Assembly: GCF_017308015.1 (NCBI RefSeq)
Contig: NZ_JAFKFW010000015.1
Location: 46,761-110,760 of the forward strand
Length of the DNA stretch: 64,000 nucleotides
Direction: 5' to 3'
DNA from: Allobosea sp.
Lineage (GTDB): Bacteria; Pseudomonadota; Alphaproteobacteria; Rhizobiales; Beijerinckiaceae
Shown piece after piece: positions 1 through 64,000 of the stretch. Both the position numbers and the translations under genes were made by a program. Below the pieces are notes generated by a model. That model was not told the origin of the DNA, did not search any database, and saw only the letters and a program-made list of their open reading frames with translations. Every line of letters starts with the position of its first letter. The stretch's first letter is position 1.

Positions 1-1
1 C

Positions 2-292
2 GCGCCCGACGAATATGGTGGCATCCTCGGGCTCGACCAGGCCGCGCTCGGCATTCCCACGCAGGCCGAGTTCCTGGTGCATTACTACGCCCGCGCCGTG
101 CCGACGGCGCCACTGTTACGCTTCCACCTCGTCTTCGCGCTGTTCCGCTTCGCGGTAATCTTCGTCGGGATCGCCGACCGGGTGCGTGCCGGCACGGCGG
201 CGGCGGCGAATGCGGCCGAGGTCGCGCCGCTCGCCCGGCGTTTCGCGGTCCGAGCCGGCGAGGCGGTGGAGGGGCCGGAACGCCTCGGTTGA
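2..292 (+). CDS. Phosphotransferase family protein, C-terminal fragment
   Basis: The reading frame is open from the left edge and ends at 292, so only the last 96 residues are present. The pattern GLDQAALGIP, then a TQAEFLVHYY-like helix, then FHLVFALFRFAVIFVGI, is typical of the C-terminal helical lobe of aminoglycoside-phosphotransferase-fold (APH/ACAD10-like) kinases found in acyl-CoA metabolism. The catalytic lobe lies outside the window. The family call comes from this remembered C-terminal pattern alone; the substrate cannot be inferred. Confidence 0.65.
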   Translation, partial: APDEYGGILGLDQAALGIPTQAEFLVHYYARAVPTAPLLRFHLVFALFRFAVIFVGIADRVRAGTAAAANAAEVAPLARRFAVRAGEAVEGPERLG

Positions 293-352
293 GCGCAAGA
301 CAATAACAGGATTCGTGAGGGCGTCGTCTTGGGTATGTGATGTTACTCTCAA

Positions 353-368
353 TGAATTCCAGAATTCA
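353..368. promoter_or_regulatory. Perfect 16-bp dyad upstream of the iron-uptake operon, candidate operator
   Basis: TGAATTC-CA-GAATTCA is a perfect inverted repeat in the AT-rich stretch between 293 and 466, about 100 bases before the binding-protein gene. The shape and position suit a dimeric metal-responsive repressor (Irr/Fur/RirA class in this group), but it does not match any one consensus closely. Which protein binds is inference. Confidence 0.35.
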
Positions 369-466
369 CCTAGTTTGTATCAATTCAAAACAAGCAGATT
401 TGCTTTGCCGTCCCAAGACGAGCTGTGATAGCGCGAGGGCATCTTCCCCGGCAGGATACTTTTCCG

Positions 467-1603
467 ATGCCCGCTCCCCTTTGGTTTGCCCGCTTGTCTT
501 CCGCCGTGCTATTCGGTGCGTCCGTGCTGTTTGGGGGTGTCGCTGCCGCCGAGACGATCGAGGTCACCGATCTCGCCGGCCGCGTCGTCAACGTCACGCG
601 CGACCCCTCGAAGATCGTGCTGAGCGAGGGCCGCCAGCTCTATACGCTGGCGATGCTGGACCGCGAGGACCCGTTCAAGCGCGTCGTCGGCTGGGGCAAC
701 GACTTGATCGAGAATGATCCGGGCGCCTGGCAGAAGTACCTCGCCAGGTTCCCGAAGGCGAAGGATGTCGCGAACATGGGCAACCCCTATGCCGCCGATG
801 TCAGCATGGAGAAGATCGCCGCGCTCGGCACCGAGGTCTACATCCTCGACCTCTCCAACTACTTCAAGGCGCAGGAGACGGGCCTGCTCGCCAAGCTCGA
901 AAAGGCCGGCATCACCACGGTCTTCGTCGATTTCCGCCAGGACCCGACCCAGAACGTGCTGCCGAGCGTGCAGTTGCTCGGCCGCATCCTCGGCCGCGAG
1001 AAAGAGGCCAACGCCTTCGCCGACTACTACATGCGCCAGACCCGCAGCATCTATGCCCGCGTCGGCGCGATTCCCGACAAGCAGAAGCCGATGGTCTTCG
1101 TCGAGCGCGCGGCGGGCCTGCTGCCGTGCTGCGCCACCTTCGGCCCCTTCAATTTCGGCCGCTTCATCGAGGAGGCTGGCGGGCGCAACTGGGGCAGCCA
1201 GTTTTTCACCGCCTTCCAGGCGCAGGCCGCGCAGGAGAAGGTGCTCGCCGACAATCCGGATATCTATTTCCTCACCGGCGCCAACTGGTATGGCAGCAAT
1301 CCCGGCAGCACCGCGGTCGCCCTCGGCTATGATGCGACGCCGGAGCAGGTGCAGAAGCAATTGGTGGCGCTGATGAACCGGCCCGGCTTCCAGCAGCTCA
1401 AGGCCGTCCAGGGCAAGAAGGTCATGGCCTTCTACCACCAGTTCTACGACATGCCCTATTACTTCATCGCCGAGCTCGCCATGGCGAAGGAGTTCTATCC
1501 GGACCGGTTCAAGGACGTCGATCCGGAGGCGGTCTTCAGGGAATTCCACGAGAAATTCCTGCCGATCCCCTATTCCGGCGTGTTCTGGGCCAAGCTCCAG
1601 TGA
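467..1603 (+). CDS. Iron-chelate ABC transporter, periplasmic substrate-binding protein (first copy)
   Basis: A 378-residue protein of the FepB/BtuF fold that captures a ferric chelate in the periplasm. The ATG at 467 is chosen because it gives a clean signal peptide (hydrophobic core FARLSSAVLFGASVLFGG, cleavage after VAAAE). An in-frame start at 425 would add 14 polar residues. The N-terminal lobe carries IVLSEGRQL and the central region VVGWGNDLIE. A vicinal cysteine pair occurs in GLLPCCATFGPF. It heads an operon with permease and ATPase genes and has a diverged paralogue at 6227-7339. The nature of the ligand is unknown. Confidence 0.85.
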   Translation: MPAPLWFARLSSAVLFGASVLFGGVAAAETIEVTDLAGRVVNVTRDPSKIVLSEGRQLYTLAMLDREDPFKRVVGWGNDLIENDPGAWQKYLARFPKAKDVANMGNPYAADVSMEKIAALGTEVYILDLSNYFKAQETGLLAKLEKAGITTVFVDFRQDPTQNVLPSVQLLGRILGREKEANAFADYYMRQTRSIYARVGAIPDKQKPMVFVERAAGLLPCCATFGPFNFGRFIEEAGGRNWGSQFFTAFQAQAAQEKVLADNPDIYFLTGANWYGSNPGSTAVALGYDATPEQVQKQLVALMNRPGFQQLKAVQGKKVMAFYHQFYDMPYYFIAELAMAKEFYPDRFKDVDPEAVFREFHEKFLPIPYSGVFWAKLQ

Positions 1604-1620
1604 TGATGGCCTGAGCGACG

Positions 1621-2682
1621 ATGGCCGCGACCCTGTCCATGACGGCAACCGCCACCGGGGACTATCGCCGGCGCAACGCGCGCCGGCTGAAGCTCGTCCT
1701 GCTCGGCGTCGTCGCGCTCGCGGTCGCGCTGGCTCTCGATGTCTCGATCGGCCCCGGCAACCTCCCGCTCGGCGACGTCCTGCGCACGCTGGTCGATCCG
1801 CAATCGGCCACGCCGCGGCTGTCCGTCATCGTCTGGGACCTGCGCCTGCCGATCGCGCTGATGGCGATGGCTGTCGGCGCCATGTTAGGGCTCAGCGGCG
1901 CGGGTATGCAGACCATCCTCGCCAACCCGCTGGCCGATCCCTTCACGCTCGGCGTCTCCGCCGCCGCGACGGTCGGCGCCTCCGTGGCGATCGTCTTCGG
2001 CTGGAGCGTCATTCCCGGTGCCGGCCCCTATATCGTCACGGCCAATGCCTTCGTCTTCGCGCTGGCCGCCTCGCTTGTCCTGTTCTTCATGACCAAGCTG
2101 CGCGGCGTCAGTGCCGAGACGATGATCCTCGTCGGCATCGCCCTGCTCTTCACTTGCAACGCCATCACCGCCTTGCTGCAATACCGCTCGAACGAGGTGC
2201 AGCTCACCCAGATCGTGTTCTGGACGCTGGGCAGCCTCGCCCGCGCCAGCTGGGAGAAGGTAGGCGTCGCCGCGCTCCTGATCGCGCTGGCTTTGCCGTT
2301 CTTCCTGATGCGCGGCTGGGCGCTGACCGCCTTGCGCCTCGGTGACGAGCGCGCCGAGAGCCTCGGCGTCCGCGTCGACCGCCTGCGCCTGGAAATCCTG
2401 ATCGCGACCTCGCTGCTCGCCGCCGTCTCGGTCTCCTTCGTCGGCGGCATCGGCTTCATCGGCCTGGTCGGCCCGCATATCGCGCGGCTGCTCGTCGGCG
2501 AGGACCAGCGCTTCTTCCTGCCGGTCGCGACGATTGCGAGCGCCGTGCTGCTCTCGCTCGCCTCCACCGTCTCGAAAGTGATCACGCCCGGCGTGATCTA
2601 CCCGATCGGCATTATCACGGCGCTGATCGGCGTGCCCTTCTTCATCAGCCTGGTCATGTCCATTCGCGGACGAGGAGTCTGA
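1621..2682 (+). CDS. Iron-chelate ABC transporter permease, FecCD family
   Basis: A 353-residue inner-membrane permease of the FecCD/BtuC family. The family signature region LRLPIALMAMAVGAMLGLSG is followed by MQTILANPLADPFTLGVS, the expected motif after the second or third helix. GGIGFIGLVGPHIARLLVG is the conserved segment near the coupling helix that contacts the ATPase. Its length is normal. Translation probably starts at 1621, with a second ATG at 1639. It sits 17 bases after the binding-protein gene and 3 bases before the ATPase gene, so the three form one operon. Confidence 0.9.
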   Translation: MAATLSMTATATGDYRRRNARRLKLVLLGVVALAVALALDVSIGPGNLPLGDVLRTLVDPQSATPRLSVIVWDLRLPIALMAMAVGAMLGLSGAGMQTILANPLADPFTLGVSAAATVGASVAIVFGWSVIPGAGPYIVTANAFVFALAASLVLFFMTKLRGVSAETMILVGIALLFTCNAITALLQYRSNEVQLTQIVFWTLGSLARASWEKVGVAALLIALALPFFLMRGWALTALRLGDERAESLGVRVDRLRLEILIATSLLAAVSVSFVGGIGFIGLVGPHIARLLVGEDQRFFLPVATIASAVLLSLASTVSKVITPGVIYPIGIITALIGVPFFISLVMSIRGRGV

Positions 2683-2685
2683 GCC

Positions 2686-3471
2686 ATGGCGTTGCAGCTT
2701 CGCGATCTCGACTTCCGCTATGGCCCGACGCCGATCCTGCAGGGGCTCGGCACCGAGGCCCTGCCGCGCGGCGAGCTTGCCGCTTTGGTCGGCCCCAACG
2801 GCTCCGGCAAGTCGACGCTGTTCCGCTGTGCTGCCGGCCTGCTGCGCCCCGAGCGCGGCACGGTCGCGCTCGACGGCTATGACCTGTCGCAGCTTTCGCA
2901 GCGCGAGCGGGCCCGGAAGGTCTTCTATCTCGCGCAGGATACCGGCGCGCGCGTGGCGCTCTCGGTTTTCGACATCATCCTGCTCGCCCGCAAGAGCCTG
3001 CATCGCGGCTATGCACTCGCGGCCTCGCCCGAAGATACCCGTGCCGTCGAGGCGGTGATCGAGGAGCTTGGTCTGGCGCCCTTCGCCTCGCGCGATATCG
3101 CCACGCTCTCGGGCGGCCAGCGCCAGCTCGCCGCGATCGGCCAGGCGCTGGTGCGCGAGCCCGACGTGCTGCTGCTGGACGAGCCGACCAGCGCGCTCGA
3201 CGTGCGCCGCCAGCTCGACGTCATGGCGACGATCCGCGAAGCGACGCGCCGGCGCGACATCGTCACCGTGGTGGCGATCCACGATCTCTCGCTCGCTGCC
3301 CGCTTCGCCGACCGGGTGCTGGTGATGAATTCAGGGCGTATCGCGCAGGCCGGCGCGCCCGCCGCGGTGCTTGCGCATGAGGCGGTCTCGGAGACATATG
3401 CCGTCGGCGTGCATCTGGAGCATTCGGCTCGCGGCACGCTTCTCGTCGAGCCCTATATCCAGGTTCACTGA
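2686..3471 (+). CDS. Iron-chelate ABC transporter ATP-binding protein
   Basis: A 261-residue ATPase of the FecE/BtuD/HmuV type that powers the adjacent permease from the cytoplasmic side. Walker A is GPNGSGKST at about residues 37-45, the ABC signature is LSGGQRQL, Walker B is VLLLDEPTSALD and the switch histidine is in AIHDLSL. All catalytic motifs are intact. It is followed after 3 bases by a methyltransferase gene, which suggests that the modification enzyme is expressed with the transporter. Confidence 0.9.
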   Translation: MALQLRDLDFRYGPTPILQGLGTEALPRGELAALVGPNGSGKSTLFRCAAGLLRPERGTVALDGYDLSQLSQRERARKVFYLAQDTGARVALSVFDIILLARKSLHRGYALAASPEDTRAVEAVIEELGLAPFASRDIATLSGGQRQLAAIGQALVREPDVLLLDEPTSALDVRRQLDVMATIREATRRRDIVTVVAIHDLSLAARFADRVLVMNSGRIAQAGAPAAVLAHEAVSETYAVGVHLEHSARGTLLVEPYIQVH

Positions 3472-3474
3472 CAC

Positions 3475-4269
3475 ATGTCCGCTCCCTCGACGCATGACAA
3501 TTTCACCCTGAAGGAAGAGATCCGCGCTTATTGGTCGGCGCGGGCGGAGAGCTTCGATCTCTCCTTCGGCCACGCGATCAAGTCGGACCGCGAACTAAAG
3601 GCCTTCCAGCGCCTGATAGGCGATTCCTTCGGCTCGGAGCCGCTCGACGTGCTCGATCTCGCCTGCGGCACTGGCGAAATCACCCGCGCCCTGCTCTCGC
3701 TGAACCACCGCGTCACCGCGCTCGATTTCTCTGAGGCGATGCTGGAGCGTGCCCGCGCCAAGCACGGCAAGGCCGCCCGCTTCCGCCTTTGCGATGCCGA
3801 GCACCTGCTCGACGAGGATGAAAGCTACGACGCGGCCATCACCCGCCATCTCGTCTGGACCCTGACCGATCCGGAAGCGGCGCTGAGCGAATGGTTCCGC
3901 GTCCTGCGCCCCGGCGGTCGCCTGCTGGTGATCGACGGCGACTGGGTCAACCGCACGCGCTGGCAGGCGCTGGTCAACCGTTTCGGCACCTGGCTGCGCG
4001 AGAAGCGCGGTGCGGCCGTCCACCAGATCGATGCCGACACGCATGCCTCGATCACCAGCCGCTTCTATTTCAAGGACGGCCTGAGCCGCCAGCAGCTCGA
4101 GACGATGCTGACCGCCGCCGGCTTCACTGACATCGTTTCTGCCGATTACCATCAGGTCGTGCGCGAGCAGCAGCGCGCCGCGCCACTGCACGATGCGATC
4201 CGGCTGGCTTCCTCGACCCGTTTCGCCCTTCTCGCACGCAAGCCTGCGGACGCAGGCGTTTCGCGCTAG
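3475..4269 (+). CDS. Class I SAM-dependent methyltransferase in the iron-uptake operon
   Basis: A 264-residue Rossmann-fold methyltransferase. Motif I is [15 protein letters not shown] at about residue 60, the acidic residue that binds the SAM ribose is in [11 protein letters not shown], and [15 protein letters not shown] is the post-motif strand. It is tightly coupled to the ATPase gene, with 3 bases between them. Its substrate is not evident; methylation of an imported or self-made chelator is a guess from context. A generic metabolic methyltransferase carried in the operon is equally possible. Confidence 0.8.
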
Positions 4270-4322
4270 AAGAAATCGATAGCCCGCTGCTCGCGGCGCG
4301 GGTTGCGGGACAGGAGCGAGCG

Positions 4323-5108
4323 ATGAACGCCAGGCCGGATTGGGACGCCGCGCAATATCTGCGCTTCGAGGACGAGCGTACGCGGCCCTCGATCGATCTC
4401 TTGGCGCGCGTGCCGCTGAGCGACCCCAGGCGCTGCATCGATCTCGGCTGCGGGCCCGGCAACAGCACGGAGCTGGTCGCCGCCCGCTATCCCGGCGCGG
4501 TCAATGAAGGCCTCGATTCCTCGCCGGACATGCTGGAGAAGGCGAGGAAGCGCCTGCCCAACCTCTCCTTCATCCTCGGCGACGTGAACAGCTGGTCGGA
4601 TGCGACGGGCTACGACGTGATCTTCGCCAATGCCGTGCTGCAATGGCTGCCGGACCATGCCGCGCTGTTCCCGCGCCTTGCACGCTCGCTGACATCTGGC
4701 GGCTGCCTTGCCGTGCAGATGCCGAACAATCTCAACGAGCCCTCGCATGTCGCTATGCGCGAGGTCGCGGCCGATGGCCCCTGGGCGGAGAAGCTCGCGA
4801 ACGCCAAGGCCGAGCGCGCCACGATCGGCTCCTTCGGCGACTATCGGCGCTGGCTCGGCGAGGCCGGCTGCCGCGTCGATATCTGGCAGACGACCTATGT
4901 TCATGCGCTCGCCAATCTCGAAGCCATCGCCGAATGGTTCAAGAGCACCGGCCTGAAGCCCTATCTCGACCGTCTGACGGCCGAGGAGCAGAAGGACTTC
5001 CTCGCGCGCTATCTCGAGCGCATCGCGCCGCATTATCCGGTCGAGAGCGACGGGAAGGTGCTGTTGCGCTTCCCGCGCCTGTTCGTGGTCGCGGTGCGCG
5101 AGGGCTGA
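4323..5108 (+). CDS. tam: Trans-aconitate 2-methyltransferase
   Basis: A 261-residue SAM-dependent enzyme that methylates trans-aconitate, a spontaneous inhibitor of aconitase. The start [19 protein letters not shown], then [15 protein letters not shown], a [16 protein letters not shown] segment and [17 protein letters not shown] are the Tam family pattern, and the length fits. Its stop codon abuts the stop of the convergent reductase gene (TGA directly followed by TCA at 5106-5111), leaving no room for a terminator. Placement beside iron uptake may be meaningful because aconitase is an iron-sulfur enzyme; that link is inference. Confidence 0.85.
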
Positions 5109-6215
5109 TCAGGCCTTCGCGGCTTCAGCCTTCTTCGCAGCGACATGTTCCTCGTCGGAGGCTCCGGCGCGCCAGTAGCTGACGACGAGATTCTGGTCGC
5201 GATCCGGCCTGAGCCTTCCCCGCGAAGCCGCCCGGATCGCCTTGAACGCGGCGTGCTCCGCGGCAGCCCAGAGATAGGTCGCGGGGCCGTCAGCCGGCCA
5301 GTCGATCGTCGCGAAGGCGTCCTGCAGCAGCGACAGGCTCCCCGGCGCGGCGTCGCCACGATGCAGCCAGGTCAGCGAGATGCCGGCAGGGTGGCGCAGG
5401 GGCTGTTCCTCGCTGGCATCGGCGACCTCGATGAAGACTTGGCCCATGGCCTCGGCCGGCAGGTTCTCCAGCATCCGCGCCACCGCCGGCAGGCCGGTCT
5501 CGTCGGCGAGGAAGACATAGCGCTCGGCTGGCTTGAGGCCGCGCCCGCCGGGACCTGCCATGCCGATCCGGTCGCCGGCCTTGGCCCGGAAGGCGAAGGC
5601 CGAGCCCGGGCCGGCATCCTCGTGCAGCACGAAATCGAGCGCGAGCGTGCCTTTGGCGACGTCGATCTCGCGAATCGTGTACTTCCGCACCAGCGGCCTG
5701 GTTTCTGCCGGCGCGGGCAGCAGCAGACCGTCATCGCCGACCATCGGCCAGCTCGGCTCGGTGACGCCGACTGGCGGGATGAACAGGCGGACATGCAGCG
5801 CGTCGATATGGTCGTAGCGGGCGAGATTCTCGCCCGTGAAGCGGATGCGGGCCATATGCGGCGTGATCCGCTCGACGCCGGTGACCGTCAGGATGCGGAA
5901 CTCCGGCGGCAGGGCGGGGCCGGTACCGTCGCCGGTCCAGCGCATCTCGGGCGCTGCGTCCTTCGGGGCGAATTCGATGACATGGCTGGCGATGGCGCGT
6001 TTCATCCCGAGCAGGGTGGAGAGATCAGGCGCCTCGACATGGACATCGAGCGCGGCAGTCGTGAGTTCGATCCGCGCGTGGCTGCCGTCGAGGGCGATGA
6101 GCGTCGTGCCGCCCTGCTCGGTGATGACAGCCTCATGCTCGACGAGATGCTCGCAGAGCGGCTTCAGGACGCTCGCGGGGTTGGCGAGTGCGATCCGGGT
6201 CGAGGTGGCCAGCAT
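5109..6215 (-). CDS. Siderophore-interacting protein (FAD-dependent ferric reductase, SIP family)
   Basis: A 368-residue protein whose C-terminal two thirds match the ViuB/YqjH siderophore-interacting family, which releases iron from chelates by reducing it in the cytoplasm. The FAD domain contains ITPHMARIRFTGENL and the FAD-contact motif RKYTIREID; AGPGGRG and YVFLADETGLPAVARML follow in order. The first 100 residues form an extra domain (DUF2218-like) with IALDGSHARIELTTAALDVH. The ATG at 6215 is used because the frame upstream overlaps the preceding gene. It is last in the minus-strand uptake operon. Confidence 0.85.
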   Translation of the reverse strand: MLATSTRIALANPASVLKPLCEHLVEHEAVITEQGGTTLIALDGSHARIELTTAALDVHVEAPDLSTLLGMKRAIASHVIEFAPKDAAPEMRWTGDGTGPALPPEFRILTVTGVERITPHMARIRFTGENLARYDHIDALHVRLFIPPVGVTEPSWPMVGDDGLLLPAPAETRPLVRKYTIREIDVAKGTLALDFVLHEDAGPGSAFAFRAKAGDRIGMAGPGGRGLKPAERYVFLADETGLPAVARMLENLPAEAMGQVFIEVADASEEQPLRHPAGISLTWLHRGDAAPGSLSLLQDAFATIDWPADGPATYLWAAAEHAAFKAIRAASRGRLRPDRDQNLVVSYWRAGASDEEHVAAKKAEAAKA

Positions 6216-6226
6216 GATCGTCTCCG

Positions 6227-7339
6227 TCAGGGCTTGGGCGCTGCCGTGATCCAGAGCGTCCCGTCGAGCGGGATCGCCGAGAAGCGGGCGCCCTCGGCAA
6301 GCGTCGCGGCCGGATCGATATCGGCGAAGCGCTCCGGGTGGAGCCATTTCGCGAGAACCTCGATCGCGGCGACATGCAGGGGGGTGTCGTTGAACAGGTG
6401 CCAGAAGCCGAAGGCGCGGCGCTTCTCGATGGCGCTGAGCATCTTGAGCGACGGCGTGCCGAGGAGCTTGGCGAAGCTGGCGGCGGCATCCGTCTCGCTC
6501 ACACCAAGACCGAGTACGAGCCCGCCGAGTTTGGCGAGATGCGTGCCGCCGGTCGCGACATAGACATCCGGATCGGCGCCGATCAGTTGCTCCAGCCCGA
6601 TCTGCCCGGTCGCTCCCGGCAGCATCGCGGCGGCGATATTGCGACCGCCGGCGGCCTGGATGAACTCGTTGAACGTGCCCTGTCCGGCCGTCATGCAGCA
6701 ATCGTAGCCGCCGGCATGGGCATGGATGAAGACGGAGGGGCGCTTTGCGCCGGCGACCCGACTGGCGACCCGCGTCATCCGCTCCTCGTAGAAGCGGATC
6801 AATCGCTCGGTCTGTTCCTGCTGGCCGGTGAGGATGCCCAGCGCCCGAAGGCTCGGCACGGTGTCGCGCAGCGGCTCCAGGAAGAAATCGACCACCGCTA
6901 CGGGAATGCCGGCCCCTTCCAGCTTCTCGACGAGATCGCCGGGACCGCGGCGCGTGCCGGCGAGCGATTTGCTGAGCACGACGAGATCGGGCCCGAGCGC
7001 GATTGCCTGCTCCAGCGAGAAGCCGGCGGCCGTTCCGCCGTCGCCGACGAGCGGCAGCTTGCTGATGGCTGGGAAGCGCGCCCGATAGCGCGCGAGCCCG
7101 TCCGGGTTCTGCCGTTCGAGATCGCTGCCCCAGCCGGCGAGGATGCTGACCGGATCAGGATGGATCAGGCCGAGCGCATTGAGCTGGCGGCCCTGCGCCA
7201 GCACGATCCGCTTCGCCGGCGCGGCGAGCTTGACGGTGCGGCCGAGCACATCGGTCGCCACGACTGGGTTGGCAGCCAGGGCCGGCAGCACCGGCAGGCT
7301 CAATCCGCCCAGGATCAGCGAGCGCCTGTCGAGCATCAT
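6227..7339 (-). CDS. Iron-chelate ABC transporter, periplasmic substrate-binding protein (second copy)
   Basis: A 370-residue paralogue of the protein encoded at 467-1603. The start MMLDRRSLILGG with a hydrophobic run to ALAANP is a signal peptide. Shared landmarks are IVLAQGRQL, ILAGWGSDLE, VVDFFLEPLRDTVPSLR and a vicinal cysteine pair in GYDCCMTAGQGTFNEF. Its ATG overlaps the stop of the esterase gene by 4 bases (ATGA), so the two are translationally coupled. Identity with the first copy looks low, suggesting old duplication and possibly different ligands. No second permease is nearby. Confidence 0.85.
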   Translation of the reverse strand: MMLDRRSLILGGLSLPVLPALAANPVVATDVLGRTVKLAAPAKRIVLAQGRQLNALGLIHPDPVSILAGWGSDLERQNPDGLARYRARFPAISKLPLVGDGGTAAGFSLEQAIALGPDLVVLSKSLAGTRRGPGDLVEKLEGAGIPVAVVDFFLEPLRDTVPSLRALGILTGQQEQTERLIRFYEERMTRVASRVAGAKRPSVFIHAHAGGYDCCMTAGQGTFNEFIQAAGGRNIAAAMLPGATGQIGLEQLIGADPDVYVATGGTHLAKLGGLVLGLGVSETDAAASFAKLLGTPSLKMLSAIEKRRAFGFWHLFNDTPLHVAAIEVLAKWLHPERFADIDPAATLAEGARFSAIPLDGTLWITAAPKP

Positions 7340-8175
7340 GCGGCAGTCGCCTTGTCCTGAGCCGTGCCGGCGAGCGCGAAGGCCACGCTGCGCGAGAGCA
7401 TCGGCAGAATTACCGAGACATGGTTTTCGCCGGGGAATTCGGTGAAGTCGCAGGCGATCCGACCGGAAGCAGCCAGGCGTTCGGCCATCTCGGCGGCATT
7501 GTCGCGCATCCGCGCCCGCGCCAGCCGCTGGGCCCTTTGCGCCGTGACGGCGAGGATGGGGGCCTGCTCGTGGCTGCCGACCGTGATCAGGAGACGTCCG
7601 GCCGGAGCCAAGCCGCCGCGGCGGAATGCTTCCTCGCTCGCGAGGATGGCATGGTCCTGCCACCAGATCGAAGGGCTGCCGGCGACATGGGCTTCGAACA
7701 GGCCTGGCCGGGCGAACAGCGCGTGCAGTACGAACAACCCGCCATAGGAATGGCCGGCGAGAGCGCGGCGGCACGGATCAAGCGGCGCGATCCCTGCGAC
7801 CGCCGGCAGCACCTCCTCGACGATCGTATCGAGGAAGCGGTCGGCTCCATCGGGCACGGGCAGGAGGTCGCGCTGGCGCCGTTCGGCATCGAAGGGCCGC
7901 CCGTCGGGATAGCCGATGCCGATGACCACGGCAGGTCCGACCCCGGTCGCCTCCGGACGTTGCGCCTGCAACCGGGCTGCCGTGGCCGCGACCGGGAACA
8001 GCGCGTGGCCGTCGACCAGAACGAGCACGGGAAAGCCCCGCGCCGGAGCGGGGCCTTCCGGCACGGAGATCAGCAGCCTGTAGCGCGAACCGTCCCGTGC
8101 TTCGAAGTCACGCTGCCAGGCCTGCGGCAGCGTAACGGGGTCGAATGTGAGGTTGGCACGGCTTTCCGGCTGCAT
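7336..8175 (-). CDS. Alpha/beta-hydrolase esterase of the Fes/IroE-like family
   Basis: A 279-residue putative esterase of the COG2819 type, a family that hydrolyses ester siderophores to free iron. The nucleophile elbow is GHSYGG, preceded by FPVLVLVDGHALFP and VVIGIGYPDG; the late acid/histidine region is in FPGENHVSVILPM. The ATG at 8175 lies 8 bases after the receptor stop codon. The frame extends further upstream only into the receptor gene. No signal peptide is obvious, so cytoplasmic action like Fes is favoured over periplasmic action like IroE. Confidence 0.8.
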   Translation of the reverse strand: MQPESRANLTFDPVTLPQAWQRDFEARDGSRYRLLISVPEGPAPARGFPVLVLVDGHALFPVAATAARLQAQRPEATGVGPAVVIGIGYPDGRPFDAERRQRDLLPVPDGADRFLDTIVEEVLPAVAGIAPLDPCRRALAGHSYGGLFVLHALFARPGLFEAHVAGSPSIWWQDHAILASEEAFRRGGLAPAGRLLITVGSHEQAPILAVTAQRAQRLARARMRDNAAEMAERLAASGRIACDFTEFPGENHVSVILPMLSRSVAFALAGTAQDKATAA

Positions 8176-8182
8176 CGTCGCG

Positions 8183-10381
8183 TCACCAGCGATAGGACAG
8201 CGTCGCAAGCACGGTGCGGCGCAGGCCGAAGGAGCACTGCGTCGTGCCATAGCAGCCGGAGATATACTCCTTGTCGAACAGGTTCTGGGCGTTGACCTTT
8301 ACCTTCCAGCCCTTGAGCGCAGGATTGGCGGCTGCGAGATCGTAGCTGATCGCGGCATCGACCAGCGCGTAGTCCGACGTGAAGAACGTGTTGCCGGGGT
8401 CGCCTGCGCCGCCGCCGATATAGCGCACGCCGGCGCCGAGCCCGAGGCCCGAAAGCATCCCCGTCCGGAAGGTGTAATGCGCCCAGAGCGCCGCGGTGTG
8501 GCGCGGCACGACCGGCGGGCGCTTGTGCAGGTCGACGCCGTTGCTCTTGGTCACCTCGGCATCGGTATAGGTATAGGCCGCGATGAGATCGAGATTGTCG
8601 AACACGGTCGCACGCGCCTCGACCTCGACGCCCCGCGCCCGGATCTCGCCGGTCTGGATCTGGAAGGTCGGGTGCGCGAGGTCCGTCGTCGTGACGTTGC
8701 TCTGGGTCAATTGATAGACCGCAGCCTGCATGAAGGCATTGGTGCCCGGCAGTTCGTATTTGAACCCGGCCTCGTATTGCTCGCCCTCTGTCGGCTTGAA
8801 CGGGGTGCCGCCGAAGGCCGTGCCGGCTTGCGGCTCGAATGAGGTCGAATAGCTGGCGTAGGGCGCGAAGCCGTTGTCGAAATTGTACATCAGCGCGACG
8901 CGGCCGGTCCGCGCCGTGTCGTCCTGCTTGGTCAGGATGCCGGTCGTCAGCGCGCGGGTGCGGGCCTCGGCCCGGTCGAAGCGGCCGCCGACGAGGAGCG
9001 AGAGCCGGTCGAGCTTGATCTGGTCCTGCAGGTAGATGCCGTACTGGGCAGTCGTCTGCGTGGTGCTCGGCACGACGGGCAGGACGAAGGGCAGGCGCCC
9101 GTAGACCGGATTGGTGAAGTCGAGCGACTGCACCGTGCCGCCGGCGCCGGTGGCGGCCTTGGCGTCGGTCCAGTAGCCGTCGACGCCGAACAGGACCTTG
9201 TGGCTCAGCGGGCCGGTGCGGAAATCGGCCTGGAGCTGGTTGTCGATGCCGGCGGTGCGGGCACGTTCGTTCGAGATCGTTGCACGGCGCGTCAGCGTCT
9301 TCTGGTCGGCCGCGATGCCGCCAACCGCGACCGTGCGATTGCGCGATTCGAGATCGGAGATGCGGACGTTCTGGCGGAAGGTGAAGATGTCGTTGAAGCG
9401 GTGCTCGAAGGCGTAGCCGAGATTGGCCTGGTTGCGGCTATAGCCCTCGAAATTCGGCTCACCCGGGAAAAACTCGCTGCGGATGCGCCCGGCCCGGCTT
9501 GGCAGGACGGTGCCGACAGCCGGGATGAAGCCGTAGAATCCGGTTTCCGGATCGCGCTGGAACGAGGCCATCAAGGTGAAGGTGGTCGCTCCGTTCGGTC
9601 GGTAGGTGAGCGAGGGGGCAATGAAGATGCGCTCTTCGCGGGTATGGTCGACCTGCGTGTCGGCGGCCCGGCCGAGCCCGACGACACGGTAGAGCCAGGT
9701 CTTCTCCGGGTTGACCGGTCCGCCGATATCGAAGGCCATCTGGGCCCGGTTGTGGCTGCCGAGCTGGAACTGCACCTCGCCGTGCCGCTCCTCCTTCGGC
9801 CGCTTGCTGACCATGTTGACGATGCCACCGGGCTTCACCTGGCCGAACACCACGGAGGACGGACCGCGCAGCACCTCGACCCGTTCCAGCCCCCAGGATT
9901 CGTAGGTCGGAACCAGGAAGTTGATGCCGCGCTGGTAGCGCAGGCCGTCGAGATTGTTGACGAAGCCGGCCGAGCCGCCCGAGCCACCGAAACCGCGGAT
10001 GAAGACGCTGTCATAGCGGCCCATCGAGAGGCGGGTCTCGCCGAGCACGCCGGCGGTATAGCGCAGCGCCTGGCTGACATTCTGCGCGCCCTGATCGTCC
10101 ATCTGGTCGCGGGTGACGACGGTGACCGACTGCGGCGTTTCCATCAGCGGCGTATCGGTCTTGGTTGCGGTGTCGCTGCGCCGGGCGACATAGCCGTTGA
10201 CCGGGCCGCCGGCGCGCTCGCCCTGAACCTCGATCGTGTCGAGGCCGATCGCGGCCGCGGCGCCGGCCTGGGGCGCCGGGGCGTTCTGCGCCAGAGCCGA
10301 GCCGGCGCCGGCTGCGATGAGCGCGGCCAGGGCCACGCCGGCCCGTCCCATCGCGCGATTGCTGCTGTTGATCCCGATCAT
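8183..10381 (-). CDS. TonB-dependent siderophore receptor
   Basis: A 732-residue outer-membrane receptor. An Ala-rich signal peptide ends near GSALAQ. The plug domain begins at about residue 75 with TPQSVTVVTRDQM and contains VLRGPSSVVFGQVKPGGIVN, the hallmark of FhuA/FpvA-type siderophore receptors. Beta-barrel strands follow to the C-terminal aromatic end TLSYRW. There is no N-terminal signalling (STN) domain, so regulation is not through a surface-signalling sigma factor. It is the first gene of the minus-strand uptake operon, 164 bases after the AraC gene. Confidence 0.92.
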   Translation of the reverse strand: MIGINSSNRAMGRAGVALAALIAAGAGSALAQNAPAPQAGAAAAIGLDTIEVQGERAGGPVNGYVARRSDTATKTDTPLMETPQSVTVVTRDQMDDQGAQNVSQALRYTAGVLGETRLSMGRYDSVFIRGFGGSGGSAGFVNNLDGLRYQRGINFLVPTYESWGLERVEVLRGPSSVVFGQVKPGGIVNMVSKRPKEERHGEVQFQLGSHNRAQMAFDIGGPVNPEKTWLYRVVGLGRAADTQVDHTREERIFIAPSLTYRPNGATTFTLMASFQRDPETGFYGFIPAVGTVLPSRAGRIRSEFFPGEPNFEGYSRNQANLGYAFEHRFNDIFTFRQNVRISDLESRNRTVAVGGIAADQKTLTRRATISNERARTAGIDNQLQADFRTGPLSHKVLFGVDGYWTDAKAATGAGGTVQSLDFTNPVYGRLPFVLPVVPSTTQTTAQYGIYLQDQIKLDRLSLLVGGRFDRAEARTRALTTGILTKQDDTARTGRVALMYNFDNGFAPYASYSTSFEPQAGTAFGGTPFKPTEGEQYEAGFKYELPGTNAFMQAAVYQLTQSNVTTTDLAHPTFQIQTGEIRARGVEVEARATVFDNLDLIAAYTYTDAEVTKSNGVDLHKRPPVVPRHTAALWAHYTFRTGMLSGLGLGAGVRYIGGGAGDPGNTFFTSDYALVDAAISYDLAAANPALKGWKVKVNAQNLFDKEYISGCYGTTQCSFGLRRTVLATLSYRW

Positions 10382-10545
10382 ACCCGTAATCCTGCCCCTG
10401 GCGCCTGCGCGCCCTCGTCTCCGGGGTTCTTTCAGGAAGGCAGCGGGGCCGGCAACGCGCTTGGCTTTCGATCGCGGCAGTATTTCTTTCGGTCGCGTTT
10501 CGAATGCGTCCAAGCAAGAACCAGAGGGCTGATTCATCGCCTGAA

Positions 10546-11409
10546 TCAGCGCAGGGCGCTCGGGGCGATGCCGAAACGCTTGCGGAACAGCCCCGAGAAG
10601 TGGGCCGGGCTGTAGCCGACCTGGAAGGCGGCGACGGCTACGCTGGCCTCTCCGCTCGCGATCAGTGCATAGGCCTGCTGCAGGCGCTGCTCCTGCAGAT
10701 ACTCGAAGACGCTGGCACCGAACTCGGTCCGGAAGGCGGAGGTGAGTTTGGTCGGGTTGAGCCCGCTTTCGCGCGCCAGCTCCGCCAGGCTGAGAGGCTC
10801 CTGCAGGGTTTCGAGCAGGCGATCGCGTGCCGCGTGGACCTGCTCGCGCAGACGTGGAGCGAGCCGTGCCGGGCGGACAGGTCGCTCGCCGAGCATCCGG
10901 TCGAGCACCAGCGCCCCGAGCTCCAGCGCCTTGCCGGCGAGATAGAGCGGGCGCAAGGCTTCGCCGACCGGGCATTCCGCCATCTGCAGTGCGAGCGAGC
11001 GGATCGGAGCGTCGGCCGGGCGCACCCAGACGCCGGCATCGTCGGAGCAGGCGAGGCGCGCGGCCTTGGCGACATCCGGCCCGAACTCGCGAGCGACGAA
11101 ATCGAAATCGAACTGCATCAGCGCGCAGCGCAGCGCGCCGTCGGCAAGGCCGGTCCGTTGCTGCGTATGGTCGCCGCCATTGGCCGCGACGAGGATCGTC
11201 GGCCCGTCGAGCAGCACGGCCGGGCGATCGTCGAGCACCAGCGCCTGCCGGCCCTCGAGCATGACCGCGACCTTGAGGCCGGGCCGCATCGGACCGACGA
11301 TCCGCTGGCCTTCCTCAATCGCGAACGTGCCGGCCGAGAGCGAGAGATTGCGCGAGAACAGCTCCAGGGTCGTCGCGGATTTCTGGACTGAGCTGGAGCC
11401 GGCTTGCAT
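10546..11409 (-). CDS. AraC-family transcriptional regulator, PchR-like
   Basis: A 287-residue regulator with a C-terminal pair of helix-turn-helix motifs: LSLAELARESGLNPTKL and then VAVAAFQVGYSPAHFSGLFRK. The N-terminal ligand domain is weakly conserved. The ATG at 11409 is preferred over a TTG at 11451 because GAGG lies about 5 bases upstream. PchR-type activators respond to ferri-siderophores and switch on the cognate receptor; the receptor gene follows immediately. The upstream stretch 11410-11541 is AT-rich, with TTTAAA and GAATTC dyads that could bind regulators. Confidence 0.85.
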   Translation of the reverse strand: MQAGSSSVQKSATTLELFSRNLSLSAGTFAIEEGQRIVGPMRPGLKVAVMLEGRQALVLDDRPAVLLDGPTILVAANGGDHTQQRTGLADGALRCALMQFDFDFVAREFGPDVAKAARLACSDDAGVWVRPADAPIRSLALQMAECPVGEALRPLYLAGKALELGALVLDRMLGERPVRPARLAPRLREQVHAARDRLLETLQEPLSLAELARESGLNPTKLTSAFRTEFGASVFEYLQEQRLQQAYALIASGEASVAVAAFQVGYSPAHFSGLFRKRFGIAPSALR

Positions 11410-11541
11410 CGCGACCTCTGGGGGAAGAGGTGGCTCTATCTGAAGATGCAATAAAAATCAAATAATATCAATAGTTTAAACGAATTCTAAGGTTCAGAGG
11501 CATTGCGGTGCAAGTGCCGGCATACCTGGGCCGCCGCCATG

Positions 11542-12120
11542 TCAGAGATAGGGCGGCGTGCAGGCGCTGACGACGATGCAGCGTTCCGTCCCGATATTGC
11601 GGTAGCGATGCGGGATGCGGCTGTCGAAGAGATAGGCATCGCCCGGCTTCAGCACCTTGATCTGGTCGCCGACCGTGACCTCCAGCTCGCCGGCCAGCAC
11701 GACCCCGCCCTCATGGGAATCATGCTTGAGCATGGCGATGCCGGTATCGGCGCCGGCCTCGTAGGATTCGTGCAGAATCTGCAGATTATGGGCCTGGGCA
11801 TCGCCGACCTGGCGGAAGGACATCTGACCGCGGCTTTCTCCGCCATTGACCTGATGAAGGCGCGAGGTCAGGTCCAGCAGGTCCGAGGCCTCGAAGAAGA
11901 CCTTGTCGCGCGGTGTCCGTTGCTCGTCAAAAAAACTCACCATCGTCATCGGGATACCGTCGAGAATCTTGCGCAACGACGCGACGGAGGGACTGTTCCG
12001 ATTCTGCTCGATCAGCGAGATCAGGCTATGGGTCACGCCGGAGCGCGCCGCGAGTTCGCGTTGGGAAAGCCCGGCCGCGACCCTGATCTCCTTCAGCCTT
12101 CCGCCGACGTCAAAGCTCAT
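11542..12120 (-). CDS. XRE-family regulator with C-terminal cupin domain
   Basis: A 192-residue protein of the PuuR/SutR type. The helix-turn-helix (residues about 8-60) includes LSQRELAARSGVTHSLISLI, and the cupin (about 110-185) includes LKPGDAYLFDSRIPHRYRN. Such proteins repress amine or amino-acid catabolic operons and sense a small ligand through the cupin. It is divergent from the amidohydrolase/ABC operon starting at 12441, with 320 bases between, and is the likely local regulator of that operon (inference). Confidence 0.85.
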   Translation of the reverse strand: MSFDVGGRLKEIRVAAGLSQRELAARSGVTHSLISLIEQNRNSPSVASLRKILDGIPMTMVSFFDEQRTPRDKVFFEASDLLDLTSRLHQVNGGESRGQMSFRQVGDAQAHNLQILHESYEAGADTGIAMLKHDSHEGGVVLAGELEVTVGDQIKVLKPGDAYLFDSRIPHRYRNIGTERCIVVSACTPPYL

Positions 12121-12440
12121 TGTCGCTCCGTTTCCCCATTCCGCGCGCCTTGTCTTTCCTGCGCGTTACGCAGGGCCGCCTGCTCGGCGGCCCTTGCCAT
12201 GTTCAATATCCTGAGCAATGCTGACGAAAAGCCAACAAGAAAATGGTGTTACGGGGAACCGGCGGAGCGGCATGTTTTGGCGTTAGAAGCCCACCGTCCA
12301 GACTAATCCCCATTCGATACGATACGACCGCATGGACGCGCGCTGCCGCGTGCATGGGGCAGGAGATGCTTGCCGAAGACTATCGTCTCGCCAATGCCTC
12401 GCGGCGAGAATTCAACAGGGAAAGCAGGGTAATCCGGGCG
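12121..12440. other. Divergent intergenic region with a strong GC hairpin
   Basis: This 320-base gap separates the cupin regulator from the amidohydrolase operon, so both promoters should be here. An 8-bp hairpin GGGCCGCC-TGCTC-GGCGGCCC lies at 12173-12193. It could terminate read-through or act as a leader structure. The AT-richer stretch 12200-12320 is the best place for promoters and operators. The open frame extends back to 12243 but shows no coding signs. Confidence 0.4.
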
Positions 12441-14087
12441 ATGACGCATGCTGAGACCGTTTTGTTGAATGGCCGCATCTTCTGCGGCTTGGCGGAAGGC
12501 TTCGTGGAGGCGTTGGCGATCCGGGATGGCAAGGTCCTGGCTGCTGGCACGGCTATCGAGATCGCCGCCTTGCAGGGCCCCGTGACGAAGGTTGTCGACC
12601 TTGCCGGCCGCGTCGCCATTCCCGGCCTGAATGACGCGCATATGCATCTGCTGCCGCTTGGCCTCGCCATGAGCGAGGTCAACCTGCGCCCCGAGGAGGG
12701 TGTCAACAGCATCGACGAGATTCTGCGCCGCGTCGCTGCGGCTGTTAAGGGCAGGAAGCCGGGCGAATGGGTCATCGGCCGCGGCTACGACCATAACGAG
12801 CTGGCCGAGGCCCGCCATCCCACGGCCGAGGAGCTTGACCGCGTCTCGCCGGATAATCCCGTCTATATCAAGCGCACCTGCGGCCATGTCGGCGTCGTCA
12901 ACAGCCGCGCCATGACGGCGGCCGGCATCGGCCATAACACCCCGAGCCCCGATGGCGGCCTGATCGAGCGCCGCGACAACAAGCTGACCGGCCTCCTGGC
13001 CGAAAGCGCCATGCGCCTGGTCGTCCAGGCGATGCCGCGCCCGAGCGCGGCCGAGCTCAAGGCCGCGATCGAGAAGGCCGGGCACTACATGCTCTCGCAG
13101 GGCTTCACCAGTGTGATGGACGCCGGCGTCGGCATGGGCGCGGGCATGGCCGAGATCGAGGCCTATGAAGAGGTCGCGCGCGCCGGCACCCTGCCGGTCC
13201 GCACCTGGGTCTGCATCTACGGCAATGCCGACGGTATCGGCGACGAGGCCTATGCGGCGGGCTTCCGCTTCGGCCGTGAGACCGGCCTCCTGCGCTACGG
13301 CGCGATGAAGGTCTTCGGCGACGGTAGTGCCGGCGGTCTGACCGCCGCGATGAGCGAGCCCTACCTCGTCGGCGACCCCGATAACCGCGGCATCTTCATC
13401 TATTCCGATGCCGACATGCATCGTTATCTCCGGCACTACCACGAGCTCGGCTATCAGCTCGCGATCCACGCGATCGGTGATGCCGCGATCGAGCAGGTTC
13501 TCTCCGGCATGGAGAAGGCGGACAGCCCCGCGCATCCGATCAAGGGACGGCGCCACCGCATCGAGCATTGCGGCTTCCTCACCGACGGCCAGCTCGCCCG
13601 CATGGCCGCCGCCGGCATCGACCCCGTGCCGCAGCCGGCCTTCATCTACGAATTCGGCGATCTCTACGTGATCAATCTCGGCGAAGAGCGTGCCGGCGCC
13701 TCCTATCCGATGCGCAAATGGCTCGATGGCGGCCTGCATGCCGCGGCAAGCTCGGATGCTCCGGTCTGCGCCACCGACCCGTTCAAGAACCTCTTCACCA
13801 TGGTTACCCGCCAGACCAAGCGCCATACCGAGATCGGCGGCGCCGAGAAGCTGAGCATGGAGGAGGCGGTTCACGCCTATACCTTGCTCGGCGCCTATAC
13901 CCAGTTCGCCGAGGAGAGGCTCGGCCGGCTCGTGCCGGGCCAGTTCGCCGATATCGCGGTGCTCTCGCACGACATCTTCGCGATCCCCGTCGGCGAGGTC
14001 GAGAACGATGTACGCTGCGACCTGACCCTGCTCGGCGGCGCGGTCGTCTTCGACCGTCACGGCCAGTTCGCGGCTGCCGCGCAATAG
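12441..14087 (+). CDS. Amidohydrolase family protein (COG1574, YtcJ-like)
   Basis: A 548-residue metal-dependent hydrolase of the Amidohydro_3 group, whose known members deformylate or deacylate N-substituted amides. The metal-binding HxH is in GLNDAHMHLLPLG at about residue 65. Further metal ligands lie around LAIHAIGDAAIEQV and HRIEHCGFL, and the late aspartate is in HAAASSDAPV. The ATG at 12441 is chosen because it begins the conserved strand AETVLLNGRIFCG. It is the first gene of an operon with oligopeptide-type permeases, so its substrate is probably the imported compound. Confidence 0.85.
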   Translation: MTHAETVLLNGRIFCGLAEGFVEALAIRDGKVLAAGTAIEIAALQGPVTKVVDLAGRVAIPGLNDAHMHLLPLGLAMSEVNLRPEEGVNSIDEILRRVAAAVKGRKPGEWVIGRGYDHNELAEARHPTAEELDRVSPDNPVYIKRTCGHVGVVNSRAMTAAGIGHNTPSPDGGLIERRDNKLTGLLAESAMRLVVQAMPRPSAAELKAAIEKAGHYMLSQGFTSVMDAGVGMGAGMAEIEAYEEVARAGTLPVRTWVCIYGNADGIGDEAYAAGFRFGRETGLLRYGAMKVFGDGSAGGLTAAMSEPYLVGDPDNRGIFIYSDADMHRYLRHYHELGYQLAIHAIGDAAIEQVLSGMEKADSPAHPIKGRRHRIEHCGFLTDGQLARMAAAGIDPVPQPAFIYEFGDLYVINLGEERAGASYPMRKWLDGGLHAAASSDAPVCATDPFKNLFTMVTRQTKRHTEIGGAEKLSMEEAVHAYTLLGAYTQFAEERLGRLVPGQFADIAVLSHDIFAIPVGEVENDVRCDLTLLGGAVVFDRHGQFAAAAQ

Positions 14088-14102
14088 GCGGGGAGCCGCT
14101 TC

Positions 14103-15044
14103 ATGCTCAAGCATACGCTGCAAAGGCTGCTGCTGGTCCTGCCGGTCCTGCTCGGCGTGCTGCTGATCGGCTTTCTGCTGATGCAGGTGGTGCCGACCGA
14201 TCCGGCGCAGGTCCGCGCCGGCCCGATGGCGACGCAGGACGTCGTCGAGGCGATCCGCCAGGAACTCGGGCTGAACCAGCCGCTCTGGAAGCAGTTCGCG
14301 ATCTATATCGGGCGCCTGGCGCAGGGCGATCTCGGCGTCTCCATCATCAACAATGTCCCGGTTACCCAGGAGCTCGCCAACACGATCGGCCCGACGCTGG
14401 AGCTGATGCTGGCCTCGCTGGTCTGGGCGATTCCGCTCGGCATGTTCCTCGGCACGGTTGGTGCCTATTATCGGGGCTCGCTGATCGACCGCGCGATCAT
14501 GGCGGTCTCGGTCGCCGGTGTCTCGCTGCCGGTCTTCTTCCTCGGCCTCGGGCTGATCTGGCTCTTCGGCTTCTATTATCCGATCCTACCCTTCACCGGC
14601 CGCGCCGGCCCGCTCTGGACCTGGGAGGGGCTGCAGGGGATCATCCTGCCGGCGATCACGCTGGGCGGCGTTTTCGTCGGCCCGGTCGCTCGCATGACCC
14701 GCACTTCCGTGCTCGACGAGCTCGGCGCCGACCATGTCCGCACCGCCCGCGCCAAGGGGCTCAGTGAGAGCAGGGTCGTGCTGCGCCACACCCTGCGCAA
14801 TGCGCTCGTCCCGGTCGTCACGCTGATCGGCCTGCAGATCGGCTTCCTGCTCGGCGGCGCCGTCGTCACCGAGACCGTGTTCTCCTGGCCGGGCATCGGC
14901 CGGCTCGCGGTGGGCGCCATCCTGTCGAGCGATCTGCCGATGGCGCAGGGCACGATCATCATGCTCTCGCTCGGCTTCATCCTGGTCAATCTCGCGGTGG
15001 ACGTCCTCTATGCCGTGCTCGACCCGCGCGTGAGGGGCACCTGA
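14103..15044 (+). CDS. Oligopeptide/nickel-type ABC transporter permease, DppB family
   Basis: A 313-residue permease. The start LKHTLQRLLLVLPVLLGVLL gives the first helix, VVPTDPAQVRAGPMATQ follows, and the EAA loop is in HVRTARAKGLSESRVVLRHT. Later FLLGGAVVTETVFSWPGIG is a strong family signature. It begins 15 bases after the amidohydrolase and its stop overlaps the next start by one base (TGATG), so it is translationally coupled to its partner. Confidence 0.92.
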   Translation: MLKHTLQRLLLVLPVLLGVLLIGFLLMQVVPTDPAQVRAGPMATQDVVEAIRQELGLNQPLWKQFAIYIGRLAQGDLGVSIINNVPVTQELANTIGPTLELMLASLVWAIPLGMFLGTVGAYYRGSLIDRAIMAVSVAGVSLPVFFLGLGLIWLFGFYYPILPFTGRAGPLWTWEGLQGIILPAITLGGVFVGPVARMTRTSVLDELGADHVRTARAKGLSESRVVLRHTLRNALVPVVTLIGLQIGFLLGGAVVTETVFSWPGIGRLAVGAILSSDLPMAQGTIIMLSLGFILVNLAVDVLYAVLDPRVRGT

Positions 15045-15967
15045 TGAGCTCCCCCATGAAGCTCGAACGCAATGCGCTCCAGCCCGGCGCCAAGACCGTC
15101 GAGGCCGCCGTGAGCGTCGCCGCGGCCGCGCCGGTCCGCCGGAAGACCGTCTTCCGGATGCTCCTCTCCGATGTCGGCTCCTGTGTCGCGTTGGCGCTCG
15201 TCGTCCTCGCCATCCTCTGTGCGACCTTCGCGCCCTGGCTCGCACCGACCGATCCCTTCGGCAACGATCTCGCCAACACCCTGAAGCCGCCGGGCGAAAT
15301 GGGCCTGCTCGGCACCGATGGGCAGGGTCGCAGCATGATCACGCGCCTGCTGTTCGGTCTGCGCACGAGCTTGCTGATGGGTCTCGCCTCTGTCGCCTTC
15401 GGCTGCACGATCGGCGGCGTCATCGGTTTCGCCGCGGCCTATTATCCGAAGGCATCGGGCGTGCTGATGCGGTTCATGGACATCCTCCTGTCCTTCCCCG
15501 CGATCCTGTTCGGGCTGGCTATTGCCGCGATCTTCGGGCCGGGCCTGCCGGCGGTGATCATCGCGCTGACGATCGCGACGGTGCCGCTGATGGCCCGCGT
15601 GGTCCGCGGCTCGGCGCTGGTCGTGCTGCAGCAGGGCTATATCGAGGCTGCACGCTCGCTCGGCCTGAGCGACCTGCGCATCATCATCCGCTATGTCCTG
15701 CCGAACTGCCTCTCGGCAATCTTTGTCTTCGTCACCCTGCGCTTCGGCCAGGTGATCCTGCTCGGCGCGGCGCTGTCCTTCCTCGGTCTCGGCGCCCAGC
15801 CGCCGACGGCCGAACTTGGCGCCATGGCGGCGGATGGCCGCAACTTCCTGTTCTTCGCGCCGCATGTCTCGGTCCTGCCGAGCCTGGTGATCTTCGCGGT
15901 CGTGCTCGCCTTCAACGTACTCGGCGACTCCCTGCGGGACGCCCTCGATCCGAAGCTGCGCAAATAG
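15044..15967 (+). CDS. Oligopeptide/nickel-type ABC transporter permease, DppC family
   Basis: A 307-residue partner permease with the family N-terminal OppC segment and the motif LGTDGQGRSMITRLLFGLR. The EAA-type loop is in YIEAARSLGLSDLRIIIRYV. The C-terminal region contains FLGLGAQPPTAELGAM and ends at DALDPKLRK, as is usual. It would form a heterodimer with the DppB-like protein. No ATPase gene follows; the next gene encodes the binding protein. Confidence 0.92.
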   Translation: MSSPMKLERNALQPGAKTVEAAVSVAAAAPVRRKTVFRMLLSDVGSCVALALVVLAILCATFAPWLAPTDPFGNDLANTLKPPGEMGLLGTDGQGRSMITRLLFGLRTSLLMGLASVAFGCTIGGVIGFAAAYYPKASGVLMRFMDILLSFPAILFGLAIAAIFGPGLPAVIIALTIATVPLMARVVRGSALVVLQQGYIEAARSLGLSDLRIIIRYVLPNCLSAIFVFVTLRFGQVILLGAALSFLGLGAQPPTAELGAMAADGRNFLFFAPHVSVLPSLVIFAVVLAFNVLGDSLRDALDPKLRK

Positions 15968-16009
15968 CAGCCGATATCAACCAAGAAGCGTGAAAAGGGG
16001 ATTTGCTCG

Positions 16010-17599
16010 ATGCTGAAACTGTCAACTCTGCTTCTCGCGGGCGCGGCCGCCGCGACCTTCGCGGCTGTGCCGGCCGTCGCCCAGCAGAAGGCGCCGCTCT
16101 CGATCCTGCGCATCATCGATGCCGACAATTACGATCCGATCCGCTCGACCGCGACGGCGGCGGCCGAGGTCATGTACATGCTGGCCGACACGCTGGTGAC
16201 GGTCGATTTCGACATGAAGACGATCAAGCCCGGCCTCGCCGAGAGCTGGACGATCTCGCCGGACGGCATGACCTACACCTTCAAGCTGCGCAAGGACGTC
16301 AAGTTCTGCGACGGCCGGCCGATGACGGTCGACGATGTCGTCTACTCGCTGAAGCGCTGGATCGACCCGGCCAGCAAGTCGCCTGTCTCCTTCCGCGCCG
16401 GCCCGGTCAAGGATATCCGTGTCGATGGCGATTCCACGCTGATCTATGAGCTGAAGGAACCCTATAGCGATCTGATGTTCCAGCTCGCCTTGTCCTTCGC
16501 CTCGGTGGTCGACAAGAACACGGTCGAAAAGCTCGGGCCGAATTTCGGTGTTCAGGGCTTCAACGGCACCGGCCCCTATTGCTGGTCGAAATGGACCCCG
16601 CGCCAGGAGCTGGTGCTCAAGAAGAACCCGCATTATTCGTGGGGCCCGCCGATCTACAAGGACCCGAAGCCGCAGATCGACGAGATCGTCTGGAAGGTCA
16701 TCCCCGAGTCGAACACGCTGATGGCGGCGATTCAGGCCAAGCAGGCGGACGTGACCTATTACATGCCCTATATCGCGCTCGACACGATGCAGCGCATCCC
16801 GGGCATGACGGTGCAGCGGCAGGAAAACTACATCTACGACGTCTTCATGGGCTTCAAGGTCGACAAGCCCGTCGCGAAGGACAAGGTCATCCGGCAGGCC
16901 GCCAACATGGCGACCAACAAGGAGGCGATCGCCAAGGCGATCTTCTTCGGCAAGGGGCAGACCCTGCCCTCGCTGCTGAACCCGGCCGTGCTCGACTACG
17001 ACAAGTCGTCAGCCGACAAGATGCCGAAATACGACCCCGCCGGCGCTGCCAAGCTGCTGGACGAGGCCGGCTGGAAGCCGGGTGCCGACGGCATCCGCGA
17101 GAAGGACGGCCAGAAGGCGACCTTCACCGTCTACGGCATCCGCAACGATTCCAACCCGCGGATTTCCGAGGCGATGCAGGCGGACCTGCGCAAGGTCGGC
17201 ATCGACATGAAGATCCAGCTCTGGGACGCGACCGTCGCCTGGGGCAAGCTGGCGACGCAGGAATTCGACGCCTTCCTGATGTCCTATCCCTATGTGACGG
17301 CGACGGAGGCGATGAGCCTCTACTTCCGCAGCCAGCAGGTTCCGACGCCGAACCGGATGAACTGGAAAGACCCCAAGACGGACGAGCTGCTCAAGTCCGC
17401 GGCGACCGCCACGGACGCCGACAAGCGCAAGCAGGCCCTGGCCGAGGTCCAGACCCAGCTCACCGAGGCGAATGTCTGGGTGCCGCTGGTCTCTCAGCCG
17501 CTCTGGGTCGTCGCGACCGACCGGGTCGAGGGCGCGCGTGCTCACGGCCTCTATGGAGCCGGCCTCTACAAGGGGCTCGATCTCAAGCTGAAGCGCTAG
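16010..17599 (+). CDS. ABC transporter substrate-binding protein, family 5 (DppA/OppA type)
   Basis: A 529-residue periplasmic protein with signal peptide LKLSTLLLAGAAAATFAAV and a cut after AVAQ. The family pattern includes IKPGLAESWTISPDGMTYTF near residue 65, VDDVVYSLKRWIDP, and FNGTGPYCWSKWTPRQELVL. The length is normal. It binds the solute of the DppBC-like permease. It lies third in the operon, and a strong hairpin follows it, a common arrangement to raise binding-protein transcript levels relative to downstream genes. Confidence 0.92.
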   Translation: MLKLSTLLLAGAAAATFAAVPAVAQQKAPLSILRIIDADNYDPIRSTATAAAEVMYMLADTLVTVDFDMKTIKPGLAESWTISPDGMTYTFKLRKDVKFCDGRPMTVDDVVYSLKRWIDPASKSPVSFRAGPVKDIRVDGDSTLIYELKEPYSDLMFQLALSFASVVDKNTVEKLGPNFGVQGFNGTGPYCWSKWTPRQELVLKKNPHYSWGPPIYKDPKPQIDEIVWKVIPESNTLMAAIQAKQADVTYYMPYIALDTMQRIPGMTVQRQENYIYDVFMGFKVDKPVAKDKVIRQAANMATNKEAIAKAIFFGKGQTLPSLLNPAVLDYDKSSADKMPKYDPAGAAKLLDEAGWKPGADGIREKDGQKATFTVYGIRNDSNPRISEAMQADLRKVGIDMKIQLWDATVAWGKLATQEFDAFLMSYPYVTATEAMSLYFRSQQVPTPNRMNWKDPKTDELLKSAATATDADKRKQALAEVQTQLTEANVWVPLVSQPLWVVATDRVEGARAHGLYGAGLYKGLDLKLKR

Positions 17600-17608
17600 G
17601 CTTCACCG

Positions 17609-17640
17609 GTGCCGCGCGGCGAGAACCGCGCGGCACGTTT
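17609..17640 (+). terminator. Strong hairpin after the binding-protein gene
   Basis: An 11-bp perfect stem, GTGCCGCGCGG then CGAGAA then CCGCGCGGCAC, followed by GTTTC. The U-run is short, so it is more likely a partial terminator or a 3' stabilising structure than a full stop before the downstream amidohydrolase gene. Confidence 0.55.
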
Positions 17641-17672
17641 CTGCACGACGCCTGCGGGGGAGGGAAAACACC

Positions 17673-19106
17673 ATGACGATCACGGTCATCAGGAATGCCG
17701 ACATCGTTGTCGCCTGGGATGCGGAAGCCTCCCGACACGTCTATCTGCACGGAGCCGATGTCGCATTCGAGGACGGCACGCTGCGCTATGTCGGGCCTCG
17801 CTACGAAGGGCAGGCCGACGAGACCGTCGACGGCAGCGGGCGCATGGTCATGCCCGGCCTCGTGAATATCCATTCGCATCCGTCCAGCGAGGCGCTGAAC
17901 AAGGGCTTCCTCGACGAGCTCGGCTCGCCGGCGCTCTACAATTCGTCGCTTTACGAGTTCATGCCGATCCTGCGGCCCGATGCCGAGACCGTGCCGGACT
18001 GCGTGCGGGTCTCCTATTCCGAACTGCTGCTCTCCGGTGTCACCACGCTCGCCGATCTCTCGGTCGCGCATCCCGGCTGGCTCGACCTCGCAGCGAATAG
18101 CGGCCTGCGCGTCTGCGTCTCGCCGATGTTCCGCTCGGCCCGCTGGTACACCAAGAACGGCCATGTCGTCGAATATGAATGGGACGAGAAGGCCGGCGCC
18201 GAGGCCATGGCAACCGCCTTCGACGTCATCGAGAAGGCGCAGAAGCACCCCTCCGGCCGGCTCTTCGGCATGGTCTGCCCGGCGCAGATCGATACCTGCA
18301 GCGAAGGCCTTATCAAGGACAGCCACGCCGAAGCGAAGCGCCGCAATCTGCCCTGGCAGATCCACGCCGCCCAGTCGACGGTCGAGTTCCACGAGATCAC
18401 CCGCCGCCATGGCATCACCCCGATCCAGTGGCTGGAGAAGCTCGGTGTGCTCGGCAAGACGAGCATCGTCGGCCACGGGATCTTCCTGGACGACTATCCG
18501 CGCCTCGGCTGGCACAGCCGCCGCGATCTCGCGCTGCTCGCCGAGACCGATACGGTCGTCGCCCATTGCCCGACTGTCTTCATGCGCCGAGGCATCGCGC
18601 TCGACGATTTCGGACGCTATCGCCGTGCCGGTGTCCGGATCGGCATGGGTACCGACACCTATCCGCACAACATGCTCGAGGAGATGCGCCATGTCGGCTA
18701 TGTCGCCCGGCTGATGGCGGAGAACCCGCGGACGCTCACCACCACAGACATCTTCGAGGCCGCGACCACGGCTGGTGCCGCCGCGCTCGGCCGCGACGAC
18801 ATCGGCCGACTCGAAGCCGGCTGCAAGGCCGACCTCGTCATGGTCGACCTCGAGCATCCGATGATGCAGCCGCGCCGCGACCCCGTGCGCAGCATGGTCT
18901 ATGCCGCCGCCGAACGCGCCGTCGACCGCGTCTATGTCGACGGCAAGCTCGTCGTTCGCGACGGCACCGTGCTGACCATGGACTATCCTGCCGCGGCCTT
19001 GCGTCTCCACGAAGGCCAGAAGCGGACGGAAGCGGCCGCGCCGGGCAATGACTGGATCAAGCGCCCGGTGACGGACTATTCGCCGCTGACCTTCCCGGTG
19101 AAGTAA
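17673..19106 (+). CDS. Amidohydrolase family protein (ATZ/TRZ, cytosine-deaminase-like)
   Basis: A 477-residue metal-dependent hydrolase or deaminase of a different subgroup from the one at 12441. The metal-binding HxH is in GLVNIHSHPSS at about residue 69. The next histidines are in QIHAAQSTVEFHE and VGHGIFLDD, and the late aspartate is in MGTDTYPHNMLEEMR. It shares the operon direction and lies 73 bases after the binding-protein gene. Two distinct amidohydrolases around one transporter suggest sequential cleavage of an imported amide or heterocycle; the substrate is unknown. Confidence 0.85.
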   Translation: MTITVIRNADIVVAWDAEASRHVYLHGADVAFEDGTLRYVGPRYEGQADETVDGSGRMVMPGLVNIHSHPSSEALNKGFLDELGSPALYNSSLYEFMPILRPDAETVPDCVRVSYSELLLSGVTTLADLSVAHPGWLDLAANSGLRVCVSPMFRSARWYTKNGHVVEYEWDEKAGAEAMATAFDVIEKAQKHPSGRLFGMVCPAQIDTCSEGLIKDSHAEAKRRNLPWQIHAAQSTVEFHEITRRHGITPIQWLEKLGVLGKTSIVGHGIFLDDYPRLGWHSRRDLALLAETDTVVAHCPTVFMRRGIALDDFGRYRRAGVRIGMGTDTYPHNMLEEMRHVGYVARLMAENPRTLTTTDIFEAATTAGAAALGRDDIGRLEAGCKADLVMVDLEHPMMQPRRDPVRSMVYAAAERAVDRVYVDGKLVVRDGTVLTMDYPAAALRLHEGQKRTEAAAPGNDWIKRPVTDYSPLTFPVK

Positions 19107-19214
19107 GCAGCCGCCGACGATGCGCCCCATTCAGGGGCGCGCATCGCTGCATCGTGAGCCCCTGCGTCACGCCGCCCGCTTTCGGACGGCGTGATCCGGC
19201 GATAGGTTGTGCCC

Positions 19215-19391
19215 ATGTCGCAGGCAGACGAGACAACGCAGACAGAGGCCGGCTCTTCGAGCCGTCTTGGCCTCATGCTGATCGGCGGAGGCTTCTTCGC
19301 CCTGTTCCTCACCGGCCTGCTGCTCTGGTGGCGCGAAGGTGACCGGCTGTTCACCGACGGGCTGATCGCCGCCATCGTGGCCTGTTTCTAG
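19215..19391 (+). CDS. Small single-span membrane protein, function unknown
   Basis: A 58-residue protein with a polar, Thr/Ser-rich N-terminus and one transmembrane helix (LGLMLIGGGFFALFLTGLLLWW), followed by a second hydrophobic stretch at the end. The ATG at 19215 is preferred over an in-frame GTG at 19209. It lies between the amidohydrolase and the SCO gene. I do not recognise a named family; the composition and clean hydrophobic helix support a real gene. Confidence 0.5.
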   Translation: MSQADETTQTEAGSSSRLGLMLIGGGFFALFLTGLLLWWREGDRLFTDGLIAAIVACF

Positions 19392-19392
19392 G

Positions 19393-19437
19393 CATCGGCC
19401 CAAAAAGCGGGAACCGGTTTTCGGACCGGCCGATGCA
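19393..19437. repeat. Rhizobial-type palindromic extragenic repeat
   Basis: The outer arms GCATCGGCC and GGCCGATGC enclose an inner AACCGGTTTTCGG segment. This layout (a short palindrome around a GGGAACCGGTTTTCGG-like core) is an abundant intergenic repeat in Rhizobiales genomes. It sits in the 93-base gap before the SCO gene and may also fold as a terminator-like hairpin. Copy number in this genome cannot be judged from the window. Confidence 0.6.
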
Positions 19438-19484
19438 CGGAAAATGATCTATCGCGGCTCGCGCCGCCTGCTGGGAATTGATCC

Positions 19485-20081
19485 GTGAACCGTCGTCTCG
19501 TCCTGCCCCTCGTCGTCTTCCTGGCCGGGGCGCTCGCGCTCGCCGCCGCCGCGATCCTGACCTTCTCGCCCGGCCGCCAGGGCGGTGGCAGCGGCACGGC
19601 CAGCGTCGGTGGCCCCTTCACGCTGACGACGCAGGAGGGCAAGCCGCTCTCCGATGCCGATCTGAAGGGTTCGCCCTTCCTGGTATTCTTCGGCTTCACC
19701 CATTGCCCTGACATCTGCCCGACCAAGCTCTTCGAGATTTCGGAGGTTTTGCGCGCGGCCGGCGACGGCGCCAAGGCGAAGGGGCTGAAGGCCCTGTTCA
19801 TCACGGTCGATCCCGAGCGGGATACGCCGGACGCGATGAAGAGCTATCTCGGCTCCTTCGATTCCCGCATCGTCGGCCTGAGCGGCGACCGGCCGGCGAT
19901 CGACGCCGTCATCAAGGCCTATCGCGCCTATGCCAGGAAGGTTCCGCTGAAGGACGGCGACTACACGATGGACCATACGGCACTGGTCTATCTGATGGGC
20001 AAGGACGGCTCGTTCGTCGGCGCCTTCAATATCGAGCAGCCTCCGGCTCAGGCGGCAGCGGAATGGCTGCGCCATTCGTAG
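19485..20081 (+). CDS. SCO1/SenC family copper chaperone for cytochrome oxidase
   Basis: A 198-residue membrane-anchored thioredoxin-fold protein that helps deliver copper to the CuA centre of cytochrome oxidase. An N-terminal helix (LVLPLVVFLAGALALAAAAI) anchors it to the periplasmic face. The metal-binding CxxxC is in HCPDICPTKL, and the third ligand is the histidine of MDHTALVYLMG. All ligands are present. The last 56 bases overlap the end of the convergent glycosyltransferase gene. Confidence 0.9.
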   Translation: MNRRLVLPLVVFLAGALALAAAAILTFSPGRQGGGSGTASVGGPFTLTTQEGKPLSDADLKGSPFLVFFGFTHCPDICPTKLFEISEVLRAAGDGAKAKGLKALFITVDPERDTPDAMKSYLGSFDSRIVGLSGDRPAIDAVIKAYRAYARKVPLKDGDYTMDHTALVYLMGKDGSFVGAFNIEQPPAQAAAEWLRHS

Positions 20082-21942
20082 GTTCCGCGATCGGCGCGCG
20101 CCGGCGCGCCAGCCCGTGCTCCGTCTTGTTCCAGGCGAAGCGGCGGTTGAAATAGTCGTAGAGCGCCATCCAGGCGGCGATGGAGACCAGCGCATAATAG
20201 AGCGGCAGCAGCGGCACGAGCAGGAGCAGGCCCGGTGAGCCCCGGCGCAGCGCACCGACGATCGGCGGCGCGAACAGCGCGACGCTGCCGAGCAACCAGA
20301 CGCCGAGCGCGATGATCGAGGTCAGCGTCGCGGCGGTGCCGACCGGCTCCAAGAGCGAGCCGTCCCAATAGGAGATCAGGGCGGCGACGGCGAAGGCCGG
20401 ATAGCCCAACGCCGTCGCGACGGTGCCGAAGACAAGCGACAGGAAGGCGAAGGTTGCAGCGAAGCCGGCTTCGCGCACCAGCCGCAAGGGCGCACGCGAA
20501 TGCGTCACCAGCGTCTGGATATAGCCTTTGATCCAGCGCGAGCGCTGCTTGAGCCAGGCGAGGATCGAAACCGGCGCCTCTTCGCGGGTGTTCGAGGGCA
20601 GGTCGCCGATGCGATAGCCCGCGCGCACCAGCCGGAAGCCGAGATCGGCATCCTCGGTGACGTTCCAGGCATCCCAGCCGCCCACGATGCGCAGCGCCTC
20701 CGTGCGGAAATGGTTCGATGTGCCGCCCAGCATGATCGGCAACTGGAACTGCAGCAGGCCGGGATTGAGCACCTCGAACAGCCCGGCATATTCGAGCGCG
20801 AACAGGCCGGGCAGCACGCCCTCCTCGGCATGGTCGATCACGAGTCTCGCCTGCAGGCAGCCAAGCTCCTTGGGGCCGCCGAGGAAGCGCGCCGCCGCCA
20901 TGCGCAACTGCTGCGGATCGGGGATATCCTCGGCGTCGAAGATCGTGAAGAGCGCGCCGCGCGCTTCGAGCAACGCCAGGTTCAGCGCACGCGGCTTGGT
21001 GCGCGGCATGCCGGGCGGGACAATGGTCACTGAGAAATGCGCAGGCAGCGTCATTTGCGCCAGCGCATTGCGCATGGCGCTGTCGTCGGCTTCGATCAGC
21101 AGGCGGATATCGAGCTTGGCCGGGGGGTAGTCGAGCGCGTCGAGCGCATCGGTCAACTGCCGGAGTACGGCCAGCTCCCGATAGAGCGGCACCGCCACCG
21201 TGTAGACGGGCAGGCGGGCGTCGTCGATCCGCCAGCGATGGCTGCGCCAGAGGTCGGGCGCGGTGCGCTCGATCGAGGCCGCGAGCCGCAGCAGGATCAG
21301 GCCGAGGAAGAGCGGTCCGAGCAGCAGCGCGAGCCCGAAGAAGGTTTCGAGCGGGGCGAAGATGCTGCCGAGCGCGGCAACGGCGACGCCGCAGCCGGTA
21401 GCGATCACCTGGCCCCGGCTGGCGCCGGTCCGGGCGCTGTCGCGTGCAAGTCCGGCGGAGTCGAGACCGGCGGCCTGCTCTGCGAGCGTGTCTGCATTGC
21501 TGTGACGCAGGGCTTCGGCGAAGCGGCGCGGGGTCGTTACCGCGATATCGCGGCGGTTGCGCGGTCCGGCTTCGAGCATCCGCCGCAGGGCCATGCCTTG
21601 GGGCGCGAGGATGAAACGGAAACACCCGTCGTCGTTGGTTGGCGCGATGCCCGCGCGCAGGATCGCATCGTGGCCGCCGCCCGCTTGCAGGCTCGGCGGC
21701 TCCGGCAGGAAAGCCAGCTCCATCTCGATGGCCAGCGCGCGGTAGAAGCTGGTTTCGTCGATCAGCGCGAGCGCGATCGCCTCGCGGACGGGCTCGCTGC
21801 GGTTGCGCGTCGATCTGGTGGCCGCATCGACGAGGCGCGAAGGTTCGAGGCCATGCCGCATCAGGAAGGCGAGTTCGACCGGCAGGCCGGCTATACCGGT
21901 CCGGACTTCGACCGGGATGTCGTCGTTACCGTCGCCCCCCAA
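20026..21942 (-). CDS. Family 2 glycosyltransferase, membrane-bound, cellulose-synthase-like
   Basis: A protein of up to 638 residues. The N-terminal portion (ELAFLMRHGL onward) resembles the small domain found at the start of type II secretion ATPases and of some GT2 enzymes. The GT-A catalytic part has the aspartates in IEADDSAMRN and FDAEDIPDP, TEDADLGFRL, and the processivity motif QRSRW in LKQRSRWIKGY. About six membrane segments follow. The start is uncertain: an in-frame ATG is at 21861, but family-like sequence extends upstream, so the TTG at 21942 is given. The product polymer is unknown. Confidence 0.75.
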   Translation of the reverse strand: MGGDGNDDIPVEVRTGIAGLPVELAFLMRHGLEPSRLVDAATRSTRNRSEPVREAIALALIDETSFYRALAIEMELAFLPEPPSLQAGGGHDAILRAGIAPTNDDGCFRFILAPQGMALRRMLEAGPRNRRDIAVTTPRRFAEALRHSNADTLAEQAAGLDSAGLARDSARTGASRGQVIATGCGVAVAALGSIFAPLETFFGLALLLGPLFLGLILLRLAASIERTAPDLWRSHRWRIDDARLPVYTVAVPLYRELAVLRQLTDALDALDYPPAKLDIRLLIEADDSAMRNALAQMTLPAHFSVTIVPPGMPRTKPRALNLALLEARGALFTIFDAEDIPDPQQLRMAAARFLGGPKELGCLQARLVIDHAEEGVLPGLFALEYAGLFEVLNPGLLQFQLPIMLGGTSNHFRTEALRIVGGWDAWNVTEDADLGFRLVRAGYRIGDLPSNTREEAPVSILAWLKQRSRWIKGYIQTLVTHSRAPLRLVREAGFAATFAFLSLVFGTVATALGYPAFAVAALISYWDGSLLEPVGTAATLTSIIALGVWLLGSVALFAPPIVGALRRGSPGLLLLVPLLPLYYALVSIAAWMALYDYFNRRFAWNKTEHGLARRRAPIAEPTNGAAIPLPPEPEAARY

Positions 21943-22066
21943 TGGCCCGGCCCCGCTCCACGCAACAATGCCCGGTGCGGATGCGCCGGAGGCAGCCCAT
22001 GGTTGTCGTTGACGTAGCGGAAGTCGAGAGGGGCCGCCTAGAACTTTGGGCGTGGCGGCCCGGGCG

Positions 22067-23280
<1,214 letters not shown>

Positions 23281-23284
<4 letters not shown>

Positions 23285-23964
23285 GCCGTCAAACCTTCTT
23301 GCAGTGCCGCGGCGGCCTTGCGGGCCGATGCGATGAATTTTGCGATCCGGTCGGGATCCTTGACCCCCGGCGCGCTTTCGACGCCCGAGGAGACATCGAC
23401 GCCCGCCGGCTTCGTGATGCCGATGGCCTGCGCGACATTCGCCGGATCGAGCCCGCCCGATAGCATGAAGCGCTGGGAAGGGTCGAGGCTGGCGAGCAGG
23501 CCCCAGTCGAAGGTCTTGCCGTGCCCGCCGGGAAAGGTCGCGTCCTTCGGCGGCTTGGCGTCCAGCAGGATGAGATCGGCGGCATTGCGATAGCCTGCGA
23601 CCGCCTCGAGGTCCTCGCCCGTCGCGATGCCAAGCGCCTTCATTACCGGTCGCCCCACGGCACGGCGCAGGGCGGTCGTCTGTTCGGGCGTTTCCCTGCC
23701 ATGGAACTGGAACCAGTCTGGCTTGAGTTCCGCAGCGAGTTCCGCTGCCCTTTGCGCGCTCCAGTCGACGACCAGCGCGACGATTTCCGTTTTGCCGCGC
23801 GCGATTGCCGCCAATTCCCTGGCGCGTCCCGGCGGCACGTAGCGCGGGCTCTTCGGGTGGAAATTGAGCCCGATCATGTCGGCGCCGGCCGCGAGCGCAG
23901 CCTCCAGCGTCTCGGGCGTCGAGAGGCCGCAGATCTTGATCAGGAAGGGCGAACCATTGGACAT
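23281..23964 (-). CDS. trpF: Phosphoribosylanthranilate isomerase
   Basis: A 227-residue TIM-barrel enzyme of tryptophan synthesis. Family landmarks are [10 protein letters not shown] with the catalytic cysteine, [13 protein letters not shown], the aspartate region ILLDAKPP, and [12 protein letters not shown] for phosphate binding. The ATG at 23964 begins the conserved core; the longer upstream frame is non-coding. It is translationally coupled to trpB. Confidence 0.95.
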
Positions 23965-24062
23965 GGCCCGGCGTTTAGCACGGTCCGTTCGCGGGCGCAT
24001 GCCGTACTTGCGACATGATGGCGAAGGAAGCCATTCTGCGGGGACGAAGATGGGGGCGTTGA

Positions 24063-25364
24063 TTGATCCGGCTGGGCATGGGCAGGCGTGGGCTGGCGAT
24101 GGCGGCAGGGCTTCTGGCCGTGACCGGCCTCGTCGTGGCGGTATTCTACTATATCGGCCAGCCGCGGACACTGCGCCTCGCCGTCGGGCCGCTCGGCTCC
24201 GAGGATGCCCGCATGGCTGCCGCCTTCGTGCAGGGTCTCAATCGTGACAAGGCCTCGGTGCGGCTGCGTCTCGTCCTGACGGAGGGCTCCGAAGACAGCG
24301 CGAAGAAGATTGATGCGGGCCAGGCCGATCTCGCCATGCTGCGCGCCGACATCGCGATGCCCTCCACCGCCGACACGGTCCTGATCACGCGCCGGACCTT
24401 TCCGTTCTTCATCACGCGGGCCGGGACGGCGATCGGCCGCATCGCCGAATTGCGCGGCCGCAGGATCGGGGTTTCGCGCAATCCGGCTGGTAATATCGCC
24501 CTGCTGAAGCGGGTGCTGGCGCAATACGAGGTCCGGCCCGAGGAGGTCGAGATCGTCAGGCTCAGCCAGGAGGAGATCGTCCCGGCGGCGAAGGAGAAGC
24601 GCATCGACGTCTTTTTTTCGATCAATGCCGTCGGCTCGCACACCAATAACGACAGCTTGCGCCGCCTGCGCGAGGGCTGGGGCAACGACCCCGTGCTGAT
24701 CCCGGTCCGCGAGGCGGATGCGCTCGCGGCGCACTATCGTGGGATCGAAGCCGGCGAGATCGTGCGCGGCGCCCTTGGCGGCGACCCCCCGCGCCCGGCC
24801 GAAAGCCTGCAGACCATCTCGATCACCTCGCGTCTCGTCGCGGCACAGAGTCTCGACGACAACCTCGTCGGCGAGCTGACCAAGGACATTCTCGGCCTGC
24901 GCCTTACGCTGGCGTCGGAACTGCCGGCCGTGCAGGCGCTCGAGACGCCCTCGACCGACAAGGATGCGCCCCTGCCGGTCCATTCCGGCGCCGCCGCTTA
25001 TATCGACGGCGAGCAGGAGAGTTTCTTCGATCGTTATGGCGACTGGTTCTATATCGGCGTGATGGCCTTGTCGGCGCTCGGCACCGGCGGTGCCGCCATC
25101 CTCAGCCGTGAAAGTGCCAATCGCCGCCGGCACGCCATGTCCGGCCTCGACGAATTGCTGGAGCTTCTGGCGGTGATCCGCGCCTGCGAGGACGAGGCGG
25201 AGCTGACGCGGCTTGGCCGCGAGGCCGACCAGATCCTGACGCGCGTGCTTGCCGATTACGCCAAGGGTGACCTCGATACGGCGGCGCTCGCTGCCTACCG
25301 GCTCGCCATCGATCAGGTCGGCCGGGCCGTCGCCGAACGGCAGCGCGCATTGGCGGAAGGGTGA
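24063..25364 (+). CDS. TAXI-family solute-binding protein with C-terminal membrane anchor
   Basis: A 433-residue protein of the TRAP-associated extracytoplasmic immunogenic family. One helix near the N-terminus (AAGLLAVTGLVVAVFYYI) is followed by the binding domain (LRLAVGPLGSED, AGQADLAMLRAD, RRIGVSRNPAG). A second helix at about residue 325 (WFYIGVMALSALGTGGAAIL) precedes a 90-residue cytoplasmic helical tail. Start options are the TTG at 24063 and an ATG at 24078. No TRAP membrane subunits are nearby, so a sensory or scaffold role is possible. Confidence 0.75.
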   Translation: MIRLGMGRRGLAMAAGLLAVTGLVVAVFYYIGQPRTLRLAVGPLGSEDARMAAAFVQGLNRDKASVRLRLVLTEGSEDSAKKIDAGQADLAMLRADIAMPSTADTVLITRRTFPFFITRAGTAIGRIAELRGRRIGVSRNPAGNIALLKRVLAQYEVRPEEVEIVRLSQEEIVPAAKEKRIDVFFSINAVGSHTNNDSLRRLREGWGNDPVLIPVREADALAAHYRGIEAGEIVRGALGGDPPRPAESLQTISITSRLVAAQSLDDNLVGELTKDILGLRLTLASELPAVQALETPSTDKDAPLPVHSGAAAYIDGEQESFFDRYGDWFYIGVMALSALGTGGAAILSRESANRRRHAMSGLDELLELLAVIRACEDEAELTRLGREADQILTRVLADYAKGDLDTAALAAYRLAIDQVGRAVAERQRALAEG

Positions 25365-25373
25365 GCGCATTTA

Positions 25374-25404
25374 CTTTTCGGCAGCGTCCGCGGTTGCCGA
25401 AAAG
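25374..25404. other. Hairpin between the TAXI gene and typA
   Basis: CTTTTCGGCA and TGCCGAAAAG form a 10-bp stem around an 11-base loop. There is no U-run after it on the plus strand. It may be a weak terminator or part of the typA leader. Confidence 0.4.
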
Positions 25405-25518
25405 CCCGTCAGCGTTTATGTGCAGCGCAACGAACTCCAGATTCACGTGAAACAGGCTGCGCCGGCAGGGCTTCGAACCTGGCCGGCTCGTGGCCTTGAA
25501 AGCAAGGCCCAGACCCGC

Positions 25519-27342
25519 ATGTCCCTGCGCAACATCGCCATCATCGCGCACGTCGACCATGGCAAGACCACGCTTGTCGACAAGCTGCTGCAGCAGTCCG
25601 GCGCGTTCCGTGACAACCAGCGCGTCGCCGAGCGCGTGATGGACTCGAACGACATCGAGAAGGAGCGCGGCATCACCATCCTGGCCAAGGCGACCTCGGT
25701 CGTCTGGAAGGACACGCGCATCAACATCGTGGACACCCCCGGCCACGCCGATTTCGGCGGCGAGGTCGAGCGCATCCTGAACATGGTCGACTCGGCCATC
25801 GTGCTGGTCGATGCCGCCGAAGGCCCGATGCCGCAGACCAAGTTCGTGGTCTCGAAGGCGCTGAAGCTCGGCCTTCGTCCGATCGTCGCGATCAACAAGG
25901 TCGACAAGGCGGACGCCCGCACCCAGGAAGTCATCAATGAGGTCTTCGACCTCTTCGCCGCGCTCGACGCCACCGACGAGCAGCTCGACTTTCCGATCCT
26001 CTACGGCTCGGGCAAGCAGGGCTGGATGGCGCACTCGCCGGAAGGCCCGCAGGATCAGGGCCTGGCGCCGATGTATGATCTCATTCTCAAGCATGTGCCG
26101 GCCCCGAAGGTCGAGGACGGCCCGTTCCGCATGATCGGCACGCTGCTGGAGGCCAATCCCTATCTCGGCCGCATCATCACCGGCCGCGTCACCTCTGGTA
26201 CGGCCAAGCCGAACCAGACCATCAAGGTGCTCTCCGGCGACGGGACGACCGTCGAGACCGGGCGCATCTCGAAGATTCTCGCCTTCCGCGGCATCGAGCG
26301 CCAGCCGATCGAGGAAGCTGTCGCGGGTGACATCGTCTCGATCGCGGGCCTGGTGAAGGGCACCGTCGCCGACACCTTCTGCGATCCTTCCGTCACCGAG
26401 GCGATCAAGGCACAGCCGATCGATCCGCCGACGGTGTCGATGACCTTTGCGGTCAACGATTCCCCGCTTGCCGGCACCGAGGGTGACAAGGTCACCAGCC
26501 GCATGATCCGAGACCGTCTCTTCAAGGAGGCGGAGGGCAATGTCGCGCTCAAGGTCGAGGAATCGACCGATAAGGATTCCTTCGTGGTTTCCGGGCGCGG
26601 CGAGCTCCTGCTTGCGATCCTGATCGAGACGATGCGCCGCGAGGGCTTCGAGCTCGGCGTCTCGCGCCCCCGCGTCGTGCTGCAGCGTGACGCCAGCGGC
26701 CAGCTTCTGGAGCCGATCGAGGAAGTCCTGATCGACGTCGACGAGGAGCATTCCGGCGTCGTCGTGCAGAAGATGTCGGAGCGCAAGGCCGACATGCTGG
26801 AGATGCGTCCCTCCGGCGGCAACCGCCTGCGCCTTGTCTTCCACGCTCCGACCCGCGGCCTCATCGGCTATCAGGGCGAGTTGCTGACGGACACCCGCGG
26901 CACCGCGATCATGAACCGCGTCTTTCACGAGTACATGCCCTACAAGGGCGAGATCGCCGGCCGCCGCAACGGCGTGCTGATCGCGATGGAGACCGGCGAG
27001 GCCGTCGCCTATGCGCTGTGGAACCTCGAGGATCGCGGCCCGATGATGATCGAGCCCGGCTGGAAGGTCTATCAGGGCATGATCGTCGGCGAGCACACCC
27101 GCGAGAACGATCTCGAGGTGAACGTGCTCAAGGGCAAGAAGCTCACCAATATCCGCACCACTTCGAAGGACGAGGCGGTGCGCCTGACCCCGCCGATCCG
27201 CATGACGCTGGAGCGTTCGCTGGCCTGGATCGACGACGACGAGCTCGTCGAGGTCACGCCGAAGTCGATCCGCCTGCGCAAGAGCATCCTCGATCCCAAC
27301 GAGCGCAAGCGCTCGCAGAAGCAGAAGGCCGAAGTGGCCTGA
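25519..27342 (+). CDS. typA: Translational GTPase TypA/BipA
   Basis: A 607-residue ribosome-associated GTPase involved in ribosome assembly and stress adaptation. The G1 motif is AHVDHGKTTL, followed by switch II DTPGHADFGGEVER and NKVD. The C-terminal part carries the BipA-specific NRVFHEYMPYKGEI and ERSLAWIDDDELVEVTP. The ATG at 25519 gives the standard family length; the frame stays open upstream to 25249 without conserved sequence. The gene is complete. Confidence 0.97.
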   Translation: MSLRNIAIIAHVDHGKTTLVDKLLQQSGAFRDNQRVAERVMDSNDIEKERGITILAKATSVVWKDTRINIVDTPGHADFGGEVERILNMVDSAIVLVDAAEGPMPQTKFVVSKALKLGLRPIVAINKVDKADARTQEVINEVFDLFAALDATDEQLDFPILYGSGKQGWMAHSPEGPQDQGLAPMYDLILKHVPAPKVEDGPFRMIGTLLEANPYLGRIITGRVTSGTAKPNQTIKVLSGDGTTVETGRISKILAFRGIERQPIEEAVAGDIVSIAGLVKGTVADTFCDPSVTEAIKAQPIDPPTVSMTFAVNDSPLAGTEGDKVTSRMIRDRLFKEAEGNVALKVEESTDKDSFVVSGRGELLLAILIETMRREGFELGVSRPRVVLQRDASGQLLEPIEEVLIDVDEEHSGVVVQKMSERKADMLEMRPSGGNRLRLVFHAPTRGLIGYQGELLTDTRGTAIMNRVFHEYMPYKGEIAGRRNGVLIAMETGEAVAYALWNLEDRGPMMIEPGWKVYQGMIVGEHTRENDLEVNVLKGKKLTNIRTTSKDEAVRLTPPIRMTLERSLAWIDDDELVEVTPKSIRLRKSILDPNERKRSQKQKAEVA

Positions 27343-27348
27343 GGAATT

Positions 27349-27374
27349 GGGCCGCCGGATAGGGCGGCCCTTTT
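27349..27374 (+). terminator. Rho-independent terminator of typA
   Basis: GGGCCGCC-GGATAG-GGCGGCCC followed by TTTT, seven bases after the typA stop codon. The stem is perfect over 8 bp. Confidence 0.8.
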
Positions 27375-27388
27375 CATGTCTGGCTGGC

Positions 27389-28228
27389 TCAGTGGCTCAT
27401 CAGGAGCGGGAGCGGCGTCGATTTCAGCAGCGACTGCGTGACGCCGCCGAGCAGCCATTCGCGCAGCCGCGAGTGCTTGTAGGCGCCGCAGGCGACGAGG
27501 TCGGCGCCGAAATGGGTTGCCGCCTGCCGTATCGTCTCGGCTACGTCGTTCCCGCCGGAGACGGCGACGTTGCGCACGGAGACGGCAGCGCCGTGTCGCG
27601 ACAGATGCGGCGCGAGCTCGGCGCCGGCCACGAGGCGCGACAGATCCTTCTCGCCCGTGACGGACAGGATCTCGACCTCGGCGCCCGGCAGGAATGGCCT
27701 GAGCTCGGCCACGGTGCGGGCCGCGCTGGCACTGCCGTCCCAGGCGATCAGGATGCGCTTGGCGGCGAAGGCTTCGCAGCCCGGCGGGACGATGATCACC
27801 GGGCGGCCGCTGTCGAACAGCGCGGCCTCAATCAGGCCGCGGTCGCGTTCGGCGGCGTCCGTTTCGAGGTCGAGCACGCTGAGGTCGTGGACACGGGCAT
27901 GGCTGACCAGGCGATCACCGAGTTCGGCATAGACCAGGTGAGGTGTCTCGATCGTGCTGGTGACGCCGGCAAGGTCGGCACTCGTCCGCGCGAGTTCGGC
28001 AAAGCGCTCCGCCAACGCGTCGATGCGCCGGTTCTCGGCATGGACGAAGGCGACGCCGAAATCTCCGACCAGCGAGGCCGGAACCGCATAGCGCATCGCG
28101 GCAGCCTGGATCGTCAGATGTGCGCCCGCCTTCTGTGCGAGCGACAGGGCGTAGCCCAGTGCGGATTCGCGTTCGCCCTGACCTTCCTCGGTGTAAGCGG
28201 TAAAGACGCTCTTGATCGACGGGGCCAT
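27389..28228 (-). CDS. Universal stress protein family protein
   Basis: A 279-residue cytoplasmic protein with two tandem Usp-like halves. The second half has the ATP-binding pattern ILIAWDGSASAARTV near its start and GAYKHSRLREWLLGGVTQSLL at its end, matching G-2x-G-9x-G-type motifs. The first half is degenerate. The ATG at 28228 has a GGAG 7 bases upstream. A TTGC-N6-TCAA site lies 62 bases before the start and could place the gene under FixK/FnrL-type oxygen control. Confidence 0.85.
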   Translation of the reverse strand: MAPSIKSVFTAYTEEGQGERESALGYALSLAQKAGAHLTIQAAAMRYAVPASLVGDFGVAFVHAENRRIDALAERFAELARTSADLAGVTSTIETPHLVYAELGDRLVSHARVHDLSVLDLETDAAERDRGLIEAALFDSGRPVIIVPPGCEAFAAKRILIAWDGSASAARTVAELRPFLPGAEVEILSVTGEKDLSRLVAGAELAPHLSRHGAAVSVRNVAVSGGNDVAETIRQAATHFGADLVACGAYKHSRLREWLLGGVTQSLLKSTPLPLLMSH

Positions 28229-28289
28229 CGAAATCTCCGGTTGTTGGTCACTCTCGGGGACAGGTTTGCCCAATCATCGGGTTCTCGCC

Positions 28290-28303
28290 TTGCGCTGCGT
28301 CAA
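28290..28303 (-). promoter_or_regulatory. FNR/FixK-like box upstream of the universal stress protein gene
   Basis: TTGC-GCTGCG-TCAA fits the relaxed rhizobial consensus TTG(A/C)-N6-(T/G)CAA. It lies in the divergent region 28229-28428 between the Usp and aldo/keto reductase genes, at a spacing suited to the minus-strand gene. A 14-base match of this degeneracy can occur by chance. Confidence 0.35.
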
Positions 28304-28428
28304 ATACCTTGGGAAGCCGGTGATGCGCTTCGTCCTGCGTGGAGCGCAGTGCTCGGGTGACGATGGCCGCGCTTGTCGCCTGTCGCCCGGTCTGATCCTG
28401 TTGCGGCTCTTGGAGAAGGATCACCACC

Positions 28429-29367
28429 ATGCAGTTCCGCAATCTCGGCCGCTCCGGCCTGCGCGTCTCGCTCGTCGGGCTGGGCTGCAACAATTTCGGC
28501 GGCCGCATCGATCTCGACGCGACGCGCAAGGTCGTCGATGCCGCGATCGAGCATGGCATCACCCTGTTCGACACCGCCGATATGTATGGCGAGCGCGGGG
28601 GCTCCGAGACGGCGCTGGGCGAGGTGCTGGGCGCGCGGCGCAAGCAGATCGTGCTCGCCAGCAAGTTCGGCATGGACATGGATGCCGAGGGCGTGAAGAA
28701 GGGCGGCTCGCGCCGCTACATCATGACCGCCGTCGAGGATTCGCTCCGGCGCCTCAAGACCGACTGGCTCGATCTCTACCAGCTCCACCGGCCCGACCCG
28801 CTGACCCCGATCGAGGAGACCCTGCGTGCGCTCGATGATCTCGTCCGCCAGGGCAAGGTCCGCTATATCGGCTGCTCGAACCTCGTCGCCTGGCAGGTCG
28901 CCGATGCGCACTGGACCGCGCGCGATCTCGGCATTCCCGGTTTCGCCTCGGCGCAGGACGAGTACAGCCTGCTGAAGCGCGGTGCCGAAAAGGATCTGAT
29001 CCCGGCCATCGCCCATTACGGCATGGGCCTGCTGCCCTATTTCCCGCTCGCCAATGGCGCGCTTACCGGAAAATACAAGCGTGGCGCGGCGATGCCGGAA
29101 GGCGCGCGACTGACCAAGCTGCCGCAGCGCGCCGGCGAAATCTTCAGCGAGGATAACTGGCGCCGCATCGAGGGCCTGACCGCCTTCGCCGAGCAGCGCG
29201 GCCATACGCTGGTCGAGCTCGCCTTCTCGTGGCTCGCGGCGCAGCCCGTCGTCTCCAGCGTCATCGCCGGCGCGACCAGGCCGGAGCAGGTCGCCGCCAA
29301 CGTCAAGGCGGCCGACTGGGTGCTGAGCGCGGAAGACCTTGCCGAGATCGACAAGATCACGGCGTAA
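28429..29367 (+). CDS. Aldo/keto reductase
   Basis: A 312-residue NADPH-dependent oxidoreductase with a TIM-barrel fold. The catalytic Asp and Tyr are in LFDTADMYGE, the lysine in LASKFGMDM, and the histidine in LYQLHRPDP. The NADPH-binding late motif is in SVIAGATRPEQVAAN. The ribosome-binding site GGAGAAGGA lies just before the ATG. It is divergent from the Usp gene. The substrate is unknown, as is usual for this family. Confidence 0.92.
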   Translation: MQFRNLGRSGLRVSLVGLGCNNFGGRIDLDATRKVVDAAIEHGITLFDTADMYGERGGSETALGEVLGARRKQIVLASKFGMDMDAEGVKKGGSRRYIMTAVEDSLRRLKTDWLDLYQLHRPDPLTPIEETLRALDDLVRQGKVRYIGCSNLVAWQVADAHWTARDLGIPGFASAQDEYSLLKRGAEKDLIPAIAHYGMGLLPYFPLANGALTGKYKRGAAMPEGARLTKLPQRAGEIFSEDNWRRIEGLTAFAEQRGHTLVELAFSWLAAQPVVSSVIAGATRPEQVAANVKAADWVLSAEDLAEIDKITA

Positions 29368-29376
29368 GCCGCCCCT

Positions 29377-30042
29377 TCAGAGAAAGGTCGCGATCTCCTC
29401 CAGCGGCTTCTTGCCGATGGCCGGGACGCGGCAATCCTCCCGGGGATAGCCGACGACGAGCAGGATCAGTGCCTTCTCGTTGTCGGGCCGTCCGCAGATC
29501 GCGTTGAGGAAATTCATCGGCGCCGGCGTATGCGTCAGCGTCGCGAGGCCCGCGTCGTGCAGTGCCGCGATCAGGAAGCCGGTGGCGATGCCCACCGATT
29601 CCGGCACGTAATAGTGCTTGATCCTGTTCCCCTCCGCATCGACGCCCCAGCGCTGGGCGAAGATCGCGATCAGCCAGGGCGCGGTCTCCAGGAAGGGTTT
29701 CTTGTCGTCCGTCCCGAGATGGGCGAGCGCGTCGAGCCATTCCTCTCCGGCACGGCCGGCGTAGAATGCGCGCTCCTCCTCTTCCGCGCCTTCGCGGATC
29801 AGCGTCTTGCGCTGTGGGTCGGCAATGCAGACGAAGCTCCAGGGTTGCTGATTGGCGCCTGAAGGGGCGGTGCCCGCGACGCGGACCGCCGTCTCGATCA
29901 GTTCCCGCGGCACCGGCCTGTCGGAGAAGTCACGCACGGTGCGGCGTTTGCGCATGCGGGCGAGGAAAGCGTCCGCACGTCCCTGCATCTCGGCTTCGGG
30001 AACGCCCTCGAAGGCGAGGGGCATGGTGACATAGGGGCTCAC
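29377..30042 (-). CDS. Nitroreductase family protein (iodotyrosine-deiodinase-like)
   Basis: A 221-residue FMN enzyme. [15 protein letters not shown] and [15 protein letters not shown] bind [22 protein letters not shown] and [14 protein letters not shown] complete the fold. The long form and the lid region with HYYVPESV resemble the IYD subgroup, which acts on aromatic or halogenated phenolics. The GTG at 30042 is chosen because AGGAG lies 9 bases upstream; the ATG at 30024 has no ribosome-binding site. It converges with the aldo/keto reductase gene with 9 bases between the stops. Confidence 0.88.
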
Positions 30043-30136
30043 GACACTTCGCTCCTGACGTGTTTTGGCCAGCTTGCTGCGAATAGCGGGCCGGATGCAA
30101 TGGACCCGTTGCGCCAGCCCGCCTATGGTCCGCGCC

Positions 30137-33100
30137 ATGAGCGACAAAGCCACGACCGCCCCCGCCCTGAAGCCCGGCGACCATCTCTTCCTGGTCGACG
30201 GCTCGAACTTCATCTTCCGGGCCTATTTCCAGTCGATCAATCAGGACCGGAAGTACAATGCCCGTTCGGACGGGCTGCCCTCCGGCGCCGTCCGGCTCTT
30301 CGCGACCAAGCTGTTCCAGTTCGTGCGCGAGGGCGTGCTCGGCGTCCGGCCGACCCATCTCGCCATCGTCTTCGACAAGTCGGAGAACTCGTTCCGCAAG
30401 GCGATCTACCCGGCCTACAAGGGCAACCGCTCCGACCCGCCCCCCGATCTCATTCCCCAGTTCCCGCTGATGCGCGAGGCCGTGCGCGCCTTCGGCCTCA
30501 TCCCGGTCGAGCAGGATGTCTACGAGGCTGACGACCTGATCGCGACCTATGCGAAGCAGGCTCGCGAGGCCGGCGCCGACGTATTGATCGTCTCCGCCGA
30601 CAAGGATCTCATGCAGCTCGTGAAGCCGGGCGTTGCCATGTACGATCCCGCCTCCGGCGACCAGAAGAAAGGCGCGGGCTTCCGCGCCGAGCGCAGGATC
30701 GGCGAGCCCGAGGTCGTCGAGTATTTCGGCGTCATGCCCGACAAGGTCACCGATGTGCAGGCGCTCGCTGGCGACGCCACCGACAATGTGCCGGGCGCTC
30801 CCGGCATCGGCATCAAGACGGCGGCCCAGCTCATCGGCGAATATGGCGACCTCGAAACCCTGCTGGCGCGCGCCGGCGAGATCAAGCAGCCCAAGCGCCG
30901 GGAGACACTGACCAATCCCGAGGTGGTCGAGAAGGTCCGCATCTCCCACAAGCTCGTCAGCCTCGTCGACGACGTGAAGGTCGAGACGCCGCTGGAAAAC
31001 CTGACGCTGGAGCAGCCCGATCCGGCCAGGCTCATCGCCTTCCTCAAGGCGATGGAGTTCACCACCATCACCAAGCGCGTGGCCGAGGCCTATGAGGCGG
31101 ATGTCGGCGCCGTCGATGCCGATCCGGCTCTGGCTCCCGGCGGGGCGCGCGCGGCCGAGTTGAAGGCCCTCTATGCCGGCGCCGACGCCGCCGGGACTGT
31201 GACGCCTGCCTCTGCTCCGGCCGCCTCTTCCGCGCCTGCCGCCAACGCTTCAGTCGCGGCCGGCGGCGAGGACGGCTGGATGAAGCCGGCCGATCTCGCC
31301 GCCGCCCGCAGGAGCGAGGCGATCGCCGGCAAGATCGACCGCTCCAAATACGAATGCGTGCGTACGCTCGCCGATCTCGATCGCTGGATCGGCTGGGCTT
31401 ATGAGGCTGGCCATGTCGCGCTCGACACTGAGACCACCTCGCTCGATGCGATGCAGGCTGATCTCGCCGGCATCTCGCTCGCCGTTGCGCCGGGCCGTGC
31501 CTGCTACATCCCGCTCCAGCATCGCGGCGGCGACGGCGGGCTCTTCGACGAGGGCCTGCTGGCCGACCAGATTCCGCTGGCGCAGGCCGTCGCGGCGCTC
31601 AAGCCCCTGCTGTCGGACGCAGGTGTGCTCAAGATCGGCCAGAACCTGAAATATGACCTGCTGGTGCTGGAGCGCCATGGCCTCAGCGTGTCCCCGATTG
31701 AGGACACGATGCTGATCTCCTATGCGCTCGATGCCGGCAGCAACAGCCATGGCATGGACAAGCTCTCGGAACTGCATCTCGGTCATGAGACGATTCCGTA
31801 TGCGCAGGTCGCCGGGACCGGCAAGAACCAGATCACCTTCGACAAGGTGCCGCTCGACAAGGCGACGGATTATGCCGCTGAGGATGCCGATATCACGCTC
31901 AGGCTCTGGCTGGCGCTGAAGCCGCGCCTCGTGGCCGAGAAGAAGACGGCGGTCTACGAGGTTCTGGAGCGGCCGATGGTGGAAGTCCTCGTCCGCATGG
32001 AGCGCCGCGGCATCGCGATCGACCGGCAGATCCTCTCGCGGCTTTCCGGCGATTTCGCGCAGGGTCTGGCCCGGCTGGAGGATGAGATCTACGAGCTCGC
32101 CGGCGAGAAATTCACCATTGGCAGCCCCAAGCAGCTCGGCGACATCCTGTTCGGCAAGATGGGGCTGGAAGGCGCCAAGAAGACCGCGACCGGCCAATGG
32201 GCGACCGGCGCCGGCGTGCTCGAAGACCTCGCCGAGCAGGGCCATGCGCTGCCCTCGAAAATCCTGGAATGGCGCCAGCTCGCCAAGCTGAAATCGACCT
32301 ATACGGATTCACTGCCGGGCTATGTGAACCCTGAGACCAACCGGGTTCACACCTCCTATGCGCTCGCGGCGACGACGACGGGCCGGCTCTCCTCGTCGGA
32401 GCCGAACCTGCAGAACATCCCGATCCGCACTGAGGCCGGCCGCAAGATCCGCACCGCCTTCGTCCCGGAGAAGGGCTTCAAGCTGGTCTCGGCCGACTAC
32501 AGCCAGATCGAATTGCGCCTGCTCGCCCATATCGCCGAGATCCCGCAGCTCCGGCAGGCTTTCGCGGATGGCATCGACATCCACGCGATGACGGCGTCCG
32601 AGATGTTCGGCGTGCCGGTCCAGGGCATGCCGAGCGAGGTGCGCCGCCGCGCCAAGGCGATCAATTTTGGCATCATCTACGGCATCTCGGCCTTCGGCCT
32701 CGCCAACCAGCTCGGCATCGGCCGCGAGGAGGCGAGCGCCTATATCCGCAAGTATTTCGAGCGCTTCCCCGGCATCCGCGACTACATGGACCAGACCAAG
32801 ACGCATGTGCGCGCCCATGGCCAGGTCACCACGATCTTCGGCCGTGTCTGCCATTTCCCGGCGGTCGCCTCGAAGAATCCCTCCGAGCGCGCCTTCGTCG
32901 AGCGTCAGGCGATCAACGCCCCGATCCAGGGTTCGGCCGCCGACATCATCCGCCGGGCGATGACCCGCATGGACAATGCGCTCGCCGCGAACCGCCTCAA
33001 TGCCCGCATGCTGCTGCAGGTCCATGACGAGCTCGTCTTCGAGGTGCCTGAAGCCGAAGTCGAGAAGACTCTGCCGATTATCGAGCAGGTGATGGTCGAT

Positions 33101-33181
33101 GCGCCGCATCCGGCCGTGCAATTGCGCGTGCCGCTCGCGGTCGAGGCCCGCGCTGCCGACAACTGGGACGAGGCCCACTGA
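30137..33181 (+). CDS. polA: DNA polymerase I
   Basis: A 1014-residue enzyme with three domains. The 5'-3' exonuclease (residues about 15-310) begins with [16 protein letters not shown]. The 3'-5' proofreading domain carries [14 protein letters not shown] at about 430. The polymerase has motif A in [12 protein letters not shown], motif B in [14 protein letters not shown] and motif C in [10 protein letters not shown]. An Ala-rich linker of about 40 residues separates the first two domains. All catalytic acids are present. The ATG at 30137 is the family start. Confidence 0.97.
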
Positions 33182-33219
33182 GAGCCGGACGGCACGGCGC
33201 CTTCGCGCCCTTGTCCTGG

Positions 33220-33340
33220 GGAGTGTGGCAAAAGCTCGTGTCTCGAAGGATGCTCCAGTTGTCGCCGGAGCCTCCCGAGCATCCCCCGAGATGCCGCTGG
33301 TGCGGCTCCACGGGATGAGGGCTGTGATGGTTTCGTTTGG
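33220..33340. repeat. Degenerate intergenic repeat of the CTCGAAGGATG/GATGAGGG type
   Basis: TCTCGAAGGATG and GGATGAGGGCTGTG flank a GC-rich centre. This resembles a common Rhizobiales intergenic palindrome in diverged form. It lies between polA and the stress-response island. Its family assignment is from memory of similar sequences. Confidence 0.4.
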
Positions 33341-33354
33341 GCCATGATCCAACC

Positions 33355-33380
33355 GGAACCCGGCCGATCCCGCTGACGTT
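33355..33380 (+). promoter_or_regulatory. EcfG-type promoter (GGAAC-N17-CGTT) upstream of the broken AI-2E-type gene
   Basis: GGAAC at 33355-33359 and CGTT at 33377-33380, 17 bases apart, match the alphaproteobacterial general-stress sigma factor consensus exactly. The element ends 50 bases before the gene start. Confidence 0.75.
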
Positions 33381-33430
33381 GATCCTGCCGACGCGCCAGG
33401 GCGGAGCGGTTCGTGCGTTGGAAACATCCC

Positions 33431-34116
33431 ATGCTCAGCTCATCGGCCTGGCGGCCCTTTCCGCGCGACATGGCGGAGCCGGACCCGGTGGAGGACAGCC
33501 CAGAGGTCACGGCCGACGAGCATGACCTCATCGTCCACTACGCCATCGTCAGTATCTTCGTCATCCTGGCGACGGGATCGCTGTCCTTGGCCAGGGTCAT
33601 CGCCATGCCTGTTACGGCGGGCGTCATCTTCGGCCTCGTGCTCGGACCGCTCGTCGATTGGCTGGCGCGTTACCAGGTGCCGCAGCACGCGGCTGCATGG
33701 CGATCGCCCGGCTTGCGGGGCTGCCCTTCCCGGTCTTCTGGGGGGCGCTCGCCTTCCTGCTCAACTATCTGGCCTTCATCGGCCCGGTCATCGTGGCGAT
33801 CCTGCTACTGGCGGGCGCGCTGCTCGATGCATCCTCGATCCTTGCCGCGCTTTGGCCGGCGTCGGCCTGCTATATTCTGCACCTGATCGAGGGCAACGCG
33901 GTCACGCCCGTGTTCGTCGGCAATCTCCTGATGATCTCGCCCTTCCTCGTCTTCATCGCCTTCATCTTCTGGCTCTGGCTGTGGGAGCCTGTGGGCGCCG
34001 TGCTCTCGACGCCGATCGTCATCGTGGCCATGGTCGCGCAGGAGGAGTTCGCGCGCTATCGCCGCGATCAGGCGAAGGCCGATGCCGAGGAGGCCGGGGA
34101 AGTTCAGGCCGCCTGA
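33431..34116 (+). pseudogene. AI-2E family transporter, internally deleted and frameshifted
   Basis: Two fragments of one family lie in different frames. The first, up to about 33690, ends in VIFGLVLGPLVDWLARYQVP, which is the first helix pair of the family. The second, from about 33695 to 34116, resumes with LPFPVFWGALAFLLNYLAFIG, the family's late signature, and runs to a natural C-terminus. Roughly the middle half of a normal 350-residue protein is missing at the junction and the frame is shifted, so the gene is inactive. An intact stress promoter remains upstream. Confidence 0.75.
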
Positions 34117-34127
34117 ACGCCGTTTCC

Positions 34128-34152
34128 GGAACAGAACGCGCGCATAAGCGTT
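34128..34152 (+). promoter_or_regulatory. EcfG-type promoter (GGAAC-N16-CGTT) for the YqjD/YqjE-like pair
   Basis: GGAAC at 34128-34132 and CGTT at 34149-34152 with a 16-base spacer. The start codon of the first gene is 83 bases downstream. Confidence 0.75.
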
Positions 34153-34234
34153 GCCCGATCGAGCGGTGGCCCTTGCGGTCGCCGCGCCTCCTCGCCACCA
34201 TCCGAATTTCCATCAGCGACAGGACGACACTGCC

Positions 34235-34594
34235 ATGGCCACAACGACACCCGCGAAACGTCAGGCCGCTGCCGCCGCCAGGCGTGCGAAGGCCGAGGTC
34301 GAGGCTGGCGCCGAGGAGATCGCGGCCGAGACGCGGCAGGCAGGAGCCCGCGCCCGGCGCCAGGCGAGTGCGCTTGAGGACACCCTGACCCGCAGCGCGG
34401 AGGATATCGCCGCGACCGTCAGCGAACGCCTGCGCGCCGTCGGCGTGGACACCGACAAGATGGTCGACGTCGCCAAGGAGCAGGCGACCGAGTTGCAGCG
34501 GCTGATCGAGGACGAGATTCGCGAGCGGCCCTTGCGCGCGCTCGGCGTAGCGGCCGCCATCGGCCTGTTCGTCGGCTTCCTGTCGGCTCGCTGA
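34235..34594 (+). CDS. YqjD/ElaB-like (DUF883-type) protein
   Basis: A 119-residue protein with a long charged, Ala-rich helix (heptad-like, residues 10-95) and one C-terminal hydrophobic helix (ALGVAAAIGLFVGFLSAR), preceded by the characteristic RERPLRALG. This is the plan of E. coli YqjD/ElaB, inner-membrane proteins that bind ribosomes in stationary phase. It is 2 bases before the next gene. Control by the stress sigma factor is suggested by the upstream site. Confidence 0.8.
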   Translation: MATTTPAKRQAAAAARRAKAEVEAGAEEIAAETRQAGARARRQASALEDTLTRSAEDIAATVSERLRAVGVDTDKMVDVAKEQATELQRLIEDEIRERPLRALGVAAAIGLFVGFLSAR

Positions 34595-34596
34595 TC

Positions 34597-35022
34597 ATGT
34601 TCGGGGGGATCGGATCCTTCATCGCCTCGGAGGTGTCCGGGGTGGTGAGGCGCAATGTCATCGTCTACGGCCTGTTCGGCCTCGCCGCGCTGCTCATGTT
34701 CTGCGCTGGCGGCTATGCGCTGAATGCCCTGCATACCGTTCTGGCGCTGCAATACGGCGCTGTTGCCGCCAGCCTCTGGATTAGCGGGGGTCTTTTCCTC
34801 GCGGCCTTGCTGGCGCTGGGCGTGGCCGCCATCGTCAAGGGCCGGCGCCGGGCGCCGCGCCCTGCGGCGACGGCGGCTCTTGCGGCTGCGCCGCTCGCCG
34901 CAAAGCTCATCGGCTCGCGCCTGAGCTGGCGCATCGCGCTGGCCGGCGGGATTGTCGTGCTTGGCGCGATTCTGGGTCGCCAGATAGTCGCGGGCGGCTC
35001 GGATGACCAAGGGGAAGCCTGA
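34597..35022 (+). CDS. YqjE-like / phage-holin-superfamily membrane protein
   Basis: A 141-residue protein with two central membrane helices (VYGLFGLAALLMFCAGGYAL and SLWISGGLFLAALLALGVAA), a basic linker, and another hydrophobic stretch near the end. The order YqjD-like then a two-helix protein matches the yqjD-yqjE arrangement in enterobacteria and many rhizobia. Its function is unknown. It is certainly co-transcribed with the preceding gene, given the 2-base gap. Confidence 0.7.
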   Translation: MFGGIGSFIASEVSGVVRRNVIVYGLFGLAALLMFCAGGYALNALHTVLALQYGAVAASLWISGGLFLAALLALGVAAIVKGRRRAPRPAATAALAAAPLAAKLIGSRLSWRIALAGGIVVLGAILGRQIVAGGSDDQGEA

Positions 35023-35101
35023 TTCCGCGCCAAGCGGCGGCATTTACGAGGCATGTCTTTTTACATAGGGATGTCGTCATGCGTCCCTTAACAAGACCTG
35101 C

Positions 35102-36493
35102 ATGTCTGCTCAGGTGAGGCCTCGCAACCGCCTTCCGATCCCGGTTCTTCCGGTCATCGGCGCGCGCTTTCGCTCGGCGTCGACCACGATCATCGCGATT
35201 GGCGTCGTGGCGGCGGCGGTCGTCCTGGCCGCCTGGATCAACCAGCAGGCGCGACAGACAGCGGACCGTGTCTCCCACGCGATCGAGATCCGCGAGCGGG
35301 CCGAGCGCTTCCTCGGCCGGATGCGCGATGCCGAGACCGGGCAGCGCGGCTTCCTGCTGACCGGCGAGGCCGACTATCTCGAGCCTTTCACCGAGGGGCG
35401 GGCTGCGGCGGGCCCCGAGCTCGATATTCTGGCCGCGCTGGTCGATGCCGATCCGGTCCAGAAGGAGCGGGTCGCGACGCTGCGCACGGACATGGCCGTC
35501 AAGTTGGCGGAGCTCGACCAGACGATCTCGCTGGAGCGCGCCGGCCGCCGGACGGAGGCGCTGGAGCTGGTTCGCAGCGAAAGCAGCATCGCCGCCATGG
35601 ACCGGCTGCGCGATACCGTCCAGGCAATCCAGCTAAGCGAGAATATCCGGTTGAGGTCGCTTTACGGCCGGGAGGAGCGCCGCCGTCTCTGGGGCAGTAC
35701 CGGAATCGTCATCGCGCTCGCCGGCCTCGCCTTCGCCGCCTGGCAGCAATTGCGTCGCCGCCAGCGCCGCAGCAATGCGCTTGCGATCAGCAACGCCGAG
35801 CTCGAGCGGATCGTCGGCGAGCGCACCAGCCAGCTCGAAAGCGAGCGCCTGCGCATCGAGGCGCTGCTGCGCGACGTCAATCACCGGGTCGGCAACAACC
35901 TCGCCATGGTCTCGGCCCTGCTCAATGTCCAGAGTCGCCAGACGCGCGAGCCCGCGGTCAAGGCGGCGCTGGCGCAGGCCCAGTCACGTATCCAGGCGAT
36001 CGCTGCCGGGCAGCGTCGCCTGCGCCTGGACATCGAGACCGACGAGATCGATGCCCGGCCCTATATGGAAGACCTGCTCGCCGAGATCGGCAAGTCGGCA
36101 GAAGGCCGGCCGATCCGGATCGAGCTCGACATGGAATCGATCCGCCTGCCCGGGCGCGATGCGGTTTCCTTCGTCGTCATCGTCAACGAACTCGTGACCA
36201 ATGCCATCAAGCATGCCTTCCCCGACGGCCTGTCCGGGCAGATCGTCATCCGCTTCGCGCCGACGGATTACGAGGGCGAGCCCGCGCTTGCGATGACGAT
36301 CGAGGATGATGGCGTCGGCATGCCCGCGGAGACTGTCAGCAAGGGGCTGGGCCAGACGGTGATCGCAAGCCTGCTGCGCAGCATGCGGGCGATGATGACC
36401 TCGCAGCCCCTGCACCCGGAGCAGGCTGAGCGTCCGGGTACGCGGGTGGTGATCGTCTTTCCGAAGCGGGAAATCCTTCCGGCTCAGGCCTGA
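35102..36493 (+). CDS. CHASE3-domain sensor histidine kinase, HisKA_2/HWE type
   Basis: A 463-residue membrane sensor. One helix (about 27-47), a periplasmic CHASE3 domain (about 48-190, with RDAETGQRGFLLTGE) and a second helix (about 197-216) precede a HisKA_2 dimerisation domain with the phospho-acceptor histidine 261 in LRDVNHRVGNNLAMV. The ATPase domain is intact: the N box is in VNELVTNAIKHAFPDG and the G box in IEDDGVGMP. Kinases of this type feed PhyR in the general stress response. It lies 80 bases after the YqjE-like gene and converges with a single-domain response regulator. Confidence 0.9.
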   Translation: MSAQVRPRNRLPIPVLPVIGARFRSASTTIIAIGVVAAAVVLAAWINQQARQTADRVSHAIEIRERAERFLGRMRDAETGQRGFLLTGEADYLEPFTEGRAAAGPELDILAALVDADPVQKERVATLRTDMAVKLAELDQTISLERAGRRTEALELVRSESSIAAMDRLRDTVQAIQLSENIRLRSLYGREERRRLWGSTGIVIALAGLAFAAWQQLRRRQRRSNALAISNAELERIVGERTSQLESERLRIEALLRDVNHRVGNNLAMVSALLNVQSRQTREPAVKAALAQAQSRIQAIAAGQRRLRLDIETDEIDARPYMEDLLAEIGKSAEGRPIRIELDMESIRLPGRDAVSFVVIVNELVTNAIKHAFPDGLSGQIVIRFAPTDYEGEPALAMTIEDDGVGMPAETVSKGLGQTVIASLLRSMRAMMTSQPLHPEQAERPGTRVVIVFPKREILPAQA

Positions 36494-36503
36494 AGCCGCC
36501 GCG

Positions 36504-36884
36504 TCAGCCTTGCAGCGCCTTGAGGCGCGGCGAACCCACGGCGCTTTTGACAAAGGCCGCGACCTCGCGTGTCGAAAAGGGCTTGCGCAGGAAGCGGACG
36601 CCGCGCAGAGCCGTGGGCACCTCATGCGGCGCCGACCCGGAGACGAAGGCGAAGGGTGTTCCGGTTTCCTGGAGGGTGCTCGCGACATCGAAGGTCTTGC
36701 CGCCGACGACGTCGATGTCGAGCAGGGCGCAGGCAAACTGCTTCGTCGTCATCCGCCGCGCCTCGGCCACGGATTCGACCACGATCAGTTCCACTCCGTC
36801 GCCGAGCTGCTCGGCCACGGCACTCTCGATGTCCATCGCGATGAACGGGTCGTCCTCGACGATGAGTACGCGGATATCAGCCAT
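36504..36884 (-). CDS. Single-domain response regulator (FAT GUY-like)
   Basis: A 126-residue receiver domain without an output domain. The acidic pocket is in VLIVEDDPFIA, the phospho-acceptor aspartate in ALLDIDVVGG, and the conserved lysine in RFLRKPF. The segment PFAFVSGSAP is in the place of the PFxFATGYG motif of FAT GUY regulators such as SdrG, which take part in alphaproteobacterial general stress signalling. An EcfG-type promoter precedes it. It is convergent with the CHASE3 kinase, its probable partner. Confidence 0.85.
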   Translation of the reverse strand: MADIRVLIVEDDPFIAMDIESAVAEQLGDGVELIVVESVAEARRMTTKQFACALLDIDVVGGKTFDVASTLQETGTPFAFVSGSAPHEVPTALRGVRFLRKPFSTREVAAFVKSAVGSPRLKALQG

Positions 36885-36926
36885 CGACCGGCTCTCTCAC
36901 TCACTGCAATCCTGTTACGCGGTCTC

Positions 36927-36951
36927 AACGTGACAGGATTGGCGATGTTCC
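36927..36951 (-). promoter_or_regulatory. EcfG-type promoter (GGAAC-N16-CGTT) for the single-domain response regulator
   Basis: On the minus strand GGAAC lies at 36951-36947 and CGTT at 36930-36927 with a 16-base spacer. It ends 42 bases before the start codon. Confidence 0.75.
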
Positions 36952-37047
36952 TGCTCTGGCGCCCCAGCATGGCGGAAAGCTTTGGATTTGAGTCGATTTT
37001 GAGCGGTCAAGGTTAGCAAAAGGTAATTGCGTCTTCGTTTCGCAGCG

Positions 37048-37542
37048 TCACCGCCGGCGTCCCGGTTGGACGAGTGTCAATTCGAGAGCAGTCACGCCGA
37101 TCGCGACATTGATGCCCCGATTGCCCTGTATCGGCAACGGCAGCAAGGTTGCTTCATTGTCCTTGCCGCCGGAAAGTGCGTTGCCCGGAGAGGATGGCGC
37201 GGTCACGCTGCCGCTCTTGTAGGGCCCGCTCAGCGCGCCCAGCGGCGCGCGCGCATAGGGGCCGTAGACGCGCCAGACCATGGTCGCGGTCCGGACCGCG
37301 CCGAGATCCAGGCTGAAGCTGCGCACGACACCCGTATAATGCTGTGTCGGCCCGCGGCGCGGCCTGAACCGGCACTCGGTCGGGCGCTGCGACTTGGTGA
37401 TGGCGGCGAAATTGCTGCCGACGGTGCAGGACAGGCGCCCCGTCGGGGGGCCGGAAGGCTGCGCGGCGGCAGGCTCGTACATTCCTATAAGGCCGGCTAA
37501 GGCGAGAGCGGCTAGACAGGATCGGGAATGCCCTCGGCTCAT
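37048..37542 (-). CDS. DUF992 family exported protein
   Basis: A 164-residue protein with a signal peptide (CLAALALAGLIGMYEPAAAQ). The mature part has the DUF992 pattern: GRLSCTVGSNFAAITKSQR, CRFRPRRGPTQHYTGVV, a central LSGPYKSGSV and LPIQGNRGINVAIGVTALEL near the end. The function of the family is unknown; members are common secreted proteins in Rhizobiales. A well-placed EcfG-type promoter suggests stress-induced expression. Confidence 0.8.
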   Translation of the reverse strand: MSRGHSRSCLAALALAGLIGMYEPAAAQPSGPPTGRLSCTVGSNFAAITKSQRPTECRFRPRRGPTQHYTGVVRSFSLDLGAVRTATMVWRVYGPYARAPLGALSGPYKSGSVTAPSSPGNALSGGKDNEATLLPLPIQGNRGINVAIGVTALELTLVQPGRRR

Positions 37543-37572
37543 CGCGAATGTTCCTCGTGAACTGGCGGGACA

Positions 37573-37597
37573 AACGCCCCAAGAAACCCATAGTTCC
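37573..37597 (-). promoter_or_regulatory. EcfG-type promoter (GGAAC-N16-CGTT) for the DUF992 gene
   Basis: On the minus strand GGAAC is at 37597-37593 and CGTT at 37576-37573 with 16 bases between. It ends 30 bases before the start codon. Confidence 0.75.
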
Positions 37598-37645
37598 GCG
37601 CTAGGGAACCGGGAGGAGTTTGTAGCGTTGGCGTTTCATCTTGGC

Positions 37646-37894
37646 ATGGGAATGTCGATGTCCGTGAGTCGTCCGCTTGGGGAAACCCCCACAATAATCG
37701 ATCCCGATTTCGTGATGGCCCTGCCGCCATTCTGGGAGCTCGAGGATCTGATCGCCACGGGCCTCGATCGGGAGGCTGCCCTGGCGGTGATGGCTGCGCG
37801 TCGCAGCGGCTTGCGGTTGGTCGGCGAAATCGCTTTGTCGGGCGACGTGCAAGGCTTTCTTCTGCATTTCGGGACGGACGCGTTTCCGCGCTGA
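37646..37894 (+). CDS. Small hypothetical protein
   Basis: An 82-residue frame, with alternative starts at 37652 and 37658. The sequence FVMALPPFWELEDLIATGLD and REAALAVMAARRSGL looks like a compact globular protein and not a shadow frame. No family is recognised. It faces the DUF992 gene divergently and converges with the extensin-like gene, 5 bases between ends. Confidence 0.45.
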   Translation: MGMSMSVSRPLGETPTIIDPDFVMALPPFWELEDLIATGLDREAALAVMAARRSGLRLVGEIALSGDVQGFLLHFGTDAFPR

Positions 37895-37899
37895 TTCCG

Positions 37900-38958
37900 C
37901 TATTGGCAGAAGCGGGACGCACGAGAGCGGCGCTCCTGGATATCCACATGAAGATGATTGGCATGGGCGGCGTCCGAACCCGGCCCCAGCGTCGTCATGA
38001 ACGCACCGCAGGCCGATTGCCTGACGGCATCGAGGAAGCGGTTCTGCGCCAGGCCTCCGGGCTTCTCCACAACGACCTCTGACGCGTTACCGCCGCTCCC
38101 CAGCTTGAAGGCGAAGATGTCCAGAGCCTGACCGGTGGCATGCTCGCTGATCGGTCCCGCCGAGGCACGGTTGCGGCGCCGGCACTCATGGCCGCCGCCG
38201 ACGCGCAAGGCCGCAAGATCCCGGTCGAAATGCCCGCGCACCAGCGGCTGGACGCTGCGATCGAGCCAGTCGGCCAGCGTTCTCGCCATGGCGCAACTCA
38301 GCAGCGGAGGCGGTTCGAAGGATACGGTCACGGCTCCACCCGATCCCGTGACGGCAAGAGCTCCGACGCGGACGGGCTCGCTGATCCGGCATGCGGAATC
38401 GGTATCCCCCGCGGCTGGGGCGGCGGCGTTGACCCGGTTGCCGGGGATGGCGGCCAGGATCGACAGGCAGGAGCTCTGCGTCGGTGGTGCGGTTGAGCCG
38501 CCGCTATTCGCAAGAGCCGGCGCCCCGCTCACCGGTTCGGGCTTTGCGGCTCCATCCGGGACCGAGGGGCGCAACTCTGGCGGCCGCGGCGGAGGGCGCT
38601 GCGTGGAGAATGGTGCCGTTACGGGTGCGGCCGTGCTCGCTAGGGGCACGACCCAGAGTCCGATGGCAGTAAGCGTGGCCGCAATGCTCCGTCCTGTCCG
38701 GTGCGCCGCGCGGATGGCCCTTGACGGCGTTGGGACGAGGCTGGGCGAGGGGCCGGCTAGCTGTCCAGGGCCGAGGCGCTCGCGATCGTGATGCTGGTCA
38801 GGCCGGCGAGCGCGAGGGACAGGATTTCCGCGCTCGGCGCCCCCGGTTGCACGATTCCGGTGAACAGCGCCCCTCCGATCGATAGAGCCGCGATAGCGGC
38901 CGAGAAGCAGGTCGTCGCCATGATCCACGCCCTCCTCAACTGCAAACGAAACCGTCAT
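37900..38958 (-). CDS. Extensin-like C-terminal domain protein, start uncertain
   Basis: The C-terminal 190 residues match the extensin-like family (PF06904), widespread in rhizobia: PLLSCAMARTLADWL, then CRRRNRASAGPISEHATGQALDIFAF and AHANHLHVDIQERR with two histidines that suggest a zinc peptidase-like fold. A Pro-rich linker and a hydrophobic export segment (IAATLTAIGLWVVPLAST) precede it. The only in-frame starts before that segment are the ATG at 38958 and a GTG at 38928; both make the N-terminus overlap the small gene at 38757-38921. The next start, GTG 38649, would lose the export signal. Confidence 0.7.
   Translation of the reverse strand: MTVSFAVEEGVDHGDDLLLGRYRGSIDRRGAVHRNRATGGAERGNPVPRARRPDQHHDRERLGPGQLAGPSPSLVPTPSRAIRAAHRTGRSIAATLTAIGLWVVPLASTAAPVTAPFSTQRPPPRPPELRPSVPDGAAKPEPVSGAPALANSGGSTAPPTQSSCLSILAAIPGNRVNAAAPAAGDTDSACRISEPVRVGALAVTGSGGAVTVSFEPPPLLSCAMARTLADWLDRSVQPLVRGHFDRDLAALRVGGGHECRRRNRASAGPISEHATGQALDIFAFKLGSGGNASEVVVEKPGGLAQNRFLDAVRQSACGAFMTTLGPGSDAAHANHLHVDIQERRSRASRFCQ
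38757..38921 (-). CDS. Small two-helix membrane protein
   Basis: A 54-residue protein, MATTCFSAAIAALSIGGALF onward, with two hydrophobic segments separated by a QPGAPSAE turn. GAGGAGG lies 10-16 bases before the ATG at 38921 and an EcfG-type promoter lies 47 bases upstream. It overlaps, in another frame, the 5' part of the extensin-like open frame, so one of the two starts must be different from what the frames suggest. Function unknown. Confidence 0.5.
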   Translation of the reverse strand: MATTCFSAAIAALSIGGALFTGIVQPGAPSAEILSLALAGLTSITIASASALDS

Positions 38959-38967
38959 TCCTCGCGC

Positions 38968-38992
38968 AACGCATCATTTCCGTCCGGGTTCC
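38968..38992 (-). promoter_or_regulatory. EcfG-type promoter (GGAAC-N16-CGTT) for the small membrane protein/extensin-like genes
   Basis: On the minus strand GGAAC is at 38992-38988 and CGTT at 38971-38968 with 16 bases between. It lies between the phyR terminator and the small gene. Confidence 0.75.
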
Positions 38993-39004
38993 CGGATGGC
39001 AAGG

Positions 39005-39036
39005 AAAAAGGCCCGCGGGCAGGTGCCGCGGGCCTT
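39005..39036 (-). terminator. Rho-independent terminator of phyR
   Basis: An 11-bp stem AAGGCCCGCGG / CCGCGGGCCTT with a 7-base loop. On the minus strand it ends in a T-run (CCTTTTTCC), directly after the phyR stop at 39063. Confidence 0.8.
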
Positions 39037-39062
39037 GATCGTCTTCGACTGGAAGCGAAGCG

Positions 39063-39857
39063 TCAGGCGGCCTTGCGGCCGGCGCGGCGGTCGAAGAACA
39101 GGGCCTGGCTGATCGCGGCCTTCACGGCCTCAGGCTGGAACGGCTTGGTGATCAGGAAGGCCGGTTCCGGCCGGTCGCCGGTGAGGAGCCGTTCGGGATA
39201 GGCCGTGATGAAGATTACAGGCACGTCGATCGAGGACAGGATCTCGTTGACGGCATCGAGGCCCGAGCTGCCATCGGCGAGCTGGATGTCGGCGAGCACG
39301 AGGCCGGGCCGCTTCTTGGCGACGAGCGCGATCGCCTCGCGCTGAGTGCGTGCGACGCCGGTGACGGTATGTCCGAGCTCCTCGACCATCGTCTCGATGT
39401 CGAGCGCGATGATCGGCTCGTCCTCGATGATCAGCACTTCGGTTGCGACTTGCTCGGCGATTTCCTGGCCTGCGGTCTGGATCAGCGTCGAGGCTTCCGC
39501 TGCTGTGATGTCCATCACTTTTGCGACGTCGTCGATCGGGAAGCCCTCCACCGTCCGCAGCAGGAAGGCCTGGCGCGGGCGCGGCGTCAGCGCCTCGAGA
39601 TTGCGCTCGGCGGGCGCGCGCGCGAGCTCGACCACGGGCGCTGCGGCATCGACGCTGGCCGACGACCAGAGCTTCAGGAAGGTTCTGTAGAGCCCGATGC
39701 GCGGATCGAGATCTCGCGGGAAGCCGGAGGGGTCTGCGACCAGTGCTTCGAGCATGGCGACGACATAAGTATCGCCACTCGGCTGGCTGCCGCAAAGCGC
39801 GCGCGCGAAGCGGCGCAGGTAAGGAAGATGAGGCGCAATTTCTTTTGCAATCGACAT
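39063..39857 (-). CDS. phyR: PhyR, anti-anti-sigma response regulator of the general stress response
   Basis: A 264-residue protein with an N-terminal EcfG-like sigma domain (about 1-130: LPYLRRFARALCGSQPSGD, LTPRPRQAFLLRTVEGF) and a C-terminal receiver (about 138-260: VLIIEDEPIIALDIE, phospho-acceptor Asp190 in VLADIQLADG, FLITKPF). Phosphorylated PhyR captures NepR and so frees EcfG. It is divergent from nepR-ecfG, the classic arrangement. Unlike the other island genes, no EcfG-type site is visible before it; a TTGTCT and an ATTATT 17 bases apart lie upstream and could be a weak housekeeping promoter. Confidence 0.97.
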   Translation of the reverse strand: MSIAKEIAPHLPYLRRFARALCGSQPSGDTYVVAMLEALVADPSGFPRDLDPRIGLYRTFLKLWSSASVDAAAPVVELARAPAERNLEALTPRPRQAFLLRTVEGFPIDDVAKVMDITAAEASTLIQTAGQEIAEQVATEVLIIEDEPIIALDIETMVEELGHTVTGVARTQREAIALVAKKRPGLVLADIQLADGSSGLDAVNEILSSIDVPVIFITAYPERLLTGDRPEPAFLITKPFQPEAVKAAISQALFFDRRAGRKAA

Positions 39858-39934
39858 GAACGCGTCCCTTTTAGCACGTTGAAATAATGGCTTAGGCTGC
39901 ACAAGAGACAAGAAATTTATTTTTGCGGAAGTGC

Positions 39935-39959
39935 GGAACCTTGTTGAGGCAAGGCTGTT
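39935..39959 (+). promoter_or_regulatory. EcfG-type promoter (GGAAC-N16-TGTT) for nepR-ecfG
   Basis: GGAAC at 39935-39939 and TGTT at 39956-39959 with 16 bases between, in the phyR-nepR gap. The first base of the -10 element is T instead of C. It would give the autoregulation known for this sigma factor in other species. Confidence 0.75.
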
Positions 39960-40093
39960 ATTAAGGCGCATTGGTGTCGCCATCGCGACGTGGTTCGGCA
40001 TTGCCGGTGGGACATGGCGAGGCCGGAGATGGCGGGATTTGGAGATACGGGACCGGCTGGAAAAGCCGGCCCGGCGGTGTTGCGAGGGCTGAC

Positions 40094-40315
40094 ATGAACA
40101 GGTTGGATGCAGCGATGACTGAACCGGACGATCCCGACGAAGGTTTCGATCTCGTTATGGACCCGAAGGTGCAGGAATCGATCGGCCGCTCTCTCAAGGC
40201 CCATTACGACGACATCGTGAACGCGCCCGTGCCCGACAAGTTTCTCGTGCTGCTCGCGCAGCTTGAAGCGACAGAGCAGCGTGTATCCGGAGTGTCGCGC
40301 GATGAGTCCCAGTGA
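40094..40315 (+). CDS. nepR: NepR, anti-sigma factor of EcfG
   Basis: A 73-residue protein. The core DPKVQESIGRSLKAHYDDIV and then NAPVPDKFLVLLAQLE is the NepR pattern: two amphipathic helices that wrap around the sigma factor. Its stop overlaps the ecfG start by 14 bases, so anti-sigma and sigma are translationally coupled. The ATG at 40094 gives an acidic N-terminal tail as in homologues. Confidence 0.93.
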   Translation: MNRLDAAMTEPDDPDEGFDLVMDPKVQESIGRSLKAHYDDIVNAPVPDKFLVLLAQLEATEQRVSGVSRDESQ

Positions 40316-40916
40316 TACTGCGCTTGCCGGTCGGACCGAGACACTGGCCCAGGAACGCCGGACCGAAGATTTCAAGGACGGGCTGATCCGCGAGATCCCG
40401 AATCTGCGGGCTTTTGCAGCCTCGCTCTCCGGCTCTATCCAGTTGGCCGACGACCTGGTTCAGGACACGCTGCTGAAAGCCTGGGGTAATTCGGACAAGT
40501 TCGAACCGGGAACCAGCCTGCGCGCCTGGCTTTTCACCATCCTGCGCAACACCTATTATTCCTTGTACCGCAAGCGCGGCCGCGAGGTGCAGGATAGCGA
40601 GGGCACCTATGCCGAACGCATGGCGACCCATGGCAATCAGGAGAGCCATCTCGATCTCGCCGATTTCCGCAAGGCGCTGGCGAAGCTTCCGGAGGAGCAG
40701 CGCGAGGTGCTGATCATGGTCGGCGCCACCGGTTTGTCCTACGAGGAGGCGGCCGAAATCTGCGGCGTGGCGATCGGTACGATCAAGAGCCGGGTCAATC
40801 GTGCCCGCACGAAGCTGGCCGAATTGCTGTCCATCGGCAGCGTCGATGACCTCGGGCCGAGCCACACCAATGCGGCTGCGATGCAGAGGGTTGGTCCCGA
40901 ATCCGTTGGATCCTGA
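40302..40916 (+). CDS. ecfG: EcfG-type RNA polymerase sigma factor (general stress response)
   Basis: A 204-residue ECF sigma factor. Region 2 (about 25-95) includes IREIPNLRAFAASLSGS, ADDLVQDTLLKAWGN and AWLFTILRNTYYS. Region 4 (about 125-185) includes LAKLPEEQREVLIMVGATG and IGTIKSRVNRARTKL. It directs transcription from GGAAC/CGTT promoters, eight of which are in the surrounding 10 kb. The ATG at 40302 lies inside the end of nepR. Its stop overlaps the start of the next kinase gene by one base. Confidence 0.95.
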   Translation: MSPSDTALAGRTETLAQERRTEDFKDGLIREIPNLRAFAASLSGSIQLADDLVQDTLLKAWGNSDKFEPGTSLRAWLFTILRNTYYSLYRKRGREVQDSEGTYAERMATHGNQESHLDLADFRKALAKLPEEQREVLIMVGATGLSYEEAAEICGVAIGTIKSRVNRARTKLAELLSIGSVDDLGPSHTNAAAMQRVGPESVGS

Positions 40917-42568
40917 TGCGTTTGCGGCGTTTCAGCACTGTCAGGACACGTCTGCTGGCATTGCTGGTCGCGATCGCCGTTCCCATAGCCTGCGCCTCGG
41001 CCTTCGCGGCTTACGCGACCTATCGGGCCGCGATCGTCGCGATCGAGGCCGCACAGGCCCGGGCCGCTGATGATTTCGCGGTACGCACCCGCGTCTGGTA
41101 CCGCGGAATGTCGCGTGCCTTGCTCGCCTTCGGCACCACGGCAGCCGAGTTCGGCCTCGATACCCCCGGCTGCCGGGACGCCGGTATCAAGGCGATAGAG
41201 CGGGCCGCGGGGTTCCGCGCTTTTTTCCTGCGGCAGGGGGATGGGAGGCACTGCAGCGGCACCCTCGATCCTGCCCTGACGGCTGAAACGCTGAACGGCC
41301 TCGCCGCCCAGCTCGCGCAGCGTTCAGCCGTCGGGATGTGGAACGGCGCCGATCTCGGCAGGATGCGCTATGATCAGGTGACTGCGGGGGGGCGCCGTTA
41401 TCTCGCGATCCTCGCCTCTGATCTTGCGGGCCCGGATGGCGGTTTGCAGCAGGCGCTTCTGCTCGTCGCACCGGAGCTGCTCGAAAATGTCTTCGCCCTT
41501 GGTGAGGAAGGGCAGGTTCAGAATGTCGCGCTGATCGGGCGCGATGCCGGCGTCGTCGCAAGCCGGGGGGAAGATCGCGACCTGTCATGGCTGCCGCGCA
41601 CCGATCTGATCCCCGAGAAGCACGCACGCTGGACCGGCCTCAACCGGGGCGGCGAGGACAGCGCTTTCGCCACCCGCATGGTCGCCGAGCCGGATTTCTA
41701 CATCGTCGCGAGCTTCGACGATCGTCCGGCCGAGGCGGCCCGGCTGCAATTTGCCGTGCTGCTGCTCGCACCGCTCCTGACGCTCGCCCTGCTCTGCCTC
41801 GTCTGCATGCGGGCGATCGACAAGCATTGCTTGCGCTGGCTGCGCGGCATCGAGGTTGCCGCCCGGTCGAGAACCGCCAATAACCGGGTTCGCGCCGTGG
41901 TGGCGGAGGACATGCCCAGCGATATCCGCAGTGTCGCGGAGGCCTTCAACGGCATGGTCGAGGAGCAGGAAGTTCGCCAGCGCCGCCTTCAGACGGCGCT
42001 GGACGACAATCGTTTCCTCGTCCGTGAACTGCACCACCGGGTCAAGAACAGCCTTCAGGTCGTGCAAAGCTATATCGGCCTGAGCAAGCGCGATCATCGC
42101 GACGAGGCGCGCCTCGCATTGGCCGATGCCGAATGCCGGGTGCATGTGCTGTCGGCGGCCTATCGCTTCACTCTTGCCGATGGCGAGATGCAGCCGGTCC
42201 GGATCGATCTCTTCCTGGACGATGTCGTCACCATGATCTCGAATCTGATCCGCAGCCGCGATCAATGGGTGACGAGCCGGATCGAGACGGCGGCGACGCT
42301 CTCCGTCGACCGGATCATACCCCTCGGCTTCCTTGTCGCTGACGTGGCGTCGCGCGCCCTGAGGGGGACGCCCGGCGTGCGCATTATCGTCGAGGTCGTC
42401 GATGTCGATGCCTCTGCGATCGAAGTCAGTCTCGAAGCCGATCGCGATATCGAGCACAGCGCGCCGCCACGGCTCTTCGCGGGGCTGCTTACCCAGATCG
42501 AGGCCGTGCAGACCCAGGAGCCTCATGGTCGCAGTCTGGGCCGCTGGCGGATCAGCCACCATTCCTGA
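40916..42568 (+). CDS. Membrane sensor kinase-like protein with degenerate ATPase domain
   Basis: A 550-residue protein translationally coupled to ecfG (TGATG). A helix at about 11-36, a periplasmic sensor domain and a second helix at about 277-299 are followed by a HAMP-like linker. The HisKA_2 domain has the phospho-acceptor histidine 374 in VRELHHRVKNSLQVV. The following ATPase domain begins normally (RIIPLGFLVADVASRAL) but the N-box asparagine is replaced and no G-box DxGxG or GLGL is found before the end. It may therefore lack kinase activity and act as a phosphatase or partner for an active kinase. Confidence 0.8.
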   Translation: MRLRRFSTVRTRLLALLVAIAVPIACASAFAAYATYRAAIVAIEAAQARAADDFAVRTRVWYRGMSRALLAFGTTAAEFGLDTPGCRDAGIKAIERAAGFRAFFLRQGDGRHCSGTLDPALTAETLNGLAAQLAQRSAVGMWNGADLGRMRYDQVTAGGRRYLAILASDLAGPDGGLQQALLLVAPELLENVFALGEEGQVQNVALIGRDAGVVASRGEDRDLSWLPRTDLIPEKHARWTGLNRGGEDSAFATRMVAEPDFYIVASFDDRPAEAARLQFAVLLLAPLLTLALLCLVCMRAIDKHCLRWLRGIEVAARSRTANNRVRAVVAEDMPSDIRSVAEAFNGMVEEQEVRQRRLQTALDDNRFLVRELHHRVKNSLQVVQSYIGLSKRDHRDEARLALADAECRVHVLSAAYRFTLADGEMQPVRIDLFLDDVVTMISNLIRSRDQWVTSRIETAATLSVDRIIPLGFLVADVASRALRGTPGVRIIVEVVDVDASAIEVSLEADRDIEHSAPPRLFAGLLTQIEAVQTQEPHGRSLGRWRISHHS

Positions 42569-42587
42569 AGCGTTCGGCTTTAAACGG

Positions 42588-42623
42588 AAACACGTCGGCA
42601 GCCGGTGGACTGGCGACGTGTTT
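42588..42623. terminator. Bidirectional terminator-like dyad
   Basis: AAACACGTCG and CGACGTGTTT form a 10-bp perfect stem around a 16-base centre, exactly between two convergent genes. The T-runs are short on both strands, so efficiency is uncertain. Confidence 0.5.
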
Positions 42624-42643
42624 GCTGGAAACTGATTGGAGCG

Positions 42644-42931
42644 TCAGCGCACGATATGCGTGGCCGGCCCGCCTGCCATTGCCTGCTGCGACGGTGACGC
42701 GATCGCGCGCTTCGCGGTGCTGCGCGAGCGATCGGCATGGTCGACGGCGGCAACCTGCAGGCTCTCGGCATAGCCGCGCTCGCTTGCACCCTTGGCAAGC
42801 GCGATCGTCGTCGAACTCTGGTCATCCGGCGTTTGAAGCCGGGCCCCCAGGGTCAGGCCTGCGACGGCCGTGCCCATGAGGCCGAAGAAGACGATGGCGC
42901 GCATGGCCGGCGCGAGGCTGGACTTCGGCAT
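42644..42931 (-). CDS. Small membrane-anchored protein, stress-island member
   Basis: A 95-residue protein with one N-terminal helix (MRAIVFFGLMGTAVAGLTLG) followed by a polar Ala/Ser-rich tail, probably periplasmic. GGAG lies 8 bases upstream of the ATG and an EcfG-type promoter 47 bases upstream. No family is recognised. The promoter and divergent pairing with the Crp-type regulator suggest a stress role. Confidence 0.65.
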   Translation of the reverse strand: MPKSSLAPAMRAIVFFGLMGTAVAGLTLGARLQTPDDQSSTTIALAKGASERGYAESLQVAAVDHADRSRSTAKRAIASPSQQAMAGGPATHIVR

Positions 42932-42978
42932 GGTTGTCTCCGGGCTGACCGGTCGATTGACCGGCTTTCGGGAGAGAA

Positions 42979-43004
42979 AACGCTCCAAACACGGCTTGGG
43001 TTCC
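42979..43004 (-). promoter_or_regulatory. EcfG-type promoter (GGAAC-N17-CGTT) for the small membrane-anchored protein
   Basis: On the minus strand GGAAC is at 43004-43000 and CGTT at 42982-42979 with a 17-base spacer. Confidence 0.75.
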
Positions 43005-43041
43005 GAAAGTGCGCGCAGTGGCGGGCCTTTCCTGTCGTCGC

Positions 43042-43067
43042 GGAACGGGAAGCGTCCTTGTCGCGTT
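43042..43067 (+). promoter_or_regulatory. EcfG-type promoter (GGAAC-N17-CGTT) for the Crp-family regulator
   Basis: GGAAC at 43042-43046 and CGTT at 43064-43067 with a 17-base spacer, 47 bases before the start codon. It is back-to-back with the minus-strand site at 42979-43004. Confidence 0.75.
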
Positions 43068-43114
43068 GTTCCGAGGCCGGCTTCCCGCCGGCTATCGGGG
43101 GATCGCATTCGACC

Positions 43115-43870
43115 ATGAACATCGCCAACCGGCCGGCACGCCTCGGCACGCCCTGCCTTGCCTGTCCCTTGCGGCTGAAGCCGGCCTTTCGGGACAAGAC
43201 CGATGACGAAATCCGTTTCATCCAGACGATGAAGATCGACCACCGGGCGCTGCGTGCAGGCGCGGACATCATCCATCCCGGCCAGGAAGATGCCGAACTC
43301 TTCACACTCTATTCAGGCTGGGCCTTCCGCTACAAATCCCTGCCGGACGGGCGTCGCCAGATCCTGAACTTCCTGCTGCCGGGCGATCTCGTTGGCTTGC
43401 AGGCCTCGCTGCTCAGCGCGGCCGAGCATGGCATCGAAGCCCTGACCGACGTCGAGCTCTGCGTCTTCCCGCGCAAGCGTCTGTGGGATCTCTTCGTGCG
43501 AATGCCGACGCTGGCCTATGAAATCTCCTGGCTCGGCTCGCGCGAGGAATGCATGGTCGACGACAATCTGACTTCGGTCGGGCAGCGCAGCGCGGCCGAG
43601 CGCCTCGCCGCGCTGATCATCTCGCTCTATCACCGGGCCGATGCGCTCGGGCTCGTCACCAATGACGGCTTCGACTTTCCCCTGTCGCAGCAGCAGATCG
43701 CCGATGCGCTCGGCCTCTCGCTTGTCCATACCAGCAAGACCTGGTCGCGGCTGCGCCGGGAAGGGCTGTTCGCGCTGTCTGCAGGCAGACTCACCTTGCT
43801 GAATCCGCGCCTGACGGCGCGAATGGCCGCGGCCTATGAGCAGATCACGGCACCGCGGCCGCTGATCTGA
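43115..43870 (+). CDS. Crp/Fnr family transcriptional regulator
   Basis: A 251-residue regulator: cyclic-nucleotide-like beta-barrel (about 25-145, LRAGADIIHPGQEDAELFTLYSG) and winged helix (about 170-240, FPLSQQQIADALGLSLVHTSKTWSRL). The N-terminus has a CLAC pair in TPCLACPLR, but not the four-cysteine set of a true Fnr iron-sulfur sensor. The ATG at 43115 is taken because the conserved sequence starts there; the frame remains open upstream. An EcfG-type promoter puts this regulator under the stress response, making it a second-tier regulator. Confidence 0.88.
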   Translation: MNIANRPARLGTPCLACPLRLKPAFRDKTDDEIRFIQTMKIDHRALRAGADIIHPGQEDAELFTLYSGWAFRYKSLPDGRRQILNFLLPGDLVGLQASLLSAAEHGIEALTDVELCVFPRKRLWDLFVRMPTLAYEISWLGSREECMVDDNLTSVGQRSAAERLAALIISLYHRADALGLVTNDGFDFPLSQQQIADALGLSLVHTSKTWSRLRREGLFALSAGRLTLLNPRLTARMAAAYEQITAPRPLI

Positions 43871-43994
43871 CCGCTGCTTTTGCTGCGGATGTGCAGGAAA
43901 AGGCTTGGCGAAGGCCCGCTCTTGACCCCATATGCCGCGCAGGTAACGTTGATTTGCGTCAGACGCGTCGTCTCTGCGGCGTTCAAGGGGTGTC

Positions 43995-44789
43995 ATGTCT
44001 TCGACGGTTCGTCATCGCCCGCCGCGTGCCGCTTCGCTGGCGGCTCGTCTTGGGCAGTCCCGCGTGGCGACGCGGATCGAGGGCGAGGTGCGCGTCACCG
44101 CAGCCGATCTCGTCGATCGCGTGGCCGAGGCGAAACTGAAGGTCGCGGCCGTCCGCTACAAGGTCGAGGGCGAGGTCCGCAACACCGCGGAAAAACTGAA
44201 GAGCCGCGTCAGCGAGGCCAAGGCGAAACTGGGCGACGAAGCGCGCTTCATCAAATCCTGGATCGACGATCCCCGTCGGACCGGCTCGGTCACGCCGTCG
44301 AGCCCGGCGCTCGCCCGGCGGATGGCCTCCTTCGTCGACCCCGCGCAACCCGGTCCGGTGATCGAGATCGGTCCCGGCACCGGTCCGGTCACGGAGGCGC
44401 TGATCGAGCGTGGAATCGACGAGAGCCGCCTGATCCTCGTCGAGTACAGCCCGGAATTCTGCGAATTGCTGAGCAAGCGCTTTCCGCGGGCGACCATCGT
44501 GCAGGGCGATGCCTACGCCCTCTCGACCACCCTCGCAGGGCATCTCGGGGAGAAGGCGATCGCGCTGGTCTCAAGCCTGCCGCTGTTCAACCGTCCGCCG
44601 GCCACGCGTTCGGCGCTGGCGCGCGAGGCTTTCCCGCTGCTGGTGGAGGGCGCGCCCTTCATTCAGTTCACCTATTCGGTGATCTCGCCGATTCCGCGCA
44701 AGGGGTCGGGGCTCAAGGCCTTCGTGTCCGACTGGGTGCTCCGCAACATCCCGCCGGCGCGTGTCTGGGTTTATCGTCAAATTCGTTGA
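43995..44789 (+). CDS. PmtA-like SAM-dependent methyltransferase with repeated N-terminal helix
   Basis: A 264-residue protein. The C-terminal 180 residues match the rhizobial phospholipid N-methyltransferase (PmtA) family: VIEIGPGTGPVTEAL, VSSLPLFNRPPATR, FIQFTYSVISPIPR and a terminal NIPPARVWVYR. The first 80 residues are an extra charged helical region containing a direct repeat of period 29 (EGEVRVTAADLVDRVAEAK and EGEVRNTAEKLKSRVSEAK), likely membrane-binding amphipathic helices. It may methylate phosphatidylethanolamine; an alternative substrate is possible given the extension. Confidence 0.75.
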   Translation: MSSTVRHRPPRAASLAARLGQSRVATRIEGEVRVTAADLVDRVAEAKLKVAAVRYKVEGEVRNTAEKLKSRVSEAKAKLGDEARFIKSWIDDPRRTGSVTPSSPALARRMASFVDPAQPGPVIEIGPGTGPVTEALIERGIDESRLILVEYSPEFCELLSKRFPRATIVQGDAYALSTTLAGHLGEKAIALVSSLPLFNRPPATRSALAREAFPLLVEGAPFIQFTYSVISPIPRKGSGLKAFVSDWVLRNIPPARVWVYRQIR

Positions 44790-44866
44790 ATTTCGGCAGA
44801 GTTGGCGCCGCTACATCGTACGGCATCGTTGATTTTGGCTGTTTCCATACCAAATCGTAAGACCTA

Positions 44867-44930
44867 GCTGTTAGGCAGCGCTCGCGATCGGGTACCTGCT
44901 GGCCTGCTCGCCAGCAGGAGCCCTAACAGC
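44867..44930 (+). promoter_or_regulatory. Nested hairpin in the leader of the GGDEF gene, hiding the ribosome-binding site
   Basis: The outer arms GCTGTTAGG (44867-44875) and CCTAACAGC (44922-44930) pair over 9 bp. The inner arms CCTGCTGGC (44895-44903) and GCCAGCAGG (44910-44918) also pair over 9 bp. The only good ribosome-binding site, AGGAG at 44916-44920, is partly inside the inner stem, and the outer stem ends 2 bases before the ATG. This could control translation. No known riboswitch class is recognised. Confidence 0.5.
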
Positions 44931-44932
44931 CG

Positions 44933-46126
44933 ATGAGTGGCGCAGTCCTCCGCTACAGTTTGCCCCGTTGGCGCGTGACGCGCTGGCTGGCGGATGCCGG
45001 ACCGGATGTTCCGCCCGAGATTCGGGTCGCGCTGATCGCCAGTCTCTACGGCACGCTGCCGATCTTCGCGGGCGGAGTCATCAATTCGCTTGCGGTCTCC
45101 TTCCTGATTGCCTGGCGCATCCCGACCCTGCCCTTCATGCTCTGGTGCGCGTTCGAGGTGATCTGCTGCGGGATCCGCCTGGTGGTGCTGATAGCGGCCC
45201 GCCGCCGGGCTGCGCGGGGTGCCCCGACCCCCACGGATCTCTATCTGCTGCTCGGTGTCGCCTGGGCAGCGGGCATCGGCGCCGGCACGTTCCTCAGCCT
45301 GAGCAGTGGCGACTGGGTCGCGGCGACGCTGGCCTGTCTCTCCGCCGGAGCGATGGTCGGCGGCATCTGCTTCCGCAACTTTGCCGCGCCGCGCATGGCC
45401 GGCTTGATGATCGGGCTGACATTGGGTCCCTGCGTGATCGCGGCGCCCTTCCTGTCCGAGCCGATCATGCTGATCACCTTCATGCAGATTCCATTCTACC
45501 TCTTCAGCATGGCGGTCGCTGCCTACAAGCTGAATGCCATGCTGATCTCGACCATGCGTGCCGAGCGCGAGAATGCCTTTCATGCGCGTCACGACATGCT
45601 GACCGGCCTGTCGAACCGGGCGGGGCTGACCAAGGCCTTCACGGCCCGTTTCGAGAGCGAGGCCACCCCACGGGGTCTCGCGCTGGTCTATCTCGATCTC
45701 GACGGCTTCAAGGCGGTGAACGACAATTACGGTCACATGGCGGGCGATGCCTTGCTCCAGCTTGTCGCGGAGCGCTTACGCGGTCTCGTGCGCAGCTCCG
45801 ACATCGCGGCGCGCATCGGCGGCGACGAATTCGTCGTGCTCTCCGAGCAGACCGAACGCACGCAGCTCCAGCGTTTCGGCGAGCGGATCGTCCGCGAGAT
45901 CTCGGCACCCTACGAGCTCGACAGCGGTCATCGGCTCAATATTGGTGCCTCCGTCGGTATCGCGCTCGCCCCCGAGCATGGCCGCGATATGAACAGCCTG
46001 ATGTCGGCGGCCGATGCGGCGCTGTATCAGGCGAAATCGCGCGGCAAGTCGCTCTGTGTCATCGCCGGGCAGCGCTCCGTCCTGGACGCGCGTGGCTCGA
46101 GCGGGCGCGCCCTGCGGTTGCAATAA
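44933..46126 (+). CDS. Membrane diguanylate cyclase (GGDEF domain)
   Basis: A 397-residue protein with five or six membrane helices in the first 215 residues (for example IPTLPFMLWCAFEVICCGI and FMQIPFYLFSMAVAAYKL) and a GGDEF domain (about 220-385). The catalytic motif is an intact GGDEF in AARIGGDEFVVLSE; HDMLTGLSNRAGL and VYLDLDGFKAVNDNYGH are standard. No EAL domain is present, so it should make cyclic di-GMP. No I-site RxxD is visible just upstream of the GGDEF. A structured leader precedes it. Confidence 0.9.
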   Translation: MSGAVLRYSLPRWRVTRWLADAGPDVPPEIRVALIASLYGTLPIFAGGVINSLAVSFLIAWRIPTLPFMLWCAFEVICCGIRLVVLIAARRRAARGAPTPTDLYLLLGVAWAAGIGAGTFLSLSSGDWVAATLACLSAGAMVGGICFRNFAAPRMAGLMIGLTLGPCVIAAPFLSEPIMLITFMQIPFYLFSMAVAAYKLNAMLISTMRAERENAFHARHDMLTGLSNRAGLTKAFTARFESEATPRGLALVYLDLDGFKAVNDNYGHMAGDALLQLVAERLRGLVRSSDIAARIGGDEFVVLSEQTERTQLQRFGERIVREISAPYELDSGHRLNIGASVGIALAPEHGRDMNSLMSAADAALYQAKSRGKSLCVIAGQRSVLDARGSSGRALRLQ

Positions 46127-46129
46127 CCG

Positions 46130-46645
46130 CTATTCGATCTCGCAGGCATCCTTGGCCGGCATCAGGCGCCAGAGCCCGTCATCGGGCTTTGCCAGGATTT
46201 TCACCGCATTGTCGGCAATCTCCTCGGCATCGTAGGGGTTGGGATTGGCGACGATCCCGCCATTGCGGATATCGAGTGCGCCTTGCGGCCCGCTCTCCAG
46301 TTGCCAGTTTCCGGCCTCCCATTCCGGCACGCAGCGCAGGCCCTTGCCCTGCGGCTTGCAGAAGCCGCCGAGCTGGTAGTCGAACCGGTTCGTGGTCGTG
46401 CGCTGCCGGAGGTTGAAATAGAGTGCGACATAGATCGCGGCATGCGGCTCGGCCTGCCAGTTGCCGGGCTTGTGCACGAGGCGGATCTTCGTGACCTTTT
46501 GCTGCGGGTGCGCCTTGAGATGGGCCTCGTCGTAAGTGCGCTCCCAGCAGGCATCCCGTTTCGGCGGCAATTCGCTTTCGAGCGGACGGGCCAAGGTCGG
46601 CAAGGCTGCAACCAGCACAACGGAAACGACGGCGGCGCGGCGCAT
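46130..46645 (-). CDS. Exported hypothetical protein
   Basis: A 171-residue protein with a short signal peptide (AAVVSVVLVAALPTLA). The mature part has four cysteines (ACWERTYDEAHLKAHP, GGFCKPQGKGLRC, and a C-terminal DACEIE) that could form two disulfides. It resembles conserved secreted proteins of unknown function in Rhizobiales. It converges with the GGDEF gene, 3 bases between stops. Confidence 0.65.
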   Translation of the reverse strand: MRRAAVVSVVLVAALPTLARPLESELPPKRDACWERTYDEAHLKAHPQQKVTKIRLVHKPGNWQAEPHAAIYVALYFNLRQRTTTNRFDYQLGGFCKPQGKGLRCVPEWEAGNWQLESGPQGALDIRNGGIVANPNPYDAEEIADNAVKILAKPDDGLWRLMPAKDACEIE

Positions 46646-46783
46646 TCTGGTGGCCTCCGGCTTCGGAACGCCAGATCATCGCAGTTTCGGTCACGCCGCA
46701 ACGGTTTTCGCGCGGGCGCTTGACCCCGGCCGCAGCCTGGGGCTTGGCTGTCGCGCCGAGACGGAACAGCCGGGGCGGGAAGC

Positions 46784-47713
46784 GTGACGGATATCGGGCG
46801 GCTGGTCCGCGACATCGCCGAGGAGATGCGCGGCGCGCAGGAGCGCGGCGAGGTCGCGACCTATATCCCGCCGCTCGCTCGTATCGATCCCCGCCAGTTC
46901 GGGCTCTGCGTCGTGACGGCCGATGGTGAGGTCCATGCCGCCGGCGACAGCGAGGAGTCCTTCTCGATCCAGAGCGTCTCGAAGGTTTTCGCCCTGACCC
47001 AGGCGCTCGGCAAGGTCGGCGACACGCTTTGGCGCCGGGTCGGGCGCGAGCCATCGGGCACGCCCTTCAACTCGATCGTCCAGCTCGAGCGCGAGCAGGG
47101 CGTGCCACGCAATCCCTTCATCAATGCCGGCGCCCTCGTCGTCGCCGATATCAACCTCGCCGGCCACGAGCCGCGCGTTGCCATCGGGGAGTTGCTGCGC
47201 TTCATGCGCTATCTCGCCGATGACGAGACGATCATCATCGACGAGGCCGTGGCGCGGGCCGAACAGGCGACGGGCTTCCGCAATATCGCGCTCGCCAATT
47301 ACATGAAGGCCTTCGGCAACATCACCCATCCGCCGGAACTGACGCTCGGCGTCTATTTCCATCAATGCGCCATCGCCATGACTTGCCGCCAGCTCGCCAT
47401 GGCCGGGCGTTTTCTGATGCATGGCGGCTACCACGAGCCCGGCGGGCCGCGCGTCGTCTCGGGCCAGCGGGCGCGCCGGATCAACGCGCTGATGCTGACC
47501 TGCGGCCATTACGACGCCTCGGGCGATTTCGCCTTCCGGGTCGGCCTGCCCGGCAAGTCGGGCGTCGGCGGCGGCATCCTGGCGATCGCGCCGGGCAAGG
47601 CCGCGATCGCGGTCTGGTCGCCCGGCCTCAACGCCAACGGCAATTCCCTGCTCGGCACGCTGGCGCTGGAGCGCCTGACCGAGGCGACGGGCTGGTCGGT
47701 TTTCGCGCGGTAA
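46784..47713 (+). CDS. glsA: Glutaminase A
   Basis: A 309-residue enzyme that hydrolyses glutamine to glutamate and ammonia. The serine-dependent active site SxxK is in [13 protein letters not shown]. Other landmarks are [29 protein letters not shown] and [20 protein letters not shown] near the end. Translation starts at a GTG with GGGAAGC before it. The length is normal for the family. Confidence 0.93.
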
Positions 47714-47721
47714 GGCAGCGA

Positions 47722-49344
47722 CTAGCCCCGCAACCCCGGCGCTTCCTGCCCGGTGCGGGCGACATATTCGGTATAGCCGCCACCATAGGCATGGACGCCC
47801 TCAGGGGTCAGCTCCAGCAGCCGGTTCGACAGCGCGGCGAGGAAATGCCGGTCGTGGCTGACGAAGAGCATCGTGCCCTCGTAGTTCGAGAGCGCGGTGA
47901 TCAGCATTTCCTTGGTGGCGATGTCGAGATGGTTGGTCGGCTCGTCCAGCACCAGGAAATTCGGCGGATCATAGAGCATCATCGCCATGACGAGCCGCGC
48001 CTTCTCGCCGCCCGAGAGCACGCGGCAGCGCTTCTCGACATCGTCGCCCGAGAAGCCGAAGCAGCCGGCGAGCGAGCGCAGCGAACCCTGCCCGGCTTGC
48101 GGGAAGCGATCCTCCAGCGCCTCGAACACGGTGCGCTCGCCGTCGAGAACCTCCATGGCGTGCTGGGCGAAATAGCCGAGCTTGACGCTGGCGCCGATAT
48201 TGACCGTGCCGGCATCGGGCTCCGTCGTGCCGGTGACGAGCTTGAGCAATGTCGACTTCCCGGCGCCGTTGACGCCGAGCACACACCAGCGCTCCTTGCG
48301 CTGGATCTGGAAGTTCAGCCCGTCATAGATGCTGCGGCTGCCATAGGCCTTGTTCACGTTCTTGATGCTGACGACGTCGTCGCCGGAGCGCGGCGCCGGC
48401 TGGAATTCGAAGGCGACGGTCTGGCGCCGCCGCGGCGGCTCGACACGCTCGATCTTGTCCAGCTTCTTGACGCGGCTCTGCACCTGCGCGGCATGCGAGG
48501 CGCGCGCCTTGAAGCGTTCGATGAAGGCGATCTCCTTGGCCAGCATCGCCTGCTGGCGCTCGAACTGCGCCTGCATCTGCTTCTCGGCCAGCGCCCGCTG
48601 CTGCTGGTAGAATTCGTAATCGCCGGAATAGCTGGTCAGCGCGCCGCCATCGATCTCGATGATCTTGCCGACGATGCGGTTCATGAACTCGCGGTCATGC
48701 GAGGTCATCAGCACGGCGCCGTCATAGTTCTTCAGGAAGGATTCCAGCCAGATCAGGCTTTCGAGGTCGAGATGGTTCGACGGCTCGTCGAGCAGCATCG
48801 CGTCGGGGCGCATCAGCAGGATGCGGGCGAGCGCGACGCGCATCTTCCAGCCGCCGGAGAGGCCGCCGACATCCCCCTCCATCATCTCTTCGCTGAAGCC
48901 TAAGCCCGCGAGCACCTCGCGCGCGCGCCCGTCGAGCGCATAGCCGTCGAGCTCCTCGAAGCGGCCCTGCACCTCGCCATAGCGGGTGATGATCTGCTCC
49001 ATCTCGTCGGCGCGGTCGGGGTCGACCATGGCGGCTTCGAGTTCGGCGAGTTCGGCCGCGACCGTGCTGACCGGGCCGGCCCCGTCCATCACCTCGGCGA
49101 CGGCGCTGCGCCCGGCCATTTCGCCGACATCCTGGCTGAAATAGCCGATGGTGATGCCGCGATCGGTCGAGACCACGCCTTCGTCGGGCGCCTCCTCGCC
49201 GGTGATCATCCGGAACAGCGTGGTCTTGCCGGCGCCGTTCGGCCCGACCAACCCGACCTTCTCGCCCTTCAGAAGCCCTGCCGAGGCCTCGATGAAGACG
49301 ATCTGCTTTCCGTTCTGCTTGCTGATGTTCTCGAGGCGGATCAT
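47722..49344 (-). CDS. ABC-F family ATPase
   Basis: A 540-residue cytoplasmic protein with two ABC domains and no membrane part; ABC-F proteins act on the ribosome. Walker A motifs are GPNGAGKTTL (about 36) and GVNGAGKSTL (about 352). Signatures are LSGGWKMRVALAR and LSGGEKARLVMAM, with Walker B motifs AMLLDEPSNHLD and FLVLDEPTNHLD. The inter-domain linker contains an IAFIERFKARASHAAQVQSR helix. It is closest in plan to YbiT/Uup-type proteins, without a clear drug-resistance extension. Confidence 0.92.
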   Translation of the reverse strand: MIRLENISKQNGKQIVFIEASAGLLKGEKVGLVGPNGAGKTTLFRMITGEEAPDEGVVSTDRGITIGYFSQDVGEMAGRSAVAEVMDGAGPVSTVAAELAELEAAMVDPDRADEMEQIITRYGEVQGRFEELDGYALDGRAREVLAGLGFSEEMMEGDVGGLSGGWKMRVALARILLMRPDAMLLDEPSNHLDLESLIWLESFLKNYDGAVLMTSHDREFMNRIVGKIIEIDGGALTSYSGDYEFYQQQRALAEKQMQAQFERQQAMLAKEIAFIERFKARASHAAQVQSRVKKLDKIERVEPPRRRQTVAFEFQPAPRSGDDVVSIKNVNKAYGSRSIYDGLNFQIQRKERWCVLGVNGAGKSTLLKLVTGTTEPDAGTVNIGASVKLGYFAQHAMEVLDGERTVFEALEDRFPQAGQGSLRSLAGCFGFSGDDVEKRCRVLSGGEKARLVMAMMLYDPPNFLVLDEPTNHLDIATKEMLITALSNYEGTMLFVSHDRHFLAALSNRLLELTPEGVHAYGGGYTEYVARTGQEAPGLRG

Positions 49345-49470
49345 GGAATCGGGGAACCTTGAAGCGGTGTGCCGGCTGCCCTCCGCGCAATGGCAGGGTG
49401 GCGATCCGAACTTTCTGGAGAGCGCTCTACGCGATCGCGGCGACCGGGGAAAGACGGTGCGAAGCTGCGA

Positions 49471-49944
49471 TTATGCTGAGATGACAACGCTGCGGGCATG
49501 GGCCGCGCTCAGGAGATCGGCGGGGGCGAGTGCGATCTGCAGGCCGCGCTGGCCGCCATTGACATAGACCAGCACCTCGGAAGAGGCCGGCTCGTCCACG
49601 ATCGTCGGCAGCTTGCGCTTCTGGCCGAAGGGGCTGACCCCGCCGACCTTGTAGCCGGTCAGGCGCTCGGCATCGGGCACTGGCATCATCGCCGCAGCCT
49701 TGCCGCCGAAGGCAGCCGCGACCTTCTTCATGCTGGCCTCGCGGTCGGAGGCGAGAACGATGCAGACCGGCTTGCCGTCGACCTGCGCGATCAATGTCTT
49801 GAGCACGCGATGGGGCGGTTCGCCCAGCGCCTCCGCCGCCTGCAGCCCGACGCGCTCGGCATGCGGGTCGTAGGTGTAGCTGTGCAGCTCGAAACGGATT
49901 CCGAGCTGCTTCAGCGCCAGCGTGGCGGGGGTCGTCTGGGCCAT
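49471..49944 (-). CDS. ybaK: Cys-tRNA(Pro) deacylase, YbaK family
   Basis: A 157-residue editing protein that removes cysteine from mischarged tRNA-Pro. The start region TPATLALKQLGIRFELHSY, EALGEPPHRVLKTLIAQVDG, and GGVSPFGQKRKLPTIVDE near the end match YbaK; the catalytic lysine is expected in VLKTLIAQ. It is the last of the minus-strand genes downstream of gyrB, with 19 bases between. Confidence 0.92.
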   Translation of the reverse strand: MAQTTPATLALKQLGIRFELHSYTYDPHAERVGLQAAEALGEPPHRVLKTLIAQVDGKPVCIVLASDREASMKKVAAAFGGKAAAMMPVPDAERLTGYKVGGVSPFGQKRKLPTIVDEPASSEVLVYVNGGQRGLQIALAPADLLSAAHARSVVISA

Positions 49945-49963
49945 CGTCCCGTTGTCGCGACGA

Positions 49964-52483
<2,520 letters not shown>

Positions 52484-52545
52484 TCACGCGCCTACGCGTG
52501 CGTGCGCGGGAAGGAGGCCTATCGGGCGGTAATTCGCCTCGATGC

Positions 52546-54384
52546 TCAGCCGCGGAATTCCGAGATCGCCTCGACGAAGGCCTCGCCGTATTGCGCGAGC
52601 TTGCGTTCGCCGACGCCTTCGATCGCCCGCATCTCGTCCAGGCCCAGCGGCCGTTCCCGCGCCATGGCGATCAGGGTGCGGTCGGTGAAGATGATATAGG
52701 CTGCGACGCCTTCCTCGCGGGCGATCTGGAGCCTGAGCTTGCGCAGGTGCTCGAACAGGCCGGCGGTGCCCTCGTCGAGCCCGTCGGCGCGCGCCGCATC
52801 GCGCTCGGAGCGGCGGGAGCGGCGTTCCGCGAAGGGGTCGGCCCGGAGTGCGATCTCCTCCCGCCCGAACAGGATGTCCTCGCCCTTCGGCGTCAGGCGG
52901 AAGCCACCATGCTCGGCGCTGGCCTCGGTCAGCGCGCCCGCTGCGAAGAGCTTGCGCGTCAGCCCCATCCAGGCGGCCTTCGGCTTGTCGGCGCCGACGC
53001 CGAAGGTCTTCAGGCCGTCATGATTCTGGCGGCGGACGACCTCGGTCGTGGTGCCCGTCAGGATGTCGGCGAGATGGCCGGCGCCGAAGCGCTCGCCCGA
53101 GCGGATCACCGCCGAGAGCAGCTTGCGCGCGTCGAGCGTCGCATCCTGCAGGGCCGGCGCCTCCGCGCCGCAGAGATCGCAGCGGAACGGCGCATTGCCA
53201 TGCCGGCACGGCGGCGTCTCCTCGCCGAAATAGGCGAGCAGCGCGCTGCGCCGGCAGAGCGCATTCTCGCAGAGATCGATCATCGCGTTCAGCCGCTTGT
53301 GCTCGATGCGCCGGCGCTCGTCGTCGATCTGTTTCTCGTCGATCTGGCGGCGCCGGAGCGACATGTCGTCGACGCCGTAGAGGGTCAGCGTATCCGCCGG
53401 CAGTCCGTCGCGCCCGGCGCGGCCGATCTCCTGGTAATAGCCCTCGATCGAGCCGGGCATGTCGGCATGGACGACGAAGCGCACATCCGGCTTGTTGATG
53501 CCCATGCCGAAGGCGATGGTGGCGCAGACGACGACGCCGTCCTCTTGCAGGAAGATGTCCTGGTTGCGGTTGCGTGTCTCCTGTTCGAGCCCGGCATGAT
53601 AGGGCAGGGCGTTCCAGCCTTTTTCGCTGAGTGCTGTGGCGAGGCGCTCGGTCTTGCTGCGCGAGGAGCAGTAGACGATGCCGGAGCCGTTGCGGTGCCG
53701 GCGCAGAAAATCGTCGATCTGACGGCGCGGCTGCTCCTTCGGCGCGAAGGCGAGCTTCAGGTTCGGCCGGTCGAAGGAATGCACCACCATCCGCGGCGGC
53801 TGCGGGAACAGTTGCTGGGCGATATCGGCCTGGGTCTGCCGGTCGGCGGTCGCAGTCAGCGCCGTCACCGGCACGCCGCCCAAAGCTTCGCGCGTCTTGG
53901 CGAGCAGGCGGTATTCCGGGCGGAAATCATGGCCCCATTGCGAGACGCAATGCGCTTCGTCGATGGCGAGCCGATTCACGCCGAGGCGTTTTAGCCGCGA
54001 GACCAGCCGCTCGCCGGCCAGCCGTTCCGGCGATACGAAGAGCAGCCTGAGATCGCCGGAATTCAGTCTGTCCCAGGCCTGCGCCGCCTCTTCCTCGGTA
54101 TTCATCGAGTTGAGTGAGGCGGCCGAGACGCCGGCCCGCACGAGCTGCCCGACCTGATCGCGCATCAGGGCGATCAGGGGCGAGACGACCAGCGTCAGCC
54201 CGCCCGCGACCAGCGCGGGCAACTGGTAGCACATCGACTTGCCGGAGCCGGTTGGCATCACCGCGAAGACGTCCTCGCCGGCAAGGGCGGCGGCAATCAC
54301 CTCCCATTGGCCGGGGCGGAAATCGTCATAGCCCCACACCGATTTGAGGATGGCGCGGGCGTCTGATTCGCGGGATGGCGACAT
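52546..54384 (-). CDS. recQ: ATP-dependent DNA helicase RecQ
   Basis: A 612-residue 3'-5' helicase. Walker A is in VMPTGSGKSMCYQLPAL, the DEAH box in LAIDEAHCVSQWGHDF, and motif VI in GRAGRDGLPADTL. The RQC domain has zinc-binding cysteines in ENALCRRSALL and then CDLCGAEAP. A C-terminal HRDC domain (LRKLRLQIAREEGVAAYII, RPLGLDEMRAIEGVGERKL) is present. The ATG at 54384 is used; the longer frame adds ten residues without conservation. Confidence 0.95.
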   Translation of the reverse strand: MSPSRESDARAILKSVWGYDDFRPGQWEVIAAALAGEDVFAVMPTGSGKSMCYQLPALVAGGLTLVVSPLIALMRDQVGQLVRAGVSAASLNSMNTEEEAAQAWDRLNSGDLRLLFVSPERLAGERLVSRLKRLGVNRLAIDEAHCVSQWGHDFRPEYRLLAKTREALGGVPVTALTATADRQTQADIAQQLFPQPPRMVVHSFDRPNLKLAFAPKEQPRRQIDDFLRRHRNGSGIVYCSSRSKTERLATALSEKGWNALPYHAGLEQETRNRNQDIFLQEDGVVVCATIAFGMGINKPDVRFVVHADMPGSIEGYYQEIGRAGRDGLPADTLTLYGVDDMSLRRRQIDEKQIDDERRRIEHKRLNAMIDLCENALCRRSALLAYFGEETPPCRHGNAPFRCDLCGAEAPALQDATLDARKLLSAVIRSGERFGAGHLADILTGTTTEVVRRQNHDGLKTFGVGADKPKAAWMGLTRKLFAAGALTEASAEHGGFRLTPKGEDILFGREEIALRADPFAERRSRRSERDAARADGLDEGTAGLFEHLRKLRLQIAREEGVAAYIIFTDRTLIAMARERPLGLDEMRAIEGVGERKLAQYGEAFVEAISEFRG

Positions 54385-54444
54385 GGACAAGCGGTGTGCC
54401 GCAGCCGGGCGCACTTGGCCAGCCTTTCGCCGGATATCCTGTGC

Positions 54445-54804
54445 CTAGACCCGCACGGCGAGCAGATGAACCGCTGCGGCGAGCGCGAAAACCGCCGTGA
54501 TCAGCTTCGAGGGCCAGGGTTTGAGGTCGAACCAGATGAATTGCAGTGCGAGCCTCAAGCCCCAGAAGGCCGCGCCTGTGAGAGGCAGTACAGGATGCAC
54601 GTTTCCCTGCCCGGCCTGCCAGATCAAACTCGCGCCATAGGCCAGAAAGACGAAGATCAGCATCGCGTTGAGCGTCTGCGTGATCGCCGTGTTCAGGCTG
54701 CCGGAAGGCGCAAGCCGCTCCGGCCAGCCGAACAGGCGCCGGAACGCGGCGTGGAACAGCGCGAAGCCGAGATCGATGAGCCCCGCCGCCAGAGCCAAGA
54801 CCAT
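54445..54804 (-). CDS. Four-helix membrane protein of unknown function
   Basis: A 119-residue hydrophobic protein with about four helices: VLALAAGLIDLGFALFHAAF, AMLIFVFLAYGASLIW, LTGAAFWGLRLALQFIWF and LITAVFALAAAVHLLAV. Its ATG directly follows the stop of the LysE-type gene (TGAATG), so the two are co-translated. The family is not recognised. Confidence 0.7.
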   Translation of the reverse strand: MVLALAAGLIDLGFALFHAAFRRLFGWPERLAPSGSLNTAITQTLNAMLIFVFLAYGASLIWQAGQGNVHPVLPLTGAAFWGLRLALQFIWFDLKPWPSKLITAVFALAAAVHLLAVRV

Positions 54805-55419
54805 TCAGCTCCGCGTCGCGATCGCGGCGGCCGCGCCCGCCATCACGCCGCCGGTCGTCCGGTTGATCCAGCGCATCGCGCGCGGGCTGGCGACGAGGCG
54901 CCGCGCCCGGTCGGCGGCATAGGCATAGGCCATCAGCGTTCCCGTGATGATCGGGGCGATCAGCGCGGCGACCTCGACGAAGGCGAGCGTGCTCATCGCG
55001 TTGAGATCGATGACCAGCGGCAGGATCGAGAGGAAGAAGACCATGACCTTGGGATTGCCGAGCGTGAGTGCGATGCCGCCGAGAAACAGGCGCATGCCCT
55101 CGCCGCGCGCGGCGGGAGATGGCTTCGGCGCCTCGGCCGGGGCCGTCCAGGCCTTGTAGGCGAGGAAGACGAGATAGGCGCAGCCGGCATATTTGATCGC
55201 GACGAAAATGCCGTGGAAGCTCTGCATGAGGACGCTCAAGCCCAGCGCCGTGAGCGTGAACCAGACGAGATCGCCCGCGACGATGCCGGCAAGGAAGGGC
55301 AAAGAACGTCGGAAGCCCGCGGACAGGGAGCGCGCCACCAGCGCCGCGATGGCCGGGCCGGGCGAGGCGACGGCGAGGAAATAGACGCCGGCGAACAGCG
55401 CAAGGCTGGAGATGTCCAT
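54805..55419 (-). CDS. LysE/RhtB family amino-acid exporter
   Basis: A 204-residue inner-membrane protein with the family start LFAGVYFLAVASPGPAIAAL, the SLPFLAGIVAGDLVWFT segment and GIALTLGNPKVMVFFLSILP in the second half. Six helices are predicted. GGAGGC lies a few bases before the ATG at 55419. It exports an unknown amino acid or related metabolite. It lies between recF and recQ. Confidence 0.9.
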   Translation of the reverse strand: MDISSLALFAGVYFLAVASPGPAIAALVARSLSAGFRRSLPFLAGIVAGDLVWFTLTALGLSVLMQSFHGIFVAIKYAGCAYLVFLAYKAWTAPAEAPKPSPAARGEGMRLFLGGIALTLGNPKVMVFFLSILPLVIDLNAMSTLAFVEVAALIAPIITGTLMAYAYAADRARRLVASPRAMRWINRTTGGVMAGAAAAIATRS

Positions 55420-55495
55420 AGAAAGCCTCCGAGACTGCACGCGAGACTAGCAGGAACGCAGCGAGGCGTCCCATCGCAAGCCGTGGCCCGACCGA

Positions 55496-56623
55496 TCAAT
55501 CGAGCGGATCGATCCGCCCCGGTGTCACCGCGAAGCGCTGCGCGCCGGCCGGCAAATCGCCGAACAGGGCTGCATCCGCCCCGGTCATCCAGACTTGGCA
55601 GCCGAGCCCGGTCAGCCCTTCGTAGAGCGCCCCGCGCCGACGCGGATCGAGATGGGCAGCGATCTCGTCGAGCAGGACGAGCGGCGCGATACCGCTCATC
55701 GCCGCGACGAGCCGGGCATGGGCGAGCACGAGCCCGATCAGCAGGGCCTTCTGTTCGCCGGTCGAGCCTTGACCGGCGGGAATGTCCTTCGGCCCGTGGC
55801 GAACCTCCAGATCGGAGGCCTGTGGTCCCGCCAGCGTGCGTCCGGCTGCCCGATCGCGATGGCGGCTCTTGCGCAGCAGCTCGCGATAGGCGTCCTCGGC
55901 ATCGAGGGCCGGCAGGCGTGCGACGAGCGCGTCGATCTCGCCGGAGAGCGCGATATCGGCGAAGGGGAAGGGCGAGGCCTCGTCGCGCGTCTCGGCGATG
56001 ATGGCTGAGAGTCGAGCCACGGTCTCGGCCCGCGCGGCGGCGACCGCGATGCCGAGCTCGGCAACCTCACGTTCGACCGCGTCGAGCCACTGACCCTGAC
56101 CGGGGCTCTCCTCGAGGATGCGGTTACGTGAACGCAGGGCCCGCTCCAGCGCGTTCGAGCGCGTCGCATGGCTTGGATCGATCGCCAGCACCAGGCGATC
56201 GAGGAAGCGCCTGCGATCGCCGGCCGCTCCCCGGAACAAGCCATCGAGATCGGGCGTCAGCCAGACAACCCGCAGATAATCGCTGAAGGCCAGCGCCGAG
56301 CCGACGCTGGTGCCATCGATCCGCGCGAGCCGCGGCCGGCGTCCCTCGGCATCGGTCGGCCCCAGCCCGATGCCGAGCCGGCCCGCCTCATCAACCAGGG
56401 TTATGGAGGCGGCGAAGGAGCCGTCGCCGCCTTGCCGCGCCATCGTGGTGATCTCGGCGCGACGCAGGCCGCGCCCCGGCGTAAACAGCGAGAGTGCTTC
56501 GAGGATATTGGTCTTGCCGGCTCCGTTCTCGCCCGCGAGCGCAACGATTTGGCCCTCGACCGGAAGATCGAGGGCCTCGTAGGAACGGAAATCCTGCAGG
56601 ATCAGGCGCGCGACGGCGGCCAT
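55496..56623 (-). CDS. recF: DNA replication and repair protein RecF
   Basis: A 375-residue SMC-like ATPase that helps load RecA at gaps. Walker A is GENGAGKTNILEAL at about 31, LTPDLDGLFRGAAGDRRRFLD follows, the signature region is in GQGSTGEQKALLIGLVLAHA, and Walker B is APLVLLDEIAAHLDPRRR. It lies 10 bases downstream of dnaN and is probably in the same operon. Confidence 0.95.
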   Translation of the reverse strand: MAAVARLILQDFRSYEALDLPVEGQIVALAGENGAGKTNILEALSLFTPGRGLRRAEITTMARQGGDGSFAASITLVDEAGRLGIGLGPTDAEGRRPRLARIDGTSVGSALAFSDYLRVVWLTPDLDGLFRGAAGDRRRFLDRLVLAIDPSHATRSNALERALRSRNRILEESPGQGQWLDAVEREVAELGIAVAAARAETVARLSAIIAETRDEASPFPFADIALSGEIDALVARLPALDAEDAYRELLRKSRHRDRAAGRTLAGPQASDLEVRHGPKDIPAGQGSTGEQKALLIGLVLAHARLVAAMSGIAPLVLLDEIAAHLDPRRRGALYEGLTGLGCQVWMTGADAALFGDLPAGAQRFAVTPGRIDPLD

Positions 56624-56633
56624 GATCGCCGGA

Positions 56634-57749
56634 TCAGACGCGCATCGGCATCAGCACATAGAGCGCGGAAGCGCCTTCGCGATCCTGGATCACGGTCGGC
56701 GAGCCGGGATCTGCAAGCTTGAGCAGTGCGGTGTCGCCGTCGAGCTGGGCAGCGATATCCATGAGGTAGCGGGCGTTGAAGCCGATATCGAGCGGGCTCG
56801 CCGCGTAATCGACCTCGATCTCCTCGGTCGCCGAGCCCGAATCCGGGTTGGTGACGGAGAGTGTCATGCGCCCGTCGGCCATCGAGAGCTTCACGGCGCG
56901 ACCACGCTCCGACGAGATCGTCGAGACGCGATCGACCGAGGCCGCGAAGTCGCCCTTGTCGACGGTCAGGTGCTTGTCGTTCCCGCTCGGGATGACGCGC
57001 TGGTAATCGGGGAACGTGCCGTCGATCAGCTTCGAGGTCAGTACGACGCTGGCCGTGGCGACGCGGATCTTGGAGCCGGAGAGCTCGACCGCGACCTCGC
57101 TATCGCCGTCCTCCAGCAGCTTCTGGATTTCGGACACGGCCTTGCGCGGCACGATCACGCCGGGCATGCCGACCGAGCCCTGCGGGGCGGCGGTGTCGAC
57201 CCGGGCGAGGCGGTGGCCGTCGGTCGCAACCGCGCGCAGGACGGGGCGGCCGTCGACATCGATGGTGTGGAGATAGATGCCGTTGAGATAGTAGCGCGTC
57301 TCCTCGGTGGAGATCGCGAACTGGGTCTTGTCGATCAGGCGCTTCAATTCGCCGGCCGGCAGCACGAAACGGTGCGCCATCTCGCCCGCGGTGATGTCCG
57401 GGAAATCGCTTTCCGGCAGCGTCTGGAGCTGGAAGCGCGAGCGGCCGGAGCGCAGCACGAGGCCGCTGTCACCGGTCGTCTCCAGCGAGACCTGCGCGCC
57501 GTCAGGCAGTTTGCGGACGATGTCGTAGAGGGTATGGGCGGGAACGGTCGTTGCGCCGGGCTCTGCCGCGTCCGCAGGGATCGTCTCCACCACCTCGATG
57601 TCGAGGTCCGTCGCTTTCAGCCGCAGGCCGTTCTCGGAGGCCGAGAGCAGCAGGTTCGACAGGATCGGGATCGTGTTGCGGCGCTCCACCACGCGATGGA
57701 CGTGGCCAAGCGACTTGAGCAGCGTGGAACGTTCGACCGTGACCTTCAT
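56634..57749 (-). CDS. dnaN: DNA polymerase III beta subunit (sliding clamp)
   Basis: A 371-residue clamp protein of three similar domains. It starts MKVTVERSTLLKSLGHVHRV, contains ILSNLLLSASENGLRLKATD and the GVIVPRKAVSEIQKLL segment of domain 2, and ends with ALYVLMPMRV, the usual C-terminus near the clamp-binding pocket. It is 151 bases downstream of dnaA; that gap is GC-rich and holds no gene. Confidence 0.97.
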   Translation of the reverse strand: MKVTVERSTLLKSLGHVHRVVERRNTIPILSNLLLSASENGLRLKATDLDIEVVETIPADAAEPGATTVPAHTLYDIVRKLPDGAQVSLETTGDSGLVLRSGRSRFQLQTLPESDFPDITAGEMAHRFVLPAGELKRLIDKTQFAISTEETRYYLNGIYLHTIDVDGRPVLRAVATDGHRLARVDTAAPQGSVGMPGVIVPRKAVSEIQKLLEDGDSEVAVELSGSKIRVATASVVLTSKLIDGTFPDYQRVIPSGNDKHLTVDKGDFAASVDRVSTISSERGRAVKLSMADGRMTLSVTNPDSGSATEEIEVDYAASPLDIGFNARYLMDIAAQLDGDTALLKLADPGSPTVIQDREGASALYVLMPMRV

Positions 57750-57900
57750 GATTGTCTAGTCTTCTGGCGCTGGCCGCCCGCACGCGAGCGCGCGAGCCGA
57801 ATGAATGGCCAGCGACATTGCCGGACGCCGGGCGGGGGCGCAAGGCCTGCCCGCTCCGGCAACCACAGTCATTTTACGCGGGATGAAGCCCCCGGGGGTC

Positions 57901-59418
57901 TCACTCCTGCAGCATGCGCTTCAAGAGATCGACTTCGTCATGCAGCGAACGGTCCTCGCTGATCGCCTTCTCGATCTTGCGCACGGCGTGCAGCACCGTC
58001 GTGTGGTCGCGCCCGCCGAAGCGGCGGCCGATCTCGGGCAGCGAGCGCGGAGTCAGCGCCTTCGACAGATACATGGCGATCTGGCGCGGCTTCACCACGG
58101 CCGCGGTGCGGCGCTCCGAGAGGATATCGGCGCGGCTGACATTGTAGCGCGTCGCGACCAGCTTCTGGATGTCCTCGATCTTGACGCGGCGCGGCTCCCG
58201 GGTGCGGACCAGGTCGCGGATGGCCGCTTCCGCCGTCTCCAGCGTCACGAGCTGGCCCGACAGTGTCGCATGGGCGAGCAGGCGGTTGGCGGCGCCGTCG
58301 AGATCGCGGCCATTGGTCGCGACGACGCGCGAGACATAGGCGACGACATCGGGGCTGACCTGGAAATTCGGATGCGCGGTCTGCAGCGCCTCCAGCCGGC
58401 TGGAGAGGATCGTGGCGCGCAGCGTCTCGTCGAGTTCTCCCACTTCGACCACCAGGCCGCCGCCGAGCCGCGAGCGGATGCGCTCGTCGAGCGCCTCGAG
58501 TTCCCCGGCCATGCGGTCCCCGGCGACGACGATCTGCTTGCCGGCATCGAGCAGCGCGTTGATCGTGTGACCGAACTCCTGCTGGATCGATTTGCCCTGG
58601 ATGAACTGCACGTCGTCGACGACGAGCAGGTCGATGCCGCGCAGCTTCTCCTTGAAGGCAAGCGCCGTCTGCGACTTCAGCGCAGCGACGAAGCCGTACA
58701 TGAAGCGGTCGGCGGTGAAATAGGCGACGCGCTTGCCTTGGCGGCGTGCTTCCTGGGCGATCGCCTGCAGGAGATGCGTCTTGCCGAGGCCGACCCCGGC
58801 ATGGAGATAGAGCGGGTTGTAGGGGCTTTGTCCCGCGGGCGCCGCAGCGATGCGCTCGGCCGCTGCGAAGGCGAGCTGGTTCGACTTGCCGACGACGAAG
58901 CTCTGGAAGTTCATGCGCCGGTCAAGCGCTGTGCCGCAGGCGTCGACGAGGTCGCTCTCACTCGCCGGGGAGAGGCTCGCGACAGGGCGGCCTGCTTCGG
59001 CGGGGGCGGGGCTCGCCACGGTGGCCGTGCGGTTGCGCAGGGCCTCGATCTGCGGCTGGGCGGCGGGATCGCGCGACACGGTGCGTACCGACAGCATCAC
59101 GCCGTTCGGCGCCGGCAGCTCGGCCATGCAGTTGACCCGCAGACGCTCGGTATAATGCGCTTCGAGCCAACTCTTCAGGAAGCGGGTGGGGACGGTGAGG
59201 TAAGCTACGCCCTCGACGATTCCGGCGATCTCCAGCCGGCCGAACCAGCTCGAGAACACATCCTCGCCGAGCTCTGCCCGCAGGCGCCGGCGCACGCGCT
59301 CCCATGCATCCTGAATCGAAACCTCCCCGACCTGGACGACGGCGGGCTCCTCCGCGGCAATCGTCACCACCACCGACGTCGTCTCGACCATGTCCCCGAA
59401 ATCCTGCCGCTCGAACAT
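57901..59418 (-). CDS. dnaA: Chromosomal replication initiator protein DnaA
   Basis: A 505-residue initiator. Domain I (about 30-110) contains AWERVRRRLRAELGEDVFSS; a variable Pro/Ala linker follows. The AAA+ domain III has Walker A in GVGLGKTHLLQAI and Walker B in DLLVVDDVQFI. Domain IV has the DnaA-box recognition signature GGRDHTTVLHAVRKIE. The start is uncertain: ATG 59418 is given, with TTG 59421 and ATG 59391 as alternatives. Upstream lies a 0.7 kb non-coding stretch and then rpsT, the usual neighbour in Alphaproteobacteria. Confidence 0.96.
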   Translation of the reverse strand: MFERQDFGDMVETTSVVVTIAAEEPAVVQVGEVSIQDAWERVRRRLRAELGEDVFSSWFGRLEIAGIVEGVAYLTVPTRFLKSWLEAHYTERLRVNCMAELPAPNGVMLSVRTVSRDPAAQPQIEALRNRTATVASPAPAEAGRPVASLSPASESDLVDACGTALDRRMNFQSFVVGKSNQLAFAAAERIAAAPAGQSPYNPLYLHAGVGLGKTHLLQAIAQEARRQGKRVAYFTADRFMYGFVAALKSQTALAFKEKLRGIDLLVVDDVQFIQGKSIQQEFGHTINALLDAGKQIVVAGDRMAGELEALDERIRSRLGGGLVVEVGELDETLRATILSSRLEALQTAHPNFQVSPDVVAYVSRVVATNGRDLDGAANRLLAHATLSGQLVTLETAEAAIRDLVRTREPRRVKIEDIQKLVATRYNVSRADILSERRTAAVVKPRQIAMYLSKALTPRSLPEIGRRFGGRDHTTVLHAVRKIEKAISEDRSLHDEVDLLKRMLQE

Positions 59419-60143
59419 CAATGGCCCCGTTCTTTGAAAATGCGCGCAGCTTGGGTTCGGTGGCCGCTTCCTGGCCGCCGTCCCGGTGCTGCTGCTCCGG
59501 TCAAAATGGTCCCGGTCCTGACGAGCGCAACGCGCCGCCTCAGGTTCCGGTCCCTGCTCTGTTGATTACGCTTGGAAGGCTCGCCGAGGGACGATGCCAC
59601 CCTTCATCTCGATCAAGAAAGACAAAGGGTCACATTCTCCAACCTCCATGGTCGCGAGCCAAAACGCTGATCATCTATGGAAATCCCGCGGCGGTCATTG
59701 CTGTCCGCCCGGCGATGAGAGGGACCTTACAAGGCGCCCTCGACGGGCTGCAACACCCCTTTCAGCCGGCTTCCGAGACTCGCTGCTCGCCCGGTGTCGC
59801 GGCGACTGGGGATGGGCGTCGCAATTGGTTGGGGAACTTAAGATTTTCTTCATGCCGGCCCTTTCCGGGAGGCCCGAATCTTTTTTTGCTCCGCTCCGAA
59901 AAGCTTGCCGCAGAGTCGCCGCGATTCCGCCGCTTAAATTCCTTTGCCCACTAAAGTCATGAAAAATCATGCCTTTTTATGTGCGGCAGAGTCTGTCGCG
60001 GCGCCCGATTTTGCGCCCTGAACGGCGTCCGAGAGTCAAGTCCGCAAGGTCGTGGAAAGCTTGCGAAAATGGCTTGAAAGCCGGGTTGTTTTGTTCATCC
60101 GAAGGCTGTGGCGAGTGCGCCACAGGGAGGGGTGAAGCCAACG
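59419..60143. other. Non-coding region between rpsT and dnaA
   Basis: This 725-base stretch has no convincing gene. It should hold the dnaA promoter. Its AT-richest part is about 59840-60000, with a T-run at 59881-59887 and GATTTTTCATGACTTTAGTG on the minus strand. A GTGGCGAGTGCGCCAC dyad lies near 60108-60123. No exact TTATCCACA DnaA box was found on either strand. It may include part of the dnaA regulatory region. Confidence 0.5.
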
Positions 60144-60171
60144 AAAAAGCCCGGCCTTGCGGCCGGGCTTT
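60144..60171 (-). terminator. Rho-independent terminator of rpsT
   Basis: AAGCCCGGCC-TTGC-GGCCGGGCTT, a 10-bp stem. On the minus strand it is followed by a T-run (CTTTTTCG) and lies 30 bases past the rpsT stop. Confidence 0.85.
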
Positions 60172-60200
60172 CCGTCGTCGAAACGATCAGGATTTTTGAC

Positions 60201-60467
60201 TCAGGACGCCAGGGCGCCGATCCGGTGCGCCAGGCGCGAGACCTTGCGCGAGGCGGTGTTCTTGTGAACCACGCCCTTCTGCGCGGCGCGCATGATTTCC
60301 GGCTGGGCGGCCTTCAGGGCCTCGGCGGCGACCGCCTTGTCGCCGGAGGCGATCGCCTCCTCGACCTTGCGCAGGAAGGTGCGCATCCGCGAGCGGCGCG
60401 CCTTGTTGACCTCGGTGCGGCGAGCGATCTTGCGCGTAGCCTTCTTGGCCGACGTCGTATTGGCCAT
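60201..60467 (-). CDS. rpsT: 30S ribosomal protein S20
   Basis: An 88-residue basic helical protein: [20 protein letters not shown] at the start, [16 protein letters not shown] in the middle and [18 protein letters not shown] near the end, all family hallmarks. It binds 16S rRNA in small-subunit assembly. It has its own terminator, so dnaA must have a separate promoter. Confidence 0.97.
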
Positions 60468-60648
60468 CGAAACGTCCTCGTCTCTTCATCGCGTCCGGGC
60501 GCCTGGCGTTATTGCCGGCGGGGCTGGCCGCATCCTTGCTGGAAAAACGTGCGCGGCGGCCGAGCTTGCGCGGGCCGCCGCGAGTGGTCGGGCTATAGTC
60601 GCTTGCCGGCGCTACGTCAACGCCGGAATCGTGCCTGCACTGCCGAGC

Positions 60649-61632
<984 letters not shown>

Positions 61633-61740
61633 CGCGAGAAATCCTGCTGGCGAAAGAGGAAAGCTATCTGTCAGCAGGAGCGTCGTTTCATCAAGGCGGC
61701 GCCGCTCGACGCCGCCATGCGGCAGGCGATGGCCGGCCGC

Positions 61741-62514
61741 TCAGGCGTTCTTGAAATCCGGCTTCCGCTTCTCGGCGAAGGCGGACATGCCCTCCTTCTG
61801 GTCGGCGGTGGCGAAGAGCGAGGAGAAGACGCGCCGTTCGAAGCGCAGGCCTTCCTGCAGCGTCACCTCGAAGGCGCGCTCGACCGATTCCTTCGCCATC
61901 AGCACCGAGGGCAGCGACTTCGCGGCGATCGCCTCGGCGGCCTTCAACGTCTCGGCCAGGAGATCGGCGAGCGGCACGACGCGGGCGACGAGGCCGGAGC
62001 GCTCGGCTTCCTCTGCGCCCATCATCCGGCCGGTGAGGATCAGGTCCATCGCCTTGGCCTTGCCGACCGCCTTGGTCAGGCGCTGCGTGCCGCCGGCGCC
62101 GGGGATGACGCCGAGATTGATCTCGGGCTGGCCGAACTTGGCGTTGTCGGCGGCGATGATGAAGTCGCACATCATGGCGAGCTCGCAGCCGCCGCCGAGC
62201 GCGAAGCCCGCGACCGCCGCGACGATCGGCTTGCGGCGCTGGCCGATCCGGTCCCAGTCCGCGAACTTGTCGTCGAGATAGGTGCCCGGGAAGGTCCGGC
62301 TCTGCATTTCCTTGATGTCGGCGCCGGCGGCGAAGGCCTTCTCCGAGCCGGTCAGGACGACGCAGCCGATGCCGGCATCCTTCTCGAACCCGTCGAGCGC
62401 CTGGTTGATCTCGCCGATGAGCTGGCCGTTCAGCGCGTTCAGCGCCTGCGGGCGATTGAGCGTGATCAGCCCGACCTTGCCCTTCGTCTCGACGAGAATG
62501 GTCTCATAAGCCAT
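61741..62514 (-). CDS. Enoyl-CoA hydratase
   Basis: A 257-residue crotonase-fold enzyme that hydrates trans-2-enoyl-CoA in beta-oxidation. The oxyanion-hole region is in [12 protein letters not shown] and [14 protein letters not shown]; the catalytic glutamates are expected in CELAMM and in [18 protein letters not shown]. All motifs are intact and the length is typical of short-chain EchA/FadB1-type enzymes. Confidence 0.93.
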
Positions 62515-62677
62515 GGCGGCCTCCCGGATGCTCCTGTGCCGCCAGCTTTAGCGGGCGGCGTGAGAGCGGTCCATGCGCGTCGCACGCATCCGCGCATTCG
62601 CGCGGCCTCCCCGCTGATCACCGTCATGGTCGGGCTTGTTCCGGCGATCTCGTAACGAGAAGGCGCCGGAACCGTGG

Positions 62678-62831
62678 GGAACCCCTCTCCCGTGTGGGAG
62701 AGGGGCAGGGGTGAGGGCAGGACGGAAACCGCTTTAGCCGTACCTCGTCGCTGCTGCCGTTAGCTTTGCGCCTCGCTGGTCCATGGGCCGACACCTCACC
62801 CCTGCCCCTCTCCTTACAGGAGAGGGGTTCC
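62678..62831. repeat. Inverted-repeat element (MITE-like)
   Basis: The left arm 62678-62716 (GGAACCCCTCTCC...GGGGCAGGGGTGAGG) and the right arm 62794-62831 are near-perfect reverse complements of about 38 bp, each holding its own CCCTCTCC/GGAGAGGG hairpin, around a 77-base centre with no open frame. Similar CCCCTCTCC palindromes are common in Rhizobiales intergenic DNA. Confidence 0.7.
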
Positions 62832-62841
62832 GCGTTGCGGT

Positions 62842-63421
62842 TACCGCGCATGCGTCTTCATTCGCCCGCGTCGTCGCCGCGTGCGTTCATCGGTGAGGGG
62901 CAGCGGAGCGCCGCGAGGCGCGGTGTATAGAGAGCCGCTTCCGTTGAGCCAGGATGCGGCGCGGAAGGATTGAGCCACCTTCCGCACGCCCCGTGGCGCT
63001 CCGCTTGCCGGCGATTTGAAAGCCACGGGCCGCGCTTCCGTTGGGCGGAGCGTCGATCGCGGACGGATAGGATGCGCCAGCTTCCCTCAACGGGTCGTCG
63101 CGCGCCTGCCGCCTCCCAACCGCCGCGCCGCCTCTCCTAGCGAGGCTCCTCGCGCAGGGGCCGTAGTACCCCCAGGGCGGTTCCCGCAGCCTCCCGAGTC
63201 CGGGTTGCAAACCCGGCCGCAGGGCGCCGCCCCCGCCCCGCCATGCAGCTTGCCTCCGGATGGCAGCCCCTCGGGGTGAGGTGGGCCGAGAATAGGCATG
63301 GGTCGCACGGGCGGGGATTAGTTTTGAGCGATGTCCGCTCTCCACCCGTTGCGCTCCACCAAAGCAGTCCCTCTAATCGCTGCGGCGGCCGAAAATGGCC
63401 GTGACTGGGAAGGAAACTGGG
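62842..63421. other. GC-rich non-coding stretch between repeat and lipoprotein gene
   Basis: I see no supported gene in these 580 bases. A minus-strand frame of 152 residues (62887-63345) has the low-complexity Arg/Gly/Ala composition of GC-rich non-coding DNA. Short motifs recur (CGCTTCCGTTG near 62938 and 63034) and a GGGTTGCAAACCC dyad occurs near 63203. It looks like eroded repeat or insertion debris. Confidence 0.4.
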
Positions 63422-63829
63422 ATGATCAAGTTCGCCGTCGCCGTTGGGATCATGGCCTCCGTTCTCGCTGGTTGTAATGAAAGCCGCCCGGGTGCTGCGC
63501 AGAGCACTGCTCTATCGCAGATGTCCGTCGCATTCGCCTGGTGCCAGAACGCGTCGCCCTCATTCAAAGTCGGTCAGATACCGGCCGGCACGAAGTCTCT
63601 TCGCCTGAAAATGGTAGATCGTGACGTTCCCACGTGGAGCCATGGCGGCGGCGATGTTCCGATCAGTGGTCCGACGGCCAATGTCCCGTGTGGAGCGATT
63701 AGCGGAGCCTATAACGGACCGAATCCGCCAGCCGGGCAGGTCCATACTTACGAATGGACAGTCACTGCCTTGGATGGCTCTGGCAACGCCCTCGCAGTCG
63801 GAACCGCATCCAAGAAATACCCGCAATAG
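63422..63829 (+). CDS. PEBP/YbhB-like lipoprotein
   Basis: A 135-residue protein. The lipobox VLAGC at residues 13-17 follows a short hydrophobic signal, so it should be membrane-anchored. The mature part resembles the phosphatidylethanolamine-binding (YbhB/YbcL) fold: FKVGQIPAGTKSLRLKMVDR, then DVPTWSHGGGD, a NGPNPPAGQVHTYEWTVTAL-type segment, and a short C-terminus. AAGGA lies 8 bases before the ATG. It is shorter than typical members and may lack part of the ligand pocket. Its lower GC suggests a different origin from its neighbours. Confidence 0.65.
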   Translation: MIKFAVAVGIMASVLAGCNESRPGAAQSTALSQMSVAFAWCQNASPSFKVGQIPAGTKSLRLKMVDRDVPTWSHGGGDVPISGPTANVPCGAISGAYNGPNPPAGQVHTYEWTVTALDGSGNALAVGTASKKYPQ

Positions 63830-63928
63830 CGGGTCACCAGCGCAGGCTTTTGACCGATTTTGTTGAAAAAGCCTGTGTTGCTGGAAGCTTGAGGTTCTGA
63901 TTCAGTCGCCCTTGCGGAGGGCGACGCG

Positions 63929-64000
63929 ATGATGGGTGAGCGGACGGTTGCGCAGGAGGCGCTGTTCTACGAGTTCAGCGTTGAGCGGCATGTCCCGGCC
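63929..64000 (+). mobile_element. Transposase N-terminus (IS5/IS1182-type), cut by the window edge
   Basis: The first 24 codons are present, reading MGERTVAQEALFYEFSVER and on to HVPA, a start I recognise from IS1182-type transposases of rhizobia. The rest lies beyond 64000. The left end of the element is probably within 63830-63928, which contains GTTGAAAAAGCC and a CGCCCTTGCGGAGGGCG hairpin; I could not define its terminal repeat. Confidence 0.65.

Follow-up and report, generated by a model that had tools for sequence, protein, structure and literature searches.

The DNA analysed here is a 64,000-nucleotide stretch from Allobosea sp. (the window; all positions are counted from its first letter), and the locus under study spans 33355-43870. 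Judged from its sequence, it represents the chromosomal locus for the general stress response (GSR) in a Bosea species. Its genes, with start codons that were chosen from the sequence and not mapped experimentally, are the following:

33431..34116 (+), AI-2E transporter-like gene remnant in two frames (33431-33886, 33697-34116), shortened in this strain
34235..34594 (+), DUF883_C protein, 119 aa (Pfam PF19029, 9.1e-08)
34597..35022 (+), small membrane protein, 141 aa (TM-like stretches)
35102..36493 (+), CHASE3 HisKA_2/HWE histidine kinase, Pak-like (domain search; intact N box)
36504..36884 (-), single-domain response regulator, SdrG/Sma0114-like (PDB 2lpm, 1.4e-10; SdrG 5ieb, 5.4e-09)
37048..37542 (-), DUF992 protein (PF06186, 1.5e-28)
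37646..37894 (+), 82-aa protein with a conserved PPFWELE core (codon-position pattern and core in 10 compared)
37900..38733 (-), extensin-like protein (PF06904, 1.8e-41 on a longer ORF; start uncertain)
38757..38921 (-), 54-aa membrane protein (TM-like region)
39063..39857 (-), phyR (PhyR_sigma2 and PhyR_sigma-like domains; PDB 4g97, 1.3e-93)
40094..40315 (+), nepR (PF18557; sole copy found in the genome)
40302..40916 (+), ecfG (next best genome match 40% identical)
40916..42568 (+), membrane HisKA_2/HWE protein, PhyT/PhyK-like candidate phosphotransferase (HRxxN, no N box)
42644..42931 (-), 95-aa protein with one TM-like region (TM pattern; codon-position pattern)
43115..43870 (+), Crp/Fnr-family regulator (domain search)

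PhyR joins a sigma-like domain to a receiver (PF22029, PF22233, PF00072), and nepR lies directly upstream of ecfG (sigma regions 2 and 4), the two ORFs overlapping; ahead of the pair stands an EcfG-type promoter (39935-39959). One EcfG and one NepR were found in the genome. Among the remaining genes, DUF883_C is a domain that we take to be ElaB/YqjD-like, and neither the 141-aa membrane protein nor the 82-aa protein matches a family in Pfam or NCBIfam. Substitutions in the 54-aa gene fall mainly on the third codon position (1313, versus 677 and 415 at the others; 10 compared). The remnant at 33431, presumably of an AI-2E transporter-like gene, has no Pfam match; the gap between polA and the DUF883 gene measures 1057 nt here versus 1335-1599 nt in the 11 relatives compared, and the longest ORF in it on either strand 474 nt versus 948-1296 nt.

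EcfG-type promoters and their conservation

The published EcfG-type promoter consensus is GGAAC-N16-CGTT. Using GGAAC-N16/17-(C/T)GTT as the strict pattern on both strands, we found nine sites within 9.7 kb of the locus, while 100 shuffles of the whole 64 kb gave an expectation of 0.94 sites (sd 0.93, maximum 3). The only other strict match of the window, at 11975(-), lies within an ORF. The first-pass annotation had read eight of these sites, all of which are present (those on the minus strand having been given by their 5' end), and had overlooked the ninth, 37605-37629(+). It had further placed each site 30-85 bases from the next start, which holds for seven of the eight; the exception is the site at 39935, with 135 nt between it and the start of nepR (40094). 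A genome-wide scan for enrichment, carried out with GGAAC-N16/17-CGTT, identified the locus as the densest 10-kb segment of the genome, with 8 of 117 sites (runner-up 6).

For the footprint, we recorded site presence upstream of orthologues in up to 38 relatives and then compared the identity of the boxes with that of the spacer. Rows below the identity and coverage cuts were left out of the alignments and of the motif, TM and gene-order counts; thus 39 receiver matches were reduced to 37 (two falling below the true-orthologue cut of 60% identity/coverage) and, for the 82-aa gene, 17 of 36 matches were aligned. The promoters, with the distance from site to start in nt where determined, are as follows:

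33355..33380 (+), EcfG-type promoter before the AI-2E transporter-like gene (51 to 33431); site in 17/17 orthologues, boxes 0.98, spacer 0.52
34128..34152 (+), EcfG-type promoter before the DUF883-like gene (83 to 34235); 28/28 orthologues, boxes 0.99, spacer 0.42
36927..36951 (-), EcfG-type promoter of the receiver gene (43 to 36884); 35/39 matches, boxes 0.99, spacer 0.56 (37 orthologues)
37573..37597 (-), EcfG-type promoter of the DUF992 gene (31 to 37542); 28/38, boxes 0.96
37605..37629 (+), ninth EcfG-type promoter, of the 82-aa gene; 35/36 orthologues, boxes 0.99 (17 aligned)
38968..38992 (-), EcfG-type promoter of the 54-aa and extensin-like genes (47 to 38921); 20/21 (54-aa) and 27/35 (extensin-like), boxes 0.98
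39935..39959 (+), EcfG-type promoter of nepR-ecfG; 31/39, boxes 0.93
42979..43004 (-), EcfG-type promoter of the 95-aa gene (48 to 42931); 29/38, boxes 0.75
43042..43067 (+), EcfG-type promoter before the Crp/Fnr gene (48 to 43115); 10/35, boxes 0.48, poorly conserved

In the Bosea-type relatives the footprint backs eight of the nine sites, with boxes nearly fixed and spacers diverged, and the reversed-pattern control gave one match over all orthologues. On this evidence we regard the EcfG-type promoters of the locus as real and conserved in relatives; the dense cluster around phyR-nepR-ecfG that the first-pass annotation described, uncharacterised genes included, is thereby upheld. The ninth site lies 17 nt upstream of the conserved 82-aa ORF, back to back with 37573-37597(-). 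The site at 38992(-) immediately precedes the 54-aa gene, with the extensin-like gene further downstream (235 nt). No own EcfG-type site was found for the CHASE3 kinase gene (0/30 matches) or the 141-aa membrane gene (0/29 orthologues); co-transcription of both with the upstream DUF883 unit is assumed here and, for the 141-aa gene with the DUF883 gene, appears probable. The 120 nt upstream of phyR lack a strict site in 39 of 39 loci, and looser patterns revealed none for phyR in the window. A housekeeping promoter of phyR, suspected from the alignment, was dropped as its motif occurs in only 4 of 39.

These results yield, with support from the footprint, a set of probable EcfG targets for the genus Bosea, and would associate four uncharacterised proteins (DUF992 and those of 82, 54 and 95 aa) with the stress response.

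Clustering within and beyond the locus

The first-pass annotation had called such clustering unusual. This is true in degree, the locus being the densest 10 kb of its genome, and not in kind: 42 non-Bosea phyR loci hold 208 EcfG-type sites against 14.5 expected, and the same genome has two further, longer EcfG clusters. Site clustering round phyR is thus general in alphaproteobacteria, and in the non-Bosea loci it peaks within the 1 kb preceding phyR, the stretch in which nepR-ecfG begins. The view that the regulon is otherwise scattered also stands. Five clusters, covering about 1.8% of the genome, account for 39 of the 117 CGTT sites; of the 78 sites outside them, two were set aside (one lying in the window, the other in a different stretch), and among the 76 examined 56 fall between genes, against 23% at random, and 42 look promoter-like, against 10% at random, by which the idea that nearly all excess sites are confined to the five clusters was rejected. 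The gene caller behind these assignments is crude: it scored the sites at 42979 and 43042 as inside genes because it picked a start far upstream, and it left many C8 genes uncalled. A backward-pattern control was rejected as a genome-wide null; in 7 of the 20 other Bosea genomes it gives more matches than the real pattern, and shuffles together with the placement of sites with respect to genes therefore served instead. These counts suggest that an EcfG regulon may be clustered and scattered at once.

Beside these sites, we observed a Bosea-restricted, multicopy RNA family headed by an EcfG-type promoter and carrying a terminator-like hairpin. It has no Rfam match above threshold, and no copy was found at the window's GSR locus. 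In its EcfG-type head and terminator-like hairpin it would resemble the GsrN-type EcfG-dependent sRNAs (PMC5869019), from which it differs in being multicopy and genus-restricted and in having no copy found at the window's GSR locus, the likeness not extending to the 5' C-rich loop (PMC5869019).

As to why the cluster exists, we lean slightly towards EcfG autoregulation together with a few co-inherited genes, with no benefit from proximity and with Bosea at the upper end of the alphaproteobacterial pattern; the 208 sites of the non-Bosea loci and their peak before phyR speak for this account, which is compatible with the reading of the locus given below. Against it, gene content varies between species while the sites persist, which hints at repeated recruitment; a site-bearing ABC-transporter-like gene occurs in two of three loci inspected and a transglutaminase-like one in one of three, both absent from the window. 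A more speculative proposal, which we hold to be rather unlikely, is that the Bosea phyR locus would be a gathering place for the EcfG regulon, in which genes turn over, most of those that stay carry an EcfG promoter, the predicted signalling parts (kinase, receiver, phosphotransferase, anti-sigma and sigma factor) are assembled in most species and proximity to ecfG is selected.

A probable phosphorelay

Three genes of the locus are candidate signalling partners of PhyR. The CHASE3 kinase carries NELVTNAIKHAF in 29/29 and DDG[VI]G in 27/29 orthologues, and occupies the same place in 28 of 38 relatives. The receiver at 36504 has P[FLI]xFVSG[SA] and LDID in 37/37 orthologues; as the former stands in place of the SdrG/MrrA motif PFxFATG(G/Y), we file it just as SdrG/Sma0114-like. 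Two receivers elsewhere in the genome, within long ORFs, have FVTGY and FATGY. The protein at 40916 shows HRVKN in 39/39, N in the N-box columns in 0/39 and DxGxG in 0/39, and the domain search gave no HATPase_c match in the window protein. It scores 6.6e-32 with the PhyK model, under the model's cut-off, has two TM-like stretches (6-36 and 274-302) and yields model-based and PDB fold matches that include the chemoreceptor ligand-binding domains of PctA/PctB. It thus combines the features of PhyT/PhyP: HRxxN in the DHp, a degenerate ATPase domain, and a membrane anchor with a periplasmic sensor at the phyR locus. PhyT has been described likewise, with HRxxN, a degenerate ATPase domain and its gene at the phyR locus (PMC5898713).

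PhyR, NepR, EcfG, the PhyT/PhyK-like protein, the receiver and the CHASE3 kinase occur together in 28 of 38 relatives, and the locus probably encodes a phosphorelay with all six parts. We consider it likely that this is a GSR locus with at least eight EcfG-transcribed units and a relay like Pak-SdrG-PhyT-PhyR, the phosphorelay described from Sphingomonas melonis Fr1 (PMC5898713). From the observed sites, their conservation and the gene order we infer EcfG dependence and operons: phosphorylated PhyR would free EcfG from NepR, and EcfG would then most likely transcribe nepR-ecfG together with the kinase-like gene that follows, the DUF883 gene and those downstream of it, the 54-aa gene with the extensin-like one, and singly the genes for the receiver, DUF992, the 82-aa protein, the 95-aa protein and the AI-2E-like protein. 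For the sensing branch, the direction of phosphate flow that we infer from the motifs and by analogy would run from the CHASE3 kinase (35102) through the receiver (36504) and the degenerate HisKA_2 protein (40916) to PhyR. Feedback would arise from the EcfG promoters of the receiver gene and of nepR-ecfG and from a probable one serving the kinase unit, whereas phyR carries no such site. The first-pass annotation's term "self-contained" thereby applies in part, in a sense it had not named, as the predicted signalling parts lie with their targets.

It is possible, though we think it improbable, that the 40916 protein acts on PhyR as a phosphatase or solely as an inhibitor and that the CHASE3 kinase phosphorylates PhyR directly. 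PhyP was initially taken for a phosphatase and is reported to restrain PhyR via complex formation; however, phosphatase activity was not seen for it, and it was renamed PhyT. Moreover, PhyK of C. crescentus is a phosphotransferase despite a well conserved ATPase domain, so that loss of the N box alone is not decisive for the role. The relay as proposed is gathered in one place and would be open to gene-by-gene deletion.

Inheritance and comparison with known systems

In 38 of 38 Bosea-type loci the genes found follow one another as they do in the window, from phyR to crp and on the receiver side. The DUF883-kinase side lies beside phyR, bordered by polA, in 27 of 38; six loci that extend 10 kb in that direction do not have it there, and five are too short to show it. 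A polA border in all relatives is thus ruled out, and the DUF883-kinase half can be separated from the phyR half, the six loci lacking the DUF883-membrane-kinase unit together with polA; since the kinase is missing there from beside phyR, the relay need not form one unit. Locus GC is 64-69%, like the remainder of the window, the EcfG-type sites end at the locus borders, and PhyR identity among the relatives' loci declines gradually from 97% to 80%. The locus looks to be inherited within the genus and not a mobile element. That a mobile or recently acquired island brought sigma factor and targets together, as the first-pass annotation had thought possible, might be read from the dense clustering of unrelated small genes under one promoter type, the apartness of the two halves in 6 of 38 relatives and a low-GC EcfG cluster with transposase genes on C8 of the same genome, but is most improbable in view of the conserved order, the polA border in 27 relatives, GC, site limits and gradual PhyR divergence.

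With the alphaproteobacterial PhyR-NepR-EcfG locus, whose sigma class we take to be ECF15, the present one shares the three core genes, the EcfG-type promoter before nepR-ecfG and a HisKA_2/HWE gene adjoining ecfG; it differs in having eight more sites in 10 kb, seven of them well backed by the footprint, and in a phyR without a site. The best PDB match of the window's receiver is 2lpm, a likeness to Sinorhizobium meliloti SMa0113/SMa0114; 2lpm and 2m98 are presumably Sma0114. That pair, which is RpoE2-dependent, differs from ours, in which kinase and receiver are convergent and lie at the phyR locus. With S. melonis Fr1 the locus shares a single-domain receiver, a kinase with intact ATPase motifs and, at the phyR locus, a membrane HisKA_2 protein that has HRxxN but has lost its ATPase motifs (PMC5898713). 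The receiver motif reads FVSG here and FATG in SdrG/MrrA. Whereas the sdrG and pak genes of S. melonis are scattered, receiver and kinase lie within the locus here, both doing so in 28 of 38 relatives (PMC5898713).

EcfG-type sites in the block and across the genome

A pattern scan of the 64-kb window with GGAAC-N16/17-[CT]GTT gave 10 matches, nine of them within 33355-43067, as against a mean of 0.94 and a maximum of 3 in 100 shuffles of the window. The eight sites of the first-pass annotation are all exact in the sequence, and the block holds a ninth at 37605(+). The distance of 30-85 bases claimed between site and gene start holds for seven of the eight (31-83 nt from the start codon) and fails for the nepR site, which lies at 135 nt. 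Within this nepR leader (135 nt; window 39960-40093) is a stretch resembling a hairpin, and alignment shows fair conservation of its region. An EcfG promoter consensus has been published (PMC3892343).

The genome (4.89 Mb; contig C23 carries the window) encodes a PhyR with 97% identity to that of Bosea robiniae. Genome-wide we obtained 161 pattern matches versus 103 for a backward-pattern control, and 117 versus 83 for the stricter subset ending in CGTT. The proposed enrichment was borne out: at 8 CGTT sites per 10 kb the interval ranks highest in the genome, the runner-up 10 kb having 6, which is also the largest 10-kb count in 5000 uniform random placements. Two other large clusters, scored with YGTT, lie at C55:199497-242977 (20 sites) and C8:71368-103762 (15 sites), with small ones on C33 and C45. 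Among 100 listed places of 128 in G012, a one-contig relative, the phyR cluster recurs together with a cluster of the C55 type and four of the sites seen on C8. Of 76 CGTT sites that fall outside the clusters, 56 are intergenic (23% of random positions) and 42 promoter-like (10% of random positions); thus, the EcfG regulon is probably both clustered and scattered. The EcfG sites of S. melonis are described as spread throughout the genome (PMC6599016).

Conservation of the block in relatives

With a PhyR query, the best 80 of 434 loci were fetched; 38 were grouped as Bosea-type by gene order, some of them labelled Rhizobiales, Hyphomicrobiales, Methylobacterium or Beijerinckiaceae, and the remaining 42 were treated as others. 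Orthologues were picked by protein, independently of the site.

Strict EcfG-type sites upstream of orthologues in the window and the 38 Bosea-type loci (with site/matches)
AI-2E-like gene: 17/17
DUF883 gene: 28/28
Receiver gene: 35/39
DUF992 gene: 28/38
82-aa gene: 35/36
54-aa gene: 20/21
Extensin-like gene: 27/35
nepR: 31/39
95-aa gene: 29/38
Crp/Fnr gene: 10/35
phyR: 0/39
CHASE3 kinase gene: 0/30
Membrane gene: 0/29
Degenerate kinase gene behind ecfG: 1/39
Four flanking genes together: 1/98

The reversed pattern gave a single match in total over the same upstream regions. In upstream DNA alignments, agreement of the promoter boxes with the window is 0.93-0.99 at seven of nine sites and lower for the 95-aa gene (0.75) and Crp/Fnr (0.48), versus 0.30-0.66 for the spacers. 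In the window, the AI-2E transporter-like gene (33431-34116) is shortened and split over two frames, its EcfG-type promoter being retained.

Synteny in relatives holds, in that the genes found follow the window order in 38/38 Bosea-type loci; conserved synteny of the core GSR locus has been reported (PMC7083833). The border falls at polA in 27 of the 38. L045, L047, L050, L052, L053 and L055 each reach 10 kb on the DUF883-kinase side but lack DUF883, the membrane gene, the CHASE3 kinase and polA beside phyR; five loci are too short to judge. Therefore, the block is fixed on its phyR side, and its kinase side can be separate. In these six loci different genes stand right of the receiver gene, in place of the DUF883-membrane-kinase unit and polA. 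Between the 95-aa gene and either crp or the kinase-like gene, three inspected loci have extra site-bearing genes that the window lacks there; by reading, these are ABC-transporter-like in two and transglutaminase-like in one:
L047:4033-5841
L059:4081-5889
L043:6439-7311

The Bosea-type loci hold 300 EcfG-type sites versus 8.2 expected, with zero in the bins at 7-10 kb on one side of phyR and 8-10 kb on the other, and the 42 other loci hold 208 versus 14.5 expected. Hence clustering round phyR is general, with Bosea at its upper end. The clustering had been called unusual; the block is the densest 10 kb of its own genome, but the site excess in the 42 other loci weakens that description. Among the open papers searched we found none treating this clustering in title or abstract.

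Other clusters and a repeated element

The C55 stretch (L034-L036) is a 43-kb cluster with a similar run of sites in G012; ten proteins searched include glycogen phosphorylase, MdoG, DUF892, KGG, DUF6894 and a Crp-like protein. C8:68000-106000 (L031-L033) carries DUF892/PepSY/YflT genes and, by reading, a DNA-polymerase-like operon, with 15 EcfG-type sites. The GC of C8 (59-67%) is below that of the window, two transposase-like genes are among ten proteins searched, and other Bosea genomes match only parts of a 4.7-kb piece, among the matches listed. This C8 stretch looks like a better fit to an accessory stress island than the window block.

C8 also bears a 199-bp element with an EcfG-type promoter at its start and a terminator-like hairpin at its end. 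Further copies are L204-L214; those in its own genome (L201-L203) are:
C8:73991-74189
C8:96162-96352
C33:47878-48046

The element pattern fits 14 of 15 fetched copies; of these 14, the terminator pattern is found in 12 and, by reading, a strict promoter in 11. Folding 13 copies to a consensus gave 44 pairs, 7 of them with both sides changed, and a small covariation term (-0.73 kcal/mol). A model search matched 31 of 67 Bosea genomes at E<=0.001, many weakly (at least 70 bits in 15), and 5 of 149 other genomes in an order sample, all below 30 bits. Six copies searched against Rfam gave no family above its threshold, and an ORF of 25-27 aa is intact in 8 of 14. The element probably represents an sRNA family, restricted to Bosea and stress-induced, or else a gene for a 25-27-aa peptide; GsrN-like sRNAs are reported near the GSR locus (PMC5869019).

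Signalling proteins of the block

PhyR, NepR and EcfG are clearly assigned, and the genome search found one NepR and one close EcfG. The gene behind ecfG encodes a protein with two TM-like stretches; HRVKN is present in 39/39 sequences, the N box and DxGxG both being absent from all 39 checked. Against this protein the NCBIfam PhyK model gave 6.6e-32, far under the model's cut-off, and a PDB sequence search gave no match. Among the PDB fold matches of its AlphaFold model (mean pLDDT 83.5, pTM 0.50) are ligand domains of chemoreceptors and EL346, an HWE kinase, the best E-values being to integrative models of chemoreceptor and kinase complexes. The CHASE3 kinase retains its N box in 29/29, and the six signalling genes occur all together in 28 of 38 relatives.

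Phosphotransferase roles are described for PhyT of S. melonis (PMC5898713) and PhyK of C. crescentus (PMC5964349), and RpoE2-dependent expression for SMa0113/0114 (PMC3616915). The nearest PDB entries to the receiver are 2lpm and SdrG 5ieb; its motif, however, is FVSG in place of the FATG of SdrG/MrrA. As the best reading of these genes, we infer a relay resembling Pak-SdrG-PhyT-PhyR.
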